This document shows positions 1-64,000 of a stretch of DNA of 64,000 nucleotides, piece after piece. The notes below the pieces were generated by a model. It had not been told where the DNA came from and did no database searches. It saw only the letters and a list, made by a program, of their open reading frames with translations. How positions within the stretch are numbered: position 1 is the first letter of the stretch; each line of letters begins with the position of its first letter. Source of the DNA: Clostridia bacterium (GTDB taxonomy: Bacteria; Bacillota; Clostridia; Christensenellales; Christensenellaceae); the NCBI GenBank assembly GCA_017439085.1, contig JAFRTU010000005.1, positions 1 through 64,000 on the forward strand, written 5' to 3'. Made by a program: the position numbers and the translations under genes.

Positions 1-138
1 AAATGCCCTGTCAAGGGGCAGCGAGAGACAAAGGCAATAGGGCTTGAACAAAACGTGAAAGCCAGCGTCTTTAGGCGCTGGCCGGTAACGGAGGCTTATA
101 GCCTCAGTGCAAACCACCCTTTTGAAGGGTGGTTATGA
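1..138 (+). pseudogene. 3' remnant of an IS200/IS605-type TnpB gene and right end (probable)
   Basis: An open frame enters from the left edge and runs 45 codons to the TGA at 136-138. It encodes a basic tail ending NHPFEGWL. That ending is read straight out of a perfect 10-bp hairpin (112-121 with 125-134). From memory, TnpB/OrfB genes of IS200/IS605 elements in Firmicutes end over such a hairpin at the element's right end, the region that also makes the 3' part of the omega RNA. I infer the tail of such an element; the main body would lie left of the window. No TnpA or RuvC motif is visible here. It could instead be an unrelated structured RNA. Confidence 0.45.
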
Positions 139-197
139 TTTGCGTTCCAGTGTTCAACAATTATTTAAAATGTTCGGAGAAATGGCTTTATCTCCTA

Positions 198-206
198 TGC
201 TATAAT
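198..206 (+). promoter_or_regulatory. extended -10 promoter for the HAD phosphatase operon
   Basis: TGC directly precedes TATAAT (201-206), an extended -10 element. No good -35 is present at 17 bp. It lies 31 bp before the first start codon of a tightly packed run of genes that reaches at least divIVA. Confidence 0.5.
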
Positions 207-237
207 GGAAAAAGATATTTGAAACGGAGAGGGATAA

Positions 238-903
238 ATGAAGATAAAACTGGTGATATTCGACCTTGACGGAACGATAGCCGATACGATCCCGGACATA
301 GCAGCGGCCATGAGATGGACGATACTCAAGTATGGGGATTTCGGTGATCTTACCGAACTGACCAGAAGGAGCATAGGCAACGGATCGAGAAAGATGCTGG
401 AAAGGATCCTTAAGGGACTCAATGTCGAACCCGTCGATTTTGAGGATGATCTCAGAAGATATCTCGATTATTATGCCGCTCACAGCTGCATATACACAAA
501 ACTGTATCCTGATACTCTGCCGGTGTTCGACGGTCTGGAGGAGAGGGGGATAAAGATGGCGGTAGCCACCATGAAACCCAGGAATGCCACTATGAACATC
601 CTCGAATCTTTCGGTCTCGACAAGAGGCTCATCAAGGTGGTCTCGAGCGATGACATGGAAGAACCGAAGCCTTCGCCATGGAGCCTGTATGCATGCGCAA
701 ATGAGATAGGTGCCCTTCCGGAGGAGTGCGTGGTCGTCGGAGACAGCATGACAGACGTCGGCTGTGCCATAAACGGCGGTGCAGTGAGCGTAGCCCTCAT
801 GGGCGGATACTACGATCAGGAAAAGATGAAGAACAGCGGGGCGATGTTCAGCACATATGAATTGAAGGACGTGCTCGACATAGTCGACAGTTTTGAAGGA
901 TAA
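238..903 (+). CDS. HAD-family hydrolase, phosphoglycolate phosphatase-like
   Basis: A 221-residue cytosolic phosphatase of the haloacid dehalogenase superfamily. The nucleophile motif FDLDGT is at residues 8-13 (Asp9 and Asp11). A helical cap follows, then a motif III lysine in EPKPSPW (about residue 145) and the acidic motif VVGDSMTD (about 166) that binds magnesium. This order and length fit the Gph/PpaX/YsaA type, which hydrolyses small phosphate monoesters. The exact substrate cannot be told from sequence. The ATG follows a GGAGAGGG ribosome site. It is the first gene after the promoter at 198-206, and a STAS-domain regulator starts 23 bp downstream. Confidence 0.85.
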   Translation: MKIKLVIFDLDGTIADTIPDIAAAMRWTILKYGDFGDLTELTRRSIGNGSRKMLERILKGLNVEPVDFEDDLRRYLDYYAAHSCIYTKLYPDTLPVFDGLEERGIKMAVATMKPRNATMNILESFGLDKRLIKVVSSDDMEEPKPSPWSLYACANEIGALPEECVVVGDSMTDVGCAINGGAVSVALMGGYYDQEKMKNSGAMFSTYELKDVLDIVDSFEG

Positions 904-926
904 AAGGAACCGAAGGAAACAGTAAA

Positions 927-1247
927 ATGGAATTGAAGAAGATTTTGATCGACAACGATAATACGACAGAGATCAGTCTCATCGGTTATCTTGATCTTTA
1001 TAATGTACCGGAGCTTCAGAAAGCTTTGGACGATGAAGACGGAAGGAACATAGAACTCAACTGCGATGAGCTCAGGTATATAGACTCAGCAGTCATAAAG
1101 CTGTTCTCGGATACGGCAAAGAAGCTCAGGAGCGAAGGGCTCGTCTTCAGGATCAGGAACATGAAGGACTATATCCTGAGGATCATGGATATGGTGAACG
1201 TGACCGGTGATTTCGAACTTGTAAGCGAGGAGAATCAGAACGAATGA
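927..1247 (+). CDS. anti-sigma factor antagonist, STAS domain (SpoIIAA/RsbV-like)
   Basis: A 106-residue single STAS domain. Proteins of this family bind an anti-sigma kinase when unphosphorylated and so free the sigma factor; the kinase switches them off by phosphorylating a serine in a D-S-[ST]-G loop. Here the loop reads YIDSAVIKLF (about residues 51-60). The serine after the Asp is kept, but the second Ser/Thr and the Gly are replaced by Ala and Val, so phosphorylation is uncertain. The stop overlaps the start of the next gene by 4 nt, and the order antagonist, anti-sigma, sigma matches the spoIIA and sigB operons. Confidence 0.8.
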   Translation: MELKKILIDNDNTTEISLIGYLDLYNVPELQKALDDEDGRNIELNCDELRYIDSAVIKLFSDTAKKLRSEGLVFRIRNMKDYILRIMDMVNVTGDFELVSEENQNE

Positions 1248-1612
1248 ACGAGCAGTCTTTATCTGAACTTAGAATGCCTGCGGATGCCAAGTACATCCTG
1301 CCGATAAGGCTTTTCATAGCAGGAGTGGCGGTAAGACTTGATTTTCCCGCCGAGACCATAGAAGACATCAAGATGGCTACAGCTGAAGCTTGCTCGATAC
1401 TCCTAGGAGGAGTAAGAGAAGGCTCCAAATTGCTGTGCGTAACGAAAGAGATAGATAAGGGCATGGAGATCACTCTCACTATTGAGGGGGAGAAGGATCC
1501 GTCCCAGGTCGACGATATTTCCGTTGCCGTTCTGCAGGCAATGAGTGACGAGTGTTTCATCTCATACAAAAAGAGCTCTGTGGAAAGCATAAAAGTCGTA
1601 TTTAATAACTGA
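1244..1612 (+). CDS. RsbW/SpoIIAB-like anti-sigma factor with degenerate ATPase motifs
   Basis: A 122-residue protein placed and sized like SpoIIAB/RsbW, with the N-box helix recognisable as EDIKMATAEACSILLGG (about residues 39-55). In active GHKL-type anti-sigma kinases this helix reads E-x-x-x-N, the Asn binding magnesium. Here Ile stands in the Asn position. I find no D-x-G-x-G (G1) box further on; the corresponding stretch reads EGEKDPSQVDD. The protein may therefore bind the sigma factor or the STAS protein without kinase activity. ATG start overlaps the upstream gene (ATGA). The downstream sigma gene begins 9 bp later, which suggests co-expression in fixed ratio. Confidence 0.7.
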   Translation: MNEQSLSELRMPADAKYILPIRLFIAGVAVRLDFPAETIEDIKMATAEACSILLGGVREGSKLLCVTKEIDKGMEITLTIEGEKDPSQVDDISVAVLQAMSDECFISYKKSSVESIKVVFNN

Positions 1613-1621
1613 GGTATACAA

Positions 1622-2365
1622 TTGTCTGTTAACGGTTACGAGAATTATGAAACATCTCAGCTGATTGAGATATATAAGAAAACCGGAAACTTGGACGTTC
1701 GAAATATCGTGATCGAGAGGCATTACAGGCTTGCAGAATCGCTGGCAGCCAGATTCATCGGAAGAGGAGTGGACTATGACGATCTGAAGCAGGTAGCTCT
1801 CGTGGCTCTCATTGGTGCGATAGAGAGATTCGACCCCACTAAGGGGTACAAGCTTTCGACCTTCGCAACTCCGACTATAATCGGGGAGATAAAGAACTAT
1901 TTCCGCGACAAGACCAGGATGATGCACATCTCAAGGAGGGACAGCGAACAGCTGATGGACTTCCAGGAGATAAAGGAATCTCTGGAGAAGAAGGGAAAGA
2001 TGGGAGTCAGTGACATAGCCGAGGCTATGGGAGTGAGTGAGGAACGCGTTCTGGAACTGATGGAGATACAGAGGTCAGTATCGGTATCTTCTCTTGACCG
2101 CACCATCTTCGATGACAATTCCGGTACGGGGCTGAAGGATGTGCTTGGTGTCGAAGACGAGAGCTTCGACCAGGTAGAACTTAGGAGCGTCCTTAACGAC
2201 GCCATGAATCTTCTGGATGAAAAAGAAAAGATAATACTGAAAATGCGGTTCTTCGAACACAGACCTCAGGTGGACATAGCGAGAGAACTTGATGTTTCCC
2301 AGATGTACATCTCCAGAGCTGAACGAAGGATACTGAAGAAACTCAGGGAGTATATGGACAGATAA
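1622..2365 (+). CDS. sigma-70 family RNA polymerase sigma factor, SigB/SigF group
   Basis: A 247-residue group 3 sigma factor. Region 2 contains DYDDLKQVALVALIGAIERF (core binding) and FATPTIIGEIKNYFRDK (-10 recognition), very close to the SigB/SigF consensus. Region 3 is at about 110-150, and region 4 ends with a helix-turn-helix, RPQVDIARELDVSQMYISR, at about 210-230. The start is TTG at 1622 with GAGG 7 nt upstream; no ATG fits better. HISRR after region 2 is closer to SigB (general stress) than to SigF/SigG, so I favour a SigB-like role, controlled by the two upstream partner-switch proteins. Its TAA overlaps the next ATG (TAATG). Confidence 0.9.
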   Translation: MSVNGYENYETSQLIEIYKKTGNLDVRNIVIERHYRLAESLAARFIGRGVDYDDLKQVALVALIGAIERFDPTKGYKLSTFATPTIIGEIKNYFRDKTRMMHISRRDSEQLMDFQEIKESLEKKGKMGVSDIAEAMGVSEERVLELMEIQRSVSVSSLDRTIFDDNSGTGLKDVLGVEDESFDQVELRSVLNDAMNLLDEKEKIILKMRFFEHRPQVDIARELDVSQMYISRAERRILKKLREYMDR

Positions 2366-3672
2366 TGGCAAGGACAAGGATCAGATCGTCCAGCCGGAGA
2401 AGAAGGAGACTCGGGTCACAGAGGATGGAGACCTCCAGGAGCAGCGCCTCTTCAACGGGAAGAAAGAAACTCTCTCTTCGCAAGAAGAGGAGCAGAATGG
2501 ACCTGAACAAAGCAAAGAAGTATCTCATCGGAGGAGCAGCTGCTGCCTTCGTTCTTCTCGTGGCCGTCCTTCTCATCGTCCTCAGACCCGGAACATATAT
2601 CATAGAAACGGGGAACATCTCTTTTTCGGTAAATTCCACGGGAGTAATGATCAGGAACGAGACTCTCTATTCTGCCGAAGGATATAGAAAGACCGAGTTT
2701 CTGGCAGAAGAGGGACAGAATCTGTCCCAGGGCTCTCCGATAGCTGATGTGTACAGCAGCGACTATTCTGAGAAGGATTATCAGGACTTAAAGGAACTGC
2801 AGGAGAAGATCCTCGACTATCAGCAGTCCAATGCCCAGACAGGGATCATCGATGAGGATATGAAAGCCCTCGATGAGCAGATAAGGAACAAGACCGAACA
2901 GATAAGAAAGGTCATTACCAGAGAGGCACAGGGTAATCTCCAGAACCTTCAGAGGGAGATCGCCCAGCTCATGGATGAGAGAGCCAACATAATGAGGAAC
3001 GCATCCATTGAGGATACGCAGCTCTCTGAGTTCTATGCTCAGGAGAAGGATCTCCTGAACAGGATACAGAACTACAAAAAGACAATAGTCGCCGAGAAGA
3101 ATGGTATAGTGAGCTTCTATTTCGACGGGACTGAGAATATACTGACCCCCGGAAACCTTGATAAACTTACTGTCAAGAGCATAAATGACATCGTGAACGG
3201 AAAGTTCACCGATACCATGGAGGGAAGCGGGGCCAAACCTCTCTACAGGATGGTAGAGAGAAACGAGTGGTACATTGCACTTGTATTCAACAAGCCGGTC
3301 CCGGAGTTCGAAAATCAGGGACAGTTCACGCTCAGCTTCTCATTCGGTAACGACTATACATATGACGCAGAGATATTCGGACACTATACGGATGCAAAGA
3401 AGGAGATATATATCTTCAGATCCGAAGAGGACGTTGACAAGCTGATAAGGGCAAGAAGAGTGGAATGCACGGTGTCTGCCCGCTATACCGGTCTCCTTGT
3501 GGATGAGAAGTCCGTAAAGGAGGTAAATGGCCAGAAGGGAATATATGTCGATTATGACGGAAAAAAGACCTTCGAACCGGTTATAATCCTTACTACAGAG
3601 GATGGAAAGGCTCTCATACAGGCTGCAAATGAGGATTCTCCTCTCCATGCAGGCCATGAGATCTACAGATGA
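2365..3672 (+). CDS. membrane-anchored HlyD-like adaptor protein
   Basis: A 435-residue protein. A very basic cytoplasmic N-terminus with arginine clusters (residues 1-45) is followed by one membrane helix (about 52-72) and an extracellular part. That part has a split lipoyl/barrel-sandwich-like region (about 80-125 and 230-260) around a coiled coil rich in Gln, Glu and Arg (about 130-225). The layout is that of HlyD/membrane-fusion adaptors, but no ABC or RND pump is adjacent. It overlaps the sigma gene by 1 nt and yggS by 4 nt, so it is translationally coupled into a sigma-yggS-sepF-divIVA run. I infer an envelope role, perhaps linked to division. The partner transporter is not known. Confidence 0.65.
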   Translation: MARTRIRSSSRRRRRLGSQRMETSRSSASSTGRKKLSLRKKRSRMDLNKAKKYLIGGAAAAFVLLVAVLLIVLRPGTYIIETGNISFSVNSTGVMIRNETLYSAEGYRKTEFLAEEGQNLSQGSPIADVYSSDYSEKDYQDLKELQEKILDYQQSNAQTGIIDEDMKALDEQIRNKTEQIRKVITREAQGNLQNLQREIAQLMDERANIMRNASIEDTQLSEFYAQEKDLLNRIQNYKKTIVAEKNGIVSFYFDGTENILTPGNLDKLTVKSINDIVNGKFTDTMEGSGAKPLYRMVERNEWYIALVFNKPVPEFENQGQFTLSFSFGNDYTYDAEIFGHYTDAKKEIYIFRSEEDVDKLIRARRVECTVSARYTGLLVDEKSVKEVNGQKGIYVDYDGKKTFEPVIILTTEDGKALIQAANEDSPLHAGHEIYR

Positions 3673-4355
3673 TGGGAATAAGAGAGAATATAGAAAAAGT
3701 AAGGCATATCATAGCCGACAGTGCCTTAAAGAGCGGAAGAAAGCCTGAGGACATAACACTGGTCGCAGTGTCAAAGACAGTGGAGGAAGAGAGGATAAGG
3801 GAGGCCATTTCATGCGGCATCTCTCATCTCGGGGAGAACAGAGTCCAGGAGATGATGGGAAAGATGGAAAATCTTCCTTCAGACATCCGCTGGAATATGA
3901 TAGGACGTTTACAAAAGAATAAAGTAAAGTTTATAATAAATAGGATAGAATTAGTGCATTCTTTGTGTTCTGTGGAAGTCGCAAAAGAAATAGACCGGCT
4001 GTCCGGAAAACAGGGGGTAGTGACCGATTGTCTGATACAGATCAACATCGGACATGAGGATACGAAAGCAGGCATAGAAGAGCATGAACTGGAAAGGTTC
4101 ATGGATGAAATGACCGCTTTCCCCGGTATCAGGATAAGAGGACTTATGGCGATAGCACCGAATGTCGAGGATCCGGAACTCACAAGACCTTATTTTGCGA
4201 GGATGAAGGAACTTTTCGACAGGACCGCGTTGAACTGTCAGGGAAGCATGGACTATCTTTCAATGGGAATGTCCCATGACTATCACGTAGCCATAGAAGA
4301 AGGCGCGAACATAGTCAGAGTTGGGTCAGCAATATTTGGAGCACGAGTGTATTAA
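3669..4355 (+). CDS. yggS: YggS-family PLP-binding protein
   Basis: A 228-residue fold-III PLP-binding protein of the YggS/YlmE/PROSC family, which keeps free pyridoxal phosphate and amino/keto acid pools in balance and has no firmly known enzyme activity. The PLP lysine lies in TLVAVSKTVEEERI (about residue 36). Further family motifs are LGENRVQEM, WNMIGRLQKNK and LSMGMSHDY, and the C-terminal VRVGSAIFGAR contacts the phosphate. Full length. It overlaps the adaptor gene by 4 nt and sits 12 bp ahead of sepF, the usual ylmE-ylmF order near Firmicute division genes. Confidence 0.95.
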   Translation: MMGIRENIEKVRHIIADSALKSGRKPEDITLVAVSKTVEEERIREAISCGISHLGENRVQEMMGKMENLPSDIRWNMIGRLQKNKVKFIINRIELVHSLCSVEVAKEIDRLSGKQGVVTDCLIQINIGHEDTKAGIEEHELERFMDEMTAFPGIRIRGLMAIAPNVEDPELTRPYFARMKELFDRTALNCQGSMDYLSMGMSHDYHVAIEEGANIVRVGSAIFGARVY

Positions 4356-4367
4356 AGGAGAAAGGCT

Positions 4368-4907
4368 ATGGCATTTTTCAAGAAAAATTTCGGCAAGAGC
4401 AACAACAACAGAGATGAGTACTATGAGGAAGTAGACGATCGTTACGAAGATTACGATGACGATTATGAGGATTTTGATGACGATGATTATTATGATGATG
4501 ATCGTTCGTACAATCAGCCCCAGTATTCCAATCCTCAGGAACCGAGTCTGACGTCCAGAAGAGGCCGTACAGGCGGACAGGCCAAGGTAGTTCCTATGCC
4601 CGATAACGTACGTCCTGTAGCACCGGTCCAGGACAGAGATATGAAAATGGTCATCTACAAGCCGTCTTCATATGATGAGACAGACAGCGTCATAGACAGT
4701 CTCAGAGCAAGGAAGCCGATCGTCGTGAATCTCGACGAGATCGATCCCAAGGTTGCTCAGAGGATCCTTGACTATATCAGCGGTGCAGTCTATGCCCTTA
4801 ACGGAGACATCCGCCGTGCTGCTAGAAACATATTCGTAGTCGCTCCTTCAAATATAGAAATCTCCACCACCGGTCTTGATGACGATACCGTAAACGGAGA
4901 CCTCTGA
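4368..4907 (+). CDS. sepF: cell division protein SepF
   Basis: A 179-residue SepF (YlmF). SepF binds FtsZ and, through an N-terminal amphipathic helix, the membrane, shaping the Z-ring. The N-terminus MAFFKKNFGKS fits the membrane-binding helix. An acidic, Asp/Tyr-rich disordered linker follows (about 18-50). The globular DUF552 domain (about 95-170) contains PIVVNLDEIDPKVAQRILDY and the ALNGDIRRAARNIFVVAP motif that forms the dimer and FtsZ-binding surface. A GGAG ribosome site precedes the ATG. It lies between yggS and divIVA, as in many Clostridia and Bacilli. Confidence 0.95.
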   Translation: MAFFKKNFGKSNNNRDEYYEEVDDRYEDYDDDYEDFDDDDYYDDDRSYNQPQYSNPQEPSLTSRRGRTGGQAKVVPMPDNVRPVAPVQDRDMKMVIYKPSSYDETDSVIDSLRARKPIVVNLDEIDPKVAQRILDYISGAVYALNGDIRRAARNIFVVAPSNIEISTTGLDDDTVNGDL

Positions 4908-4923
4908 TAAGGGGTTCTGATCA

Positions 4924-5529
4924 ATGGATGAACTGAAGAAGCTGATTGAGACCGCAGGTTTCAAATCCATCCTTGGTATGTATAAAAAGGCAGAAGTCGA
5001 TGCCTTTGTTTCCCGACTGAAAAAATTGCTCCCGAGCGTCGAACAGGAGATGGAAGGTCTGAGGCAGACCAACAGGGAATATGAAGCCAAGGAGAAATCC
5101 CTTGCAGCAGCTCTCATAGCTGCTGAAAACAAGTCATCCGAGATCATCGAAACCGCAAGGGGAGAAGCTGATGCGATTTTGCTTGATGCAAAGAAACAGA
5201 GCGATGATACTCTGCAGGCGATGACCGAGAAGAAAGACAGCATGGAGCAGGAGTTCAAAGACAGAAAGAATGCTCTTGTTGATGAGATATCAGGGATCAC
5301 CAGTATCAAGGAGAAGTATCAGAGATCCGTACAGCAGTCCTTTATGGATGCGCTGTCAAAGATAATGGGGATGGATGATGAGAAGATTCTTGAAGAGCTT
5401 CCGGAGGAGCAGAGACAAAAACTGATGCTCAAAAAATCCGAGTACAGCATCAATCCTGAAGATTTCCACAAGGACTTGCCCGAATCGGATGAAGAACTTA
5501 AAAACATGATAAAGTCTCTATATGAATGA
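4924..5529 (+). CDS. divIVA: DivIVA-domain protein
   Basis: A 201-residue coiled-coil protein at the DivIVA position. The N-terminal domain (about 1-40) resembles the DivIVA membrane-binding fold: AGFKSILGMYKKAEVDAFVS corresponds to the F-x-x-x-x-x-G-Y-x-x-x-E-V-D-x-F signature, with Met in place of the usual Arg/Gly turn residues. A long coiled coil rich in Glu, Lys and Ala (about 40-150) follows. DivIVA recognises curved membrane at septum and poles and recruits division or wall-synthesis proteins. It is the last gene of the run, 16 bp after sepF and followed by a terminator at 5551. Confidence 0.85.
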   Translation: MDELKKLIETAGFKSILGMYKKAEVDAFVSRLKKLLPSVEQEMEGLRQTNREYEAKEKSLAAALIAAENKSSEIIETARGEADAILLDAKKQSDDTLQAMTEKKDSMEQEFKDRKNALVDEISGITSIKEKYQRSVQQSFMDALSKIMGMDDEKILEELPEEQRQKLMLKKSEYSINPEDFHKDLPESDEELKNMIKSLYE

Positions 5530-5550
5530 GACTGATATAAACCATGGGAA

Positions 5551-5585
5551 AAGACGGATAAGAGTCAAGCTTATCCGTCTTTTCT
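5551..5585. terminator. bidirectional terminator between divIVA and queH
   Basis: A perfect 12-bp stem (5551-5562 with 5570-5581) with a 7-nt loop, a T run to the right and an A-rich left flank. It serves the convergent divIVA (+) and queH (-) transcripts. Confidence 0.85.
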
Positions 5586-5594
5586 GTTGTCCTG

Positions 5595-6224
5595 TTAATA
5601 TATTTCTCGTCTTTCTCTTTCAGAGTATATGCATCCACAGTAGTCCTGGCGGTAGAGTGAGTACTGTTTTGAGAGCTCTATGGATCTCTGATATCCGCCT
5701 TTCTTCTTGAAATCGGACGGAAGCCATTTGACGGAATACAGTTTACCGAGACTTTCACCTATGGTATTCAGCCTTACCGCATCCTTGAGAGGAGAGATGG
5801 ACAAGGTGGTACAGAAATAGTCCGCTTTCATCTCTTCAGCCTTCCTGACTGCAGCTTCGAGCCTGAGAGAATAGCATATCGTACATCTGTCTCCGCCTTC
5901 CCGGCAGTTTTCATATCCTTTGACTCTTGAGAAGAATTCTTTCGGGTCATATTCCGGCTCAAGGAGCTTCACATTATCTTCAAGCCCCATCTCCTTTATC
6001 AGCCTTGAGAGCTCAGCATATCGTTTTTGGAACTCTTCTTCTTTTGAGATATTGGGATTGTAGTAAAGGATAGTGATATCGAAGAATGGAGACAGGTACT
6101 CAAGGACATAGCTGCTGCACGGAGCACAGCAGGCATGGAGAAGAAGCCGGGGCTTTTTTCCCGTCATGGAGATGTCTTCTATGATCCGGTCCAGTTCTTT
6201 CTGATAGTTTTTTCTGTTCTCCAT
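5595..6224 (-). CDS. queH: epoxyqueuosine reductase QueH
   Basis: A 209-residue QueH (DUF208), the enzyme that reduces epoxyqueuosine to queuosine in tRNA wobble position 34 in bacteria lacking the cobalamin-dependent QueG. The cysteine motif LLHACCAPCSSYVLEY is at about residues 27-43, with GGDRCTICYSLRLE near 113-127 and YCGCIYSERER near the C-terminus; together these hold the iron-sulfur cluster and the paired metal site. Length is typical. It stands alone on the minus strand, converging on divIVA and divergent from the lipoprotein at 6327. No other queuosine gene is in the window. Confidence 0.92.
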   Translation of the reverse strand: MENRKNYQKELDRIIEDISMTGKKPRLLLHACCAPCSSYVLEYLSPFFDITILYYNPNISKEEEFQKRYAELSRLIKEMGLEDNVKLLEPEYDPKEFFSRVKGYENCREGGDRCTICYSLRLEAAVRKAEEMKADYFCTTLSISPLKDAVRLNTIGESLGKLYSVKWLPSDFKKKGGYQRSIELSKQYSLYRQDYCGCIYSERERREIY

Positions 6225-6272
6225 AGTTCGATCCTTTCAGTGTTTATATATTATATATGAAATGAGTTGTAA

Positions 6273-6301
6273 TTGACATATCGGAGTCAGCCTTATATAT
6301 T
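6273..6301 (+). promoter_or_regulatory. sigma-A-type promoter for the small lipoprotein gene
   Basis: TTGACA (6273-6278), 17-bp spacer, TATATT (6296-6301): near-consensus. It stands 25 bp before the ATG at 6327, so a short leader carrying the GGAGG site is expected. Confidence 0.7.
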
Positions 6302-6326
6302 TATAGATACCCGAACGGAGGTTTAC

Positions 6327-6689
6327 ATGAAGAAGCTTTTTTTAGTGCTCTTTACTGCATTGTTCATATTTATGATAGTGTCATGTGCAAAGCAGACTCC
6401 TGAAGCAGGCAAGTACAAGCTTACCGAGATGGTAAAGGACGGAAAGACCACGTCAAAGGACGTTCTTGACTATATGGAAAAGAACATGAACCTTGTCTGC
6501 ACAATGGACCTTCATGAGGACGGTACGGGAGAACTCCTCCTTTTCGATGAGACCAGGGATTTCAAGTGGGATCATAAATCATTCACCATCATATCGGGGA
6601 ATGAGAACCTTTCATACACTTATAAGAAAGGAACGCTGACCGTTACCAGCAAGGGAATGACCCTCATTTTCACGAAGATCGATCAGTGA
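6327..6689 (+). CDS. small lipoprotein of unknown function
   Basis: 120 residues from the ATG at 6327, which has GGAGG 6 nt upstream; an in-frame ATG at 6273 lies inside the promoter and is unlikely. The signal peptide MKKLFLVLFTALFIFMIVSC ends in a lipobox, predicting attachment to the membrane by Cys20. The mature part (about 100 residues) reads GKYKLTEMVKDGKTTSKDVL early on, resembling small lipocalin-like or DUF-type lipoproteins common in Clostridia that have a beta-sandwich or beta-barrel fold. No catalytic motif is seen. It has its own promoter and is followed by a separate transcription unit. Confidence 0.75.
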   Translation: MKKLFLVLFTALFIFMIVSCAKQTPEAGKYKLTEMVKDGKTTSKDVLDYMEKNMNLVCTMDLHEDGTGELLLFDETRDFKWDHKSFTIISGNENLSYTYKKGTLTVTSKGMTLIFTKIDQ

Positions 6690-6748
6690 ATCTTGCACTA
6701 TACTTTTTTTTCTTCGCTCTACACATAAAAGTAATCTTTATTTATAGA

Positions 6749-6778
6749 TTGTTAACATTTTGATTTCTCTGTGATATC
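6749..6778 (+). promoter_or_regulatory. possible promoter of the starch-utilisation locus
   Basis: TTGTTA (6749-6754), 18-bp spacer, GATATC (6773-6778), about 46 bp upstream of the ATG at 6825. The match is weak, but it is the only candidate in the 135-bp gap, which is otherwise AT-rich with no clear operator. Confidence 0.3.
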
Positions 6779-6824
6779 ATTAACGCATGAAATCAAATTT
6801 CATAGTTGATAAGGAGAAGTAAAA

Positions 6825-7781
6825 ATGAAAAAGGTTTTGGCAGTATTATTATCTGTAATGATGATCCTGGCTGTAGCTTCCTGCAAAAAGAAAGCTGAGC
6901 CTCTTGCAGATGATTCTCATGATGCATGGGTATTACATGGAGCGCATCTGCTGGCAGACGGTACGGAGAACAGCTGGAACGGCAAGGATAACGCTATTTA
7001 TGAGAAATCCGCCCTCAAGGCAATCTCCATCGAAGATGTCAAAGAGATAGATGAAGAGCTCTACAAGGCTCTTTCCGCAAAGGAAAAGGACATCAAGTAT
7101 CTCTACACCATAGATGTTATCTTCGGAACCAACGATGCCGGATGGCCTGCCCCCTGTCTCATCGACGGTGTCCTCTACAGCACCAATGGTTCATATTGCT
7201 TCAAGGTAGCACAGTGCAACATAGAGGTCGACGGAGACGATAAAGTCTACGGCGAAGATGTATGGATCTCTGACCCGAAGATCTCTAACGCAGAATCTCT
7301 TACGCCAAAGACACTGTTCATGCCTGTATGGCAGGAAGAACCCGATGAGTTTGGTTTCTCATGGGCAAGCAACCCTGTCTGCATCGGAGGCCCTGGACTC
7401 TACACACTGGTCATCGCTCAGTACAAGACAGTTTCCGCTGCAGGAGTTCCCGGATATGGAATCGGACTCGTAAAGAAAGAAGAGAAGGAAGGCCTTCCTT
7501 ATGAAGAAGTTAAGGAATGGATACCTGGAGATCATACATACGGTGTGATCGGAGACTTCAATGAGTGGAGTGCCGACGTAGCTATGACTGCTGACGGTGA
7601 GAACACCTGGAAAGCTACAGTAGAGCTTAAGGCCGGCCAGGGAATCAAGGTCCGTGCTGACGGAGCTTGGGACAACAGCTGGGGTGCAGGCAATGACAAC
7701 GTTGTTGTCGAGGAAGACGGAACATACGAAGTAGTAATCACCTTCGGTGATGAAGTTACTGTGACCGCAACCAAGAAATGA
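6825..7781 (+). CDS. starch-binding-type lipoprotein
   Basis: 318 residues. A lipoprotein signal peptide ends in VASC at about residue 20. The middle part (about 40-215) matches nothing I recognise. The C-terminal domain (about 235-318) starts HTYGVIGDFNEWSADVAMT and continues through GIKVRADGAWDNSWG. It has the aromatic-rich pattern of the starch-binding SusE/SusF and pullulanase X25 modules. I infer a surface glycan-binding protein that holds starch or maltodextrin near the lipid-anchored amylases encoded next. A strong AAGGAG site precedes the ATG. A terminator-like hairpin follows, so this gene may be expressed more than those downstream. Confidence 0.75.
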   Translation: MKKVLAVLLSVMMILAVASCKKKAEPLADDSHDAWVLHGAHLLADGTENSWNGKDNAIYEKSALKAISIEDVKEIDEELYKALSAKEKDIKYLYTIDVIFGTNDAGWPAPCLIDGVLYSTNGSYCFKVAQCNIEVDGDDKVYGEDVWISDPKISNAESLTPKTLFMPVWQEEPDEFGFSWASNPVCIGGPGLYTLVIAQYKTVSAAGVPGYGIGLVKKEEKEGLPYEEVKEWIPGDHTYGVIGDFNEWSADVAMTADGENTWKATVELKAGQGIKVRADGAWDNSWGAGNDNVVVEEDGTYEVVITFGDEVTVTATKK

Positions 7782-7790
7782 TGAATTATT

Positions 7791-7838
7791 GATTATCGAG
7801 AAAGGGCTTCTTATGGAGAAGCCCTTTCTTTGATAATC
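7791..7838 (+). terminator. terminator or attenuator between starch-binding and amylase genes
   Basis: A long hairpin: AAAGGGCTTC (7801-7810) with GAAGCCCTTT (7818-7827), extended by GATTATC/GATAATC at its base. The T-rich 3' side is short, so some read-through into the amylase gene is plausible. Confidence 0.6.
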
Positions 7839-7909
7839 AGAAGCTATTCTGAAGAAAACGTTCGAAATGGCTTTAAAAAAGCTTTTGCAAGGTGGGAGAT
7901 GAATTGAAC

Positions 7910-9895
7910 ATGAAGAGGATAGTCTGTTTATTTATCGCCATAGTGATGGTGTTTTCCATCGTTTCATGCAAGAAAAAACTGCCCGAATTCGAAGATTTCG
8001 AGGATAATTACGTGGACTCTCTGCCGGAGGATTCCGGGGACGGTCTGACGCTCCATGCGTTCAACTGGACGTTCAATGAGATCCGTGAGAACCTCGGAAG
8101 CATAGCCAATGCGGGCTTCAAGAACATACTTACGATGCCGGTACAGCAGCCTAAGGCAGGCGGTTCCCAGTGGTGGGCGTTCTACCAGCCGCTGAGTTTC
8201 TCGATAGCTGAAGAGTCTTCGCTCGGAACAAAGGAAGACCTTAAGGCGCTCTGTGAGGAGGCTGAGCAATACGGTATCTGCATTCTCGTCGACATAGTCG
8301 CAAATCACATGGCCACGACGGATGACGAGGGAAAAGAAGAGGACGGAACGCCCATGGTACTTCCTGAAGTCGCAAAATACGAGCCGATACTCTATGCGAA
8401 CAGGAACGAGGATACAGACGGACATGGCGTCACCTTCCATCACAATAAGAAAGCTTCCGGATCAGGCTCCGAGACCCAGTACTATCAGTGGGGGAACCTT
8501 CCGGACCTGAATACGGCAAATCCATATGTACAGGGAAGAGTGCTCTCACTGCTGCAGGAGTGCATAGATATCGGTGTAGACGGATTCAGATTCGATGCGG
8601 CAAAACACATCGAGACCTCCGAAGATCCCGATTATTCCAGTGATTTCTGGGAGAAGACGGTAGGGGTCGCAAAGCAATACTATAAGGAAAAAACGGGAAA
8701 AGATCTGTATGTGTACGGAGAGATACTCACATCTCCGCTGAACAGAACTCTCGAAGTATATACATCTTTCATGAGAGTCACTGACGACGGTTTTACGTCC
8801 CAGTTCAAGAATACCTTCTCCAAGAAGGATGCTCTCATCATTTTAAACGCCACTCTGAAGACATCCGATCCCTCCAAGCTCATAGCCTGGGTAGAGAGCC
8901 ACGATGAATATGTCACGGCAAGCAACCATTACGGAGACAACAGGATCGCAAAATACTGGGCTGTAATAGCTGCAAAGGGAAAGCTCGGAGGGCTGTATCT
9001 CGCAAGGCCTACAGATGACCTTGATGTTGGAAAGATCGGCTCCTATGCATTTGAGAATGAGAATGTAGCCATCAGCAACAGATTCCATAACAGATTCGTC
9101 GGCGCAGAGACATATGAATCCGCAGAAGACACGATATATGTCAATGAGAAGGTCAAGGGTGACGACATGGGAGCTCTTGTCATCAACGTCGGGGAAGTGG
9201 ATCCTGAGAAGACCGTGGAAGTCAGTGTTCCTCATCTGGCGGACGGAAACTATTACGATGCACTTACGGGAAAGAAAGTGGTCGTATACAAGCAGAAGGC
9301 ATATATCGACTTCGAGGCCAACGGTCTATGCGTGATGACCCGTTCCAAAGATCTCCATCCGGTGCTCTCCATTTCTGAAAAGGGAGGCTCCTTCGTTGGA
9401 GAAAAGGAGATAACCTTCGGGACATCAAACTGCGACAAGGCATATTACTGGTTCAATGACGATGAGGATTCAAAGAAGGAATTCACGGGAGAACAGAAGG
9501 TAGCCGTACATGAACATCTCAAGGATTCGGCGGCTAAGCTTTCCATCAGTCTCATAACAGGAAAGAACACGCTCCTAAGGACCTTTGAATTCCGTCAGCT
9601 TAAGCTGAAGGACGGAGGATTCAATGTATTGAACCTGAATCCAAAATATCTGAACGGAGACTTTGAGATATATATCTGGAGCTGGTCACCCGGAAAATGG
9701 AGCAAGGATTACAAGATAGAAGACGGTGTGCTCCTGTTTGATCCGAAAGGCGCAGAAGGCTTCCTGATCGGAGTATTCGAAAAGGGATATGTGATCGGAG
9801 ATCCTTCGAAATGGGATTCCAATATATTGAAACAGAGCGGAGACATTAAGGGAGATACCCTTAAGGCAGGGTTCGTCGATATGACGGGATTTTAA
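7910..9895 (+). CDS. GH13 alpha-amylase lipoprotein
   Basis: 661 residues from the ATG at 7910; the in-frame GTG at 7892 lies inside the ribosome site and is unlikely. The lipobox ends IVSC near residue 20. The glycoside hydrolase 13 catalytic barrel (about 45-400) has conserved regions VDIVANHM, GFRFDAAKH (nucleophile Asp, about 228), YGEIL (acid Glu, about 270) and VESHDEY (about 331). The C-terminal part (about 430-661) is beta-rich. It should cleave internal alpha-1,4 bonds of starch at the outer face of the membrane. The gene lies 9 bp upstream of the pullulanase gene and is probably co-transcribed with it. Confidence 0.93.
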   Translation: MKRIVCLFIAIVMVFSIVSCKKKLPEFEDFEDNYVDSLPEDSGDGLTLHAFNWTFNEIRENLGSIANAGFKNILTMPVQQPKAGGSQWWAFYQPLSFSIAEESSLGTKEDLKALCEEAEQYGICILVDIVANHMATTDDEGKEEDGTPMVLPEVAKYEPILYANRNEDTDGHGVTFHHNKKASGSGSETQYYQWGNLPDLNTANPYVQGRVLSLLQECIDIGVDGFRFDAAKHIETSEDPDYSSDFWEKTVGVAKQYYKEKTGKDLYVYGEILTSPLNRTLEVYTSFMRVTDDGFTSQFKNTFSKKDALIILNATLKTSDPSKLIAWVESHDEYVTASNHYGDNRIAKYWAVIAAKGKLGGLYLARPTDDLDVGKIGSYAFENENVAISNRFHNRFVGAETYESAEDTIYVNEKVKGDDMGALVINVGEVDPEKTVEVSVPHLADGNYYDALTGKKVVVYKQKAYIDFEANGLCVMTRSKDLHPVLSISEKGGSFVGEKEITFGTSNCDKAYYWFNDDEDSKKEFTGEQKVAVHEHLKDSAAKLSISLITGKNTLLRTFEFRQLKLKDGGFNVLNLNPKYLNGDFEIYIWSWSPGKWSKDYKIEDGVLLFDPKGAEGFLIGVFEKGYVIGDPSKWDSNILKQSGDIKGDTLKAGFVDMTGF

Positions 9896-9904
9896 GGAGT
9901 TATT

Positions 9905-12664
9905 ATGTCCAGAAAACTGATCTGCATCGTTCTGGCCGTCCTGATGGTCCTGAGTATCCTCTCAGGATGCAAGAAGAACGAGGAAGGGCCTGATGATGAA
10001 AAGATAGAGATCCTTCCCGCAGGGGACGTGATCGACAAATACAAGAAGGACCCGGTGGACCATTCAAAAGAGCCTCTTGCACCGACAAAGATTCTGAGGC
10101 TCCATTACAGAAGGAATGACGATACCAATAATGACAGGGCTTCATATGTTCCCTGGAATATCTGGGCGTGGGACATGGACAACGGAGGAAACGGTGAGGC
10201 ATATGAGTTCACCGGATATGATGATTACGGAGTCTATGTGGACCTTGATCTTAATGTGATCTCGGAAGGAAAGGGAACTCGTGAGGTCGGTTTCCTCGTC
10301 AGAACGGACAACTGGAACAAGGACCCTGACGGAGACAGATCCATAGAGATCGAGACAGAAACGCCGGGCGGGATACAGGAAGCTTTCCTTAGGACCGGAG
10401 AGTCCACCATATTCGATACAATGGACAATGCATGCAAATCAATAGTGAGTTATGCTCTCCTGAGGGATGAGAAGACCATCAGTGTCTATTTCAAGCCGAT
10501 ATCCAACTCGTTCAAGTCATATCTCCCGAGATTCGGGATCACGGTGAACGGTGTTGAGTACAAGAACTTTTCCATGGGAGAATATGATACTTCCCTGAAC
10601 AAGGCGGATCTTACGCTCAAGGATCCGATCGATATCACCGATACCGTGAACGTGAGTTACAGATTTGATGACCAATGGACCAACGTGGTGGGTCTGATGC
10701 TCACGAACTACTATGATACCGATGAATTCAGAGAAAAATACAGCTATGACGGAGACGATCTCGGAGTTACCTTTGACAACGAGACCGCTCCGACAAAGAC
10801 CATCTTCAAGGTATGGGCACCGACGAGCTCATCCATGGTGCTGAATATCTACGATACAGGCGATTATGAGCTCGACAAGACTCCGGTCTCCACATATGAG
10901 ATGGAAAAGGGAGAAAAGGGAGTCTTCAGCTGTTCAGTGGATAAAGACCTTGACGGCTATTACTATACGTATACAGTCACCAACTCCAAGGGAACGAACG
11001 AAGTCGTGGACCCGTATGCAAAGAGTGCGGGAGTAAACGGCAGAAGAGGAATGATAGTCAACTTTACGAAACTGAACGAATCCCTGGAAGGATGGAATGA
11101 GGATTCATACCCGTTCAAGGGTAATAACGTTGACTCGGTGATCTATGAGATCCACGTCAGGGACATGACGATAAGCGAGACCAGCGGAGTGACCGAAAAG
11201 TACAGGGGCAGATTCATGGGACTTGCCGAAGAGGGGACCACATATTCTGAAGGCGGTGTGACCGTCTCCACCGGACTCGACCATCTTAAGGAGCTCGGGA
11301 TCACACACGTGCAGATACAGCCCTTTTATGACTACAGCTCGGTCGATGAAAAACTTTCAGGGACCTCGGTCTCCTGGGACAACTATAACTGGGGATACGA
11401 TCCTCTTAACTACAACGTTCTCGAGGGCAGCTATTCCACGGATCCGGGAGACGGATACGTAAGGATAAGGGAATTCAAGACCATGGTCATGAAGATGCAT
11501 GAGGCAGGAATCTCTATAAACATGGACGTGGTCTACAACCATACCAGTGCTTCCGAGAACTCCAACTTCAATCTACTCGTTCCTTACTACTATTACAGGA
11601 CGAGGGCCAACGGAGCCTTCTATAACGGCTCAGGATGCGGAAACGAGATAGCTTCCGAGAGGTACATGGTCAATAAGTTCATAAGGGAATCCTGCAAGTT
11701 CTGGACGGAGGAATACCACATGTCCGGATTCAGGTTCGACCTGATGGGGCTCATAGACAATCAGACCATGATAGACGTATATAAGGACTGCAGCCAGATC
11801 TATCCTGAGATAATGGTATATGGTGAGCCCTGGACAGGCGGTTCCTCAAAGCTCAAGGACGGAACTTCCGATACCAAGCTTTCAGAGCAGACAACTAAAC
11901 AGGAGAGTCTCGCACAGTCGTATTTCTCAGGAAGCGGAGTCAAGGTCGGTGCTTTCAACGATATCATAAGGAACGCCATCAGAGGTGAGAACAATCCTTC
12001 GAAGGGTTTCGTACAGGGAGACAGTACCTGTGCATCAATTATCGGACTCGGCATAACGGGAGTGTTCTCCAGAGGAACAGTACCGGCATCTAAGATAGAC
12101 CCGAACCTGGTGCTCAACTATGCTTCCTGCCATGACAACTACACTCTGTATGACCAGCTCATACAGACGATGAACGAAGACAGGCTCTCGAAGGCATACA
12201 CTCAGGCAGACTCCATAGTCCTTCTCTCGGAAGGAGTGCCTTTCCTGCAGGAGGGTGAGGACTTCATGAGATCCAAGCTGGATACCAGGACAGGTAAATA
12301 CGAGGGCAACTCATATAACGTCGGGGATCCGATAAACGTGGTGGATTATTCTCTTAAGATAGCTCATATGGATACCTTCCGGAAGATAAAGGAGCTCATA
12401 GCCCTGAGAAAGTCCGAGAAGGCGCTCAGGATGAGCACAAGGGATGAGATAGATTCCAAAGTCTCGGATATCGCATCTGAGAACGGAAACATCATATACA
12501 CCGCTGATGATCTTCTCATAGTCCACAGTCTCAAGGGAACGACGGTGGAACTTGACGGAGAGTACGAGATCATCTATTCAAATCTAAGGGACACATACGG
12601 AAATGTAAGCGGAGAGATCAGTGTGTCCACGAACGAATCGGTGGTCCTTAGAAAGGTGAAATAA
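9905..12664 (+). CDS. type I pullulanase lipoprotein (GH13)
   Basis: 919 residues. The signal peptide ends with lipobox ILSGC. An N-terminal carbohydrate-binding part (about 40-270) is followed by a CBM48-like module (TIFKVWAPTSSSMVLNIYD, about 295-380) and the catalytic barrel. The type I pullulanase signature YNWGYDPLNYN is at about 493. Catalytic regions are GFRFDLMGL (nucleophile, about 612), VYGEPWTGG (acid, about 640) and SCHDNYTL (about 742). The enzyme debranches alpha-1,6 links of pullulan and starch outside the cell, complementing the amylase. It is preceded by a GGAG site and is followed with no gap by the next gene. Confidence 0.95.
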   Translation: MSRKLICIVLAVLMVLSILSGCKKNEEGPDDEKIEILPAGDVIDKYKKDPVDHSKEPLAPTKILRLHYRRNDDTNNDRASYVPWNIWAWDMDNGGNGEAYEFTGYDDYGVYVDLDLNVISEGKGTREVGFLVRTDNWNKDPDGDRSIEIETETPGGIQEAFLRTGESTIFDTMDNACKSIVSYALLRDEKTISVYFKPISNSFKSYLPRFGITVNGVEYKNFSMGEYDTSLNKADLTLKDPIDITDTVNVSYRFDDQWTNVVGLMLTNYYDTDEFREKYSYDGDDLGVTFDNETAPTKTIFKVWAPTSSSMVLNIYDTGDYELDKTPVSTYEMEKGEKGVFSCSVDKDLDGYYYTYTVTNSKGTNEVVDPYAKSAGVNGRRGMIVNFTKLNESLEGWNEDSYPFKGNNVDSVIYEIHVRDMTISETSGVTEKYRGRFMGLAEEGTTYSEGGVTVSTGLDHLKELGITHVQIQPFYDYSSVDEKLSGTSVSWDNYNWGYDPLNYNVLEGSYSTDPGDGYVRIREFKTMVMKMHEAGISINMDVVYNHTSASENSNFNLLVPYYYYRTRANGAFYNGSGCGNEIASERYMVNKFIRESCKFWTEEYHMSGFRFDLMGLIDNQTMIDVYKDCSQIYPEIMVYGEPWTGGSSKLKDGTSDTKLSEQTTKQESLAQSYFSGSGVKVGAFNDIIRNAIRGENNPSKGFVQGDSTCASIIGLGITGVFSRGTVPASKIDPNLVLNYASCHDNYTLYDQLIQTMNEDRLSKAYTQADSIVLLSEGVPFLQEGEDFMRSKLDTRTGKYEGNSYNVGDPINVVDYSLKIAHMDTFRKIKELIALRKSEKALRMSTRDEIDSKVSDIASENGNIIYTADDLLIVHSLKGTTVELDGEYEIIYSNLRDTYGNVSGEISVSTNESVVLRKVK

Positions 12665-13078
12665 ATGTTCAGACACGGGGAGTACAGTACAGAAGTGGAT
12701 AAAGGACCGTTCATATTCACTCTTACGGGAATAGTGAGCTGTCTTGCCGTGATACTTGTCCTTCTCTTTACGGGGGATATGCCGGCACTGAAGATAATGG
12801 CTATAGTCTTTCTTCTGATACTGCTCCTGTCAGGAATATGGGTAATGATAGGACTCGTTCTGGACTATGCATACATAAAAGATGATACCCTCTACATGCA
12901 CTATATCTTCAAGATGAGGAGCATAAAGACAGAGGATATCCAGAAACTCACGGTGGAAAACGGCATATATACCGTTTACGACAGGAAGGGCGAGGTGGCT
13001 GGAACCATGAACGCCATGCTTTCCGGGATCGATTCCGTGATAGGGGAACTGAACCACAGGAAGGTCAGTTTCGAATAA
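12665..13078 (+). CDS. small membrane protein with a bacterial PH-like domain
   Basis: 137 residues. Two membrane helices (about 18-38 and 43-68) are followed by a soluble C-terminal part starting AYIKDDTLYMHYIFKMRSIKTEDIQKL. Such stretches in bacterial PH-like domains (bPH families) form a beta-sandwich next to membrane helices. The function of this family is unknown. Its ATG starts directly after the pullulanase stop, so it is translationally tied to the starch locus. I infer an envelope accessory role, without direct evidence. Confidence 0.6.
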   Translation: MFRHGEYSTEVDKGPFIFTLTGIVSCLAVILVLLFTGDMPALKIMAIVFLLILLLSGIWVMIGLVLDYAYIKDDTLYMHYIFKMRSIKTEDIQKLTVENGIYTVYDRKGEVAGTMNAMLSGIDSVIGELNHRKVSFE

Positions 13079-13126
13079 GATAAGGCAATACAGGTTTATT
13101 TAAATAAATAAAAATGGAGGCAGAAT

Positions 13127-15013
13127 ATGGCAAACTTAAAGCTTTCCCATATTTACAAGGTCTATGAGAACGGACACAAGGCTGTAAACGACTTTTCGAT
13201 CGATATAGCCGACAGAGAATTCATAGTGTTCGTTGGTCCTTCCGGCTGCGGAAAGTCCACCACCCTGCGTATGGTCGCAGGTCTTGAGACTATCACCGCG
13301 GGCGATCTGTTCATCGGGGACACTCTGGTGAATGATATGGAGCCGAAGGACAGAGACATAGCAATGGTCTTCCAGAGCTATGCTTTGTATCCTCATATGA
13401 CCGTTTATGAAAATATGGCGTTTGGTCTCAGGAACCGCAAGATGCCTGAGGAAGAAATCAAACAGCGCGTTCTGAAGGCTGCAAAGATGCTGGATATCGA
13501 GGAATACCTTGACCGTAAGCCGAAGGCAATGTCAGGTGGACAGAGACAGCGTGTCGCACTTGGCCGTGCTCTCGTACGTGATCCTAAAGTATTCCTGCTG
13601 GATGAACCGCTTTCGAACCTGGACGCAAAACTGCGTGCTCAGATGCGTACGGAGATCACTGAACTCCACAAGAACCTCAAGACGACGTTCATATACGTCA
13701 CCCATGATCAGGTCGAGGCCATGACGATGGGTACCAGGATAGTCGTAATGAAGCTCGGATATGTGCAGCAGATCGATACTCCTATGAATCTCTATAATGA
13801 GCCGTACAATAAGTTCGTTGCAGGATTCATCGGATCTCCTCAGATGAACTTCTTCGATGTGAAACTGAAGAGAGAGGGAGACGACGTGGACGTCATCTTC
13901 GCTAACGGAGACAAGGTCACGATCCCCTATGAGAAAGTCTCTAAGATCCATGAGAAGTATCTGAACGGAGATACAACGGTCACATTCGGTATTCGTCCTG
14001 AACATCTTTCAGTGAACAAGGAAGGAAAGGGACTCGAGTTCGTTGTGACCAACGTGGAGAGACTCGGAAACGAGACCATCATCTACGGTAAAGTCGGAGA
14101 CAAGGTCGAAGAATTCACCATGAAGGACGAAGGAAGGAACATCGTTCTCAAGGTCATAGACAGGGAGGACATCAACGTAGGCGATATCGCTTATGCTGAA
14201 CCGAATCCTAGTAAGGTCCACTTCTTCGATGCTGAAACAGAAGTCACACTCATGACCAAGATCCCTGAATACAACACCATACACGCCGTACATGACGGAG
14301 ATTATATGGATGTTCTGGGACACAGAGTGGAACTGCCTGAGACCTATAAGGGAGCTCTTGCAGATGCACACGATTTCGAGCTCGGACTTCCGCCGGCAGC
14401 TATCGTGCCCGGAAAGGATTTCAGCCTGAAGGTCGCCAAGACAGAGAAAGTCGATGACAAGAATCTGGCTTATCTCGTCAACGGAGACAAATATCTGTTT
14501 GCTCTCGTATCCGATGATGTGAAGGAAGGCGACGACTATCAGTTCGATATCCTGAACGAGAAAGTCAATCTCAGTGCCGACGGAAAGGAACTCCTTAAAG
14601 CCATCGGAGATCAGGAATCCTTCATGGGCAGATTCTCCAAGACAGAGAAGAAAGAGAATGGTGAAAGAGTGCTCCACTTCTTCTATGACATCGGAGATTA
14701 TACCATCGAGGCAGCTCCCGAGCATGGATACAAGATCAACTCCATAGACGGTGACAACTGCTATAAATACACTTACAGATATGCAGTCGACCGCAAGAAC
14801 ATCCGCTTTGCAGGAGAGGGCGAAGAAGGCCTCAAGGGCGAAGTCCTGGAGATACTGGATTACGGCAACGTGCGTTTTGCAAAGATAAAGGCCAACGGTG
14901 AAGAGATCCTTGTCAATGTTGACAAGGGATTCGACGCCAAGGAAGTAAAACTTGCTTTTGACGCTAAGGACGTATCAGTTTATTCGACCAGGATCGATAT
15001 GATGATCTGCTGA
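13127..15013 (+). CDS. carbohydrate ABC importer ATPase (MsmK/UgpC type) with long C-terminal extension
   Basis: 628 residues, well above the usual 360-380. The nucleotide-binding domain has Walker [10 protein letters not shown] (residues 37-45), signature [15 protein letters not shown] (about 135-149), Walker [13 protein letters not shown] and switch His in [11 protein letters not shown] first OB/TOBE region (about 235-370) includes [10 protein letters not shown]. The extra 250 residues contain an unfamiliar beta-rich part and a second TOBE-like end (about 565-628, [19 protein letters not shown]). It energises the permeases encoded at 17143 and 18600, and may be regulated through the extra domains. 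The gene follows the PH-like gene after 48 bp. Confidence 0.9.
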
Positions 15014-15014
15014 G

Positions 15015-15662
15015 ATGACTGCTGAAGATAATAGACAGGACATAGAGATAGAGGCAAATTCGAAACCGAATCTGCTTAAAAGGATCGTTTCCGACGGATT
15101 CGACATCACTCTCCTGTTCATGGCATTCATGCTCCTCACATATATAGTGCTGGTGACACCGCTTGCAGATGTATATCACGGACATGCTGACAGATACAGG
15201 GAGATATTCGAGGAAACAAAGAAGGTGGCCGGGGATGATGAGGAAAAGCTCCGCGAGATGCTGATAGAGAACGAGGAATACAAGAACGAGTTCTTTGCGG
15301 CAAACCTCCACAGCTTTCTCCTGAAAGCACTGGCAGCCCTGATAGCCGAGCTGATACTGTTCCTTGCAGTACCGCTCATGAGCAGAACCAGGGCTACGCT
15401 CGGAAAGATGCTCACCGGACTGGTGGTGTTCAGTGAAAAACGCCAGAACCGCGCATCATGGTATCAGATCCTCGGAAAGTTCGTGTTCATATACATCATC
15501 GACAGTTTATCCCTTTATCTCTGGACAGGGATCTACACGTTCCTGCTGGTCCCGGTGATAAGGTTCATAGTGATGATGCTGAACAGGAAGGACAAGACGG
15601 TCCTTGACTATGTGACATCCACGATGGTGATCGAGAAGATGTCATATAGTCCCGCAAATTAA
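15015..15662 (+). CDS. RDD-family membrane protein
   Basis: 215 residues with about four membrane segments (near 32-52, 95-118, 150-175 and 178-198). RDD features are DGFDITLLFMAF near the first helix and RATLGKMLTGLVVFSEK ahead of the later helices. RDD proteins are small integral membrane proteins, some implicated in ion or solute transport. The start lies one base after the ATPase stop and the binding-protein gene follows 15 bp later, so it is an integral part of the importer operon. Its job there is unknown. Confidence 0.75.
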   Translation: MTAEDNRQDIEIEANSKPNLLKRIVSDGFDITLLFMAFMLLTYIVLVTPLADVYHGHADRYREIFEETKKVAGDDEEKLREMLIENEEYKNEFFAANLHSFLLKALAALIAELILFLAVPLMSRTRATLGKMLTGLVVFSEKRQNRASWYQILGKFVFIYIIDSLSLYLWTGIYTFLLVPVIRFIVMMLNRKDKTVLDYVTSTMVIEKMSYSPAN

Positions 15663-15677
15663 AAGGGAGATTTAAAC

Positions 15678-17090
15678 ATGAAAAGAATACTATGCATGCT
15701 TCTGGCTGTAATTATGGTATTTGCAGTTACCGCCGGATGCGGAAAGAAAGACAACAAGATAGTAGTCTGGGTCGGAGAGGAATCCGCAGAATTCTATCAG
15801 AAGGTATGTGATCAGTACGTAAAGGATAACCCGAGCTTCGGATACACCATCGAGGTTAAGGGAGTCGATACCGGTTCCGTCGCAGGAATCGTAACGAATG
15901 ACCCGTCCGCTGCTGCTGATATCTTTACGACAGCTCATGACAATATCGGCAAACTGGCTGCTACACAGTGTGCTAAGCCTATCACCGATGAAGCACTTAT
16001 AAATCAGGTGCTCGCAGACAACCCTGCCTCGTTCCAGAACGTTATCTATTCGACTCTGAACGACAAGAAGTATCTCTACGGCGTACCTTATATTTCACAG
16101 GCACTGTTCATGTATTACAACAAGGCTTATGTGACAGAAGAACAGGCAAAGAGCTTCGAGGGACTCAGGGAAGCTGCAAAGGCAGCAGGAATGAAGGCCA
16201 TAACAGTTACCGGAGATGACGGATTCAACATGTCCTTCGCACTCCTGGCAACGAAAGCAGACGATCACTCCACTACAGTCAAGATATATGAAGGTGCGGA
16301 GGCTACATCAGGAGGATCCAAGGGAGAATCCAACTGCCAGGGCGATGATACTATTGCTATAATCAGATGGCTCCAGGATTTCAAGGAAGACGAGAACGGC
16401 TTCAAGTGGGCTTCTCCTGACGGCTGGGATGCAGACCTCAGGAACAAGGGATGCCTCGCAGTTATCGGAGGAACCTGGCACTACAATACAGCCAAGGCCG
16501 CTATCGGCGAGACCAACCTCGGAATCACTCTCATACCTACACTGACCCTTACCGAGAAGTCAGTTGAAGGACTCACCGGAGTAAAGGCAGGAGACGTATA
16601 CAGAGGCGGAACCTTCGCAGACTGCAAGGTCTTCATGATCAACGCTACTTCAGACAACAAGAAATACAAGGCTGAGCAGGAGCTCGTGAAGTTCCTCTCC
16701 AGCAAGGAAGTTCAGAACCAGAGCTATCTTGAGTGCATGAACGTACCCGCATATGTCGGTGCGAGCGAATTCATCAAGAGCTGCTATGATGAGGGCAAAG
16801 TTACTGAGAGCGAATACAATCTTGCATGCACGCAGGTCGAGATGGCAGAATGGGGCATCCCGCAGCCATTCCTCACCGGAACACTGAATACATACTATTA
16901 TTCAAAGAACGGCCCGCCAATCTTCCGTGCGATAATCGACAAGACTCCTTATCCTACGACAGGCGATCAGATCCTTACGGAGACAGAATCCCTCGAAGGC
17001 ATCAGAAAGGGACTTTACCTCATAGAGTATATATGGATGCATGGAAACAATCCTAAGGAGTTCCCGTCCAGCTTACCGCAGAAGGCATGA
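15678..17090 (+). CDS. sugar ABC transporter substrate-binding lipoprotein
   Basis: 470 residues. The signal peptide ends with lipobox VTAGC near residue 21. The mature protein has the family 1 extracellular solute-binding fold (MalE-like): KIVVWVGEESAEFYQK at its start, GVPYISQALFMYYNKAYV at about 130-150, then GYDDG-like and WA-motif stretches. It should capture maltodextrins made by the amylase and pullulanase and deliver them to the permeases encoded downstream. Strong AAAGGGAG site before the ATG. The gap to the first permease is 52 bp with no terminator. Confidence 0.92.
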   Translation: MKRILCMLLAVIMVFAVTAGCGKKDNKIVVWVGEESAEFYQKVCDQYVKDNPSFGYTIEVKGVDTGSVAGIVTNDPSAAADIFTTAHDNIGKLAATQCAKPITDEALINQVLADNPASFQNVIYSTLNDKKYLYGVPYISQALFMYYNKAYVTEEQAKSFEGLREAAKAAGMKAITVTGDDGFNMSFALLATKADDHSTTVKIYEGAEATSGGSKGESNCQGDDTIAIIRWLQDFKEDENGFKWASPDGWDADLRNKGCLAVIGGTWHYNTAKAAIGETNLGITLIPTLTLTEKSVEGLTGVKAGDVYRGGTFADCKVFMINATSDNKKYKAEQELVKFLSSKEVQNQSYLECMNVPAYVGASEFIKSCYDEGKVTESEYNLACTQVEMAEWGIPQPFLTGTLNTYYYSKNGPPIFRAIIDKTPYPTTGDQILTETESLEGIRKGLYLIEYIWMHGNNPKEFPSSLPQKA

Positions 17091-17142
17091 TCACCTTTCG
17101 AAAGATCAAATCGTTCGATAGTTTATTTTTTGGGAGGATAAT

Positions 17143-18603
17143 ATGGATTCTACATTAACCAGAGTTCCGAAAAATAAAAAGAGTATTTCTGATCTCTTTG
17201 CACCGATAGGCAAATGGTTCTCCAACTTCGGGAAGAGGTTTGCCGACGGTTCCATAGGGACCAAGCTTTCCCACTTTATTTTCGGAGCAGGAAACTTTTA
17301 TCATAAGCAATACATCAAAGGTGCCCTGTTCCTGATACTGCAGGTGGCGATAATATGCTTCATGGTGTTCTGCCCGACCATAAACGGAACCCCATACGGA
17401 TATAAGGCACTGGCAAATCTGTCTTTGAAAAACGTGTCCGAAGGTGGAGATTTCGATCCGATCACAGGAGAGTTCTCGGCAGGTTCCGACTGCAAGCTGA
17501 TGATACTGTTCGGATTCGTTACCATCGCAGTGATAATCATCTATTTCATGCTGATGAAGATGAGCATCACTTCTTCCGTAAAGGCGGACATGGACGAGAA
17601 GATAGGCAAGAAGCCAAGCACGTTCCGTGAAGACGTGATGGAACTGTTCGACAGCAGATTCCACATCACGATGCTCACGCCTACCTGCATAGCAGCGTTG
17701 ATATTCACCATACTGCCCACGATCTTCATGATAGCCCTGGCGTTTACCACATATAACTCCCAGGACATGAATGACAAGGGCACGAACCTGTTCCACTGGA
17801 ACGGCATCGATAACTTCATAGCCGTATTCACCGGAGAAGGTTCCCTCGGAATGGAGATAAAGAACAGATTCCTGCCGGTCCTCGGATGGACATTCATCTG
17901 GGCCATATTCGCAACTCTGTCCTGCTATTTCGGAGGAATAATACTTGCACTTTTGATAAACAAAAAAGGACTTAAGGGAAAGAAGATATTCCGCACCGTG
18001 TTCATAATGACCATAGCCATCCCGCAGTTCATATCGCTGCTTGCAGTGAGGAACCTGCTCGGAGAATACGGGCCAGTAAATGGATTACTGCAGGATATCG
18101 GGGCTACCAGCGGACCTATCGGATTCCTGGGACTCCATCCGGGCGACAGCGAGGCTCTCGCCAAGGTCATGGTCATAATAGTGAACATGTGGGTCGGAAT
18201 CCCGTATACGATGCTCATGACATCCGGTATCCTGATGAACATCCCTGCAGATCTCTATGAGGCTGCAAGAGTGGACGGAGCCTCCACCGTCAAGATGTTC
18301 TTCAAGATCACGCTTCCGTATGTCATATTCGTCACGACACCGTATCTGATATCCAGCTTCGTCGGCAACATAAACTCGTTCAACACGATATTCCTTCTGA
18401 CCGGCGGAGGACCTGTGTATACAGGTTATCAGGCAGGCGGTACGGATCTTCTTGTAACCTGGCTTTACAAAGTCACGATCGATCAGGGATCGTATAACAC
18501 CGGTGCTGTCATAGGTATCTTCACCTTCATCATCACCGCAACGATCACCCTGATCACATACCGCAGAAGTAAAGCATATAACGAGGAGGATACTTTCCAA
18601 TGA
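17143..18603 (+). CDS. MalF-type sugar ABC permease
   Basis: 486 residues, about eight membrane helices. An N-terminal extension with two helices (about 60-90 and 118-140) precedes the standard permease core, which begins ITMLTPTCIAALIFTILPTIF. The cytoplasmic EAA loop reads YEAARVDGASTVKMFFKITLP (about residues 370-390, only its core quoted), which contacts the ATPase. It forms the channel with the MalG-type partner whose gene overlaps its stop codon by 4 nt. The GGGAGGA site is strong. Maltodextrin is the likely substrate because of the neighbouring amylases. Confidence 0.92.
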   Translation: MDSTLTRVPKNKKSISDLFAPIGKWFSNFGKRFADGSIGTKLSHFIFGAGNFYHKQYIKGALFLILQVAIICFMVFCPTINGTPYGYKALANLSLKNVSEGGDFDPITGEFSAGSDCKLMILFGFVTIAVIIIYFMLMKMSITSSVKADMDEKIGKKPSTFREDVMELFDSRFHITMLTPTCIAALIFTILPTIFMIALAFTTYNSQDMNDKGTNLFHWNGIDNFIAVFTGEGSLGMEIKNRFLPVLGWTFIWAIFATLSCYFGGIILALLINKKGLKGKKIFRTVFIMTIAIPQFISLLAVRNLLGEYGPVNGLLQDIGATSGPIGFLGLHPGDSEALAKVMVIIVNMWVGIPYTMLMTSGILMNIPADLYEAARVDGASTVKMFFKITLPYVIFVTTPYLISSFVGNINSFNTIFLLTGGGPVYTGYQAGGTDLLVTWLYKVTIDQGSYNTGAVIGIFTFIITATITLITYRRSKAYNEEDTFQ

Positions 18604-19538
18604 GTAATACGAATAAGACCTCTAAAAAAGTCAGGAGTCAGTCGAGAGCGTATAAGACCAGTCTCGGGATCACATATATACTGCTCATCGTTATGGGTAT
18701 CATATGGCTCGTCCCGCTACTCTGGATATTCCTTTCTGCTTTCCGCTGCGAGTATCAGCCTGACGGCACATTCATAGGAACGGTCACGAGCAACTTCTTC
18801 CCGAAGGCATACGGGTTCAAGAACTTTGCTGACCTGTTCACGGCAACATATTACGGTGTTCCGAACGCTTTCCCGAGATGGATGCTGAACACGCTCATTG
18901 TGGCTGTCATAGACTGCATCATCTCCACGTTCCTCGTTCTTTCAGTGGCGTACTGCATGTCCAAGCTGAAATTCAAGATGAGAAAACCGTTCATGAACAT
19001 CTCGATGATAATCGGACTGTTCCCGGGATTCATGTCCATGATAGCGATCTACTTCCTGCTGAAGTCCATAGGGCTTACGGGAAACCCTGATCATCCCGGA
19101 TATTCAATGGTGGGACTTGTCTTTGCCTACAGTGCTGGAGCAGGACTTGGTTTCCAGGTGGCTAAGGGATTCTTCGACGTCATTCCGAATGCACTCGTGG
19201 AATCTGCAAAGCTCGACGGATGCTCCAACTTCAAGATATTCATGAAGATAATCCTGCCTCTGGCAAAGCCGATAATCATCTATCAGGCTCTCATGAGCTT
19301 CACAGGACCATGGATGGACTTCATATTCGCAAAGGTCATCATAGGCGCCGATAACTCAGCCTTCTGGACAGTATCCGTAGGACTCTACTCGCTGCTGTTC
19401 GGTACACATCCTGATACGAACCTGTTCACACAGTTCGCCGCAGGATGCGTAATAGTGGCAATTCCTATCGTCACGCTGTTCATGTTCCTGCAGAAGTATT
19501 ATGTGGAAGGTGTTACAGCAGGAGCAGTAAAAGGCTGA
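18600..19538 (+). CDS. MalG-type sugar ABC permease
   Basis: 312 residues with six membrane helices. The EAA loop is VESAKLDGCSNFKIFMKIILP (about 200-220; core VESAKLDG). The C-terminus YYVEGVTAGAVKG is the ending typical of MalG-family permeases, whose tail reaches into the ATPase. The ATGA overlap with the upstream permease indicates coupled translation. It closes the operon; a strong terminator follows at 19582. Confidence 0.93.
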   Translation: MSNTNKTSKKVRSQSRAYKTSLGITYILLIVMGIIWLVPLLWIFLSAFRCEYQPDGTFIGTVTSNFFPKAYGFKNFADLFTATYYGVPNAFPRWMLNTLIVAVIDCIISTFLVLSVAYCMSKLKFKMRKPFMNISMIIGLFPGFMSMIAIYFLLKSIGLTGNPDHPGYSMVGLVFAYSAGAGLGFQVAKGFFDVIPNALVESAKLDGCSNFKIFMKIILPLAKPIIIYQALMSFTGPWMDFIFAKVIIGADNSAFWTVSVGLYSLLFGTHPDTNLFTQFAAGCVIVAIPIVTLFMFLQKYYVEGVTAGAVKG

Positions 19539-19581
19539 TCTCCAAAGTCGCTTGACCGCATAGGAAACAAGAACCTTATAA

Positions 19582-19626
19582 GACCCTCTTTTCCGGATAA
19601 AACCGGAATAAGAGGGTCGTTTTCTT
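19582..19626 (+). terminator. terminator of the starch/maltodextrin operon
   Basis: GACCCTCTT (19582-19590) pairs with AAGAGGGTC (19610-19618); TTCCGG/CCGGAA extends it inward. A T-rich run follows. Confidence 0.85.
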
Positions 19627-19693
19627 TTCCGGGGAACAGTGATATGTGGGTGTCAATACTCAAAAAAGGCAACACAAGATGAACTGCCTGTAA

Positions 19694-19726
19694 GTCCGTA
19701 TTTTCGGACATATGCATTTATATAAT
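19694..19726 (+). promoter_or_regulatory. probable promoter with overlapping inverted repeat for two small genes
   Basis: TATAAT at 19721-19726. A short inverted repeat, GTCCG (19694-19698) with CGGAC (19705-19709), sits where a -35 would be, and no consensus -35 is seen. A repressor or activator site is possible. Confidence 0.4.
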
Positions 19727-19759
19727 GAAGATGTAAACCGAATAAAGGAGGCAGTTATC

Positions 19760-19879
19760 ATGAACAGAAGTAAACAGAACACCCTGGAAATGGCAAAGAT
19801 ATTCGCTTATTCAACACTCGGAACAGGAGGCATTTTCATGATCATCTGGCTGCTCTGCCTTATAGCACCGATGGTATGA
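19760..19879 (+). CDS. 39-residue single-span membrane protein, unknown
   Basis: A small ORF starting at the ATG 7 nt after a perfect AAAGGAGG (19744-19751 region), so it is very likely translated. It has a short polar N-terminus MNRSKQNTLEMAK and one hydrophobic helix ending in LLCLIAPMV. No family is recognised. It lies between the importer operon terminator and the 72-residue gene at 19889, with only 9 bp between the two, so they look like a pair. Type I toxin, small regulator of a membrane complex, or other roles are all open. Confidence 0.6.
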   Translation: MNRSKQNTLEMAKIFAYSTLGTGGIFMIIWLLCLIAPMV

Positions 19880-19888
19880 GATAAGGAT

Positions 19889-20107
19889 ATGGATAAATAC
19901 CTGTACATTTTCAAACTGAGACGCCCAAGGACGCAGACCTTTCAGGGCATACAGATAGGAACACTTGAAGCATCATGTCAGGGAGATGCAGAGGACATGC
20001 TGGATCTCCTGATGGGAAAATACGGTTATGGAGGAGAGATAACCAAGCTGGACGGAAAGAACAGCAAATGGTTCATCGATGACGCCGGAAGGACCATAGC
20101 CGTGTGA
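19889..20107 (+). CDS. 72-residue protein of unknown function
   Basis: A short soluble protein, MDKYLYIFKLRRPRTQTFQG at its start, with a mixed alpha/beta look and a Trp-Phe near the end (KWFIDDAGRT). No cysteine pair, HTH or catalytic motif is evident. An AAGGA site lies before the ATG. Codon usage is like its neighbours, which supports real coding. It probably shares the promoter at about 19721 with the membrane peptide upstream. I do not recognise the family. Confidence 0.55.
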   Translation: MDKYLYIFKLRRPRTQTFQGIQIGTLEASCQGDAEDMLDLLMGKYGYGGEITKLDGKNSKWFIDDAGRTIAV

Positions 20108-20113
20108 TTTTTA

Positions 20114-20143
20114 GGGCAGCCGGGGAACGTTTCTCCGGCTGCT
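20114..20143. terminator. GC-rich hairpin after the small gene pair
   Basis: GCAGCCGGGGAA pairs with TTCTCCGGCTGC around a 3-nt loop. There is no T run on the plus strand, so it may be a weak or factor-assisted terminator or an mRNA end stabiliser. Confidence 0.4.
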
Positions 20144-20160
20144 CATGACTCTGCCCGCCT

Positions 20161-20189
20161 TTGTCTATACCCTTGATTTATTGTATAAT
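20161..20189 (+). promoter_or_regulatory. sigma-A-type promoter for ftsK
   Basis: TTGTCT (20161-20166), 17-bp spacer, perfect TATAAT (20184-20189), 32 bp before the GTG start of ftsK. Confidence 0.7.
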
Positions 20190-20220
20190 ATATGCTGAAT
20201 AATTGTGAGGTGATGAACAG

Positions 20221-22980
20221 GTGGCAGGTTCAACAAAGAAAAAAACGAGCAATTCAAAGAACAGAAATACAAGGTCGGTCTCAAGAAAGAGTACCGCCAA
20301 AAACAGTAAACCGATAAAAGTGCTGGAGATAATGGGTATAGTACTGACTGCGCTGGGAATACTGACGGGAGCTTTCGTATATACTTCATCCACTGCGGTT
20401 TTTGCACAGCTCATAAGGAATATAGTATTCGGCATGTTCGGCATATTCGGTTATCTCATACCGATATTCCTTGTGGCATTCGGCTTCATCTATCTTTTCA
20501 GCGTAGGTATCAACAGCAGGAAGGCGGTTTTCTTTACCATCTGTTTCTGGCTGCTTGCTGCATTCGTGGAACTCTGCTCACCTAAGAAGTATGCACCTTC
20601 TGCCATCAATTACATAAACTATATAGTGCAGGCCTTCAATAACGGAACGGAGAAGATAGGAGGAGGAGTTATAGGAGCAATCCTCGGATATCCTCTCGAA
20701 GCACTCTTTTCAAAGGCCGGAGCGCTCATCATACTTGCTACCGCAATGCTGGTACTCATCGTCCTCATCACGAACTTCTCCATAAGGGACGGATTTGAGA
20801 AACTCTCCAATTCTGTCAGGAACATGCGTGAATCCGCAAGGAACGAGAGACTTGAAAGAGAGGCAAGAAAGCAGCAGTATATCGAAGAGCGGGTAGAAGA
20901 TGAAGATGAGATCTATCAGAAGGCATTCAGTGATCAGGAGTATGCAAGGCCTTCTGAGAATGCGCGTCCAGGAGCAACTGAGATACTCGGTTCCCAGGAA
21001 GAGAAGAGAAGACCCTCTAAGAAGGATACTGCCATAGATCCGGACGTCATAATCGATCCGAGAGACCAGCAGGTCGGTCTCATGAGCAATGATATAGGAA
21101 AAGGGAAGAAGATACCTCAGACCGGTACCGGTGAGGTACAGGCTCAGCTGTTCAGGGATGATAAGAACAAGGCAAAACCTCAGGTCGACGGAAAGAAGAA
21201 ACCTTTCTTTGCCAAGAAGAAATCGAATCATCTTGATATACAGACCAGCATAGAGGATGAGTACAACAAGCAGCTGGCTGAGGATTATTATGTGGATGAT
21301 GAGGAGGAAGAACCGTATACCGGAGAATTCAACTTCTATTCCACGAACCATAAGAAAGAAGACATCAAGCCAAAGGAGAAGAAAGAGCCTGAGAAGACGG
21401 CTTATTTCACTCCGCCTCCAAGCGAGATGAAGGAAAAGGAGCCTATAGAGGAGCCGGAAGAAGAAAAAACGGATGAAAAAAAGGAAGAGAAGAAAGAACA
21501 CAAGCCGTACATGCTTCCGTTCAGGATGGATCTTCTCGACAAGCCCGTCCAGAGCGACTACGGACGCAGAATGGAAAAGAGCAATCTAAGCAAGGCCAAT
21601 CTTCTTGAAGAAGCGTTCCAGAATTTCCATATAGACGTCAAGATAAACAACATCGTAATAGGACCTTCAGTGACCCGTTATGAGCTTACTCCCGCACCAG
21701 GTGTCAAGATATCAAGGATAACCGCTCTTGCGAACGACATAGCTCTTTATCTGGCTGCACCGAGCGTCAGGATCGAAGCACCAATACCCGGAAAATCTGC
21801 TGTCGGAATAGAGGTACCGAATTCAGAGAGAATGGGTGTCAAGATAAGAGAACTCCTCGATACTCCGGAGTTCAAAAACAACAAGAGCAGTATCTTTTTC
21901 GGCCTTGGTAAGGATATCAACGGAAACAATGTTTACGGAGACCTCGCCAAGATGCCGCATCTTCTGATCGCAGGTACCACAGGTTCCGGAAAGAGCGTAT
22001 GCATCAACTCAATTATTATGAGCATACTGTACAAATCCTCTCCTGAAGAAGTTAACATGCTCATGGTAGACCCGAAGGTAGTTGAGATGAAAAGGTTCAA
22101 CGGAATACCTCATATGAAGACCAAGGTCGTCACTGATCCGAAGAAGGCCACCAGCATGCTCAACTACGTTGTGAATGAGATGCAGAAGAGGTATAAGATC
22201 TTCGCGGATACCAATGTCAAAGAGATAGATTCGTACAATAAATATATGCTCTCCCAGGGAGAAAAGATCATTCCGAAGCTGGTCGTCATAATAGATGAGC
22301 TTGCAGACCTCATGATGGCAAGCAAGCACGAAGTCGAAGATGCGATATGCAGAATAGCACAGCTGGGCCGAGCTGCAGGAATACACCTTGTCGTCGCCAC
22401 ACAGACACCTAGGGCCGACGTCCTTACGGGAATGATAAAGACCAATATCTCGTCAAGGATCGCTCTGACGGTCTCTTCAGGGCTCGATTCGAGGATCATA
22501 CTGGATATGAACGGCGCTGAAGATCTTCTCGGAAACGGAGACATGCTGTTCATGCCGATAGGACAGTCGAAGCCTGTAAGACTTCAGGGATGCTACATCA
22601 GTGATGAGGAGAATGAAAGGGTCATAGACTTCCTGAAGAACAATACGGATGAGATGGAAAAGGATGAGGAACTCGAGAGACAGCTCATAGAGGGAGTAGA
22701 GCCTGCAGCCAGCATCTCAGAAGTCGGAGAAGAGCAGGATAAGAGTTCCTTCGATGATCCGCTGACCCAGAAGGCCATAGAACTGGCATTCGAATACGGA
22801 AACATCTCAAGCTCTATGATTATGAGAAGACTTAAGGTCGGGTATGCCCGTGCAGCAAGGATCGTGGATGAGATGGAGCTTAAGGAGATAGTACCTCCGG
22901 CTGACGGCAACAAGCCGAGGCCTCTGCAGATCACATATGATGAGTTCCAAAGGATGATAGGTAAAGATGAAGAGGAGTGA
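20221..22980 (+). CDS. ftsK: FtsK/SpoIIIE DNA translocase
   Basis: 919 residues from a GTG start with GAGGTGA upstream. A basic N-terminus and four membrane helices (about 35-185) anchor it at the septum. A long charged, Lys/Glu-rich linker (about 200-430) follows. The RecA-like motor has Walker A AGTTGSGKSV (about 584-593) and Walker B-type VVIIDELADLM (about 685). The winged-helix gamma domain (about 845-915, MIMRRLKVGYARAARIVDEM) reads chromosome-orienting sequences. It pumps DNA through the closing septum. Its 3' end overlaps rimO by 14 nt, coupling the two genes. Confidence 0.96.
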   Translation: MAGSTKKKTSNSKNRNTRSVSRKSTAKNSKPIKVLEIMGIVLTALGILTGAFVYTSSTAVFAQLIRNIVFGMFGIFGYLIPIFLVAFGFIYLFSVGINSRKAVFFTICFWLLAAFVELCSPKKYAPSAINYINYIVQAFNNGTEKIGGGVIGAILGYPLEALFSKAGALIILATAMLVLIVLITNFSIRDGFEKLSNSVRNMRESARNERLEREARKQQYIEERVEDEDEIYQKAFSDQEYARPSENARPGATEILGSQEEKRRPSKKDTAIDPDVIIDPRDQQVGLMSNDIGKGKKIPQTGTGEVQAQLFRDDKNKAKPQVDGKKKPFFAKKKSNHLDIQTSIEDEYNKQLAEDYYVDDEEEEPYTGEFNFYSTNHKKEDIKPKEKKEPEKTAYFTPPPSEMKEKEPIEEPEEEKTDEKKEEKKEHKPYMLPFRMDLLDKPVQSDYGRRMEKSNLSKANLLEEAFQNFHIDVKINNIVIGPSVTRYELTPAPGVKISRITALANDIALYLAAPSVRIEAPIPGKSAVGIEVPNSERMGVKIRELLDTPEFKNNKSSIFFGLGKDINGNNVYGDLAKMPHLLIAGTTGSGKSVCINSIIMSILYKSSPEEVNMLMVDPKVVEMKRFNGIPHMKTKVVTDPKKATSMLNYVVNEMQKRYKIFADTNVKEIDSYNKYMLSQGEKIIPKLVVIIDELADLMMASKHEVEDAICRIAQLGRAAGIHLVVATQTPRADVLTGMIKTNISSRIALTVSSGLDSRIILDMNGAEDLLGNGDMLFMPIGQSKPVRLQGCYISDEENERVIDFLKNNTDEMEKDEELERQLIEGVEPAASISEVGEEQDKSSFDDPLTQKAIELAFEYGNISSSMIMRRLKVGYARAARIVDEMELKEIVPPADGNKPRPLQITYDEFQRMIGKDEEE

Positions 22981-24304
22981 TCATTTCATCGGAGCAATTT
23001 CTCTCGGATGCTCAAAAAACAGGGTGGACACGGAACTGATGCTCGGCCAGCTGGTGAAAGCCGGCTATAATCTGACACCAGATCCCGAGGAGGCAGATGT
23101 CATCCTGATCAATACCTGTGGCTTCATAGATGATGCAAAGCAGGAATCCATCGATACAATCCTGGAAATGGCACGTTACAAGGAGACCGGAAAACTGAAA
23201 CTCCTTATCATCGCAGGGTGCCTTTCAGGCAGATACAGGGAAGAGGTCTCATCCAATTTCCCGGAAGTGGACGTGTTTCTCGGAGTTACTCCTCATGATG
23301 ACATCGTCGAGATGGTGGACAGAGGCCTTGAAGGTGAGAGACTGGAACTCTATCATGAAGCAGTGATAGACGCCAGCTATCAGGAGAGGATACTTACGAC
23401 TCCGGCCCATTATGCTTATGTCAAGATAGCCGAGGGATGCAATAACTTCTGTACGTACTGCGCGATCCCAAGGATAAGGGGAAGGCTTAAGAGCAGAACG
23501 GAAGAGGATATAATCTCCGAGGTCATGTGGCTTGCAGATATGGGTACGAAGGAGATCATCCTCGTAGCACAGGATACAAGCAAATACGGACTTGATCTTT
23601 ATGGTGAACCCAGGATATGCAGTCTTCTTGAAAAACTGTCAGGAATTGACGGAATAGAGATGATAAGGCTTCTGTATTGCTATCCGGATGGAGTCACCGA
23701 TGAACTGGTGAAGACCATTGTCGGACATGACAATATAGCCAATTATATAGACATTCCGGTACAGCATGTGGATGATGAGATCCTAAAGAGGATGAACCGC
23801 CATGATACCGGTAAGACCATATATGAAGCAGTAAGGCGTCTCAGAGACGCGAGTGATGATTTTATACTGAGGTCAACCGTAATAGTAGGATTCCCGGGAG
23901 AGACCGAAGAACAGTTTGAGCGGCTCCTGAAGGGGATAAACGATCTCAGGTTCGACAGGCTTGGGGCATTCAGATATTCGCAGGAGGACAATACGCCTGC
24001 AGCACTCATGCCGGATCAGATAGACGATGAGACGAAAGAGTACCGACTGGAGCAGGTCATGTTCACTCAGCAGAAGATCTCAAATGAGATGAATAAAAAA
24101 CGTATCGGAAAAGTCTACAGAGTCCTGATAGAGGATTATGATGAGGAAGAAGACATATATTTCGGCAGGAGCTATGCCGAGACACCGGAAGTCGACGGAC
24201 TAATAGTAATCCATTCGGACAGAGAACTCGAGACAGGGGAATATGTCTCAGTGAAGATCATCAGAGCAGATGATTACGAGATCACCGGCACTGTGATCGA
24301 ATAA
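22967..24304 (+). CDS. rimO: ribosomal protein uS12 methylthiotransferase RimO
   Basis: 445 residues, the usual length. The N-terminal UPF0004 domain begins AISLGCSKNRVDTELMLGQL, and its three cysteines bind the auxiliary iron-sulfur cluster. The radical SAM core carries CNNFCTYC (about 155), and a C-terminal TRAM-like domain binds the target. The SLGCSKN/VDTE form and overall length separate RimO from MiaB. It adds a methylthio group to an Asp of ribosomal protein S12. Start inside the end of ftsK, with AAGGATGATAGG as ribosome site. pgsA follows after 85 bp. Confidence 0.94.
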   Translation: MKRSDHFIGAISLGCSKNRVDTELMLGQLVKAGYNLTPDPEEADVILINTCGFIDDAKQESIDTILEMARYKETGKLKLLIIAGCLSGRYREEVSSNFPEVDVFLGVTPHDDIVEMVDRGLEGERLELYHEAVIDASYQERILTTPAHYAYVKIAEGCNNFCTYCAIPRIRGRLKSRTEEDIISEVMWLADMGTKEIILVAQDTSKYGLDLYGEPRICSLLEKLSGIDGIEMIRLLYCYPDGVTDELVKTIVGHDNIANYIDIPVQHVDDEILKRMNRHDTGKTIYEAVRRLRDASDDFILRSTVIVGFPGETEEQFERLLKGINDLRFDRLGAFRYSQEDNTPAALMPDQIDDETKEYRLEQVMFTQQKISNEMNKKRIGKVYRVLIEDYDEEEDIYFGRSYAETPEVDGLIVIHSDRELETGEYVSVKIIRADDYEITGTVIE

Positions 24305-24327
24305 TACAAAAAGGAACGAATAAAGAG

Positions 24328-24364
24328 TATAATCTTTGTGTAGCCATTTAAGGCGCAAGCCTTA
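24328..24364 (+). promoter_or_regulatory. possible -10 element and leader hairpin ahead of pgsA
   Basis: TATAAT at 24328-24333 without a convincing -35. The stem TAAGGC/GCCTTA closed by a GCAA tetraloop lies at about 24349-24364, shortly before the pgsA ribosome site. Read-through from rimO is equally possible. Confidence 0.3.
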
Positions 24365-24389
24365 TCAATGAGAGGAGTTTTAGAGGACA

Positions 24390-24941
24390 ATGAATAAAAA
24401 TGTTCCGAATATCCTGACTATAGCAAGAATAGTGATGGTGCCTTTCATCATCCTTCTGTACTATCTTCAGATACCCTATTGGAATTATTATGCTGCAGTG
24501 ATATTCATCATTGCTTCACTTACGGATATGCTCGACGGAATGATCGCCAGAAAATATGATCTGGTGTCCAATTTCGGAAAGCTGATGGATCCCATGGCAG
24601 ACAAGGTACTTGTCATGGCGGCACTCATAATAATCCTGGATTGGGGAAAACTCGGAAAACTCGGGCCTCTGGTCGTCATCATACTTCTCGGGAGAGAGTT
24701 TTTGATCTCCAGTTTCAGGCTTATCGCAGCCAGCACAGGAGTGGTCATAGCTGCCGGCAGCATCGGCAAACTGAAGACTGTGGTACAGCTCGTTGGCATA
24801 AGCCTGGTATTTCTTGAGAACCCGATCTTCAGCATCTGGAATATCCCGATGGGAGAGATCCTCGTTTATCTGTCGACCATCCTTTCGATCTGGTCGTGCA
24901 TTGAATACATAGCTAAGAACAAAGAATTGCTCAGAGGTTAA
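24390..24941 (+). CDS. pgsA: phosphatidylglycerophosphate synthase
   Basis: 183 residues with about four to five membrane helices. The CDP-alcohol phosphatidyltransferase motif D-G-x2-A-R-x8-G-x3-D-x3-D is complete from [11 protein letters not shown] (about residue 48) through [10 protein letters not shown]. The enzyme joins CDP-diacylglycerol and glycerol-3-phosphate, the committed step to phosphatidylglycerol. It sits between rimO and recA, a common Firmicute order. recA begins only 2 bp after its stop, so recA is likely read from the same transcript. Confidence 0.94.
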
Positions 24942-24943
24942 AA

Positions 24944-26017
24944 ATGGCAAAGAAAGCAACAAAAGACGTAATAACTAAGAAGGACAATCTCATCGAGAAG
25001 GAAGAAGCACTCACCAATGCTCTTGAGCAGATAGAGAAGAAATACGGTAAGGGCTCCATTATGAAGCTTGGTTCCCATATCGAGAACATGGAGGTGTCTG
25101 TTATACCTACCGGATGCGTGGAACTGGACCTTGCCCTTGGAGTCGGAGGACTTCCGAGAGGAAGGATCATAGAGATGTTCGGACCTGAGTCTTCAGGAAA
25201 GACAACCCTTGCACTCCACGCTATCGCTGAAGCTCAGAAGATGGGAGGGGCTGCGGCATTCATAGATGTTGAGCATGCTCTCGATCCCGTCTATGCAAAG
25301 AAACTCGGAGTCGATATAGACAATCTCTTCGTGTCTCAGCCTGACGCGGGAGAACAGGCTCTTGAGATAATGGAAACTCTCACCAGAAGCGGAGCTCTCG
25401 ATATCATAGTACTGGATTCAGTCGCAGCCCTCGTACCACAGGCAGAGATAGACGGAGAGATGGGAGATTCCCATATGGCAGCTCAGGCAAGGCTCATGTC
25501 TCAGGCAATGAGAAAACTGACTTCAGTCATCTCCAAATCCAGCACGGTCGCAATATTCATCAACCAGCTGAGAGAAAAGGTCGGCATCATGTTCGGAAAT
25601 CCCGAGGTAACTCCTGGAGGAAGAGCACTGAAGTTCTATTCATCCGTCAGGATCGACATCAGAAGAGCCGATGCCATTAAAAAGGGCGATGAGGTCCTAG
25701 GTGCTAAGACGAAGCTCAAGGTAGTGAAGAACAAGGTGGCACCGCCCTTCAAGACCGCCGTATGCGAGATGTATTACGGAGAAGGCATTTCCAGAGCAGC
25801 AGGTATCGCAAACATCGCTACCGAAATGGGAATACTCGAGAAATCAGGCTCATGGTTCTCATATAACGGCGAAAGGATCGCACAGGGCAGGGACAACCTG
25901 AGAAAATACCTGAAGGACAATCCTGAAGTGATGGAAGAGCTTTACCAGAAGATAATGTCCTTTGACGGAGGGTTCGATATCTCTTCCGAGGATGACGGCG
26001 ATTCTGCCGAGGAATGA
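24944..26017 (+). CDS. recA: recombinase RecA
   Basis: 357 residues, full length. Walker [10 protein letters not shown] is at about 82-90. Loop L1 ([19 protein letters not shown]) and L2 ([19 protein letters not shown], ending [12 protein letters not shown]) are canonical. An acidic C-terminal tail ends [11 protein letters not shown]. It forms filaments on single-stranded DNA for strand exchange and LexA cleavage. The start lies 2 bp after pgsA with AGAGG as ribosome site, so no promoter or LexA box stands directly before it. Damage control would have to act further upstream. Confidence 0.98.
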
Positions 26018-26024
26018 CACTTAG

Positions 26025-26066
26025 TAAAGGAGATAAGGCTATCCGGACGGATAGCCTTTTATACAT
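26025..26066 (+). promoter_or_regulatory. hairpin between a Shine-Dalgarno and the tlyA start
   Basis: AAAGGAG (26026-26032) is followed by a perfect 10-bp stem, AAGGCTATCC (26035-26044) with GGATAGCCTT (26049-26058), loop GGAC, then the tlyA ATG at 26067. As a straight line the spacing is 34 nt, too long; with the stem folded it is 10 nt. The same stem with its following TTTT could also act as a weak recA terminator. Confidence 0.55.
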
Positions 26067-26858
26067 ATGAGCAAAAAGAGACTGGATTTACTGATGGTGG
26101 AAAAAGGGCTCGTTTCTTCAAGGGAAAGAGCGAGAGTTCTCATTCTTTCCGGAGAAGTGAGCGTTAACGGGGCTACTGTCAGAAAAGCAGGTGACAGTTT
26201 TCAGGAAGACGCAGAGATAGTGCTTAAGAAGGCGGACTGTCCTTATGTGAGCAGGGGAGGTCTTAAGCTTGAAAAGGCTATAAACGAATTCGGGATAGAT
26301 CTCAGAGGACGGATATGCATGGACATAGGGGCTTCTACAGGTGGATTTACCGACTGCATGCTTATGAACGGTGCGGTGAAGGTATATGCCATAGATGTCG
26401 GTTACGGACAACTGGCATGGAAACTCCGCACAGATGAGAGAGTGGTAGTGATGGAAAGAGTCAATGCCAGGTATCTCACGAAAGACGATATCCCTGATGA
26501 TCCGGATTTTGCATCGATCGATGTGTCGTTCATTTCTCTTAAACTCATAATCCCCGCGCTGAAAGGTCTCGGAGTAAAAGAAGTCGCTGCGCTTATCAAG
26601 CCACAGTTCGAGGCAGGCCGTGAAAAAGTAGGCAAAAAAGGCATAGTGCGGGAAAAGGAGACTCATATGGAAGTCCTCAGAGACATAACGGACAGTATTT
26701 TCGATATGGGATACTCCGTTGAAGGAGTCACTTTTTCACCAATTAAAGGACAGGACGGCAATATAGAGTTCCTGGGTCATTTCGTGCTTTCGGATGAGCC
26801 GGTCAGGCTTTCTGACGAGGCCATTCTTGATATAGTCAGCAGAGCTCACGAGCTCTGA
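26067..26858 (+). CDS. tlyA: TlyA-family rRNA methyltransferase
   Basis: 263 residues. The N-terminal S4 RNA-binding domain (about 3-60) has KKRLDLLMVEKGLVSSRERAR and LILSGEVSVNG. A Rossmann methyltransferase of the FtsJ type follows, with SAM motif MDIGASTGGFTDCML (about 87-101) and the basic K-D-K-E-like residues downstream (AIDVGYGQL, SFISLKLI, ALIKPQFEAG). Homologues 2'-O-methylate 16S and 23S rRNA, which affects capreomycin sensitivity; some were named hemolysins. No ribosome site lies at normal distance except across a hairpin at 26035-26058. Downstream nadK has its own promoter. Confidence 0.93.
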   Translation: MSKKRLDLLMVEKGLVSSRERARVLILSGEVSVNGATVRKAGDSFQEDAEIVLKKADCPYVSRGGLKLEKAINEFGIDLRGRICMDIGASTGGFTDCMLMNGAVKVYAIDVGYGQLAWKLRTDERVVVMERVNARYLTKDDIPDDPDFASIDVSFISLKLIIPALKGLGVKEVAALIKPQFEAGREKVGKKGIVREKETHMEVLRDITDSIFDMGYSVEGVTFSPIKGQDGNIEFLGHFVLSDEPVRLSDEAILDIVSRAHEL

Positions 26859-26910
26859 AACTGCATAAATAAGCACATTTCAAATTGTTTTTCATATGAA
26901 AAATGCATAA

Positions 26911-26939
26911 TTGCATATTCTTTAGTGGAAATGTATAAT
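26911..26939 (+). promoter_or_regulatory. sigma-A-type promoter for nadK-argR-recN
   Basis: TTGCAT (26911-26916), 17-bp spacer, TATAAT (26934-26939), 61 bp ahead of the nadK start. The surrounding 140 bp are AT-rich. Confidence 0.7.
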
Positions 26940-27000
26940 AATTTATGTTCACTTTTTCATAGGCTTATATGAAAAAAACAGAAGGCAAAGGCGGACGATT

Positions 27001-27852
27001 ATGGCGATCAGGAGCATATCCATCTATACCAATCTTGAAAAGGATAAAGACCTTGAATTTACTAAAAAGGTCATGAATTCCGCTGAAGATAACGGAATGG
27101 AGTGTTTCTGTGATTCAGCAGTCGCGAAGAGACTGGGGATGCCTGAGGATAGATTTGCCGAGAACAACAGCGGAGATTGTCTGCTGGTGCTTGGCGGAGA
27201 CGGGACCATGCTTGCTGCTGCAAGGAAATATGCGCCTACAGGAATATTTATTCTGGGAGTCAATCTTGGAAGGATCGGATTCCTTCTCGATGCAGACATC
27301 AGCTGTCTTGACGAAGCAATGAAAAAGCTCAAGTCAGGTGAATTCAAGGTCCAGGACAGGATGATGCTCAGGGTATCTGCAGGGAAGAATGGAGAAGAGA
27401 CTTTTCTGGGATACTGTATGAACGAAGCTATCGTTTCCCAGAAGGTAAGACTCCGGATGATAGAGGTAGACGCAGAAGTGGACGGGAAGTCTGCACTCCA
27501 GTGCAGGTGTGACGGAATGATAGTTTCCACACCATCAGGCTCCACGGCATATTCTCTTTCTGCAGGAGGACCTATAATAGCTCCGACACTGGATGTTATC
27601 CTCTTAACGCCCATATGTCCCCATGCTTTATATGTAAGAGATTTCGTAGTCGGAGGAGAGTCTGACATAATTCTCTCCAATAAGACCAAAGGAAGCGTGA
27701 CCACTGTTGTCCTTGACGGACAGGAGTATTTCGAGGTGGAAAGGTCTTCCGGCATACATATACAGAGGGCTGAGCATCCTGCAAGGTTCCTCCATATCTC
27801 CGACACGGATTTCTATACATTACTCAGAGAAAAAATATCAGAATGGAATTAA
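27001..27852 (+). CDS. nadK: NAD kinase
   Basis: 283 residues. The diacylglycerol-kinase-like active-site motif LVLGGDGTMLAAARKY (about 62-77) binds phosphate. The second family motif VSTPSGSTAYSLSAGGPI (about 178-195) and PICPHALYVRDFVV near 200-215 complete the NAD site. The enzyme makes NADP from NAD and ATP. ATG start with AAAGGCGG upstream. It precedes argR by 10 bp, within the classic tlyA-nadK-argR-recN block of Firmicutes. Confidence 0.96.
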   Translation: MAIRSISIYTNLEKDKDLEFTKKVMNSAEDNGMECFCDSAVAKRLGMPEDRFAENNSGDCLLVLGGDGTMLAAARKYAPTGIFILGVNLGRIGFLLDADISCLDEAMKKLKSGEFKVQDRMMLRVSAGKNGEETFLGYCMNEAIVSQKVRLRMIEVDAEVDGKSALQCRCDGMIVSTPSGSTAYSLSAGGPIIAPTLDVILLTPICPHALYVRDFVVGGESDIILSNKTKGSVTTVVLDGQEYFEVERSSGIHIQRAEHPARFLHISDTDFYTLLREKISEWN

Positions 27853-27862
27853 GGAGACATCA

Positions 27863-28309
27863 ATGAAAAGCGATCGTCAGAGGGCGATTCTGGAAGTCAT
27901 CTCTTCCAGAAACATCGAGACTCAGGAAGAACTGAGCGAGATATTGAGAAAAATGGGATTCAAGGTGACTCAGGCCACCATATCCAGAGACATAAAGGAA
28001 CTGCACCTTATCAAGGTCCAGATCGAAAACGGAGTTTATAAGTATGCCGTGAATGAATCAAGCACTGTCCTTTATACAGAGAGGATGATAAGGGTGTTCA
28101 GAGAAGTTACGGTCTCCATCAATAACTCCGGCAATATCATAGTGGTCAATACCCTTTCCGGAAGCGGACCTGCCGCAGGAGAGGCTATCGATACATTCCA
28201 GTTCCCCGAGATCATCGGTACTCTTGCCGGCGACAATACCGTATTCATAGTTGTAGGAGAAGGAACAGAGCACCAGGTAATGACTAAGCTCAAGATGATG
28301 CTCGGCTGA
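27863..28309 (+). CDS. argR: arginine repressor ArgR
   Basis: 148 residues from the ATG at 27863 (AAGGAG site); an in-frame upstream ATG inside nadK is not used. The N-terminal winged helix has FKVTQATISRDIKELHLIKV (core TQATISRDIKEL, about 37-48), which contacts ARG boxes. The C-terminal oligomerisation domain ends with GTLAGDNTVFIVV (about 122-134), whose Asp binds arginine. It represses arginine biosynthesis and activates catabolism when arginine is high. No arginine pathway gene is in the window; the position next to recN is conserved in Firmicutes. Confidence 0.96.
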   Translation: MKSDRQRAILEVISSRNIETQEELSEILRKMGFKVTQATISRDIKELHLIKVQIENGVYKYAVNESSTVLYTERMIRVFREVTVSINNSGNIIVVNTLSGSGPAAGEAIDTFQFPEIIGTLAGDNTVFIVVGEGTEHQVMTKLKMMLG

Positions 28310-28320
28310 CAGGAGAGATA

Positions 28321-29997
28321 ATGATCTCGCATCTTTTCATTAAGAACATCGCACTCATAACAGAACTAAGCATTGATCTAGAGAACGGATTCAACGTGCT
28401 TTCCGGCGAAACAGGAGCAGGAAAGTCCATCATAGTTGATTCCGTTAATCTTATTTTGGGCAAAAGAGCCGATAAGGATCTCATAAGGGCGGGACAGGAA
28501 ACAGCCAGAGTTGAAGCGCTGATAGAGACAGGGAATAAGAAACTGTTGAAGGAATGCCTTGAGGCTTACGGAATAGAGGGTGATGAGCTTATCATCTCCA
28601 GAGAGCTCTCACAGAGCGGAAAGAACGTGTGCAGGATAAATGGACAGCTTTCCAGTTTGACGCAGTTAAGGGACATTGTATCGAGATTTATAGACATATG
28701 CGGCCAGAACGACAACATAATGCTGTTGGACGAAAAATATCATATGACCCTTGTGGATGAGTTCGGAGGAGAGGAGATCTCCCTTCTTAAGGAAAAGGCT
28801 GCAGAAGCCTATGAAGAATACCACCGGCTCAGCAGGGAGCTTAAGGAACTGCAGAAAGGCGTTGAAGACAAGGAAAGGCTCACTGATCTGTACAGATACC
28901 AGATTGATGAGATCTCCGGTGCGAATGTGAAGCCTGGAGAGGATGACGAACTGACTGAAGAACGGGACATGATGCTCAATGCGGAGAAGCTGGCAAAGCA
29001 TCTGTATGAAGCAAAGGAGAACATATCCGGAAACAAGGGGACCCTTGAGACACTTTATGAAGCCCTTGAGAACATCAGGGAGATATCCGGTATAAACGAC
29101 AGACTCAAGAAACTGGAGCAGGTCGTGAACGATGCTTATTATGAGATAGAGGATGCTTCATATGAATTGTCTGATATATCAGACAGGGTCACCTTCGATG
29201 AGAGAAGGCTTGACTGGATAGAGGACAGACTTCAGGAACTGAACCGACTGAAGAGAAAATACGGAGGATCCCTTGAGAAGGTCCTGGAGACTATGGAGGA
29301 TCTCCAGTCTCAGCTGGATACACTGGATAACAGCGAATATGAGCTTCAGCAGCTCATAAAGAAGACTGATGCCTCAAGACAGGACATGGAGAAGGTATTC
29401 TCTGAACTCACTTCAAAAAGGAGAGAGTATTCCCGCAGATTCGAGAAGAGACTCATTGGCGAGCTTTCGGATCTCGGGATGAAGAATGCAGAACTGGTCA
29501 CCCAGTATGAGAAGATCCCTTATTCCAAAGACGGATGGGACTACATATCGTTCATGATATCCGTAAACAGGGGAACTCCGCCGAGGAAGCTTTCGAGGAT
29601 AGCTTCCGGAGGAGAACTTTCGAGGATAATGCTGGCCATAAAGAACATAGTGGCTGAGAACGAGAACATCGAGACTGTGATCTTCGATGAGATAGATACA
29701 GGTATCAGCGGAGTGATGGCAAGGGTGGTTGCGGAAAAGATCGCAAACATTTCAAGGAAGAGACAGGTCATTTGCGTGACGCATCTTCCCCAGATAGCAT
29801 CCATGGGGGATACCAACTATGTGATCACCAAGAACGAGAAGGAGGAATTCGTTTCCACGTCCCTCACCAGACTTGACAGGGAGGGATTGCTAAGCGAGAT
29901 AGCACGCCTCTCAGGAGGCATACAGAGCAGCAAGGCACGAGAACACGCAATAGAGCTTGTGGAGAATGCCGAAGCTGTGAAGAGAAACCTCGCATGA
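28321..29997 (+). CDS. recN: DNA repair ATPase RecN
   Basis: 558 residues, an SMC-like protein. The N-terminal ATPase half has Walker A GETGAGKSIIVD (about 29-40). A long coiled coil spans about 155-370. The C-terminal half has signature RIASGGELSRIMLA (about 425-438), Walker B TVIFDEIDTGISG (about 458-470) and H-loop CVTHLPQIAS. RecN gathers double-strand break ends for recombination with RecA. It starts 11 bp after argR with AGGAGA as ribosome site and ends the operon; secG downstream has its own promoter. Confidence 0.96.
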   Translation: MISHLFIKNIALITELSIDLENGFNVLSGETGAGKSIIVDSVNLILGKRADKDLIRAGQETARVEALIETGNKKLLKECLEAYGIEGDELIISRELSQSGKNVCRINGQLSSLTQLRDIVSRFIDICGQNDNIMLLDEKYHMTLVDEFGGEEISLLKEKAAEAYEEYHRLSRELKELQKGVEDKERLTDLYRYQIDEISGANVKPGEDDELTEERDMMLNAEKLAKHLYEAKENISGNKGTLETLYEALENIREISGINDRLKKLEQVVNDAYYEIEDASYELSDISDRVTFDERRLDWIEDRLQELNRLKRKYGGSLEKVLETMEDLQSQLDTLDNSEYELQQLIKKTDASRQDMEKVFSELTSKRREYSRRFEKRLIGELSDLGMKNAELVTQYEKIPYSKDGWDYISFMISVNRGTPPRKLSRIASGGELSRIMLAIKNIVAENENIETVIFDEIDTGISGVMARVVAEKIANISRKRQVICVTHLPQIASMGDTNYVITKNEKEEFVSTSLTRLDREGLLSEIARLSGGIQSSKAREHAIELVENAEAVKRNLA

Positions 29998-30019
29998 GTT
30001 TTCGGGGGTCAAATAGTAT

Positions 30020-30048
30020 TTGCATACTTATAAGCCCTGTGTTATAAT
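30020..30048 (+). promoter_or_regulatory. sigma-A-type promoter for secG
   Basis: TTGCAT (30020-30025), 17-bp spacer, TATAAT (30043-30048), 32 bp before the secG start. The layout is the same as at the nadK promoter. Confidence 0.75.
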
Positions 30049-30080
30049 TTCAAACGTTGACAAATACGGAGGTCTAAGAA

Positions 30081-30308
30081 ATGGAAGTCTTATCTTTAAT
30101 AATAAAAATAGTTCTGTGCCTTATATCATTGTTTCTGGTCGTTGTGGTCCTTTTACAGGATAACGAGCAGAATAACACCGTCGGAGGCGGCGGAGTAAGC
30201 AAAAAGGCAAGAGGAACTTCCGCTTTTCTTGCTAAACTGACAAAGATAGCAGCCATTACTTTCATGGTACTTGCAGTTGCGCTTGTGGTCCTTCAGAGAC
30301 TGAGCTGA
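30081..30308 (+). CDS. secG: preprotein translocase subunit SecG
   Basis: 75 residues with two membrane helices (about 3-26 and 52-72). Between them lies a loop with the family motif VVVLLQDNEQNNTVGGGGVSK. SecG assists SecYE in moving proteins across the membrane. Length and helix spacing are typical. It is a single-gene unit with a strong promoter upstream and a terminator at 30326. In many Firmicutes secG is next to rnr and smpB; here smpB lies 9 kb away. Confidence 0.92.
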   Translation: MEVLSLIIKIVLCLISLFLVVVVLLQDNEQNNTVGGGGVSKKARGTSAFLAKLTKIAAITFMVLAVALVVLQRLS

Positions 30309-30325
30309 TCAAATTAAGCATGCAC

Positions 30326-30350
30326 AGGCACTCGTAAGAGTGCCTTTTCT
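30326..30350 (+). terminator. secG terminator
   Basis: AGGCACTC pairs with GAGTGCCT around a GTAA loop, followed by TTTTCTT. Confidence 0.88.
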
Positions 30351-30369
30351 TATATGGAGAATATCTGTA

Positions 30370-30840
30370 ATGAAGAGAGTTATTGTTAAGTCCGTATTTG
30401 ATGCATTCGATTACGTGATGGCTCACTATTATCCCGCGGGACTTAAGGACCTTGCAGAGAAGAAGGATACCTATGCCGTGATCTCCATTCAGGATACCCA
30501 TACAGGCGGATTCGGTTTCAAGTTCATGAAGAGTGAATGCTGCAAGGGGGTTCTGACCCTGTATTTCGACGATATAGTGAAGGAAATCGAAGGTGCAGTC
30601 CTTTTCAGCGAAGAACAGGCAGAAGAGATCATCTCATTCATAATCAGGAACAGGAATGTCGATACCCTTCTCATACACTGCTATGGAGGCCAGTCGAGGT
30701 CCAGAGCTGTTGGGGCTTTTGCTCTCAGGATGTTCGGGAAGGATGAAACAAGATATTTCGAGGACGGAGTCCCCAATTCCCGCGTATATGAGACTCTGTG
30801 CTGTAAATGGGAAGAAATGAAGGAAAGAAAACAGGATTGA
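30370..30840 (+). CDS. tyrosine/dual-specificity phosphatase-like protein
   Basis: 156 residues from the ATG at 30370 (GGAGA 9 nt upstream); the in-frame ATG at 30340 is within the secG terminator. The sequence LLIHCYGGQSRSRAVGAFAL (about 104-123) contains the C-x5-R phosphatase loop preceded by His, HCYGGQSRS. The Cys would be the nucleophile and the Arg binds phosphate. An Asp general acid is not assigned. It resembles small prokaryotic DSP-like phosphatases, often annotated as hypothetical. Single-gene unit between two terminators; substrate unknown. Confidence 0.7.
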   Translation: MKRVIVKSVFDAFDYVMAHYYPAGLKDLAEKKDTYAVISIQDTHTGGFGFKFMKSECCKGVLTLYFDDIVKEIEGAVLFSEEQAEEIISFIIRNRNVDTLLIHCYGGQSRSRAVGAFALRMFGKDETRYFEDGVPNSRVYETLCCKWEEMKERKQD

Positions 30841-30862
30841 TGTAAATTACAATATGATCTTG

Positions 30863-30890
30863 AACTCCGGGCCGGTCCCGGAGTTTTTTC
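30863..30890 (+). terminator. terminator after the phosphatase-like gene
   Basis: AACTCCGGG (30863-30871) pairs with CCCGGAGTT (30877-30885), followed by a T run. Confidence 0.88.
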
Positions 30891-30934
30891 ATTGCCGGAA
30901 CCATGCAGTGGGATAATAAGGGAATCCGGCAATG
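30890..30934. repeat. 10-bp inverted repeat upstream of malQ
   Basis: CATTGCCGGA (30890-30899) and TCCGGCAATG (30925-30934) are perfect inverted arms 25 bp apart. They lie between the preceding terminator and malQ. An operator for a dimeric or tetrameric regulator, or an mRNA hairpin, are both possible. Confidence 0.5.
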
Positions 30935-31011
30935 ACATAAATAACGCTTTAATGAATAAATAGTGTATTGTAAAATGAGAAATAGGAAAACCACTATATA
31001 AGGAGATCATA

Positions 31012-32496
31012 ATGAGTATCGAAAGAAGTGCAGGGATACTTCTTCCAATCTCGTCCCTTCCGTCGAATTACGGCATAGGAACTCTTGGCAAAGAAGCATA
31101 CAGATTTATTGATTTTCTGAAAGATGCAGGCCAGAAATACTGGCAGATATTGCCGATAGGCCCCACCAGTTATGGAGATTCTCCATATCAGAGCTTTTCA
31201 AGTTTTGCGGGAAATCCGTATTTCATAGACCTTGATGTCCTGATCGAGGAAGGTCTTCTCAAAAAAGAGGACGTCAGCGGACTTACAGTTTCCGATCCCC
31301 AGTTTGTCGATTACGAATACATCTATAACACAAGGTTCGATGTATTGAAAAAGGCTTACAGAAGGGGAAAGAAAATAAGGAAAAAGGAATTTGAGGCATT
31401 TTTGAAAGAGAATAGTGAATGGATAGGAGACTATTCTCTGTTCATGGCCATAAAGAATCACTATGATAACGTTTCCTGGATAGAGTGGCCGAGAAAGGCC
31501 ATGAGGCTGAGAGACAAGGAGACCCTTGCCAGATTCAGACAGAAGCATGCTTCGCAGATAGAATTCTATGAGTTCATGCAGTATCTCTTCTTTGAACAGT
31601 ATGAAAAGATGAGAGCTTATGCTCATGCGAACGGAGTGAAGATAATAGGAGATATTCCGATATATGTCTCGCTTGACTCTTCAGATGTGTGGGCAGACCC
31701 CGGAACTTTCCAGTTAGACGAAAATGGATATCCGACAGAGGTGGCAGGAGTTCCTCCGGATTACTTCAGTGAGGACGGTCAGCTATGGGGCAATCCACTT
31801 TATGACTGGGATCATCTGAAGAAGACCGGATACAAATTCTGGATCAACAGGATAGCTGCTGCAGCAAAGTGCTATGACGTCATAAGGATCGATCATTTCC
31901 GCGGTTTCCAGCAGTACTGGGCAGTTCCTTACGGAGACAAGACTGCAAGGAACGGAAGATGGGTGGACGGTCCTTCATATACTTTTGTTAAGGTGATAAG
32001 GGAATGGTTCAATGATGTGGACTTTATAGCTGAAGACCTTGGAGTCATTTCAGAAGATGTCAATGAGCTGTTGAGAAAATCCGGATTCCCGGGAATGAGA
32101 GTCCTGGAATTCGGAATGGATCCCAAGGGACCAAGCTACCATACTCCTCACAATCATGTGCCGAACTGTGTATGCTATATCTCTACACATGACAATTCAC
32201 CCATCATGGGCTGGAAGGATAACGCCGATAAGGGCGATGTGAAGACTGCACGTAAGTATCTGGGTCTGAATCCGAAAGAGGGCTTCAATTTCGGCTTCAT
32301 AAGGGCAGGAATGTCCAGCGTTGCCAATCTGTTCGTCTGTCAGATGCAGGACTATCTGGGACTTGGAGAAGATTGCAGGACCAATTCTCCGGGAACGATA
32401 GGTCTGAACTGGAAATGGAGACTCCTTGACGGACAGGCAGATGAAAAACTCAAAAAGAAGATAAGAGAGATGACAAGGCTTTACGGAAGGCTTTGA
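31012..32496 (+). CDS. malQ: 4-alpha-glucanotransferase (amylomaltase)
   Basis: 494 residues, GH77. Recognisable regions are SAGILLPISSLPSNYGIGTLG at the start (core LPISSLPS), GDIPIYVSLDSSDVWADP (about 214-231), VIRIDHFRGFQQYW (nucleophile Asp, about 290), IAEDLGVIS (acid Glu, about 340) and YISTHDNSP (about 393). The enzyme moves glucan chains between maltodextrins in the cytoplasm and releases glucose. It should process the oligosaccharides imported by the transporter at 13127-19538, although it is a separate transcription unit 11 kb away. AAGGAG site before the ATG. Confidence 0.95.
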   Translation: MSIERSAGILLPISSLPSNYGIGTLGKEAYRFIDFLKDAGQKYWQILPIGPTSYGDSPYQSFSSFAGNPYFIDLDVLIEEGLLKKEDVSGLTVSDPQFVDYEYIYNTRFDVLKKAYRRGKKIRKKEFEAFLKENSEWIGDYSLFMAIKNHYDNVSWIEWPRKAMRLRDKETLARFRQKHASQIEFYEFMQYLFFEQYEKMRAYAHANGVKIIGDIPIYVSLDSSDVWADPGTFQLDENGYPTEVAGVPPDYFSEDGQLWGNPLYDWDHLKKTGYKFWINRIAAAAKCYDVIRIDHFRGFQQYWAVPYGDKTARNGRWVDGPSYTFVKVIREWFNDVDFIAEDLGVISEDVNELLRKSGFPGMRVLEFGMDPKGPSYHTPHNHVPNCVCYISTHDNSPIMGWKDNADKGDVKTARKYLGLNPKEGFNFGFIRAGMSSVANLFVCQMQDYLGLGEDCRTNSPGTIGLNWKWRLLDGQADEKLKKKIREMTRLYGRL

Positions 32497-32528
32497 TCCA
32501 TCTTAAATAATGATAAAGGAGATATGAG

Positions 32529-32990
32529 ATGCTTGAAGTAGGAACAAAGGCACCTTCGTTCAGTCTTCCTGACCAGAACGGAGTCATGCATACCCTTGAA
32601 GAATATAAGGGAAAGAAAGTGATACTGTATTTCTATCCGAAAGACAATACGTCCGGATGTACCAAGCAGGCATGCGCATTCGGTGACCTGTATCCTCAGT
32701 TCATGGAGAAGAATGCAGTCGTTCTCGGAGTCAGTAAGGACAGCGTGCAATCCCACAAGAAGTTCGAAGAGAAATACGGACTCCCGTTCACTCTTCTTTC
32801 CGATACGGAAAAAGAAGTGATCCAGGCATACGATGTCTGGAAGGAAAAGAAGAATTACGGAAAGGTATCATTCGGAGTAGTGAGATCCACATACCTCATA
32901 GATGAGGAAGGGATCATCATCAGGGCTCTCGGAAATGTAAAAGCCCAGGAGAACCCGGGACAGATGATGGATATACTTACAAGTTATTGA
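32529..32990 (+). CDS. bcp: thiol peroxidase of the Bcp/PrxQ family
   Basis: 153 residues, full length. The peroxidatic cysteine lies in FYPKDNTSGCTKQACAFGD (about 37-55), with the resolving Cys five residues later, the pattern of PrxQ/Bcp enzymes. Other family marks are APSFSLPDQNG near the start and FTLLSDTEKEV. It reduces hydrogen and organic peroxides using thioredoxin. A ribosome site AAAGGAGA precedes the ATG. It follows malQ by 32 bp and may be co-transcribed with it; a terminator follows at 33010. Confidence 0.94.
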   Translation: MLEVGTKAPSFSLPDQNGVMHTLEEYKGKKVILYFYPKDNTSGCTKQACAFGDLYPQFMEKNAVVLGVSKDSVQSHKKFEEKYGLPFTLLSDTEKEVIQAYDVWKEKKNYGKVSFGVVRSTYLIDEEGIIIRALGNVKAQENPGQMMDILTSY

Positions 32991-33009
32991 TCACTATCAT
33001 AGACAGAAG

Positions 33010-33044
33010 ACCGGCCGCAGATGACTGCGGCCGGTTCTTGTTTA
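33010..33044. terminator. terminator between bcp and the CDF transporter gene
   Basis: ACCGGCCGCAG (33010-33020) pairs perfectly with CTGCGGCCGGT (33025-33035) around ATGA, followed by a T-rich stretch. It separates two convergent genes. Confidence 0.8.
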
Positions 33045-34163
33045 TCCGATGTCTATATCAAGGGTGACGGATTTTTTAAAATCCGGGAATCGCTCATCGA
33101 GATCCCTTTTGATCTCTTCATAGATCTCATGCCTGTTCTTGAGATCGAAATCCAGGATGACGTCAAAGGACATCGTTTTTTCCTCAAGATCCGCATAGAA
33201 GCCATGTATCTGAAGCACGCCATCGTGTTGATTTACAGCATCATACACATCATGGCGCAGTTTCCTTATATCATTATCCGTTTCATTTATGGAATAGATG
33301 CCTATGCCTGTAAGAAGTATCCCGTGTTTTTCGATCACCTTGGTGGCTATTCTTCTCTCAAGCATGTCTATCTCATTTGCCGTGAGAGTATCGGAGACTT
33401 CAACGTGTACCGATCCGATGAATCTTTCGGGTCCGTAGTTATTGAGAATAAGATCATATGCTCCGCTTACGAGTTCATCTTCGCATATTGTCTTCTTGAC
33501 TTCACGTATGAGTTCGCTGTCAACTCTCTTTCCAAGTATCTCATCCAGGGCCTCAAGTATCATTTCTATTCCGGTACGGATGATGAAGAGGGAGATTATG
33601 ACTCCGACATATGCCTCAAGCCCTATCCCGAAGATGAGGTATACTACAGCACTCAGCAGCACTGAAGCGGAAATGATGGCATCCGTTAATGCATCAGATC
33701 CTGAAGCGACAAGAGCACCGGAATTATATTGTTCGCCTCTCTTCTTTACGAATGAACCGAGGATGATCTTGACTGCTATAGCTGCGACTACGACAATGAG
33801 ATAAGCTGCGGAGTACTCAGGGACAACAGGGGAGATGATCTTCTTTATCGATTCGATCAGGGAAGTGATACCTGCATATATGACGAGTGCGGAAACAATA
33901 AGGGCACTGAGATACTCGATCCTTCCGTGACCGAGGGGGTGCTTCTTGTCAGGACCTCTGCTGGCAAGTTTTGTTCCGACTATGGTGACTATTGATGATA
34001 TGGCGTCAGTCAGGTTGTTGACGGCGTCAAGGACAATAGCTATAGAGTTCGATATCAGTCCTATGGCCATCTTGAATATCACGAGGAATACGTTTGTGAT
34101 AATTGCTATAATGCTTGTCTTGACGATCATCGAGCCTCTGTCTCTGGCGATCTGTTTTTCCAT
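33042..34163 (-). CDS. cation diffusion facilitator family transporter
   Basis: 373 residues. Six membrane helices (about 10-220) are followed by a cytoplasmic metal-binding domain (about 225-310), with a further C-terminal part. Metal-site residues appear as LDAVNNLTDAISS in helix 2 (N-x3-D) and SGSDALTDAIIS in helix 5 (D-x3-D), plus KKHPLGHGRIEYL in the loop after helix 2. The N/D-x3-D pairs rather than H-x3-D resemble the manganese-type branch (MneP/MneS), but zinc or iron cannot be excluded. These proteins export divalent cations using the proton gradient. Single-gene unit. Confidence 0.92.
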   Translation of the reverse strand: MEKQIARDRGSMIVKTSIIAIITNVFLVIFKMAIGLISNSIAIVLDAVNNLTDAISSIVTIVGTKLASRGPDKKHPLGHGRIEYLSALIVSALVIYAGITSLIESIKKIISPVVPEYSAAYLIVVVAAIAVKIILGSFVKKRGEQYNSGALVASGSDALTDAIISASVLLSAVVYLIFGIGLEAYVGVIISLFIIRTGIEMILEALDEILGKRVDSELIREVKKTICEDELVSGAYDLILNNYGPERFIGSVHVEVSDTLTANEIDMLERRIATKVIEKHGILLTGIGIYSINETDNDIRKLRHDVYDAVNQHDGVLQIHGFYADLEEKTMSFDVILDFDLKNRHEIYEEIKRDLDERFPDFKKSVTLDIDIG

Positions 34164-34228
34164 AAATATCTTCCTTTATCTTTTGATATCTCTATAATTA
34201 TAACACTGTTCCGACATTCTTTCGGAAA

Positions 34229-34254
34229 CAAAAAAGGCAGCCGGAAGCTGCCTT
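34229..34254 (-). terminator. terminator of the ECF S-component gene
   Basis: On the minus strand AAGGCAGC (34254-34247) pairs with GCTGCCTT (34241-34234), followed by a T run. Confidence 0.85.
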
Positions 34255-34270
34255 GATAATCATTATCCGT

Positions 34271-34798
34271 TCATGTCAGGTTTATGGTCCTGTAGAGCTT
34301 TTCTCTCAACTTGAACTTGTATACGAGTATAACGGAGAGAATGGCTCCGACGGCTGCCTGAAGTATCTGGAAGGGAAGTTTGATCATGGCTGTTTCCGGA
34401 GAAGCATATATGAACGCTCTTCCGAGGGTGTATCCGGTGATCATTATAAGCGCTCCTACCGTAACAGCGACTATGTGCGAGAGAAGAGGTCTGTCCCTGA
34501 ACAGTTTTCTGACTATGAGAGAGATCACTACAGCCTGGATACCGTGTGTCACAAGGGAAACGAACATCGGGGTAGGATAGAAGAAGAAATCTCCGAGGAA
34601 TGATCCGATACCTCCTATGATGAAACTTGCAAGAGGATCCATTATCAGAGCAGCTATGCATATCACAACATCGTTGAGATACAGGTGTCCGCCAGGGACA
34701 GGGATCCCGAAGGAACTCAAAACCACGACCATAGCAGTGAATAATCCGGTGAGTGTGATCCATATAGGACTGAATACTTTTATCTTTTCATTTTTCAT
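34271..34798 (-). CDS. ECF transporter S component
   Basis: 175 residues from the ATG at 34798, which has GGAGGG 8 nt upstream; an in-frame ATG at 34828 overlaps that site. About five to six membrane helices are present. VPGGHLYLNDVVICIAALI and GGIGSFLGDFFFY (about 30-75) resemble the S subunits of energy-coupling-factor importers that bind vitamins or their precursors. The ligand cannot be assigned: no riboswitch is visible upstream and no ECF ATPase or T subunit is in the window, so it probably shares a common energising module encoded elsewhere. Confidence 0.8.
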   Translation of the reverse strand: MKNEKIKVFSPIWITLTGLFTAMVVVLSSFGIPVPGGHLYLNDVVICIAALIMDPLASFIIGGIGSFLGDFFFYPTPMFVSLVTHGIQAVVISLIVRKLFRDRPLLSHIVAVTVGALIMITGYTLGRAFIYASPETAMIKLPFQILQAAVGAILSVILVYKFKLREKLYRTINLT

Positions 34799-35147
34799 AA
34801 GGTTGCCCTCCAATCCGTTTATTATCATTATACGAGAATCTGATCATATATAAATACCCAAAAAAGAACAAAAATATATGGTCAGTTTGCGGCTGACCAT
34901 ATGATTATAAAAATGACATTATATCTTTATGAAGATCAGAAAAGGAAAAATGATTCAAACCTTCGGGATGATTATCCATTTAAAGCCTCTTTCTTTTCTG
35001 TCCTGTGAATCTTTTCTTTAGCTAATCAGCAGATCACAGATCACATCATTTATTATCTCATGAAAATTGATGGAAAGCATGAGAGAACATGGGTGTTTGG
35101 GCAAGTCTGTTTCCATGAACCTGGTCGCATGCGTACGCTTTCATGGT
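34799..35147. other. 349-bp intergenic region with a palindromic hairpin
   Basis: TATAAT on the minus strand at 34832-34827 could serve the ECF S gene. A perfect hairpin, ATATGGTCAG (34877-34886) with CTGACCATAT (34894-34903), has A-rich sequence to its left. The remaining 200 bp are AT-rich without a codon-like pattern. A looser inverted repeat CCATGAA/TTCATGG (35113-35119, 35140-35146) surrounding GCGTACGC lies just before the promoter at 35149. Confidence 0.4.
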
Positions 35148-35148
35148 G

Positions 35149-35222
35149 TTGACATACTTGAAGCTTCTCCATACAATTGACTTATATATAAAAGAGTCTC
35201 TGTAAGGTCTTGAGGCTCTTTT
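35149..35222 (+). promoter_or_regulatory. consensus promoter with a hairpin at the transcript 5' end
   Basis: TTGACA (35149-35154), 17-bp spacer, TACAAT (35172-35177). About 12 bp after the -10, AAAAGAGTCTC (35190-35200) pairs with GAGGCTCTTTT (35212-35222), one G-T pair included. The hairpin would sit at the very 5' end of the mRNA for the gene at 35248. It resembles a terminator but its T residues are inside the stem, so a 5' stabiliser or attenuator are both possible. Confidence 0.65.
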
Positions 35223-35247
35223 GATTTTAATGCAGGGCAGGAATGAG

Positions 35248-37095
35248 ATGAACAAGAAAGTCCAGAAAACCATAATAGCCATTTCAGTACTTGCTATAGT
35301 CTTGATATTCGCATGGTTCCTTAAGGACATCCTTGTACCATATATCAGGCTGGAGATCAGAAATGACGTTGACGGGGCAAGAGAGCTTCTTGCATCAAAG
35401 GGCATATTCGGATGCCTTGCAATAGTCATTGTCGAGGCGCTCCAGATGCTGGTGGTTTTCATTCCGACCGAATTCATACAGATCTCAAGCAGTCTCAGCT
35501 ATCCTTTCTATATCTCAATGCTCCTTTGTGAGCTCGGAGTATGCCTCGGAGCGACGATCATTTACATACTGGTACGCTTTTTCAGTTTCAGCAGCAGGGG
35601 CTCCGAGATGGGAGAGGCCAGGATAGATCAGGTGACTACGGGAAAGAAGAAGGAGCGCGGTACGATCCTTCTCATGTATATACTGTTCATAATGCCGGTG
35701 ATATCTCTTGGTGCGATCTGCTATTACGGAAGCAGGAAGAAACTTCCATACGGAAAGTATATCCTCACTGTATTTACCGGAGTCATACCGGACATTATCA
35801 GTGCAAACCTGATAGGTTCTGCTACCACATATTTCATACTGAAGGATCTGCCGTTTCCGATTCTGATACTGTTGATAGTGCTGCTTGCTCTCATTCTGTT
35901 CACAGTGCTGTTCATAATACTGTATAAAGTGTATTTCAAGGAGGATGAGGGGACACCGGATTCTGCTTTGAATTCTTTCTTTTTCCGTCTGGTCCATCTG
36001 CTCCGCAGAGGAAAGCAGAAGCTTCACGTGGACGATGAGCTTATAAAGGACAGAAAAGCGCCTTATGTAGTGTTGTTCAATCACGACTCCTTTTTCGATT
36101 TCTATTACAGCCGTCAGCTCATTAAGAACAATAACCCGGCATACGTCATCAACAGGCATCTCATGTCACCATGGCCGCTGAGATCCCTCGGAGTCAAGGC
36201 TGGATTCATACCGAAACGCATGTTCTCCTTTGATATGACCACTCCCATGCAGATAATGAGGATGGTCAGAAACGGCTTCAGCGTAGTCATATTCCCGCAG
36301 GCAAGGCTTTCCATTACGGGACGTTCGTATCCTATCCTGGACAGAGGCGCAGCATTCTACAGGAAACTCAAGTGCGACCTTGTTATAGGAAGCATAAGAG
36401 GAGCCTTCTTTGCAAACCCGAAATGGCGCAAGAAGTTCTATAAGTCAGATATATACGTAAGGGCAGAGAAAGTCATCACAAAAGAAGAGATGACCTCAAT
36501 GAGTGACGATGAACTTAACTCTTTAATTGAAGAGTCTCTCTATCATGATGCTTCGAAGGACATAGTCAACAAATATCTGCAGAAGGATAAGGCAGAAGGA
36601 CTTGAGCAGGTTCTCTATCGCTGTGCTTTCTGCGGAGAGCTGTATACGACCAAGGGTATCGGAAACGATTTCATCTGCACTGCATGCGGAAAGACTCTCA
36701 CGTTCGATGAGACATATCACTTTACGGAGGAACCCTATACTATCGGGAACTACTATGACATGATAGTGGGCCTTGAAAGGAAAGATATGGACAGCACGTG
36801 CCTGAAGGAGGACGTGGACACCGTCATCTTCAGTGAAAAAGGCAGGTACAGGACAAAGGAGAAGGGGACATGCACTCTGTCAAAAGAGGGCTTCACTTAT
36901 TCTTCAGGGGATAATTCCTTCAGTGTAGGATTTGACAAACTCTCCGCACTGCCGTTCTCATGCGGCAAGGAATTCGAGACGTATAACGGAGACAGACTGT
37001 ACTATTTCTATACAGTAAGGAACAAGGTGCAGGTCGTCCGCTGGGCACTTATGGCTGATCTGTTCAAGGAGAAAGCAGATGAACAAGAAAACTGA
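35248..37095 (+). CDS. VTT-domain membrane protein fused to a PlsC-like acyltransferase and zinc ribbon
   Basis: 615 residues from the ATG at 35248. The first part (about 1-225) has five to six membrane helices of the VTT/DedA/TVP38 type, including AIVIVEALQMLVVFIPTEF. A lysophospholipid acyltransferase-like domain follows, with NHDSFFDF (H-x4-D, about 277-284) and a divergent second block, FPQARLSITG (about 348). Then comes a zinc ribbon, CAFCG and CTACG (about 458-480), and an unassigned C-terminal beta-rich part. The acyltransferase probably modifies membrane lipids. The ribbon and VTT parts are unusual company. It overlaps the next gene by 17 nt. Confidence 0.75.
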   Translation: MNKKVQKTIIAISVLAIVLIFAWFLKDILVPYIRLEIRNDVDGARELLASKGIFGCLAIVIVEALQMLVVFIPTEFIQISSSLSYPFYISMLLCELGVCLGATIIYILVRFFSFSSRGSEMGEARIDQVTTGKKKERGTILLMYILFIMPVISLGAICYYGSRKKLPYGKYILTVFTGVIPDIISANLIGSATTYFILKDLPFPILILLIVLLALILFTVLFIILYKVYFKEDEGTPDSALNSFFFRLVHLLRRGKQKLHVDDELIKDRKAPYVVLFNHDSFFDFYYSRQLIKNNNPAYVINRHLMSPWPLRSLGVKAGFIPKRMFSFDMTTPMQIMRMVRNGFSVVIFPQARLSITGRSYPILDRGAAFYRKLKCDLVIGSIRGAFFANPKWRKKFYKSDIYVRAEKVITKEEMTSMSDDELNSLIEESLYHDASKDIVNKYLQKDKAEGLEQVLYRCAFCGELYTTKGIGNDFICTACGKTLTFDETYHFTEEPYTIGNYYDMIVGLERKDMDSTCLKEDVDTVIFSEKGRYRTKEKGTCTLSKEGFTYSSGDNSFSVGFDKLSALPFSCGKEFETYNGDRLYYFYTVRNKVQVVRWALMADLFKEKADEQEN

Positions 37096-38515
37096 TAAGA
37101 GGTCACTCGTAGATCTCTCCACAAAGACGTTCATACAGGTAGTAGCATTGTTGTTCGCACTCATGCTGGTGGCTATAATCCTGACATATGTTATACCAAA
37201 GGGTAGATTCAGGGTCGACGCCGACGGATGCATAGATTATCTGGCATATGAGGAGATAAAAGGAGCGGGAGGGATCCCTATCCATAAGGGGCTGCTGGCA
37301 CCGGTACTCGTATTCTTCTCGGATAACGGACTGACGCTCATAATGCTCTCGTTATTCCTGCTTGTGATTTTTGCAGCATTCCAGGTCATGAATGATGTCG
37401 GAGGCATCAGAGTACTCATAGGAGCCGTATCCGAGCGTTTCAGCAGCAAGCGTATGCTTCTTCCTGCGATCATATCCTTCGTTTTCATGTGCTTCGGGGC
37501 ATTCCTGGGACAGTTTGAAGAGATGCTCACGATGCTTCCCATAGTGACGGCACTGTGTGTGATGATAGGGTTCGATTCCTTTACTGGATTCCTTGTGAGC
37601 ATCATAGCCTGCGGATTCGGTTTTGCCAGTGCCATAACGAATCCTTTCACAGTGCTTCTTGCATCGAGCATAATCGGTGCGAACCCCATGGAACATATCA
37701 TCTTCAGGATAATCATATTCATAGCCATGTATCTGCTCCTTCTGGGATTCATATATCTGTACATCAGAAAGATCGGCAGGGATCCGTCGAAGAGCCTTAC
37801 GATCGAGCATGACAGGAGCTTAAGAGCAGCAGGAGAGGAAAGTGCGGAGGAGAGCCTTGCACCTCAGGATGCAAAAAGGATCAGGCTTACATATACGGCA
37901 TTTCTTCTCATCTGTCTTGCCATACTTATCACCTGTTCTGCAATGAGTTCATTAAGGGACTATACGGTAGTGATACTCATAGCATATTTCCTGATCTTCG
38001 GACCGATAGCGGGCATAGTTTCCGTAAGGGATCCGAAAAGAGTATTCTCTTCATTCCTGAAGGGAATAACAGGAGCACTCCCTACTATACTGTTCATTGC
38101 ACTTGCCTCATCAGTAAAGTACATTTTCGATGAAGGGCAGATAATGCCTACTATCGTGAATCAGATAAACGGGATAGTGGAGGGCAAGGATCCTTATATG
38201 ATAGCCCTTGTGCTGTATGCGATAATACTGGTCCTCGAGTTCTTCATATCTTCTTCTACTGCCAAGGCGATACTGGTGATGGGAATGCTAGCTGTCGTCA
38301 ATGTAGGCCTCTCCAAGCAGATGCTAGTCCTCATCTATACATTTGCCGACGGATATACGAACGTGCTGTTTCCGACTTCTCCGGTGCTTCTGATAAGCCT
38401 TTCCATGATAAAGGTGGATTATTTCAAATGGGTGAAGAAGAGCCTGCCGCTGTTCGTGGGGACTCTTGCCCTGGTGATATTGTTCATGTTCATCGGAATA
38501 GTAACGGGATACTGA
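37079..38515 (+). CDS. YfcC/DcuC-like membrane carrier
   Basis: 478 residues, about 11-12 membrane helices. A first helix with TYVIPKGRFRVDADG, the re-entrant-like segment GFGFASAITNPFTVLLASS (about 180-200) and FISSSTAKAILVMG (about 390-403) resemble the YfcC family within the ion-transporter superfamily. Members are called basic amino acid antiporters or C4-dicarboxylate carriers, mostly without proof. The start lies 17 nt inside the previous gene, pointing to translational coupling. A terminator follows at 38531. Substrate unknown; the paired acyltransferase fusion gives no clear clue. Confidence 0.8.
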   Translation: MNKKTDKRSLVDLSTKTFIQVVALLFALMLVAIILTYVIPKGRFRVDADGCIDYLAYEEIKGAGGIPIHKGLLAPVLVFFSDNGLTLIMLSLFLLVIFAAFQVMNDVGGIRVLIGAVSERFSSKRMLLPAIISFVFMCFGAFLGQFEEMLTMLPIVTALCVMIGFDSFTGFLVSIIACGFGFASAITNPFTVLLASSIIGANPMEHIIFRIIIFIAMYLLLLGFIYLYIRKIGRDPSKSLTIEHDRSLRAAGEESAEESLAPQDAKRIRLTYTAFLLICLAILITCSAMSSLRDYTVVILIAYFLIFGPIAGIVSVRDPKRVFSSFLKGITGALPTILFIALASSVKYIFDEGQIMPTIVNQINGIVEGKDPYMIALVLYAIILVLEFFISSSTAKAILVMGMLAVVNVGLSKQMLVLIYTFADGYTNVLFPTSPVLLISLSMIKVDYFKWVKKSLPLFVGTLALVILFMFIGIVTGY

Positions 38516-38530
38516 AAAAGTGAACTGAAA

Positions 38531-38567
38531 AAGCCCCTGTGAGTATAAAGACTCACAGGAGCTTTTT
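38531..38567. terminator. terminator between the carrier and lipoprotein genes
   Basis: A 14-bp stem with one mismatch (38531-38544 with 38551-38564), followed by TTTTTT. The A-rich left flank lets it serve the minus-strand lipoprotein gene too. Confidence 0.88.
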
Positions 38568-38582
38568 TATGTACGGATCTCT

Positions 38583-39062
38583 TTACTGACGTCCGGACAA
38601 AACAGCCTTATAGCCATCAGACTTGCTGCCGGTGATGACTATCTCATAAGTCCTGCAGAATTCCGCCATGAAGGAAACGGGTTCAAGAGGGATCATCAGT
38701 TCTTCAGGATAGATGTTCTCATAATTGGGCTCACAGTATTCAGTAACGACTGTAAATACTATAGTAAGCTCCACTGGATCAGTGACCTTTTCATGATCCT
38801 TCTTGCAGAAGGTCCAGTACAGGACATCATTATGTTTTATCATGGACTTGTCAGCGTTGGACATTCCGCCGCTTCCTTTCACTCCGTCCAGCTGGTGATC
38901 TATCACAAGGAGTCCTATGTCTTCTTTCAGATCAAGGCTGATCTTCAGCTGAATCTCGTCTTCCGTTGCCTTTGGGGCACCGTTTGAACAGCTGCAGCCT
39001 GTGATCATGATCGCGATCATTATTACGCATATTATGGATACAGCACGTTTTATGCTTATCAT
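38583..39062 (-). CDS. lipoprotein of unknown function
   Basis: 159 residues. A signal peptide with a basic start and hydrophobic core ends in lipobox MITGCSC (Cys23). The mature part is short and probably beta-rich, with EEDIGLLVIDHQLDGV-like and VELTIVFTVVTEYCEPNY stretches. No family or catalytic motif is recognised. It lies downstream of tmRNA on the same strand, separated by a terminator, and converges on the carrier gene. Confidence 0.65.
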   Translation of the reverse strand: MISIKRAVSIICVIMIAIMITGCSCSNGAPKATEDEIQLKISLDLKEDIGLLVIDHQLDGVKGSGGMSNADKSMIKHNDVLYWTFCKKDHEKVTDPVELTIVFTVVTEYCEPNYENIYPEELMIPLEPVSFMAEFCRTYEIVITGSKSDGYKAVLSGRQ

Positions 39063-39149
39063 GTTTATTACCCCGAATATGGAACAGTTTATGTAATCTA
39101 TATCAGCATTGCATATGCAGACCGTTTCCGTATATGGCTGATATAAAGA

Positions 39150-39194
39150 GCCCCTGTCAGAAACCGGTCTTCAGACCCGGGTCAAGGCAGGGGC
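39150..39194 (-). terminator. tmRNA terminator
   Basis: On the minus strand GCCCCTG (39194-39188) pairs with CAGGGGC (39156-39150), with an inner stem of ACCCGG-type bases. A moderate T-rich tail follows. It starts 7 nt after the tmRNA CCA end. Confidence 0.7.
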
Positions 39195-39200
39195 ATAAAG

Positions 39201-39553
39201 TGGTGGAGACGAGGGGAGTCGAACCCCTGTCCGAAAAACCTTCTCCCAGACTTTCTACAAGCTTAGCCGTAAATATGGTATTTCCCGTTCCCTGCACCTT
39301 TACGGCTGGAGAGGGAACGGTAGTCCCGGAAGTTCCATCATCCTCCTCGGAACAGCAGAGGAGATGTTTCCTGACTTTGGTTTGATGCCCGTCTTTGCCA
39401 AGTCAGTAAACAAAGAATCGGACAAGTCGCGTTAAGCGGCTACTGCAACGTTTTCGTTTGCGTTTATGTTTAATTGCCCGTTTTTATGCAGCCAGGCGCT
39501 GCAGCCTGCTTATCTGAAAGAACTGAATCCCGTCGAAACCAGAATACGTCCCC
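39201..39553 (-). ncRNA. ssrA: transfer-messenger RNA
   Basis: 353 nt, one-piece tmRNA. The 5' end GGGGACG (39553-39547) pairs with CGTCTCC before an encoded CCA (3' end at 39201). The T arm GTTCGACTCCCC and a tRNA-like 5' half are present. The tag reading frame (39461-39432) begins at GCA and encodes ANENVAVAA before TAA, ending in the usual Ala-Ala that ClpXP-type proteases recognise. It rescues stalled ribosomes together with SmpB, whose gene lies 8 bp upstream on the same strand. The two are probably transcribed together, with RNase P trimming the 5' end. Confidence 0.96.
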
Positions 39554-39561
39554 AATATCAT

Positions 39562-40011
39562 TCAGTAGTCTTTATGTTCGTTGTCGCGCTGTATGGCCTT
39601 TTCCTTGAGGCTCTGGCGCTTGTCATAGAGCTTCTTGCCCTGAGCGAGCCCTATCTCCAGTTTGACCTTCCCGTTCTTGAAATAGATGGAAAGGGGGACA
39701 AGGGTGAGTCCCTTCTGTGTTGTCTGTCCGAACAGCCTGTTGATCTCCCTTTTATGCATCAGGAGCTTTCTGACCCTTAAAGGATCTTTGTTGAAGATAT
39801 TGCCTTTCTCATAAGGCGATATGTGCATCTGATGGATGAACATCTCTCCGTTCGAGATCTGGGCATAGGAATCCCTCAGATTCACTTTTCCCTGCCGTAT
39901 GGATTTGACTTCGGTACCGGCAAGAGCTATCCCGGCTTCATATCTGTCCAGGATGAAGTAATCATGAGTTGCCTTTCTGTTGTTTGCGATCAGTTTGATC
40001 CCTTCACTCAT
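39562..40011 (-). CDS. smpB: SsrA-binding protein SmpB
   Basis: 149 residues from the ATG at 40011 (GGAGGA 11 nt upstream); an in-frame ATG at 40065 gives an 18-residue extension with no family support. Family motifs are [10 protein letters not shown] (about 10-19), [20 protein letters not shown] (core GTEVKS), and the C-terminal tail [16 protein letters not shown] that mimics the codon-anticodon pair in the decoding centre. It delivers tmRNA to stalled ribosomes. Directly upstream of ssrA. Confidence 0.96.
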
Positions 40012-40071
40012 ATCTTCAATGTCCTCCAGGATATAGATTCTATCCCTTGAAAGCTTATTTATCAATAAGGA

Positions 40072-40449
40072 TCATCTGTAGAACAGGGAAACGAAGTCCC
40101 AGATGAGCCTGTTATTGTCTTCCTTCAGTTCTCCGCAGTCAATGACCCTCATGTGACGTAACATCCATGTGGAAAAACGTCTTGGCCCGTGTTTCGCCTC
40201 AGATCTCTTGTAACGTTCATTCAGTCTGTGATGATAGTAGATCTCACAGGCAAGAGAGCGGTCTCTTATGCATATGGAATGACCGAACATGGCCTCATAT
40301 CTTTCTTTAAGAGACGTGGCGAGCTCCATTACGGCTTTCTTTCCGCCTTTTAGGATCAGGTCTTTCAGAGCCTTGTCATTGTCCACCCGTATCACTCCTT
40401 TATCGAAAGAGCAGGTGATCTCATCTTTTATCTCATTCAGATTCTCCAC
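40072..40449 (-). CDS. 125-residue protein of unknown function
   Basis: A GTG start with AAAGGA 8 nt upstream is the best start. The protein is soluble, basic and probably alpha-helical. Notable stretches are CSFDKGVIRVDNDKALKDL, ATSLKERYEAMFGHSI and the basic FSTWMLRHMRV near the end. No domain is recognised. It lies between mmuM (15 bp upstream) and smpB (about 60 bp downstream) on the same strand, so it is likely in their transcript. The helix-rich, basic make-up would allow nucleic-acid or protein binding, but that is only inference. Confidence 0.6.
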   Translation of the reverse strand: MENLNEIKDEITCSFDKGVIRVDNDKALKDLILKGGKKAVMELATSLKERYEAMFGHSICIRDRSLACEIYYHHRLNERYKRSEAKHGPRRFSTWMLRHMRVIDCGELKEDNNRLIWDFVSLFYR

Positions 40450-40464
40450 GATGCATGTCCTTTA

Positions 40465-41445
40465 TCAGATGAAGGGAAGTACCTTTCCTCCGTCCCTGAG
40501 GAATCTTTCCTTTGCCTTCACGACTTCTCTGATGTGTTTTTCCACAGTTGTGCAGCAGCCTCCGACGGCACTTGCGCCTGAAACCATGTATCTGTACGCA
40601 TATTCCTCGAAGGATACCGTATCGAAACTGCTATGTTTGGACCAGGTCTTTGTAAGAGGATCATATACCTCACCGCTGTTCGGATACACGCCGATGGGGA
40701 GCGAAGATACTTTTCGCAGATCCCTTATCAGGCTTGAGATGTATTCGGGCTTGGTACAGTTGATTCCAATCATCTGAAGGTTCGGGTGATCTTCCCTTAA
40801 AGCTTCAGCGCATTCTGTTATCTCGTTTCCTTCATTTATATGATGACCGTCCCTGCATGAGAAACTGATCCAGTAGGGAGCATTGAGCTTTTCTGCGATG
40901 TCTGCCATAATGAGGGCTTCCCTTAAAGAGGGGATGGTCTCCAGGAGAAGGATGTCAGGCCCGGCATTCCAGAGGAGCTCCATCCTGTGGAAATGGAAAT
41001 CATACAGTTCTCCGTCAGTTATGGAATAATTGCCGCGGAACTCTGAACCGTCTGAAAGATACGCACCGTATGGGCCTATGCCCGCAAGACAGAGAGGCCA
41101 GATCCTGCCTCCATCCTTTCCTTCGCTTTCCCACCATTCATCTCTTGCTTCTCTGAAGACCTTTACGGAATTCACTATGATCTTCTCGGATTCTTCAAAG
41201 GAATATCCGTTGGCCATTAGGCCGGGAATGGTCGCCTGGTATGAACATGTTATACCGCAATCAGCTCCGGCTTTGAAGTAATCGATATGTACCTGCTTTA
41301 CAAGTTCCGGGGTCTCGGCAAGTGCCTTCGCCGTCCATAGATTTGAATTCAGGCTGGCTCCCAGATGCTCAAGAGCAGTGGACATGGAACCGTCGATTAT
41401 CATTATCCTTTCCTTTGATAGCACTTCGGCAATCCTGTTTGTCAT
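40465..41445 (-). CDS. mmuM: homocysteine S-methyltransferase
   Basis: 326 residues, a single betaine-homocysteine-type TIM barrel. MIIDGSMSTALEHLGASL opens the barrel. The zinc cysteines are GINCTKPEYI (about 226-235) and GGCCTT (about 300-305). It uses S-methylmethionine or SAM as methyl donor to convert homocysteine to methionine, with no cobalamin or folate domain. GAGGAG site precedes the ATG. It appears to head a minus-strand operon with the unknown gene at 40072 and smpB-ssrA. A neighbouring S-methylmethionine permease, common in other bacteria, is absent. Confidence 0.92.
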   Translation of the reverse strand: MTNRIAEVLSKERIMIIDGSMSTALEHLGASLNSNLWTAKALAETPELVKQVHIDYFKAGADCGITCSYQATIPGLMANGYSFEESEKIIVNSVKVFREARDEWWESEGKDGGRIWPLCLAGIGPYGAYLSDGSEFRGNYSITDGELYDFHFHRMELLWNAGPDILLLETIPSLREALIMADIAEKLNAPYWISFSCRDGHHINEGNEITECAEALREDHPNLQMIGINCTKPEYISSLIRDLRKVSSLPIGVYPNSGEVYDPLTKTWSKHSSFDTVSFEEYAYRYMVSGASAVGGCCTTVEKHIREVVKAKERFLRDGGKVLPFI

Positions 41446-41481
41446 ATAAACTCCTCATTTCTGCAGATGCTATTATGATAT

Positions 41482-41513
41482 AAAAAAGACACGCCCTTTT
41501 CAACGGGCGTGTC
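41482..41513 (-). terminator. terminator of the lipoprotein gene at 41531
   Basis: GACACGCCC (minus strand 41513-41505) pairs with GGGCGTGTC (41496-41488), followed by a T run. Confidence 0.88.
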
Positions 41514-41530
41514 CTGTGAGTTCAGATCTG

Positions 41531-42829
41531 TCAGCTGAGCTTATTGAAGCAATCGTTCAATACGTCGATATTGGCTTTCAGAGTATCGTTGAGCTGCTGG
41601 TATAACTCATTGGTATCGGAGATGGTATTCTTTGCCGGATCATACCAGCTGAATCCGCCGTATTTGAAGAAGCTGCTGAAGTAGTCTCCTGACATCTTGA
41701 GTCCTTCATGGGCATATACCATCATGGTCAGGCATTCAAGGTCTGACTTGGAGCAGTTCTGGAGATACTTCGCTGTGATCTTGTTGTTGAGCACAAAATC
41801 CATCATTTCAAGCAGGCTGTCATCAGAGTAGTTCCTTGCCGGCAGGTTCTCCTGTCCGAGCTGAAGGGTCTTCTTTGTGAGGTCAATCCAGCGGAGCTGC
41901 TTTGCATTATCCTTGTCTTTGGTGATCTCATTGTATATGAGGGTCATCTCATTAGAGGATACAGACTGCTGCTTGGTGTTAGTGATAAAGCCTTCCTCGA
42001 TGATTTTGTCGCTGAATTTGAACTTGAGTATCGTCTGGAAGCTCTCTCTGTCGGAGCTCTCCCCGAATATGGTCTCTATTACGCTCTTTGCATAATCGGT
42101 ATGGAAACTGTAGAGCACCTGTGCTTCGCTCTCCATGAATCCGTTCGGATAGAGCTTGGATGCAAGCATTCCGTCACGGATGTAATAGCCTGCGGTAAGG
42201 ACCTGGGAAACGATGCCGTATCTGTGCTGGATCTCATCGAGCCTGCAGATAAACGTACCTTCGGAACCTCCACTGAGGCTGGAAACGTAGCTCTCATCTA
42301 TCTCTATGTTCTTTGAGTAATCCATCTTGATTATCATGACCTGCTGAGGATATTCCTTTCCGTTGTTGACGACAACGGTCTGGCACCACAGAAGGAGTGA
42401 CGGAGACTTGTTATTAAAGGTCGTAAGCAGGTATTTGTCCAGAGTCACATGATTTATGGCTGTCTTTCCGGTGAAAGGATTGGCAAACTTGAAATATGCA
42501 TTCTCATATTCCGCAAAGCCCACGACATAGTTAAGAGCTTTCAGGAGCAGTGCTTCTGTATTCTTGTATGCATCTGATCTGATCGTATCGGCAGGAACAA
42601 CGGGCATCACAGGCTCAGAACTCTTCGGTTCGGAAGAATAGGGCTCTGATGAGACCGGTTCGCTTGAAGGTGTCGGTACCGGAGCAGATGACGGCTCAGG
42701 CTCAGATGAACTCTGGGGTACAGGAGGTATCTGAGATGACTTGTTAAAGATGGCATTATACATGCAAGACGAGAGCATGAGGCTTATAACGAGCACCATT
42801 GCCACTATGGTCAATAATCTTTTCTTCAT
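41531..42829 (-). CDS. large lipoprotein with Ser/Pro/Glu-rich linker
   Basis: 432 residues. The signal peptide ends LMLSSC at about residue 22. A low-complexity linker of Ser-Glu-Pro repeats (about 35-75) spaces the domain from the membrane or through the wall. The rest (about 80-432) is a mixed fold with no motif I recognise; AEYENAYFKFANPFTGKT and LECLTMMVYAHEGLKMSGDYF are typical stretches. AGGAGT-like ribosome site before ATG. Single-gene unit between mmuM and the LysR gene; function unknown. Confidence 0.7.
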   Translation of the reverse strand: MKKRLLTIVAMVLVISLMLSSCMYNAIFNKSSQIPPVPQSSSEPEPSSAPVPTPSSEPVSSEPYSSEPKSSEPVMPVVPADTIRSDAYKNTEALLLKALNYVVGFAEYENAYFKFANPFTGKTAINHVTLDKYLLTTFNNKSPSLLLWCQTVVVNNGKEYPQQVMIIKMDYSKNIEIDESYVSSLSGGSEGTFICRLDEIQHRYGIVSQVLTAGYYIRDGMLASKLYPNGFMESEAQVLYSFHTDYAKSVIETIFGESSDRESFQTILKFKFSDKIIEEGFITNTKQQSVSSNEMTLIYNEITKDKDNAKQLRWIDLTKKTLQLGQENLPARNYSDDSLLEMMDFVLNNKITAKYLQNCSKSDLECLTMMVYAHEGLKMSGDYFSSFFKYGGFSWYDPAKNTISDTNELYQQLNDTLKANIDVLNDCFNKLS

Positions 42830-42896
42830 AACATACTCCTAAAAACAGTATTTTCTATATTATATTACAAATTCAAAAAAGTGTAACCGATTATGT

Positions 42897-43754
42897 TTAT
42901 ATGGAAAAAGAGGAAGATTCCTCCGCGAACCATCTTTCCGGCTCAGACAGTTTCCTGGATCTCAGGGTCACAAGCGATATCTTTGATGACAGACTCTCAT
43001 CATTCAAAAGGATCAGAAAGAGACCGTCAGTCTCAGGACCGTCAAGAGCGGACATCGGGACTATTGCAGCTCCTATGCCTTTCCTGGCCATGGAGAGAGC
43101 TGTGCCCGCAGTATCGCATTTCAGAACTATCCTGGAGCGTATGCCCTTGGCTTTAAAGAAGTTCTGAAGTATGTTCTCCCATCTTCTGTATACTATGAGG
43201 GGACAGGAAGAAAGTATCTCATCCGGAGAGAGACTGCTCAAGTGATCAAGTGCAATGCACAGCTCCTCGCTCTTGATCTCCCTTACTTCCAGACCTTCGT
43301 CATTGAACGGAGTCCTTATGACCGCCATGTCGAGAGTCCTTGCATGGAGCATCTCAACAAGGGAGTAGGTATTAGATTCGGTTATCTCGATGGTGATCTG
43401 AGGAAACCTTTCGGAGAATTCACTTAGCCATCCTGAGACCATATCCCTTGAAAGGGACGAAACCATCCCTATACGGAGAGTGCCCCTGCTTCCTTCACCG
43501 AGGGAACTGATCTCCTCCCGGACGGAATCGAACATATTCACTAGGACCTGGGCCCGTTCATACAGGGTTTTGCCTGCATCCGTAAGGACGATCTTACGGG
43601 GACCCCTGTCGAAAAGCCTTACACCAAGCTCCTCCTCCAGGCTCTGCATGGAAGATGAAAGGGGAGGCTGTGACACATGGAGGGAACGGGCTGCTGAGGA
43701 GATGTTTCCTTCCTCCACAACGGCTATGTAATATCTCAGCTGACGGATGTCCAT
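42897..43754 (-). CDS. LysR-family transcriptional regulator
   Basis: 285 residues. The N-terminal winged helix (about 1-60) starts MDIRQLRYYIAVVEEGNISS and has recognition helix SQPPLSSSMQSLEEELGVRLF (core SQPPLSS). A linker helix and the two-part effector domain (about 90-285) follow. It is divergent from the ABC exporter genes, with 110 bp between the starts, an arrangement in which LysR proteins usually control the neighbour and themselves. An inverted repeat in that gap is a good candidate site. The effector is unknown. Confidence 0.92.
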   Translation of the reverse strand: MDIRQLRYYIAVVEEGNISSAARSLHVSQPPLSSSMQSLEEELGVRLFDRGPRKIVLTDAGKTLYERAQVLVNMFDSVREEISSLGEGSRGTLRIGMVSSLSRDMVSGWLSEFSERFPQITIEITESNTYSLVEMLHARTLDMAVIRTPFNDEGLEVREIKSEELCIALDHLSSLSPDEILSSCPLIVYRRWENILQNFFKAKGIRSRIVLKCDTAGTALSMARKGIGAAIVPMSALDGPETDGLFLILLNDESLSSKISLVTLRSRKLSEPERWFAEESSSFSI

Positions 43755-43796
43755 GATTTCTCCTTATATATGAAAAGAATATATATACCATATTAA

Positions 43797-43819
43797 ACAG
43801 ATATTTTTGATATATCTGT
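43797..43819. promoter_or_regulatory. inverted repeat, candidate LysR operator
   Basis: ACAGATAT (43797-43804) and ATATCTGT (43812-43819) are perfect inverted arms with a 7-bp spacer. They fit the T-N11-A layout of LysR sites and lie midway between the regulator and the exporter genes. Confidence 0.5.
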
Positions 43820-43864
43820 ATAAATGATAATATATGAGTAAAGAACTATCAACCGGAGGGATCT

Positions 43865-45607
43865 ATGAAAAAGATCGGCCGTTTTTTCAAAGGATACGTT
43901 AGAGAAAGCATAGCAGGTCCGTTCTTCAAACTTCTTGAAGCGACTTTCGAGCTGCTGGTGCCTCTCGTGATGGCATCCATAATCGACAAGGGGATAGCTG
44001 AAGGGGACAGACCGTACGTGATATGGCACGGGCTTCTGATGATAGCCCTCGGAGTCATAGGCTTTGCCTGCACCCTGAGCGCTCAGTATTTCTCAGCAAA
44101 GGCTGCAGTGGGCTTCTCTTCCAAACTGAAGGAGAGCGTGTTCAGCCACATCCAGACACTGTCTTTCACGGAGCTTGATGAGATCGGTTCTTCCACTCTC
44201 ATAACGAGGCTCACGAGCGATATCAACCAGATCCAGTCCGGTCTCAATCTGACTCTGAGGCTGTTTTTGAGATCTCCGTTCATAGTGTTCGGTGCCATGA
44301 TAATGGCCTTTACGATAAACGTGAAGGAGGCCCTCATATTTGCAGTCACCATACCTCTTCTTTCCGTAGTGGTGTTCGGGATAATGCTCATAACGATGCC
44401 TCTGTACAAGAAGGTCCAGGGAAAGCTTGACAGAGTGCTCCTGCTTACGAGGGAGAACCTCGACGGAGCGAGGGTCTTAAGGGCATTCAACAAGGAAGAA
44501 GATGAACTTGCAAAATTCGATTCAGAGCACGGAGAACTCACCAGACTCCAGCAGTTCGTGGGCAGGATATCCGCCCTCATGAATCCTATCACGTATGCAA
44601 TAATCAATCTTGCGACCCTGCTCCTGATAAGGAACGGCGGAAACTATGTCTTCAACGGGGAGATCACACAGGGAGAACTCATAGCTCTCGTAAACTACAT
44701 GAGCCAGATCCTGATAGAGCTCATAAAGCTTGCAAACCTCATAATCACGATGACAAAGTCCATGGCATGCCTTAACAGGGTAATGGCAGTCCTTGAGATC
44801 GAACCGTCCATGGAGTCGGGCGACAGGACATTTGAAGAGACAGGGGAAGGAAACGATACAGCCGTGTCCTTTAATGACGTGTCCTTAAGATACCGCTCTG
44901 CAGGAGCAGAATCTCTTGAGCACGTGAGTTTCGAAGCACGTAAAGGCGAGACGATAGGCATAATCGGAGGCACAGGCTCAGGAAAGACTTCCCTCGTGAA
45001 CATGATCCCGAGGTTCTATGATGCAACGGAAGGGACCGTAAGTGTCAACGGAGAGGACGTCAGGAAGCTGGATCTCAAAGAGCTGAGAAAGAGGATAGGG
45101 ATAGTGCTCCAGAGAGCCGTGCTCTTCAAGGGAACGATCAGGGACAATCTCAGATGGGGCAAGGAAGACGCCACAGAAGAGGAGATGGAAGAGGCCCTTA
45201 AGACCGCACAGGCATATGACTTCGTGATGGAGAAGGAGAAAGGCCTCGATACCGAGATCACACAGGGAGCCACGAACCTGTCAGGAGGACAGAGGCAGAG
45301 GCTTACTATAGCAAGGGCCCTCATAAGGAAACCGGAGATACTGATACTGGACGACAGCGCATCGGCTCTCGACTTTGCAACTGATGCAAGGCTCAGGGAG
45401 GCGATAAGGAACATGCCTTCAGGTCCCACCGTATTCATAGTTTCTCAGAGGACGAGCTCCATAGCCCATGCCGACAGGATAATAGTGCTGGATGACGGAA
45501 AGGTCTCCGGAATAGGCACGCATGAAGAGCTCCTGAGAGACAATGACGTATATCAGGAGATCTACTATTCACAGTTCCCGAAGGAGGATATGGCATATGA
45601 AGGATAA
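43865..45607 (+). CDS. heterodimeric ABC exporter subunit with degenerate Walker B
   Basis: 580 residues. The membrane domain has six helices (about 15-310) and the nucleotide-binding domain about 330-575. Walker A is GGTGSGKTS (about 378), signature LSGGQRQRL (about 478), and Walker B reads LILDDSASALD, with Asp in place of the catalytic Glu. A degenerate site on one subunit is the hallmark of heterodimeric exporters such as TM287/288 and BmrCD, the other partner being encoded next. The substrate (drug, lipid or peptide) is unknown. An overlap of 11 nt with the second gene suggests equal expression. LysR regulator upstream. Confidence 0.92.
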   Translation: MKKIGRFFKGYVRESIAGPFFKLLEATFELLVPLVMASIIDKGIAEGDRPYVIWHGLLMIALGVIGFACTLSAQYFSAKAAVGFSSKLKESVFSHIQTLSFTELDEIGSSTLITRLTSDINQIQSGLNLTLRLFLRSPFIVFGAMIMAFTINVKEALIFAVTIPLLSVVVFGIMLITMPLYKKVQGKLDRVLLLTRENLDGARVLRAFNKEEDELAKFDSEHGELTRLQQFVGRISALMNPITYAIINLATLLLIRNGGNYVFNGEITQGELIALVNYMSQILIELIKLANLIITMTKSMACLNRVMAVLEIEPSMESGDRTFEETGEGNDTAVSFNDVSLRYRSAGAESLEHVSFEARKGETIGIIGGTGSGKTSLVNMIPRFYDATEGTVSVNGEDVRKLDLKELRKRIGIVLQRAVLFKGTIRDNLRWGKEDATEEEMEEALKTAQAYDFVMEKEKGLDTEITQGATNLSGGQRQRLTIARALIRKPEILILDDSASALDFATDARLREAIRNMPSGPTVFIVSQRTSSIAHADRIIVLDDGKVSGIGTHEELLRDNDVYQEIYYSQFPKEDMAYEG

Positions 45608-47333
45608 GCGCACCATATCAAGAGTCCTCAGATACATAAAGAGATACTGGGTGCTCATAGTCTGTTCGATATTCTTTGCAGCAGGGACGGTGGCCCTCAC
45701 GCTTTATGTGCCGGTGGTGACAGGAGATGCTGTCGACCTCATAGTGGGAAAGGGCAACGTGGATTTCACTCATCTTATTAAGCTCCTCATACGGCTCGTG
45801 ATAGTCATACTCGTTACTTCCCTGATGCAGTGGATAATGAACAGCTGCAATAACAGGATAGTGTACAACGTGGTAAAGGATATAAGGGTGGACGCTTTCC
45901 ACAAACTTGGAAAACTGCCGTTCAGATATATGGACTCAAGGCCGCACGGAGAGGTAGTGAGCAGGATAATCGCTGACGTGGATCAGTTCTCCGACGGGCT
46001 TATAATGGGATTCACCCAGTTCTTCACGGGAGCCATCACTATATTAGGGACCCTGGCGTTCATGTTCTCCATAAACTTCTGGATCGCTCTAGTGGTAGTG
46101 ATATTGACTCCTCTCTCGCTCTTTATAGCAAACTTCATAGCAAAGAGGACATACGACCTGTTCAGGGAGCAGTCTGAGACGAGAGCGGAACAGACGAGCC
46201 TCATAGACGAGATGATAGGTAACCAGAGGGTCGTAAAGGCTTACGGAAGGGAACAGGATAACGTGGACAGGTTCAACGAGATAAACGGGAGACTTGAGAA
46301 GACGAGTCTCAAGGCAACGTTTTTCTCCTCTCTGGTGAATCCTGCAACAAGGTTCGTCAACAGCACGATATATGCCGTGGTCGGCATCGTGGGAGCACTT
46401 ACAGCCATCACGGGAGGGATGAGCGTGGGACAGCTCTCGAGCTTCCTCTCTTACTCGAGCCAGTATACGAAACCTTTTAATGAGATATCCGGAGTCATTA
46501 CAGAGCTCCAGAATGCACTTGCATGTGCGGGAAGAGTGTTTGAGCTCATAGACGAACAGGAGGAGGTCTCCGATGAGGATGCTCCGGAAGTAATTGAAGA
46601 GTTCGACGGGAAAGTGGAACTTAACGACGTATATTTCTCATATTCGGAATACAAGCCCCTGATAACCGGATTTGATCTCAAGGTCGAGCCCGGGCAGAGG
46701 GTAGCCATAGTAGGTCCTACGGGATGCGGAAAGACGACCCTCATAAACCTGCTCATGAGGTTCTATGATGTGAACAAGGGGAGCATCTCGGTATCGGGAA
46801 AGGATATCAGAGATCTAAAGAGAAAGAACCTCCGCAGCGGATACGGGATGGTGCTCCAGGATACATGGCTGCAGTCAGGGACAGTGAGGGAAAACATCAG
46901 GATGGGAAAGCCTGATGCCACTGATGAAGAGATAATAGAGGCCGCGAAGGCTGCCCATTCCCACAGCTTCATAATGAGACTTAAGGACGGATACGACACC
47001 CTCATCGGAGAAGACGGAGGAAACCTGTCTCAGGGACAGAAACAGCTCTTATGCATTACAAGGGTCATGCTGTGTCTGCCGCCGATGCTGATACTGGATG
47101 AGGCTACAAGCTCCATAGACACGAGGACCGAGATCAGGATACAGAAGGCATTTGCGCTCATGATGAAGGGCAGAACAAGCTTCATAGTGGCCCACAGGCT
47201 CTCGACCATAAGGTCCGCCGATGTGATACTCGTCATGAAGGATGGAAACATAATAGAGAAGGGCAATCACGCTTCACTTATGGCTCAGGGCGGTTTCTAC
47301 AGCGAGCTCTACAACAGTCAGTTCAAGCAGTGA
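45597..47333 (+). CDS. heterodimeric ABC exporter subunit with intact ATPase site
   Basis: 578 residues from the ATG at 45597 (GGAGG 10 nt upstream, within the first exporter gene). Six membrane helices are followed by an ATPase domain with Walker A GPTGCGKTT (about 375), a variant signature LSQGQKQLL (about 478), and a complete Walker B LILDEATSSID with catalytic Glu. The LSQGQ signature and intact Glu match the second subunit of TM287/288-type exporters. It pairs with the upstream gene product. A terminator follows at 47354. Confidence 0.93.
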   Translation: MKDKRTISRVLRYIKRYWVLIVCSIFFAAGTVALTLYVPVVTGDAVDLIVGKGNVDFTHLIKLLIRLVIVILVTSLMQWIMNSCNNRIVYNVVKDIRVDAFHKLGKLPFRYMDSRPHGEVVSRIIADVDQFSDGLIMGFTQFFTGAITILGTLAFMFSINFWIALVVVILTPLSLFIANFIAKRTYDLFREQSETRAEQTSLIDEMIGNQRVVKAYGREQDNVDRFNEINGRLEKTSLKATFFSSLVNPATRFVNSTIYAVVGIVGALTAITGGMSVGQLSSFLSYSSQYTKPFNEISGVITELQNALACAGRVFELIDEQEEVSDEDAPEVIEEFDGKVELNDVYFSYSEYKPLITGFDLKVEPGQRVAIVGPTGCGKTTLINLLMRFYDVNKGSISVSGKDIRDLKRKNLRSGYGMVLQDTWLQSGTVRENIRMGKPDATDEEIIEAAKAAHSHSFIMRLKDGYDTLIGEDGGNLSQGQKQLLCITRVMLCLPPMLILDEATSSIDTRTEIRIQKAFALMMKGRTSFIVAHRLSTIRSADVILVMKDGNIIEKGNHASLMAQGGFYSELYNSQFKQ

Positions 47334-47353
47334 TCAATGTCTGCCATTGAAAG

Positions 47354-47382
47354 CACGGGGTCATGGATCCCGTGTTTTTCTT
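47354..47382 (+). terminator. exporter operon terminator
   Basis: CACGGGG (47354-47360) pairs with TCCCGTG (47368-47374), followed by TTTTTCTTTT. Confidence 0.85.
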
Positions 47383-47451
47383 TTCCGGCAATATCCCGTA
47401 TGTCCCGGTGATGGTATCATTTAAGTATGGATTTCAGGTCAGGAGGCAGTT

Positions 47452-49113
47452 ATGTTCGAGAATATATACAGGTATCAGAGATTTGAAGACTTTAAGATTA
47501 CACTGCAGGAGATCGCAAGAGCATTTCCTGAACTTGTAAGGCTGGAAACGATTGGAACGTCCTTCAGGGGAAGGGAGGTCTTCCTAGTAAAGGTCACGGA
47601 CTTCAGTAAAGGCATGGAAGAAGACAAGAACGCGTTCTATGCCGATGCCTGCACCCATGCAGAGGAATTCTCGGGATGCAATGCTCTTCTTAGTCTTATA
47701 AAGCAGCTGGCAGAAGACTTTGAAAAGGATGAGAAAATAAGGGACCTTCTTTCACATACCGTCTTCTATCTCATTCCGAGGCTCAACCCGGACGGTATAG
47801 AGTTTGCTATGGAAGGACATCCCTGGTGCGGTAACGGAAGGTATCTTCCGGCCGAATCGCAGCCACTGGATGGCTTCTACTGGGAGGATCTCGATGATAA
47901 CGGGATAATAGCAAACATGAGAATTGAGGATCCCGACGGGGAATGGAAGATCTCCGAGAAGGAACCAAGACTCATGACATTAAGAAGTCCGGGAGAGCAC
48001 GGAGGAAAGTACTACAGGCTCTACCCCGAAGGAAGGATAAGGGGAAAGGTCGAGGGAGCACCCCTTCCTAAGCCGCGGGACGGAAACCTCAACAGGAACT
48101 ATCCTTCGCTATGGACTCCTGAGGGCATGCAGTACGGAGCAGGAGACCTGCCTCTTTCGGAGCCCGAGACGAGAGCTGTCGCTGATTTCATGGTAACTCA
48201 TAAGAACATAGCCATGGTACTTTCCCTTCATACGAACGCGGGAGTGATACTGAGACCTTTCGGACATCAGTCGGATTCGCATTACAAGGGAAGAGACCTT
48301 CACATTTTCGAGGAACTCGGAAAGATGGGGACCGAGATACTGGATTATCCCGTAGTTTCGGTCTTCGAGGAATTTACTCCCGAATCGGAAGCTGTAAGGG
48401 GAGGGACCTTAACCGACTGGACATATTTCACTAAAGGGATCCCGAGTCTTGTCATAGAGCAGTGGAACGTAGGAAAGGAATCTGACTGCGGTATCACGTC
48501 TCCATATCCGCCCGATTATCTAGGAGAGGATGCGGAGATAAGGGTGCTCAGATGGGCTGAAGAGCATCTTAAAGACAGGGCATACGTTGACTGGAAGGAA
48601 TACGATCATCCGGAACTCGGAAAGGTGGAGATCGGAGGCTTCAACCGCATAAGAGTCTTCAGGAATCCCCCCGAAGATTATCTGAAGGATCTTTCAGACA
48701 GGACCGCCAGGTATGCGATCAGACTGGCATCGTGCCTGCCGGAACTGGAGATAAGGGATGTAAAGGTCAGAAACATAGAGGGAAGCATACACAAGATCGA
48801 GGCAGTAATAAGAAACAGGGGATATCTTCCGACATATCTCTCTTCACAGTCAAGGGAAGTCGGAGACTGCGAGGACCTGAAGGTGTCCCTGGATGGAGAC
48901 TGTGAGATCATCTGTGCTACTGATGAGAAAACGATACCACATCTTGAGGGCAGGTTCGGAAGAGAATCAGAATGGTCACAGTGGATATTCCCGTGGGAAC
49001 CGAATGAGAAAAAGGTCGAATGGGTCATAAGGTCAGCATCCGATAACATGCTTACTCTGACCATAGGGAACAGCAGATGCGGTTTCACAAGAAAAGAGAT
49101 ACACATAGAATAA
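47452..49113 (+). CDS. M14-family zinc carboxypeptidase-like protein
   Basis: 553 residues without a signal peptide. The catalytic domain (about 1-380) has the zinc ligands HAEE in ADACTHAEEFSGCN (H-x-x-E, about 65) and His in LSLHTNAG (about 262), substrate-binding PRLNPDGIEFA (about 108) and FRGREVFLVKVTD typical of M14. The catalytic Glu is probably in PSLVIEQWNVG (about 340). A C-terminal beta domain (about 430-553) is unassigned. It hydrolyses C-terminal peptide bonds, or cell-wall stem peptides as in the gamma-D-glutamyl branch. AGGAGG site before the ATG. Single gene. Confidence 0.85.
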   Translation: MFENIYRYQRFEDFKITLQEIARAFPELVRLETIGTSFRGREVFLVKVTDFSKGMEEDKNAFYADACTHAEEFSGCNALLSLIKQLAEDFEKDEKIRDLLSHTVFYLIPRLNPDGIEFAMEGHPWCGNGRYLPAESQPLDGFYWEDLDDNGIIANMRIEDPDGEWKISEKEPRLMTLRSPGEHGGKYYRLYPEGRIRGKVEGAPLPKPRDGNLNRNYPSLWTPEGMQYGAGDLPLSEPETRAVADFMVTHKNIAMVLSLHTNAGVILRPFGHQSDSHYKGRDLHIFEELGKMGTEILDYPVVSVFEEFTPESEAVRGGTLTDWTYFTKGIPSLVIEQWNVGKESDCGITSPYPPDYLGEDAEIRVLRWAEEHLKDRAYVDWKEYDHPELGKVEIGGFNRIRVFRNPPEDYLKDLSDRTARYAIRLASCLPELEIRDVKVRNIEGSIHKIEAVIRNRGYLPTYLSSQSREVGDCEDLKVSLDGDCEIICATDEKTIPHLEGRFGRESEWSQWIFPWEPNEKKVEWVIRSASDNMLTLTIGNSRCGFTRKEIHIE

Positions 49114-49123
49114 AAGATTAATG

Positions 49124-49161
49124 AAAAGACCGCTCATTTTTTTTAAGTGAGCGGTCTTTTT
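49124..49161. terminator. bidirectional terminator
   Basis: AAAAGACCGCTCA (49124-49136) pairs perfectly with TGAGCGGTCTTTT (49148-49160), between the convergent peptidase and lipoprotein genes. Confidence 0.9.
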
Positions 49162-49168
49162 AGTGTAT

Positions 49169-49621
49169 TCAGTTTTCTTTTGAAAGAATAACGGAATAGT
49201 TCTGCATATGGTTTTCGCTGTCGAGCGTCAGGGATAAGGACAGCGGATATATGTCTTCAGTATGAGTTTTCCTGTCATAGTAGAGCCCCCTCACATACAT
49301 TTCATCAATATAATAGAGAGTCTCCCTTGAGGAAGGATCCTTAAGGCTTATCTCTTCAAATTTATAGAATACCATCTGTCCGCCGGTAGTATTCTGGACA
49401 TAGTTATATATGCCTGTCTCCAGCAGGAGAGTATCATCCACGTAAACGGCAAAGGTATTTCCCTTTACCATAACGGAAACACTCATCCCGGAAACGGAAC
49501 CTTTCCACGTACCATCAAGTATTATGTTTTCGATCTCATCTTTATAGCTCTTCTTACCTGAACATGAGGAAATTGCCAATAAAAGTGCAATAAGGATGAG
49601 GATGATCGATCTGTATCTCAT
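49169..49621 (-). CDS. small lipoprotein of unknown function
   Basis: 150 residues. The signal peptide ends with lipobox AISSC (about residue 20). The mature part begins GKKSYKDEIENIILDG and continues GTWKGSVSGMSVSVMVKGN, a pattern of beta strands with Gly-Thr-Trp that resembles lipocalin-like small lipoproteins such as the one at 6327. No function is known. Single-gene unit; its start lies 167 bp from the tRNA gene in the opposite direction. Confidence 0.65.
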   Translation of the reverse strand: MRYRSIILILIALLLAISSCSGKKSYKDEIENIILDGTWKGSVSGMSVSVMVKGNTFAVYVDDTLLLETGIYNYVQNTTGGQMVFYKFEEISLKDPSSRETLYYIDEMYVRGLYYDRKTHTEDIYPLSLSLTLDSENHMQNYSVILSKEN

Positions 49622-49745
49622 GAAACACCTTACCTTTATTTCAATATATCGTGCAGGGAAAATACAGTCAATACGGGGAGAATCGGGCAGGAGATAACAG
49701 ATGTTTTTGATTTATATGCTTTGATTATGACACAGCAGGTTTTTG

Positions 49746-49775
49746 TTGTTGATTTTCCGACTGTAATCGTATAAT
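49746..49775 (+). promoter_or_regulatory. promoter of tRNA-Pro
   Basis: TTGTTG (49746-49751), 18-bp spacer, TATAAT (49770-49775); a second TATAAT overlaps at 49775-49780. The tRNA begins at 49789. Confidence 0.6.
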
Positions 49776-49788
49776 ATAATACAGGCGA

Positions 49789-49865
49789 CTGGGTGTGGCG
49801 CAGCTTGGTAGCGTGCTTGAATGGGGTTCAAGAGGTCGCAAGTTCAAATCTTGTCACCCAGACCA
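49789..49865 (+). tRNA. tRNA-Pro (anticodon GGG)
   Basis: A 77-nt cloverleaf with encoded CCA. Acceptor CTGGGTG (49789-49795) pairs with CACCCAG (49855-49861). The D arm contains GCAGCTTGGTAGC, the anticodon stem CTTGA/TCAAG encloses loop ATGGGGT with anticodon GGG, and the T arm has GTTCAAATC. It reads CCC and CCU proline codons. A terminator hairpin follows at 49884. Confidence 0.95.
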
Positions 49866-49883
49866 ATTATTAATAGACAAAAG

Positions 49884-49921
49884 TCCCTGATATAAAAGTA
49901 AAAATCAGGGATTTTTCTTTT
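49884..49921 (+). terminator. tRNA-Pro terminator
   Basis: TCCCTGAT (49884-49891) pairs with ATCAGGGA (49904-49911), followed by TTTTTCTTTT. Confidence 0.85.
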
Positions 49922-50103
49922 ACCCGTTTTTTCGTTTTATATCAGCAAATATCATAAATAAAGGGCTTTTTCGGATAAAAACTGGTATTTTATAGGTATT
50001 TATTTTGATCTCAGCAAAACAGACTGAGCAGAAAGAGAAATGGGCCTTTTCGTCTGTAACATGATATGATTATTCCGAAAAGTTCTTTTACGGAGGGAGA
50101 GTT

Positions 50104-50739
50104 ATGGATTTCGGCAGAGTAAGGTCCGGACTTGAGAGAAGAGGATTTAATGTATATATCGCATCCGATAAGGAGGAAGCAAGGACCATCGTCATGTATG
50201 AGCTCCTGAAAGGTGTCAGGACTCTTGGCAAAGGAGGGAGCAATACCTTAAAGGAGACCGGAATCTGGGATGAGCTCGTAAGAAAGGATGCCCTCGAAGG
50301 AGATGACAGGATAGAGCTCTTTGCAACAACGCTATATAAGATGAAGGGGCTCGACCCGGATATAGCACTTAAGAAGGGAAAGACGGCAGACGCATATATC
50401 TGCTCTGCAAATGCCATCTCCGAAGACGGGACAATATTCAATATAGACGGGATAGGGAACAGGGTCGGAAGCATCATCTACGGTCCCGACAAGGTGATAA
50501 TGGTAGTAGGGAGAAACAAGATTTATCCCGATGCCGAGACTGCCTGGCAGCAGCTAAAGAACGTGACATGCGTCAGGCATGCTAAGAGGAACGAAGCAGG
50601 GACTCCGTGTACAGTGCTTGACAGATGCACGATGTGCATATCACCCAAAATGGAATGCAAGGTGACATCCGTACTCAGTTATGCACTGCCCGGAAGGGAA
50701 TATCATATAGTGCTCGTGGACGAGGTGTTGGGATACTGA
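50104..50739 (+). CDS. LUD-domain protein (LutC/YkgG-like)
   Basis: 211 residues. The LUD fold (DUF162) is visible as ARTIVMYELLKGVRTLGKGGSNTL near the start, ADAYICSANAISEDGTIFNIDG in the middle (core SANAISEDG) and VIMVVGRNKIYPD. LutC-type proteins are subunits of lactate-oxidation complexes, but single LUD proteins with this C-terminal part, including cysteines in RCTMCISPKMEC, are widespread in Clostridia with unproved roles. No lutA or lutB partner is nearby. GGAGGG site before ATG; terminator follows. Function stays general. Confidence 0.8.
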   Translation: MDFGRVRSGLERRGFNVYIASDKEEARTIVMYELLKGVRTLGKGGSNTLKETGIWDELVRKDALEGDDRIELFATTLYKMKGLDPDIALKKGKTADAYICSANAISEDGTIFNIDGIGNRVGSIIYGPDKVIMVVGRNKIYPDAETAWQQLKNVTCVRHAKRNEAGTPCTVLDRCTMCISPKMECKVTSVLSYALPGREYHIVLVDEVLGY

Positions 50740-50751
50740 TGCATGAAGAAA

Positions 50752-50799
50752 AATCCCCGGGGCCGGCTTGATTCGACCGTGCTCCGGGGATTCTTTTTT
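50752..50799 (+). terminator. terminator after the LUD-domain gene
   Basis: AATCCCCGG (50752-50760) pairs with CCGGGGATT (50784-50792), followed by CTTTTTT. Confidence 0.85.
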
Positions 50800-50825
50800 A
50801 CTTAACTGTTACGAACAGAGATCAT

Positions 50826-51461
50826 TCAGGCTTCATAGAATGCCTTTGCCACTGCAACGGGATCCTCTGCTTCCTTGATGGCTCTTCCCACTATTATGTG
50901 ATACGGATTAACCTTCTTGATAGCTTCGATGTTTTCTGTCTTGATAGCTCCCGAAAGGACCAGCTTTGCATTGAAGTTGCACTCGGAGATCTCTTTGAAC
51001 ATCTCTTCAAGCCTCTCCGTGGTCTTTGCCTGTCCGTCTCTTGAGTCATCGCCTGAAAGGTGTGCACACACATAGTCAGGTCCGAGTCTGTTGATCATAT
51101 CCACGACTTCTTTGTAGTCCGGAACTGCAACGAGATCTACGAAGCATTCCTTTCCTGTTTCCCTGCATGCCCTTATGGTCTCTGCGATGGTCTTTTCCTT
51201 AGCTCTTGCGCATACGGTTATGATGTCAGCTCCTGCTTCGAGGCAGGGAAGACCCACCTTATATCCGGAGTCCATGATCTTGATATCAGCCAGTATCTTC
51301 TTCTCAGGGAACTCGTTCTTGAACTCTCTGATAGCCATGTGGCCGTATCTTGCGATGAATTCCTCTCCGAGCTCGATTATCTCGATGTAATCCCTTATCT
51401 GCTCCGCGAGATGGAGCCCCTGTGCCAGTGTGATGCAGTCTACTGCAAACTGTACTCTCAT
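50826..51461 (-). CDS. hxlA: 3-hexulose-6-phosphate synthase
   Basis: 211 residues, orotidine decarboxylase superfamily. Family residues are FAVDCI near the start, IIELGEEFI, and the D-x-K-x-x-D motif as LADIKIMDSGYK (about 58-69); VLSGAIKTENI and YHIIVGRAI bind phosphate near the end. Length and motif match HPS, which condenses formaldehyde with ribulose-5-phosphate or, run backwards, makes ribulose-5-phosphate in organisms without a full pentose pathway. Ketogulonate-phosphate decarboxylase is the main alternative. A hexuloisomerase-like gene at the right window edge supports HPS. Strong AGGGAGGA site. Confidence 0.8.
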   Translation of the reverse strand: MRVQFAVDCITLAQGLHLAEQIRDYIEIIELGEEFIARYGHMAIREFKNEFPEKKILADIKIMDSGYKVGLPCLEAGADIITVCARAKEKTIAETIRACRETGKECFVDLVAVPDYKEVVDMINRLGPDYVCAHLSGDDSRDGQAKTTERLEEMFKEISECNFNAKLVLSGAIKTENIEAIKKVNPYHIIVGRAIKEAEDPVAVAKAFYEA

Positions 51462-51495
51462 TTCTTATCCTCCCTAATTACTAAATCTTTATCAA

Positions 51496-51564
51496 AAAGG
51501 CCAAAGACCTTTAAGTGACCGTGACACTTTTCATCGAAGTGTGTTTCTCTGTATTTATATTATA
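51496..51564 (-). promoter_or_regulatory. promoter and structured leader of the hexulose-phosphate synthase gene
   Basis: On the minus strand TATAAT (51564-51559) has TTACTC 17 bp upstream. The leader of about 90 nt holds a hairpin ACACTT/AAGTGT (51524-51542 region) and then AAAGGTC/GGCCTTT (51512-51496) followed by TT. The second looks like a weak attenuator before the ribosome site. Confidence 0.45.
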
Positions 51565-51617
51565 AACCTTAAACGGAACAGAGTAACGGTCGGAAGAGAC
51601 CTATCCTGTATGGTTCA

Positions 51618-51646
51618 TTGGAAAAAAGGTTTGGAACAAGTATAAT
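51618..51646 (+). promoter_or_regulatory. consensus promoter of the leader RNA and TerD-like gene
   Basis: TTGGAA (51618-51623), exactly 17-bp spacer, perfect TATAAT (51641-51646). The predicted start, about 51653, coincides with the first base of the repeated RNA module. Confidence 0.75.
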
Positions 51647-51652
51647 GGTTAT

Positions 51653-51832
51653 GGCCGTGTATTGGAGGGGCATACTTCTGTTTTTTTGGAGATTCTGCAC
51701 CTCATCCTACGGCTAAAGTACTCCTGCCGTGTAATAGGGAAGCTTACTTCTGTTCTTGTCAACGTCAGTTTCCCATCTACGGCAGGGGTATCACCTGTTT
51801 TCTTTTGGCAGGATCTCGTCTGCAAAAAGAAA
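51653..51832 (+). ncRNA. unrecognised structured RNA of tandem modules, 5' leader
   Basis: About 180 nt between the promoter at 51618 and the start at 51856. Two modules each begin GCCGTGTA (51654 and 51726), carry a TACTTCTGTT block and end CTACGGC (51707-51713 and 51777-51783). A third partial copy, GGGGTATCACCTGTTTT (from 51785), follows. CTGCCGT/ACGGCAG encloses GGGAAGC/GTTTCCC in module 2. A long-range 10-bp helix joins GAGATTCTGC (51689-51698) with GCAGGATCTC (51808-51817). GCCGT occurs twice and ACGGC twice, so alternative folds exist. I do not recognise it as a known riboswitch or RNA family. No terminator follows, so a cis-acting leader is more likely than a separate RNA. Confidence 0.6.
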
Positions 51833-51855
51833 ATTAGCATGAAAAGGAAAGACAG

Positions 51856-54153
51856 ATGATAGATGTAAACGAAGTGCCGGGAAATGACATCATGTTCAGG
51901 GTCGAGAAGGCTGCTCTTCTGAACTTCCAGGGGATGTATATACCTAAGGCAAGGACCGCAAAGCCCGTAAAGTATACAGACAGTGAACTCGTTACGATAA
52001 TAAAAAAACTGGAAGGTTTCGGTTTTACTCCGTCGAGATCCCTTGCAGAGGAACTGAAGGAAGGGGACAGGACAGTCACTTTTCCGTACCTCATGGCATT
52101 CTTCTCGGTACTTGAGAGATTCCACAAGGGAAAGGACTACATGGTCTTCTATAAGGGCTTCCCGGAAGAAGTCATGAGGATGAGTGAAGACGAACTGTAT
52201 TTCAACGCCATTCTTCACTATCTCTTCGGATATGCTCCTGAAAGCGATACCATGGTGGAAAAGGTGAGCCGCCAGAGACTGTATAAGACCTACAGAACCA
52301 ATCTGACAGAGCTCGATATAGTCGAGTATTCCGGACTCTGCAGGAAAGTGAAGACGCTTCTGAATTCCAACGTTACTCTGTCAGAGTCGGATCTTCAGTC
52401 CCTTGAGGACCTGCTGTTTGTCCTGAATGAGGATGATATAAGGAACATTCTGGACAGTTCAGAGATAAAGATGAAGGAAACTCTGATCCATATAGCTCCT
52501 GCTCTCATAAAAAGGAACATCACGGTGAAGTTCTCCACTGTCACTGACGTCCTGAGGCTCATTGCCCATCTTTCAGGAGAAAGACTGGATTCCAGGCATA
52601 TACAGTTCAGAAAGTTCAGCAGGACTGAGCTCAGGTATCTGTACACACTGATAGAAGAGACTGCCGAGAGATACGGGACTATAGGGGATGACGAAGCCGT
52701 ATACGCTTATCCCGTACTCGACGATATTCTGAGATATGAGAAACCATGGAAGAGGTTCTTCACTCTGACATCACAGAAAGTCAACTGGAACAGCTTCGAG
52801 AGGACTAAAAGGCTTAAGACTTTTCTGTTCAACTCCTCTTCGACGGGATATGTCACATTCACGGGAAAACTCAACGATCTCTTTCTGAAGGCAAGGAACA
52901 CCTCGGGAGAGGATAAGATCGCCGCGATAAAGGGATACATCTCTCTTTGTTCGAAGGCAGTCACGGGACAGGGATATTTCATAAGGAATCTGGTTTCACT
53001 GATCAACAGCCTCAACAGTCAGGATGAGGAGGCTTTCTCTCTTCTCATGGATATGCTGAAAAAGATATGCAGGGTAGGCGCCGTGAACAGAAGGGTGCTG
53101 ATACAGCTCTATGTCAGGTTAAGGAACATAGGCCTCAAGGATGATCCGTTCGATATACCAAGAGTGGTGAATGCAAAGGGGACCTATGTCGAGATCAGGG
53201 AGACCTATGCCACGGGAGACGCTGCAAGACAGTTGTATGCCTCAAGAGCAGCTGACACGCTCCTTAACGGGCTGAAGCTCTCATATATGGTGAGCTCCGA
53301 CAAGGACCCTTTAAAGAAATACCTTTCCATGTTCAGATCGGATGGCATAACAGACAATGCAGAAATGCTGGACAAGCTGGACAGTCTTATCCTCTCCACA
53401 TCAGAAAGGGACAGCAATGTCAATATTTCAAAGGATGCCATGGGGAACATATCCGTACTCACCAGAGGCTCATATATGGAACTGGATATGAAAAAGAACG
53501 ATGTCATCAGACTCTTCATAGCATGGAAGAACCTTGGAGAGGAAAGGATAGACATAGACCTCTCCGCAGTCGTCTTCGACAGTGATTTCAGAAAGGTGGG
53601 AAGCGTGTACTACGGGGACCTCAAGGGATATGAAAGTATAGTCCATTCAGGAGATATAGTAGACGCACCTGAGGGAGCCACGGAATATATCGACATCAGA
53701 GATCCGGACAGGATGAAGCAGCTCGGACACAGATATGTGCTCGTCACAGTCAATTCCTTCACTCAACAGACGTTCAAGGAGCTCTCAAAGCTGGAACACT
53801 GCAATTTCGGATTCATGAAGATCCCTCTGGAACAGTCCAATGAACAGCTGTATTTTCAGGATTCAGTGATCAACGGATTCTCCCTCAATACAGATACGAA
53901 TAATGTGAGCACACTTCTTTTCGATCTTTTTGAGGGAAGGATGTACATCATTGATGCCTCCCTTAGGTCTGTCTCTTTACTGAGAAACAATATCGAGAAT
54001 CTCTCTTCCATGGGAGAGGTGCTGAGGTTTATGATTAAAGGGTACCATATGACATGGAAGGATGCCCTGATGCTGCACATGACGGAGGAGGAGGTCTCAC
54101 ATACGGATCTCTCCCTGGCCAGCCTCTCGCAGATGCAGGGGCTCCTCATATAA
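51856..54153 (+). CDS. large protein with TerD-like C-terminal domain (MXAN_6230/SCO0854-like)
   Basis: 765 residues, no signal peptide. The N-terminal and middle parts are helical and include FYKGFPEEVMRMSEDELYF and NAILHYLFGY (about 100-130). The C-terminal part (about 540-660) has strands and motifs like TerD: LFIAWKNLGEERIDIDLSA, DSDFRKVGSVYYGDL, VHSGDIVDAPEGATEYIDI, then YVLVTVNSFT. From memory this combination matches the MXAN_6230/SCO0854 family, normally with a RING-type N-terminus, which I do not see here. TerD domains bind calcium and belong to stress and tellurite-resistance systems. Function unknown. AAAGGAAAG site; leader RNA upstream; signal peptidase gene follows. Confidence 0.65.
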   Translation: MIDVNEVPGNDIMFRVEKAALLNFQGMYIPKARTAKPVKYTDSELVTIIKKLEGFGFTPSRSLAEELKEGDRTVTFPYLMAFFSVLERFHKGKDYMVFYKGFPEEVMRMSEDELYFNAILHYLFGYAPESDTMVEKVSRQRLYKTYRTNLTELDIVEYSGLCRKVKTLLNSNVTLSESDLQSLEDLLFVLNEDDIRNILDSSEIKMKETLIHIAPALIKRNITVKFSTVTDVLRLIAHLSGERLDSRHIQFRKFSRTELRYLYTLIEETAERYGTIGDDEAVYAYPVLDDILRYEKPWKRFFTLTSQKVNWNSFERTKRLKTFLFNSSSTGYVTFTGKLNDLFLKARNTSGEDKIAAIKGYISLCSKAVTGQGYFIRNLVSLINSLNSQDEEAFSLLMDMLKKICRVGAVNRRVLIQLYVRLRNIGLKDDPFDIPRVVNAKGTYVEIRETYATGDAARQLYASRAADTLLNGLKLSYMVSSDKDPLKKYLSMFRSDGITDNAEMLDKLDSLILSTSERDSNVNISKDAMGNISVLTRGSYMELDMKKNDVIRLFIAWKNLGEERIDIDLSAVVFDSDFRKVGSVYYGDLKGYESIVHSGDIVDAPEGATEYIDIRDPDRMKQLGHRYVLVTVNSFTQQTFKELSKLEHCNFGFMKIPLEQSNEQLYFQDSVINGFSLNTDTNNVSTLLFDLFEGRMYIIDASLRSVSLLRNNIENLSSMGEVLRFMIKGYHMTWKDALMLHMTEEEVSHTDLSLASLSQMQGLLI

Positions 54154-54171
54154 GAACGGATGGAGAATGAT

Positions 54172-54630
54172 ATGGAAATAGATATCTTTCAGAAGGATAA
54201 GGACAGGATGTGGGACAGGCTCACAATACTTTATATCGTAGTACTGATCCTCATAAAGATATTCATGCTGGACATAATGTACGTGGACGGAGAATCCATG
54301 CTTCCGACGTATAAGGAAGGACAGATAGTGGGATTGAATAAGACTGCCTACTGGCTTACAGAACCAAAGGTCGGAGACGTCGTGATCGCAAGGTCTTTAA
54401 GCTCAAACAAGATCGTCATAAAGAGACTTGCGGGAGTGCCCGGAACCACCATAACTCTTCGAACCGGGCAGGAATACACCCTTAAGGAGAACGAGTATTT
54501 TCTGAGAGGGGACAACAGGGCCATCTCTCTTGACAGCGATACCTACGGTCCCATTACGAGGGACAGGATACTTGGCATCGTGATCCCCCAGAGGGAGAAC
54601 ATGAACAAACTGTATATCGATATGCCGTAG
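54172..54630 (+). CDS. small type I signal peptidase-like protein
   Basis: 152 residues from the ATG at 54172, which has TGGAGA 6 nt before it; the ATG at 54160 would add MEND and has a poorer site. One membrane helix (about 15-35) is followed by the S26 catalytic domain: YVDGESMLPTY (Ser nucleophile), VVIARSL, VIKRLAGVPG (Lys general base) and YFLRGDNR with SLDSDTYGPI (box E). It cleaves signal peptides outside the membrane. It lies 18 bp after the TerD-like gene, so a dedicated role with that protein is possible, but it could equally be a general peptidase. Confidence 0.85.
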   Translation: MEIDIFQKDKDRMWDRLTILYIVVLILIKIFMLDIMYVDGESMLPTYKEGQIVGLNKTAYWLTEPKVGDVVIARSLSSNKIVIKRLAGVPGTTITLRTGQEYTLKENEYFLRGDNRAISLDSDTYGPITRDRILGIVIPQRENMNKLYIDMP

Positions 54631-54649
54631 GGATACGGGATATATGGAA

Positions 54650-54677
54650 AGGAGACTCGATCTGAGCCTCCTCTTTT
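54650..54677. terminator. terminator after the signal peptidase gene
   Basis: AGGAGACTC (54650-54658) pairs with GAGCCTCCT (54664-54672, one mismatch), followed by CTTTTATT. Confidence 0.75.
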
Positions 54678-54691
54678 ATTATCTTTCTCAA

Positions 54692-55789
54692 TTAATATGT
54701 GACACCTTCAGGATGACAGAGAATGATCTTTACGTCTCCCTCTGCCTTCAGGTCCTTTATGTCGTAAGGGAAGAATATCTCGTCAGCCTGTTTGATATCC
54801 ATCTCTCCGCCCTCATAAGTGAGTTTTCCTTCTCCCTTGAGGACTATGCCCACCTGGGGGAAACCGGTATCTCTTAATAGTGCTGTTCCGTTTACGGTGA
54901 GTTCAGTGAATGAGAAATACGTGGTGTGGTCAGGACCTATGACTATCGTCTCATTTCCCCAGTCTCCGCTCCTTAGGACCTTCTTCTGGGATTTCCATCT
55001 CCTTAAGTTCTCTTCATAAGAGCAGCCGTCATAAACATATGCACCGAGAAGCCTCTCATCATAGAGAGCCTGAGCCTCTTCGGACATGTCGGGGAACTTG
55101 ATGTTCCATTCCTTTGCTATTGCTTCCATCGGCAGTGCGCCAAGGGTGATATCGCTTGGCTCCTGTACCTCGATTACGAAGCAGCCTTCTCCGAGAGCAT
55201 GAGGTACGCCTCCGCCTATGAAGTATGATTCTCCGACCTTGACTTCTATCCTGTGACAGAGATTCTCGAGGGCCTTGAGATCGGCTTTACGGTAGTATTC
55301 CTCGAACACCTCTCTCGTGACGCCTTCCTTGAAGCCGAGGAGTATATATGCCGGTTCCTTCGTGTCATCTCTGGTACCGATGACGTACCAGCTCTCTTCC
55401 TTTCCGTAAGGGCTGTTCCACATCTTCTTTGCCCATGGTCTGGTGGGATGACACTGCAACCCGTACTGGAACCATGCATCGAGATATTTGATGAGCATTC
55501 CCAGACCCGTTCCGTTGACGGCCATGTGCTTTTCTCCGAGGATCTTTTCAGGAGCTTCCTCTATGGCTTCAAAAAGGAACTTCCTTTCACCGTTCGGAAG
55601 AATGACTTCGCTGCATCCGTAATTCGGCTTGTCAGCAGGAGGATTGCCCACTCTGGTGACTGAACCGATCCAGGCTTCAGAACCCGATCTGTCATCCACA
55701 GGAGGGAAAATGCCTCTGAATTTGTCTATTTCACGGCCACCACGGCCTCTTATCCTGTTCTGGACTAGTCTCCAGGGCTGGTTGTACAT
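54692..55789 (-). CDS. manA: mannose-6-phosphate isomerase, class I-like
   Basis: 365 residues, a zinc-dependent cupin. Metal ligands are in YGLQCHPTRPWAKKMW (Gln and His, about 110-116), the Glu of YGKEESWYVIG (about 130) and the His of GGGVPHALGEG (about 200). SEAWIGSVTRVGN near residue 37 is typical. A second beta barrel fills the C-terminus. It interconverts mannose-6-phosphate and fructose-6-phosphate. The N-terminal region MYNQPWRLVQNRIRGRGGRE is longer than in short Firmicute ManA. Start with AGGGAGGA upstream. Single gene. Confidence 0.88.
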   Translation of the reverse strand: MYNQPWRLVQNRIRGRGGREIDKFRGIFPPVDDRSGSEAWIGSVTRVGNPPADKPNYGCSEVILPNGERKFLFEAIEEAPEKILGEKHMAVNGTGLGMLIKYLDAWFQYGLQCHPTRPWAKKMWNSPYGKEESWYVIGTRDDTKEPAYILLGFKEGVTREVFEEYYRKADLKALENLCHRIEVKVGESYFIGGGVPHALGEGCFVIEVQEPSDITLGALPMEAIAKEWNIKFPDMSEEAQALYDERLLGAYVYDGCSYEENLRRWKSQKKVLRSGDWGNETIVIGPDHTTYFSFTELTVNGTALLRDTGFPQVGIVLKGEGKLTYEGGEMDIKQADEIFFPYDIKDLKAEGDVKIILCHPEGVTY

Positions 55790-55893
55790 ATCTTGTTCCT
55801 CCCTAATAGTATTTATCTACATAATTAATTATATATCAAAAAACTTTGAGTAACAGCATGCTTCGGACCCTTTTCCAAAAGGATCCTTTCTGA

Positions 55894-55982
55894 TATAATG
55901 AACAATAATCAGGCGCAGAAGCGTCATTAAAATGTCACGAAGACATGGAAATACGGAATTGTATTTTTCATGTCTTTTTTTT
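55894..55982 (+). promoter_or_regulatory. extended -10 promoter and attenuator-like leader of larC
   Basis: TGA-TATAAT (55894-55899) is an extended -10. The leader then holds GGCGC/GCGTC (about 55912-55924), ATGTC/GACAT (55932-55946) and a strong intrinsic terminator: AAGACATG plus AAATAC (55940-55954) with GTATTT plus CATGTCTT (55961-55976), then seven T (to 55982). The GACAT of the small hairpin is also the terminator's 5' arm, so the two folds exclude each other. The larC ribosome site follows directly at 55983. Confidence 0.65.
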
Positions 55983-55995
55983 GGAGGTCAGGGAA

Positions 55996-57318
55996 TTGAA
56001 GACATTATATCTGGATCTTGGGATGGGAGCTGCAGGGGATATGCTCACTGCTGCTCTGCTGGAGCTGTTTGAGAACAGGGAGGAAGTGCTTGCTGAACTC
56101 AATTCCTTCGGGATCCCGGAGACCGTATACAGAGCCGATGCGGTACAGAAATCGGGGATAACGGGAACTCACATGAGAGTGATCCTTAACGGTGAAGAGG
56201 AACAGCCTTATGAAGACGGGCATCATCACCATGATCACGATCACACAGAGGAAGAACATCATCACCATCACGATCACGGAGAAGAACACCATGATCATGA
56301 TCACGGCCATGATCACGGGGAGCATCATCACCATGATCATGATCATGCAGAGGAACACCATCACGGACATCATCATGCCCATGTTTCAGACATAAGGAGC
56401 ATGATCGAAAGCCTGTCTCTTCCCGAACAGGTGAAGGAAGATGCTATAAACGTATACAGGCTCATAGCTGAGGCTGAAGGAAAGGTCCACGGAAAGGAGA
56501 TGGATGAGATCCATTTCCATGAAGTTGGGACCAGGGACGCGGTCGCCGATGTATGTGCCGTCTGTTATCTGATGAGGAAACTCAGCCCTGACAGGGTCAT
56601 AGCCTCTCCGATACATGTGGGAAAGGGGACCGTGAGATGTGCTCACGGGATACTTCCGGTCCCGGCACCTGCTACTGCGCTGATACTCGAGGGCGTTCCA
56701 ATCTATTCAAGAGAAGAGATATCAGGAGAGCTCTGCACTCCTACGGGAGCTGCTCTGGTCAAGTACTTTACAGACGAGTACTCTCCTATGCCTGTCATAG
56801 TGCCGGAAAAGATCGGCTATGGATTCGGAACGAAAGATTTCCCCATTCTCAATGCCGTTAGGACGGTCCTTGGGTCTGAGGAGGATAAGGCAGAGAGCAT
56901 ATATGAGCTTGATTTCAATATTGACGACATGACGGGAGAAGAAATAGGGGCCATGACGGACGCACTCTTTATCGTAGGAGCGAGAGAGGTATTCGTAACA
57001 CCTGTCTATATGAAGAAGAACAGACCCGGGAACCTCATAACCGTGCTCGTCAGTGATGACAGAAAGGATGAGCTCGTAAGGGCCATCTTCACGAACAGCA
57101 CGACCATAGGGATCAGGGAAACGGAAAAGAAGCGTTACGTCCTTAAAAGGGATATAATTGAAAAAGACACTGCCCTTGGTACCGTAAGGTTCAAGAGCTC
57201 AAAGGGCTTTGGAGTTGAGAAGACAAAACCGGAATTCGACGATCTGCTTGAGATATCAAAAAAGACGGGAAGACCGGTTACTGAAATAAGAAAGATGATA
57301 GGAGAAGGAAATGAGTAA
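55996..57318 (+). CDS. larC: nickel-pincer cofactor biosynthesis protein LarC
   Basis: 440 residues from a TTG start at 55996 (GGAGG 8 nt upstream); the upstream in-frame ATG at 55945 lies in the terminator. The N-terminus KTLYLDLGMGAAGDMLTAAL is the family signature. A striking His/Asp-rich segment fills about residues 75-130, a likely nickel store. MDEIHFHEVGTRDAVAD and ELCTPTGAALVKYF follow, then a C-terminal domain beginning about 310. LarC inserts nickel into the pyridinium cofactor made by LarB and LarE; neither gene is in the window. It overlaps the next gene by 8 nt. Confidence 0.95.
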   Translation: MKTLYLDLGMGAAGDMLTAALLELFENREEVLAELNSFGIPETVYRADAVQKSGITGTHMRVILNGEEEQPYEDGHHHHDHDHTEEEHHHHHDHGEEHHDHDHGHDHGEHHHHDHDHAEEHHHGHHHAHVSDIRSMIESLSLPEQVKEDAINVYRLIAEAEGKVHGKEMDEIHFHEVGTRDAVADVCAVCYLMRKLSPDRVIASPIHVGKGTVRCAHGILPVPAPATALILEGVPIYSREEISGELCTPTGAALVKYFTDEYSPMPVIVPEKIGYGFGTKDFPILNAVRTVLGSEEDKAESIYELDFNIDDMTGEEIGAMTDALFIVGAREVFVTPVYMKKNRPGNLITVLVSDDRKDELVRAIFTNSTTIGIRETEKKRYVLKRDIIEKDTALGTVRFKSSKGFGVEKTKPEFDDLLEISKKTGRPVTEIRKMIGEGNE

Positions 57319-57850
57319 AACAAAAAAAATCGTACTTGCTGCACTGTTTCTTGCAATAGGACTGCTGCTTCCGTTCGTTACGGGACAGATACCTACGATC
57401 GGAAAGATGCTTTCCCCGATGCACATACCCGTGATACTTGCGGGATTCATACTGGGACCGGCATACGGTGCAGCCATAGGTTTCATATGCCCTCTTTTAA
57501 GGGCAGTGCTCTTCGGGATGCCTGCGCTGTTCCCCGATGCCGTGGGAATGGCTTTTGAGCTCCTGACATACGGATTCGTGAGCGGATCGGTGTTCAGGGC
57601 TCTGAAGAAAAAGAAAGGGAACAGACTGCTGAGGATATACATCACCCTTATTATCACCTTGCTGGCAGGAAGGATAGTGTGGGGAATAGTGAGATACATC
57701 ATTGCACTTCTCTTCAATCTGGAGTTCCCGTTCAAGGCTTTCCTTTCCGGAGCGTTCCTGTTCGCTTGGCCGGGCATAATAGTGCATCTGATACTCATTC
57801 CGGTCATTCTGGAAGCTCTATACGGCTCAAAGCTGGTGAAGGAAGAATAA
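57311..57850 (+). CDS. ECF transporter S component, coupled to larC
   Basis: 179 residues, about six membrane helices. The N-terminus AALFLAIGLLLPFVTGQIPT and the signature MLSPMHIPVILAGFILGP (about 37-55), then GFICPLLRAVLFGMP, are typical of S subunits of energy-coupling-factor importers. The ATG lies 8 nt inside larC, so expression is coupled. Because LarB starts from nicotinic acid adenine dinucleotide and LarC needs nickel, niacin or nickel are reasonable substrates, but neither is shown by sequence. No ECF A or T subunits nearby. Confidence 0.8.
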   Translation: MSKTKKIVLAALFLAIGLLLPFVTGQIPTIGKMLSPMHIPVILAGFILGPAYGAAIGFICPLLRAVLFGMPALFPDAVGMAFELLTYGFVSGSVFRALKKKKGNRLLRIYITLIITLLAGRIVWGIVRYIIALLFNLEFPFKAFLSGAFLFAWPGIIVHLILIPVILEALYGSKLVKEE

Positions 57851-57894
57851 CCGAACATTATACGGGATTGTGCCCGAATCATTCGCGGAATGTG

Positions 57895-57923
57895 TTGACA
57901 GGGCCTTCCCTGGTTTATAGAAT
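57895..57923 (+). promoter_or_regulatory. promoter of the ZTP-controlled purine genes
   Basis: TTGACA (57895-57900), 17-bp spacer, TAGAAT (57918-57923). The expected start near 57930 leads straight into the riboswitch. Confidence 0.7.
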
Positions 57924-57930
57924 CTATGTG

Positions 57931-58031
57931 TAGCTTTCGTGACTGACGGATAATCATGGAGCACCATGGAGGAGCGAAAGCATTTATGTCGACCGTCTGG
58001 GCACTTCTTAACGGAGTGCCCTTATTTTTTT
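57931..58031 (+). promoter_or_regulatory. ZTP riboswitch with terminator platform
   Basis: Conserved ZTP (pfl) elements appear in order: TTCGTGACTGACGG (57935-57948), a CATGG hairpin with GGAGGAGCG (about 57965-57976), and CCGTCTGGGCA (57993-58003), with ACGG pairing with CCGT. The 3' GGGCACT (57999-58005) is also the 5' arm of a terminator with AGTGCCC (58015-58021) and a T run. When ZTP/AICAR ribotides bind, the conserved GGGCA is held in the aptamer and the terminator is prevented, turning on the purine genes. The signal fits formyl-folate shortage. Confidence 0.92.
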
Positions 58032-58046
58032 GAGGAGGATCTATTG

Positions 58047-58769
58047 ATGGACGTTTACAAGACTTATCAGCCAAGCGAGCTGCTTCAGGACAACCCGTAT
58101 CCCGGCAGGGGAATAATGGTAGGAAAATCCAAGTGCGGAAGATTCGCAATGATCGCCTATTTCATAATGGGCAGGAGCGATAACAGCCGTAACCGCATCT
58201 TTGAGGAGAAAGAGAACGGCGAAGTAATAATCTATCCGTTTGATGCTTCCAAGGTTCAGAATCCTTCACTCATCATTTATTCTCCGATCAAGAAGTGCGG
58301 GAACTCCGTTATAGTCACCAACGGAAATCAGACCGATACGATAGAGGAATTCCTGAAAGAGGGAAAGAGCTTCGAAGATGCTCTTGATACCAGAGAGTTC
58401 GAACCGGACGGCCCCGCATGGACTCCAAGGATCAGCAGCATACTCAACTTCGCTGACGGGGATTTCACATACAAGATGAGCATACTGAAGAGCGGAGACC
58501 TTAAGGGTAGCCAGTGCTTCAGGTATACCTACAGCTACAGCCCGATAGCAGGACTCGGACACTTCATCCACACCTACAATACCGACGGAGATCCGATCCC
58601 GACTTTCACCGGAGAGCCGAGAAGGATAGAGGTCACCTGCGTTATGGATACATGGACAAATGAGATATGGAACAGCCTGAACGAGGCAAACAAGGTCTCT
58701 TTATGCACGATGAAGATAGATCTTGAGACTCTGGAGACAGAGACCAGGATCATAAACAAGAACAACTGA
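58047..58769 (+). CDS. purO: IMP cyclohydrolase, archaeal-type (PurO-like)
   Basis: 240 residues from the ATG at 58047 (GGAGGA upstream). The protein starts LLQDNPYPGRGIMVGKS, then MIAYFIMGRSDNSRNRIF and DALDTREFEPDGPAWTPRIS, the pattern of the PurO-type cyclohydrolase family rather than the MGS-like domain of bifunctional PurH. It closes FAICAR to IMP, the last purine step. The gene is under the ZTP riboswitch and is followed by the AICAR transformylase gene after 30 bp, so together they replace one PurH. Confidence 0.9.
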   Translation: MDVYKTYQPSELLQDNPYPGRGIMVGKSKCGRFAMIAYFIMGRSDNSRNRIFEEKENGEVIIYPFDASKVQNPSLIIYSPIKKCGNSVIVTNGNQTDTIEEFLKEGKSFEDALDTREFEPDGPAWTPRISSILNFADGDFTYKMSILKSGDLKGSQCFRYTYSYSPIAGLGHFIHTYNTDGDPIPTFTGEPRRIEVTCVMDTWTNEIWNSLNEANKVSLCTMKIDLETLETETRIINKNN

Positions 58770-58799
58770 ACAGGATACGATATACGAAAGGGAAATGAA

Positions 58800-59984
58800 A
58801 TGAAAGAATTTGAACTCAAATACGGATGCAACCCGAACCAGAAGCCAGCAAGGATATTCATGAAGAACGGAGAAGACCTCCCGATAGAGATAGTCAACGG
58901 AAGACCGGGATTCATCAACTTCCTCGATGCCTTCAACAGCTGGCAGCTCGTCAAGGAATTAAAGGACATCCTCGGAATGCCTGCAGCTACATCTTTCAAG
59001 CATGTAAGCCCCACTTCTGCAGCACTTGCCATCCCGATGAACAAGGAACTCAAGCAGGCCTGCTTCGTGGAGAACATAAAGGGACTCGATGATTCCGCAA
59101 TAGGTACCGCATATGCAAGAGCAAGGGGAACCGACAGGATGAGCTCCTTCGGAGACTGGATCGCCCTCAGCGAGCCCTGCGATGAGGTGACTGCAAGGCT
59201 CATCAGAAGAGAAGTATCGGACGGAATAATCGCTCCTGACTATACCCCCAAGGCTCTTGAGATCCTCAAAAAGAAGAAGAACGGCGGATACAACGTCGTA
59301 AAGATAGACAAGGATTATGTTCCGGAGCCGATGGAGCAGAAGCAGGTTTTCGGTATCACCTTCGAGCAGCTGAGAAACGACTTCAGGATCGACAGAGATC
59401 TTCTTAAGAACGTCGTGACAGCCAACAAGGATATGCCCGAATCTGCCATAAGGGACCTCATCGTTTCCCTCATAACCCTCAAATACACTCAGTCCAACTC
59501 CGTCTGCTATGCAGTCGACGGTCAGGCTATAGGCGTCGGTGCAGGCCAGCAGTCCAGGATTCACTGCACAAGGCTTGCAGGAGACAAGGCTGATTACTGG
59601 CACTTGAGACAGCATGAGAAGGTCCTCTCTCTCCCGTTCAAGGAAGACGTAGGAAGGCCTGAAAGAGACAATGCGATTGACATGTATCTCGGAAAGCACG
59701 GAAAGGACCTCTCCAAGGACGGCGTCTGGGAGCAGTTCTTCACCAGGAGACCTGAAGAATTCACCCAGGAAGAGAAGGACGCGTATCTGTCCTCCCTTAC
59801 CGGAGTATCCCTTGGAAGCGATGCCTTCTTCCCGTTCGGCGACAATATCGAGAGAGGAAGAGAGAGCGGAGTCAGCTACGTTGCAGAGCCCGGCGGATCA
59901 GTGAGAGACGATGACGTCATCGCTACCTGCGATAAATATGGTATCGTAATGGCATTCACCGGAATGAGGCTCTTCCATCACTGA
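58800..59984 (+). CDS. stand-alone AICAR transformylase
   Basis: 394 residues, matching only the C-terminal (transformylase) half of PurH. ELKYGCNPNQKPARIF at the start and FKHVSPTSAALAI (about 62-74, with the catalytic Lys-His) fit the AICARFT fold. QSNSVCYAVDGQAIGVGAGQ and RIHCTRLAG (about 220-260) are conserved as well, and the sequence ends GMRLFHH. It transfers a formyl group from 10-formyl-THF to AICAR, the very compound family sensed by the upstream riboswitch. GGGAAA site before the ATG. A tiny membrane ORF follows immediately. Confidence 0.94.
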   Translation: MKEFELKYGCNPNQKPARIFMKNGEDLPIEIVNGRPGFINFLDAFNSWQLVKELKDILGMPAATSFKHVSPTSAALAIPMNKELKQACFVENIKGLDDSAIGTAYARARGTDRMSSFGDWIALSEPCDEVTARLIRREVSDGIIAPDYTPKALEILKKKKNGGYNVVKIDKDYVPEPMEQKQVFGITFEQLRNDFRIDRDLLKNVVTANKDMPESAIRDLIVSLITLKYTQSNSVCYAVDGQAIGVGAGQQSRIHCTRLAGDKADYWHLRQHEKVLSLPFKEDVGRPERDNAIDMYLGKHGKDLSKDGVWEQFFTRRPEEFTQEEKDAYLSSLTGVSLGSDAFFPFGDNIERGRESGVSYVAEPGGSVRDDDVIATCDKYGIVMAFTGMRLFHH

Positions 59985-59985
59985 T

Positions 59986-60105
59986 ATGGAGATACCTTTC
60001 ATCCTGAAGTGGGGAATACCGCTGCTGCTGATAGCCTGCGTGGCGGGCACCGTTGCAGTACTGATATATGCCGTGAGATTTCACATGGCAAATAAAAAGG
60101 AATGA
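59986..60105 (+). CDS. 39-residue single-span membrane protein, unknown
   Basis: A small ORF starting 1 bp after the AICAR transformylase stop. It encodes MEIPFILKWGIPLLLIACV and a helix continuing to VLIYAVRF, then a short basic tail. No good ribosome site of its own, so expression would depend on coupling to the upstream gene. No family is recognised. Its length equals that of the small membrane ORF at 19760 but the sequences do not match. Confidence 0.45.
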   Translation: MEIPFILKWGIPLLLIACVAGTVAVLIYAVRFHMANKKE

Positions 60106-60111
60106 GAACAG

Positions 60112-60137
60112 GATCCCGTCTCAGAAGAGACGGGATC
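60112..60137 (+). terminator. hairpin after the purine genes
   Basis: GATCCCGTCTC (60112-60122) pairs perfectly with GAGACGGGATC (60127-60137) around AGAA. Only ATTTG follows, so termination may be weak. Confidence 0.6.
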
Positions 60138-60211
60138 ATTTGAAAAAAGTATGTCATTCAGGCAGTTCAATGCCTGAGTACAGATATTTGAAAAAGGAAG
60201 GAGTATGAACG

Positions 60212-61348
60212 ATGTTATTAAAGAACGGTATGCTGCATGACGCAGTGAACAGAGAACCATATAAGGCAGATATCCTTATAGAGAACGGAAAGATCTCAAA
60301 GATCGCGCCTGAGATCAGCGCCGAATGCGAAGTTATAGATCTTAAGGGGCTCAACGTATATCCGGGCTTCGTGGAGGCTCACTGCCATCTCGGGCTTGAC
60401 GGATACGGCATCGGATTCGAAGGTGCCGACTATAATGAGCCGGGAGATATCTGCACGCCTCATCTGAGGTCCATAGACAGCTTCAATCCCATGGATCCCA
60501 CGATAAACCAGGCAGCAAAGGCAGGCGTTACTACGGTCGCTACCGGACAGGGAAGCGCAAATGCGATAGGAGGGACATGGATAGCGGTAAAGACACACGG
60601 TATATGTGTGGATGACATGATAATCAAGGATCCGATCGCCATGAAATGCGCTCTCGGAGAGAATCCAAAGAGAGTCTACAGGGACAAGGGAAACTTTGCA
60701 AGGATGTCCACTGCTTCAGTGATCAGGAACATGATATTCAAGGCAAAACAGTACATGGAGAAGAAGAAAGCTGCCGAGGGAGATATCAATAAGGAGCCTG
60801 CATTCGACTTCAAGTGTGAGGCAATGATCCCTGTCCTCAAGAAGGAGATCCCTTTAAAGATTCATGCCCATCAGGCAAACGACATCCTTACAGCCATCAG
60901 ACTGGCAAAGGAATTCGACCTTAACATCACGATAGATCACTGCACTGAAGGACATCTCATAGCCGACAAGCTTGCTGAGTGTGATTATCCGCTCTCTGTT
61001 GGGCCGACCCTTACTCACGCTTCCAAGTTCGAGCTTCAGAACAAGTCATGGACGACCCCCGGCATCCTCGCAAAGAAGGGCTGCATGGTCTCTATAGTGA
61101 CTGACTCGCCCGTGATCCCGCAGCAGTATCTGCCTCTCTGTGCAGGCCTTGCCGTTAAAGCGGGAATGGACAGCTTCGATGCACTGAAGGCCATCACCAT
61201 AAACCCGGCTAAGCAGGTAGGTATCGATGACAGAGTGGGATCTATTGAAGTGGGAAAGGATGCAGACATAGCAGTATATGAAGGAGATCCGATGGTATCC
61301 GATTCTGTCTGCAGGATGGTATTCATAAACGGAGAGAAGATCTGCTAA
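60212..61348 (+). CDS. amidohydrolase-family protein
   Basis: 378 residues, metal-dependent hydrolase with the small beta domain and TIM barrel of the imidazolonepropionase/HutI-like branch. PGFVEAHCHLGLDG (about 50-63) has the H-x-H metal pair. LKIHAHQAND (about 215), ITIDHCTEGH (about 240) and IVTDSPVIP (about 295) give the further His and Asp ligands. The C-terminal VGSIEVGKDADIAVYEGDP is typical. The substrate is unknown; family members open cyclic amides or cleave dipeptides. GGAAGGAG site. Own unit between a hairpin and a minus-strand terminator. Confidence 0.88.
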   Translation: MLLKNGMLHDAVNREPYKADILIENGKISKIAPEISAECEVIDLKGLNVYPGFVEAHCHLGLDGYGIGFEGADYNEPGDICTPHLRSIDSFNPMDPTINQAAKAGVTTVATGQGSANAIGGTWIAVKTHGICVDDMIIKDPIAMKCALGENPKRVYRDKGNFARMSTASVIRNMIFKAKQYMEKKKAAEGDINKEPAFDFKCEAMIPVLKKEIPLKIHAHQANDILTAIRLAKEFDLNITIDHCTEGHLIADKLAECDYPLSVGPTLTHASKFELQNKSWTTPGILAKKGCMVSIVTDSPVIPQQYLPLCAGLAVKAGMDSFDALKAITINPAKQVGIDDRVGSIEVGKDADIAVYEGDPMVSDSVCRMVFINGEKIC

Positions 61349-61393
61349 AGGTCACATTCCGTCACTGACACAGGCTAAAGCCGGTCAGGGTAT

Positions 61394-61424
61394 AAAAAAG
61401 CCCCGTTTCCAGAGGAGACGGGGC
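61394..61424 (-). terminator. terminator of the MFS transporter gene
   Basis: On the minus strand GCCCCGTCTCC (61424-61414) pairs with GGAAACGGGGC (61410-61400, one wobble), followed by a T run. It may also stop the converging amidohydrolase transcript. Confidence 0.85.
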
Positions 61425-61441
61425 ATTTCATGTACTATGGA

Positions 61442-62728
61442 TCATTCATTCTCTTCGGGCCTGTTCTTGATCTCCTGCTTATCTGAAAGCTTCAGGAATA
61501 TGAATCCGAGCAGGAAGAATATGGACAGAGTAGCAACTGCGATATTGATAGTACCGCCTGCGAGTTTTACCCATGCTATGACTGCGGAACCGAGGAAGGA
61601 TGCGCCTTTGGAGAATATGTCATATATACCGAAATACTCTCCCGAGTTCTCCGGAGGGATTATCTTGGAATAATAGCTCCTGGAGAGGGACTGTATTGAT
61701 CCCTGGAAGCATCCGACTCCGAATGCGAGGATACCGAAATCAATGAGTGTATGGAGAGTGAGGGCATAGAGACAGACTGCAAAATAACCGAATATGCATA
61801 CGACTATCAGTGTGACAGTGCGGAATTTTTTGGACAGCCTTGCAAATACGAGAGAGCCTGCCCATGCCACCACCTGGGTAGCAAGCAGGAACACCACCTG
61901 TCCTACTGTAGGAAGACCGAGGTCAGTTCCTATGTTGATGCAGTTATCGATTATCGTGCCTACACCGTCGATATAGAGGAAGAATCCGATGAGGAAGAAG
62001 AGGACCTTCTTGTCTTCAACGGCGATCTTCTTAAGAGTAGCGAATATCTTGGCAAATACCTTGCCGACTCCGGTTTTATCGCGCTCGACGTAATAGATCT
62101 GTTTGTAGTTCTTGATGAGCGGAATGGTCACGAGGAACCACCAGATACCTGTAACGGTGAAACCTATTATCTTTCCTATCTCAGGACTGAACAGCTGAAG
62201 TTTCTCTCCGAGTCCTCCTCCGAGGATATATGCAACGAGGGCAACGAGGAAAGGAATGCAGCTTCCGATATATCCCCAAGCGAATCCGTAGGATGAGACC
62301 TCGTCCATTCTCTCTTCATTAGTGACGTCGTTCAGCATCGAATCATAGAACGTGAGTGAGGCTGAATAGAATATCTTGGCCAGCACGTAGATGATGAGGA
62401 ATGCTACCCAGCTCGTTGCAAAGCCGTTGATTATGCACCCCACGACGCCAAGAGCAACTGCAGTGGTGAAGAATATCTTCTTCATGTCCTTTCTGTCGGC
62501 TATGGCTCCGCATATTGGCCCCAGAAGGGCTACAATGACAGTTACTATTGCCACGGCTATTGAATAATATGCCGTTGCCTGGTCTCCGTTGATCTGCCCC
62601 GGAGCCGTTCCTATGGCAAGCTCCTTGAACCAGATCGGAATGAGAGAACATGCGAGCATCGTAAATGCACTGTTGCCGACATCGTAGAGCACCCAGGCTC
62701 TCTCTGTCTTTGTCAGATTCCTAAACAT
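61442..62728 (-). CDS. MFS transporter of the UMF1/Atg22-like family
   Basis: 428 residues from the ATG at 62728 (AGGGGGA upstream); the longer open frame to 62896 overlaps the neighbouring gene and is not supported. Twelve membrane helices. The start TERAWVLYDVGNSAFTMLAC is the signature of the UMF1/BtlA/Atg22-like branch, followed by LLGPICGAIADRKDMKK (the loop 2-3 MFS motif). Bacterial members are proposed exporters or importers of sugars or amino acids with little proof. It is followed on the same strand by no further gene; upstream lies the phospholipase-like gene 10 bp away. Confidence 0.9.
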   Translation of the reverse strand: MFRNLTKTERAWVLYDVGNSAFTMLACSLIPIWFKELAIGTAPGQINGDQATAYYSIAVAIVTVIVALLGPICGAIADRKDMKKIFFTTAVALGVVGCIINGFATSWVAFLIIYVLAKIFYSASLTFYDSMLNDVTNEERMDEVSSYGFAWGYIGSCIPFLVALVAYILGGGLGEKLQLFSPEIGKIIGFTVTGIWWFLVTIPLIKNYKQIYYVERDKTGVGKVFAKIFATLKKIAVEDKKVLFFLIGFFLYIDGVGTIIDNCINIGTDLGLPTVGQVVFLLATQVVAWAGSLVFARLSKKFRTVTLIVVCIFGYFAVCLYALTLHTLIDFGILAFGVGCFQGSIQSLSRSYYSKIIPPENSGEYFGIYDIFSKGASFLGSAVIAWVKLAGGTINIAVATLSIFFLLGFIFLKLSDKQEIKNRPEENE

Positions 62729-62738
62729 AAATTTCCCC

Positions 62739-63593
62739 CTAAACCGTATAATTTGCTTCCTCTTCAAGTGAGAGGATAGGTATATCCTGATAATCCGGCC
62801 ATTTCTCGAAATCATGGTCGAAGTAATCACATAGTCTTTCGCTCCTGCCTTCGAAGTAGTCGATGAGGTCACTGAAAAGGACAGGGAAGAGATCAAGAGC
62901 CTTTCTCTTTAATTTGTCGAGTCTGAGATTGGAGTCCATGCATCTGTCTGAAGGAACCTCCGGTAGAGGAAGATCCCTGAGATCCTGACTCACTCCGGCA
63001 ATGTTCATTGCAGTTTTGAGGAACCACCTTTTGAAGCGGGTCCTGGTACTGAGAAGCCTGATGACGGACCGCTGACCTTTTATTGCCTTGAATATGATCC
63101 TTTCATCGAAAGGGAAAAAACGGGAAATGACAGCAGCATTTAAACGGGTCGGTCTAAGACTCTCGGCCCTGTCGACTCTGTTCGGATCAAGTCCGGAAAG
63201 CTCCATAAGGTGTCTGTCATATTCGGATTCAACCCTATTGTGTGTGACTTCCGAGACCTCCGCCTTCCTGTCCACATATCCGTGGGCAGTGGAGTCGAAA
63301 GCAAAATGCGTGAGAAAACCCAGGATATAGGCCATCATGGCCTCCTTATCCTCATGGGATTCATATACTTTCTTTGCGTTCTCAAAGAAATCCCTTGCAG
63401 GGGTGAAATGCATGCGCCTTCCGTAGCTGACCACTTCGTTTTTTTTCAGGGCATCATAATAGAAAAGGATATCGGGCCCGTGAACGCCCGTATCATAAAG
63501 GCTGCGGTATTTTTCCGCGATCTCTCTGTATTTTTCAGGAAGTAGATAGAGCACTTCACTTCCGAATATGTAATGAGCATATGTAGTAGGCAT
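62739..63593 (-). CDS. zinc-dependent phospholipase C-like protein
   Basis: 284 residues. MPTTYAHYIFGSEVLYLLP at the start, TGVHGPDILFYYDALK (about 36-51) and FLTHFAFDSTAHGYVD (about 93-108) carry the His and Asp residues of the zinc-dependent phospholipase C fold (PF00882). There is no signal peptide, so it is likely cytoplasmic, like many Clostridial members of unknown substrate. A further His in VTHNRVESEYDRHL is conserved. It lies 10 bp upstream of the MFS gene on the same strand and is likely co-transcribed. Confidence 0.85.
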   Translation of the reverse strand: MPTTYAHYIFGSEVLYLLPEKYREIAEKYRSLYDTGVHGPDILFYYDALKKNEVVSYGRRMHFTPARDFFENAKKVYESHEDKEAMMAYILGFLTHFAFDSTAHGYVDRKAEVSEVTHNRVESEYDRHLMELSGLDPNRVDRAESLRPTRLNAAVISRFFPFDERIIFKAIKGQRSVIRLLSTRTRFKRWFLKTAMNIAGVSQDLRDLPLPEVPSDRCMDSNLRLDKLKRKALDLFPVLFSDLIDYFEGRSERLCDYFDHDFEKWPDYQDIPILSLEEEANYTV

Positions 63594-63671
63594 ACTTTAA
63601 TTATAGATAAGATTACAATGCATTTAAAGAATAAACGTTGTTGTTTTTGTATCACAGAAAGAAAAGCAAAT

Positions 63672-63700
63672 AAAAAAGGGGAGACGGTGTCCCGTCTCCC
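63672..63700 (-). terminator. terminator of the SIS-domain gene
   Basis: GGGAGACGG (minus strand 63700-63692) pairs with CCGTCTCCC (63687-63679), followed by CTTTTTT. Confidence 0.88.
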
Positions 63701-63713
63701 GTGTGTCCTTTTA

Positions 63714-64000
63714 TCAGAACAGGTTTGCCTTGTTATTGAAAGCATCCTTTCTGTCGATGCCGTTCTTTATCATTATGTATGTAGCTATGGCATCGAGTGC
63801 TATATTTGTCGGATAGTCATAATATGCGTAGATCTGGGAATAGATCTGTGCATCTTCTCCTGAAGTTGCCGCATATCCCTGGCTCCTTTCCACGTTGCTG
63901 ACGAGGAAGGTGGCATCGGCTATCTTACCGACCTGTGAATTGTTGTTAGTGGTAAGGAGGACCGTCTTTGCTCCGACGCTCTTTGCAGTGAGGGCAAAGT
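63714..64000 (-). CDS. SIS-domain sugar isomerase, 6-phospho-3-hexuloisomerase-like (partial)
   Basis: The last 95 residues of a gene that begins beyond the right edge; stop at 63716-63714. The sequence AKSVGAKTVLLTTNNNSQVG and KIADATFLVSN is the phosphosugar-binding half of a SIS domain. The end IALDAIATYIMIKNGIDRKD followed by FNNKANLF is close to the C-terminus of 6-phospho-3-hexuloisomerases (LDA...ANL-type). Such an enzyme converts hexulose-6-phosphate to fructose-6-phosphate and would pair with the synthase at 50826. Other SIS isomerases cannot be excluded from this fragment. Confidence 0.7.
   Translation of the reverse strand, partial: FALTAKSVGAKTVLLTTNNNSQVGKIADATFLVSNVERSQGYAATSGEDAQIYSQIYAYYDYPTNIALDAIATYIMIKNGIDRKDAFNNKANLF

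Follow-up and report, generated by a model that had tools for sequence, protein, structure and literature searches.

Introduction

Homologous aptamers arranged in tandem are known in the glycine, guanidine-II and NAD+-I riboswitches (PMC9481103). A comparable arrangement, in which a 5' leader contains two similar RNA domains, one behind the other, near the gene start, was found ahead of a gene for a TerD-like protein in the 64-kb stretch of clostridial DNA analysed here (called the window in the following, at its full length); the leader differs from these riboswitches in that an Rfam match, a known ligand-linked gene and homologues are lacking. With the guanidine-II (mini-ykkC) riboswitch it shares two consecutive hairpins. 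The hairpins of guanidine-II riboswitches carry ACGR apical loops, whereas the apical loops of the present leader carry UACUUCUGUU, and its ACGG strings are located in the strands of the outer helices (P1, see below). Assignment to guanidine-II was rejected, due to the absence of ACGR apical loops from both sequence and fold and the lack of an Rfam match. Another cis-regulatory leader of the same genome, a ZMP-ZTP riboswitch (56.9 bits), is present in the window at positions 57929–58009 of the plus strand, ahead of a gene apparently related to IMP cyclohydrolase; the leader studied here differs from it in having no match to the ZMP-ZTP model. The mechanically assigned ORF start following this riboswitch, 57966, lies inside the aptamer, and therefore the true start of the gene must lie further downstream.

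In our estimation there is about an even chance that the element, which is built on a tandemly duplicated RNA domain, is a structured, cis-acting 5' untranslated leader of an operon for the TerD-like protein and a signal peptidase-like protein. The evidence, together with several other explanations, is presented below; coordinates are compiled in Table 1.

Table 1. Features of the leader and of the genes downstream, with positions in the window.
Feature	Position	Strand	Evidence or remarks
Sigma-70-like promoter, TTGGAA-17-TATAAT	51618–51646	+	10/12 consensus match; predicted
Module 1	51654–51713	+	repeat, fold, pair-by-pair comparison with module 2
Module 1, P1	51654–51658/51709–51713		internal loop between P1 and P2
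Module 1, P2	51665–51672/51696–51703		
Module 1, apical loop	51673–51695		
Invariant apical-loop block TACTTCTGTT, copy 1	51673–51682	+	alignment of the two modules
5' arm of 10-bp long-range helix	51689–51698	+	partner 51808–51817; sequence, shuffle comparison
Module 2, plan as in module 1	51726–51783	+	fold of the module by itself (z -6.6), helix list
Module 2, P1	51718–51731/51778–51791		lengthened outward to 14 bp
Module 2, P2	51737–51744/51767–51774		
Invariant apical-loop block TACTTCTGTT, copy 2	51745–51754	+	alignment of the two modules
Weak terminator-like hairpin and U-rich tail	51781–51806	+	pattern scan
Hairpin 3, U-rich 5' arm and A-rich 3' arm, just 5' of ribosome site	51797–51834	+	predicted fold
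3' arm of 10-bp long-range helix	51808–51817	+	partner 51689–51698; sequence, shuffle comparison
Shine-Dalgarno AGGAAA and ATG start codon	51845–51858	+	sequence
TerD-like protein, 765 aa, remote relative of MXAN_6230/SCO0854 group	51856–54153	+	NF041916, Deinococcus TerD family proteins
Signal peptidase I-like protein	54160–54630	+	PF10502, TIGR02227; 6-nt gap after TerD-like gene

Results and Discussion

Promoter and layout of the leader

The leader is located between a divergently oriented gene of the OMP-decarboxylase family (50826–51461, minus strand) and the 765-codon gene which starts at 51856. Transcription of the operon would proceed from the predicted promoter, and the leader would regulate it in cis. 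A preliminary description of the region had called this promoter near-perfect, which is correct for the -10 hexamer (51641–51646, a perfect match) and overstated with respect to the -35 hexamer (51618–51623, 4 of 6 positions) and to the whole; the spacer comprises 17 nt. Transcription had also been expected to start on the first base of the repeat. The predicted start, 7 nt after the -10 hexamer, is position 51653, one base ahead of module 1, and this would give a leader of 203 nt (51653–51855). Its location, with a promoter on one side and a ribosome site on the other, supports the interpretation as a leader. A 6-codon frame on the plus strand (ATG AAA AGG AAA GAC AGA TGA, 51839–51859) covers the Shine-Dalgarno sequence and overlaps the start codon of the TerD-like gene; it is probably due to chance.

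The tandem modules

Downstream of the promoter, a unit of about 60 nt is present in two copies at a spacing of 72 nt. The direct repeats 51654–51685 and 51726–51757 are 78% identical at this spacing; identity in the best 32-nt repeat is 25/32, compared with a maximum of 20 in 300 dinucleotide-preserving shuffles. The two full modules reported previously do align, with the common blocks GCCGTGTA, TACTTCTGTT and CTACGGC. A third, partial copy had been proposed as well (51793–51808); its similarity is weak (75% over 16 pyrimidine-rich nt) and may be explained by low complexity, and it was not counted as a copy. Both modules have the same predicted plan: the outer helix GCCGU/ACGGC (P1) is followed by an asymmetric internal loop, an inner helix of eight pairs (P2) and a large apical loop, which starts with the invariant UACUUCUGUU.

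Fold stability and preservation of helices

For the 208-nt RNA 51653–51860 a folding energy of -70.5 kcal/mol was calculated (z -3.9), and none of the shuffled sequences was as stable. The predicted fold of the leader consists of two two-helix hairpins and a third hairpin ahead of the ribosome site; the region of the latter (51793–51835) reaches -14.1 kcal/mol and a z-score of -3.5. The plus strand is favoured by its G-U pairs, with a folding energy of -70.5 versus -57.3 kcal/mol for the minus strand, and z-scores for 51653–51855 were -4.2 and -3.4, respectively (300 shuffles). A z-score by itself proves little, since other stretches of the window reach similar or lower values (160 stretches, with few shuffles each), among them a region at 60001 with an ordinary hairpin. 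In that part of the window, a frame of 39 codons, which would encode a small hydrophobic protein of membrane-like character (59986–60105, plus strand), is situated between two metabolic genes, and a strong GATCCCGTCTC/GAGACGGGATC hairpin follows it.

The comparison of the two copies, pair by pair, is more specific. P1 is identical in both. In P2, three pairs differ on both sides and are nevertheless paired (A-U/G-C, G-C/A-U and A-U/U-A, copy versus copy), one G-C corresponds to a G-U, one G.A mismatch to an A-U, and three pairs are unchanged. When random bases were placed at the differing columns, all eight P2 pairs of module 2 were standard in 1% of trials (p about 0.01), a value which has to be read with the caveat that the structure was picked from these same two copies. 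The changes suggest that the helix P2, and not its sequence, was kept after duplication, for which the evidence is modest yet real. Since compensatory changes in P2 occur while P1 and the UACUUCUGUU loop block are constant, RNA rather than protein would appear to be the product. Thus, the fold, the repeat, the compensatory changes and the G-U pairs favouring the plus strand bear out the previous notion of a structured, repeated, RNA-like element.

The protein-coding reading deserves consideration in its own right. A frame of 198 nt (51662–51859) could encode a small protein in which a 24-residue repeat occurs twice, and its translation would be coupled by an ATGA overlap to that of the TerD-like gene: the frame is open across both modules (65 codons), the distance of 72 between the repeats is divisible by 3, and the stop of the frame overlaps the ATG at 51856. 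However, its codon score is -0.21, versus +0.42 for true genes of the window (sd 0.11, minimum 0.04) and an average of -0.48 for wrong frames. The differences between the copies are not concentrated at third positions, but are spread over all codon positions; the TTG start is without a clear ribosome site, and a family search of the frame gave no match. The reading was rejected on the codon score, and we regard it as very improbable.

Search for relatives

In Rfam 15, no family reached its gathering score in the leader region, and raising the E-value limit to 10 produced only noise, e.g., BtsR1 with 19.7 bits versus a gathering score of 66; in the same window, tmRNA, a tRNA and, as a positive control, the ZTP riboswitch were recognised. 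The earlier statement that the element was not recognised as any known riboswitch is in agreement with this result. A covariance model (R1) was built from the two module copies. It recovers both of them, with 84.6 and 77.6 bits, and yielded no other match in the same genome or 40 relatives, or in samples comprising 396 genomes from the order and 291 from the class. Among 398 genomes of the phylum (the samples of order, class and phylum overlap) there was one match, in genome G296, with 22.3 bits and a per-genome E-value of 0.22; it lies inside an apparent aspartate-oxidase-like coding sequence and was taken as chance.

Loop-based pattern searching of 84,980 genomes resulted in 20 matches, which had R1 scores of at most 16.6 bits, none of them with the helices, and were discarded. 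Three pattern scans of viral contigs gave chance matches only (best 15.2 bits, E-value 4.4, with scores for the first 80 loci out of a longer listing), blastn against phages and plasmids detected no DNA match, and in other genomes the loci with remote TerD-like genes did not contain the module. As no homologue was found, there is no phylogenetic covariation, and conservation of an aptamer across species was likewise not observed; compensation is seen only between the two copies of this leader. A strongly diverged relative could be missed, since the large searches used stricter filters and the model was derived from two sequences.

Alternative pairings

The 10-bp long-range helix, with one G-U pair, is present exactly as previously proposed. 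Of the shuffled sequences, 1.4% contained a helix of this kind (10 bp or more, no more than one G-U pair, span of 100 nt or more). The long-range helix of the leader competes with the inner part of P2 in module 1 and with hairpin 3. Forcing its formation gave -72.8 kcal/mol, versus -73.3 kcal/mol for the best fold; in the forced fold module 1 opens, and 51670–51687 pairs with 51846–51866, which masks the Shine-Dalgarno sequence and the start codon. The open and the masked folds are isoenergetic, both at -72.8 kcal/mol. When loop 1 was shuffled, the masked fold was equally or more stable in 62% of trials, and therefore support for the switching step does not exceed chance; in shuffles of the whole leader, too, masking was usually at least as favourable as the open state. 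After these controls, masking of the Shine-Dalgarno sequence is not supported as a selected feature.

The arms GCCGT and ACGGC had been suggested to pair either within or between modules. Pairing within the modules is predicted; inter-module P1 pairing is possible, but about 15 kcal/mol costlier (-58.0 versus -73.3 kcal/mol), and was rejected. Mutually exclusive pairings as a designed switch are not supported, since the inter-module form is far weaker and the masked fold no better than after shuffling of loop 1. From the proposal of a new regulatory RNA there remains an element which is structured, RNA-like, non-coding and without an Rfam match, whereas the switch is not supported beyond chance.

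These results have to be weighed for a leader of purely structural function, i.e., a stable 5' end that shields the mRNA, or a doubled binding site for an RNA-binding protein, with no switch involved. The great stability of module 2, its closeness to the 5' end, and alternative folds which are not better than chance would all fit such a function; on the other hand, the loop block was kept while the inner helix changed, which a pure role in stability would not need, and we consider this explanation rather unlikely.

A rival of a different kind is transcription attenuation, in which the hairpin 51781–51799 followed by UUUUCUUUU would act as an intrinsic terminator, with P1 of module 2 as the antiterminator. 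The 5' arm of the terminator-like hairpin (51781–51806) is common with the 3' strand of this P1, and such sharing of strands resembles classical attenuators; moreover, the site was found by a pattern scan. However, the stability of the terminator is low (-7.1 kcal/mol), its formation at the U tract costs 13.4 kcal/mol relative to the antiterminated fold, and a single site of this type fits chance (0.5 expected). Attenuation therefore appears improbable.

Downstream operon and genomic context

The presence of a TerD-like gene downstream, as predicted in the preliminary description, is borne out at the level of remote matches. Against NCBIfam NF041916 (MXAN_6230/SCO0854 family) the protein had an E-value of 4e-39 and 134 bits versus a cut-off of 600, which means that it is not a full member; one of the TerD family proteins of Deinococcus plasmids is 31% identical to it over residues 538–703, and a Pfam search gave no match. 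The label "TerD-like" is fair in view of the NF041916 match and about 30% identity to Deinococcus TerD family proteins. The gene for the signal peptidase I-like protein is probably the second gene of the operon. Remote TerD-like homologues are present in large-genome members of the phylum, on a Niallia megaplasmid and in the phages Weasels2, RpAliso and LpeD.

The TerD-like gene was found in one of seven genomes of the genus, namely this one alone; for the signal peptidase, the other genomes had no more than remote matches. In G004, the closest sister (decarboxylase 95% identical), the neighbouring position holds a different gene, which we read as that of an IclR-type regulator, and the TerD-like operon is absent from this locus in the sister species. 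Apparently, leader and operon were either acquired together or disappeared from the sisters, and the rarity of the leader may match that of the operon. The OMP-decarboxylase/HUMPS-family gene is single at this locus here, and several paralogues occur side by side in the sister genomes G001, G002, G003, G005 and G006.

Possible mechanism

Predicted fold and position would together present a structured 5' leader directly upstream of the gene to be controlled, as is expected for a riboswitch. A tandem-aptamer riboswitch of a new class, in which one metabolite or ion would be bound by the two modules, with cooperative or additive effect on operon translation or transcription, would account for a duplication with a constant loop block and a variable inner helix, for an architecture which is documented among riboswitches (PMC9481103), and for a leader without an Rfam match. 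But riboswitch classes normally recur, whereas this module was not found a second time in the genomes and collections searched, and the gene context points to no ligand; such a class is, in our view, unlikely.

With regard to a cis-acting leader with duplicated domains, the following scheme could be envisaged. The two conserved loops would recognise a protein or small-molecule ligand, and the access of ribosomes to the start site would be set in this way. Folding of module 1 would leave the ribosome site open; if module 1 were unfolded, its loop would pair with 51808–51817 and with the Shine-Dalgarno sequence and start codon (51846–51866), and the site would be closed. This particular step, from opening of module 1 to masking, is the likeliest mechanism we can offer, although it is a tentative one and, taken by itself, less likely than not. 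The complete picture, of a new and extremely rare tandem-aptamer riboswitch or protein-sensing leader, in which opening of module 1 masks the ribosome site of a TerD-like stress operon, must be considered unlikely at present.

Conclusions

The duplicated module provides the sole "comparative" evidence, in that each copy serves as the homologue of the other. If the element is real and regulatory, it would represent a structured RNA class which is invisible to comparative pipelines, due to its single known occurrence. If true, it would also offer a handle on the control of a TerD-type gene; little is known about the physiological signal of this group.
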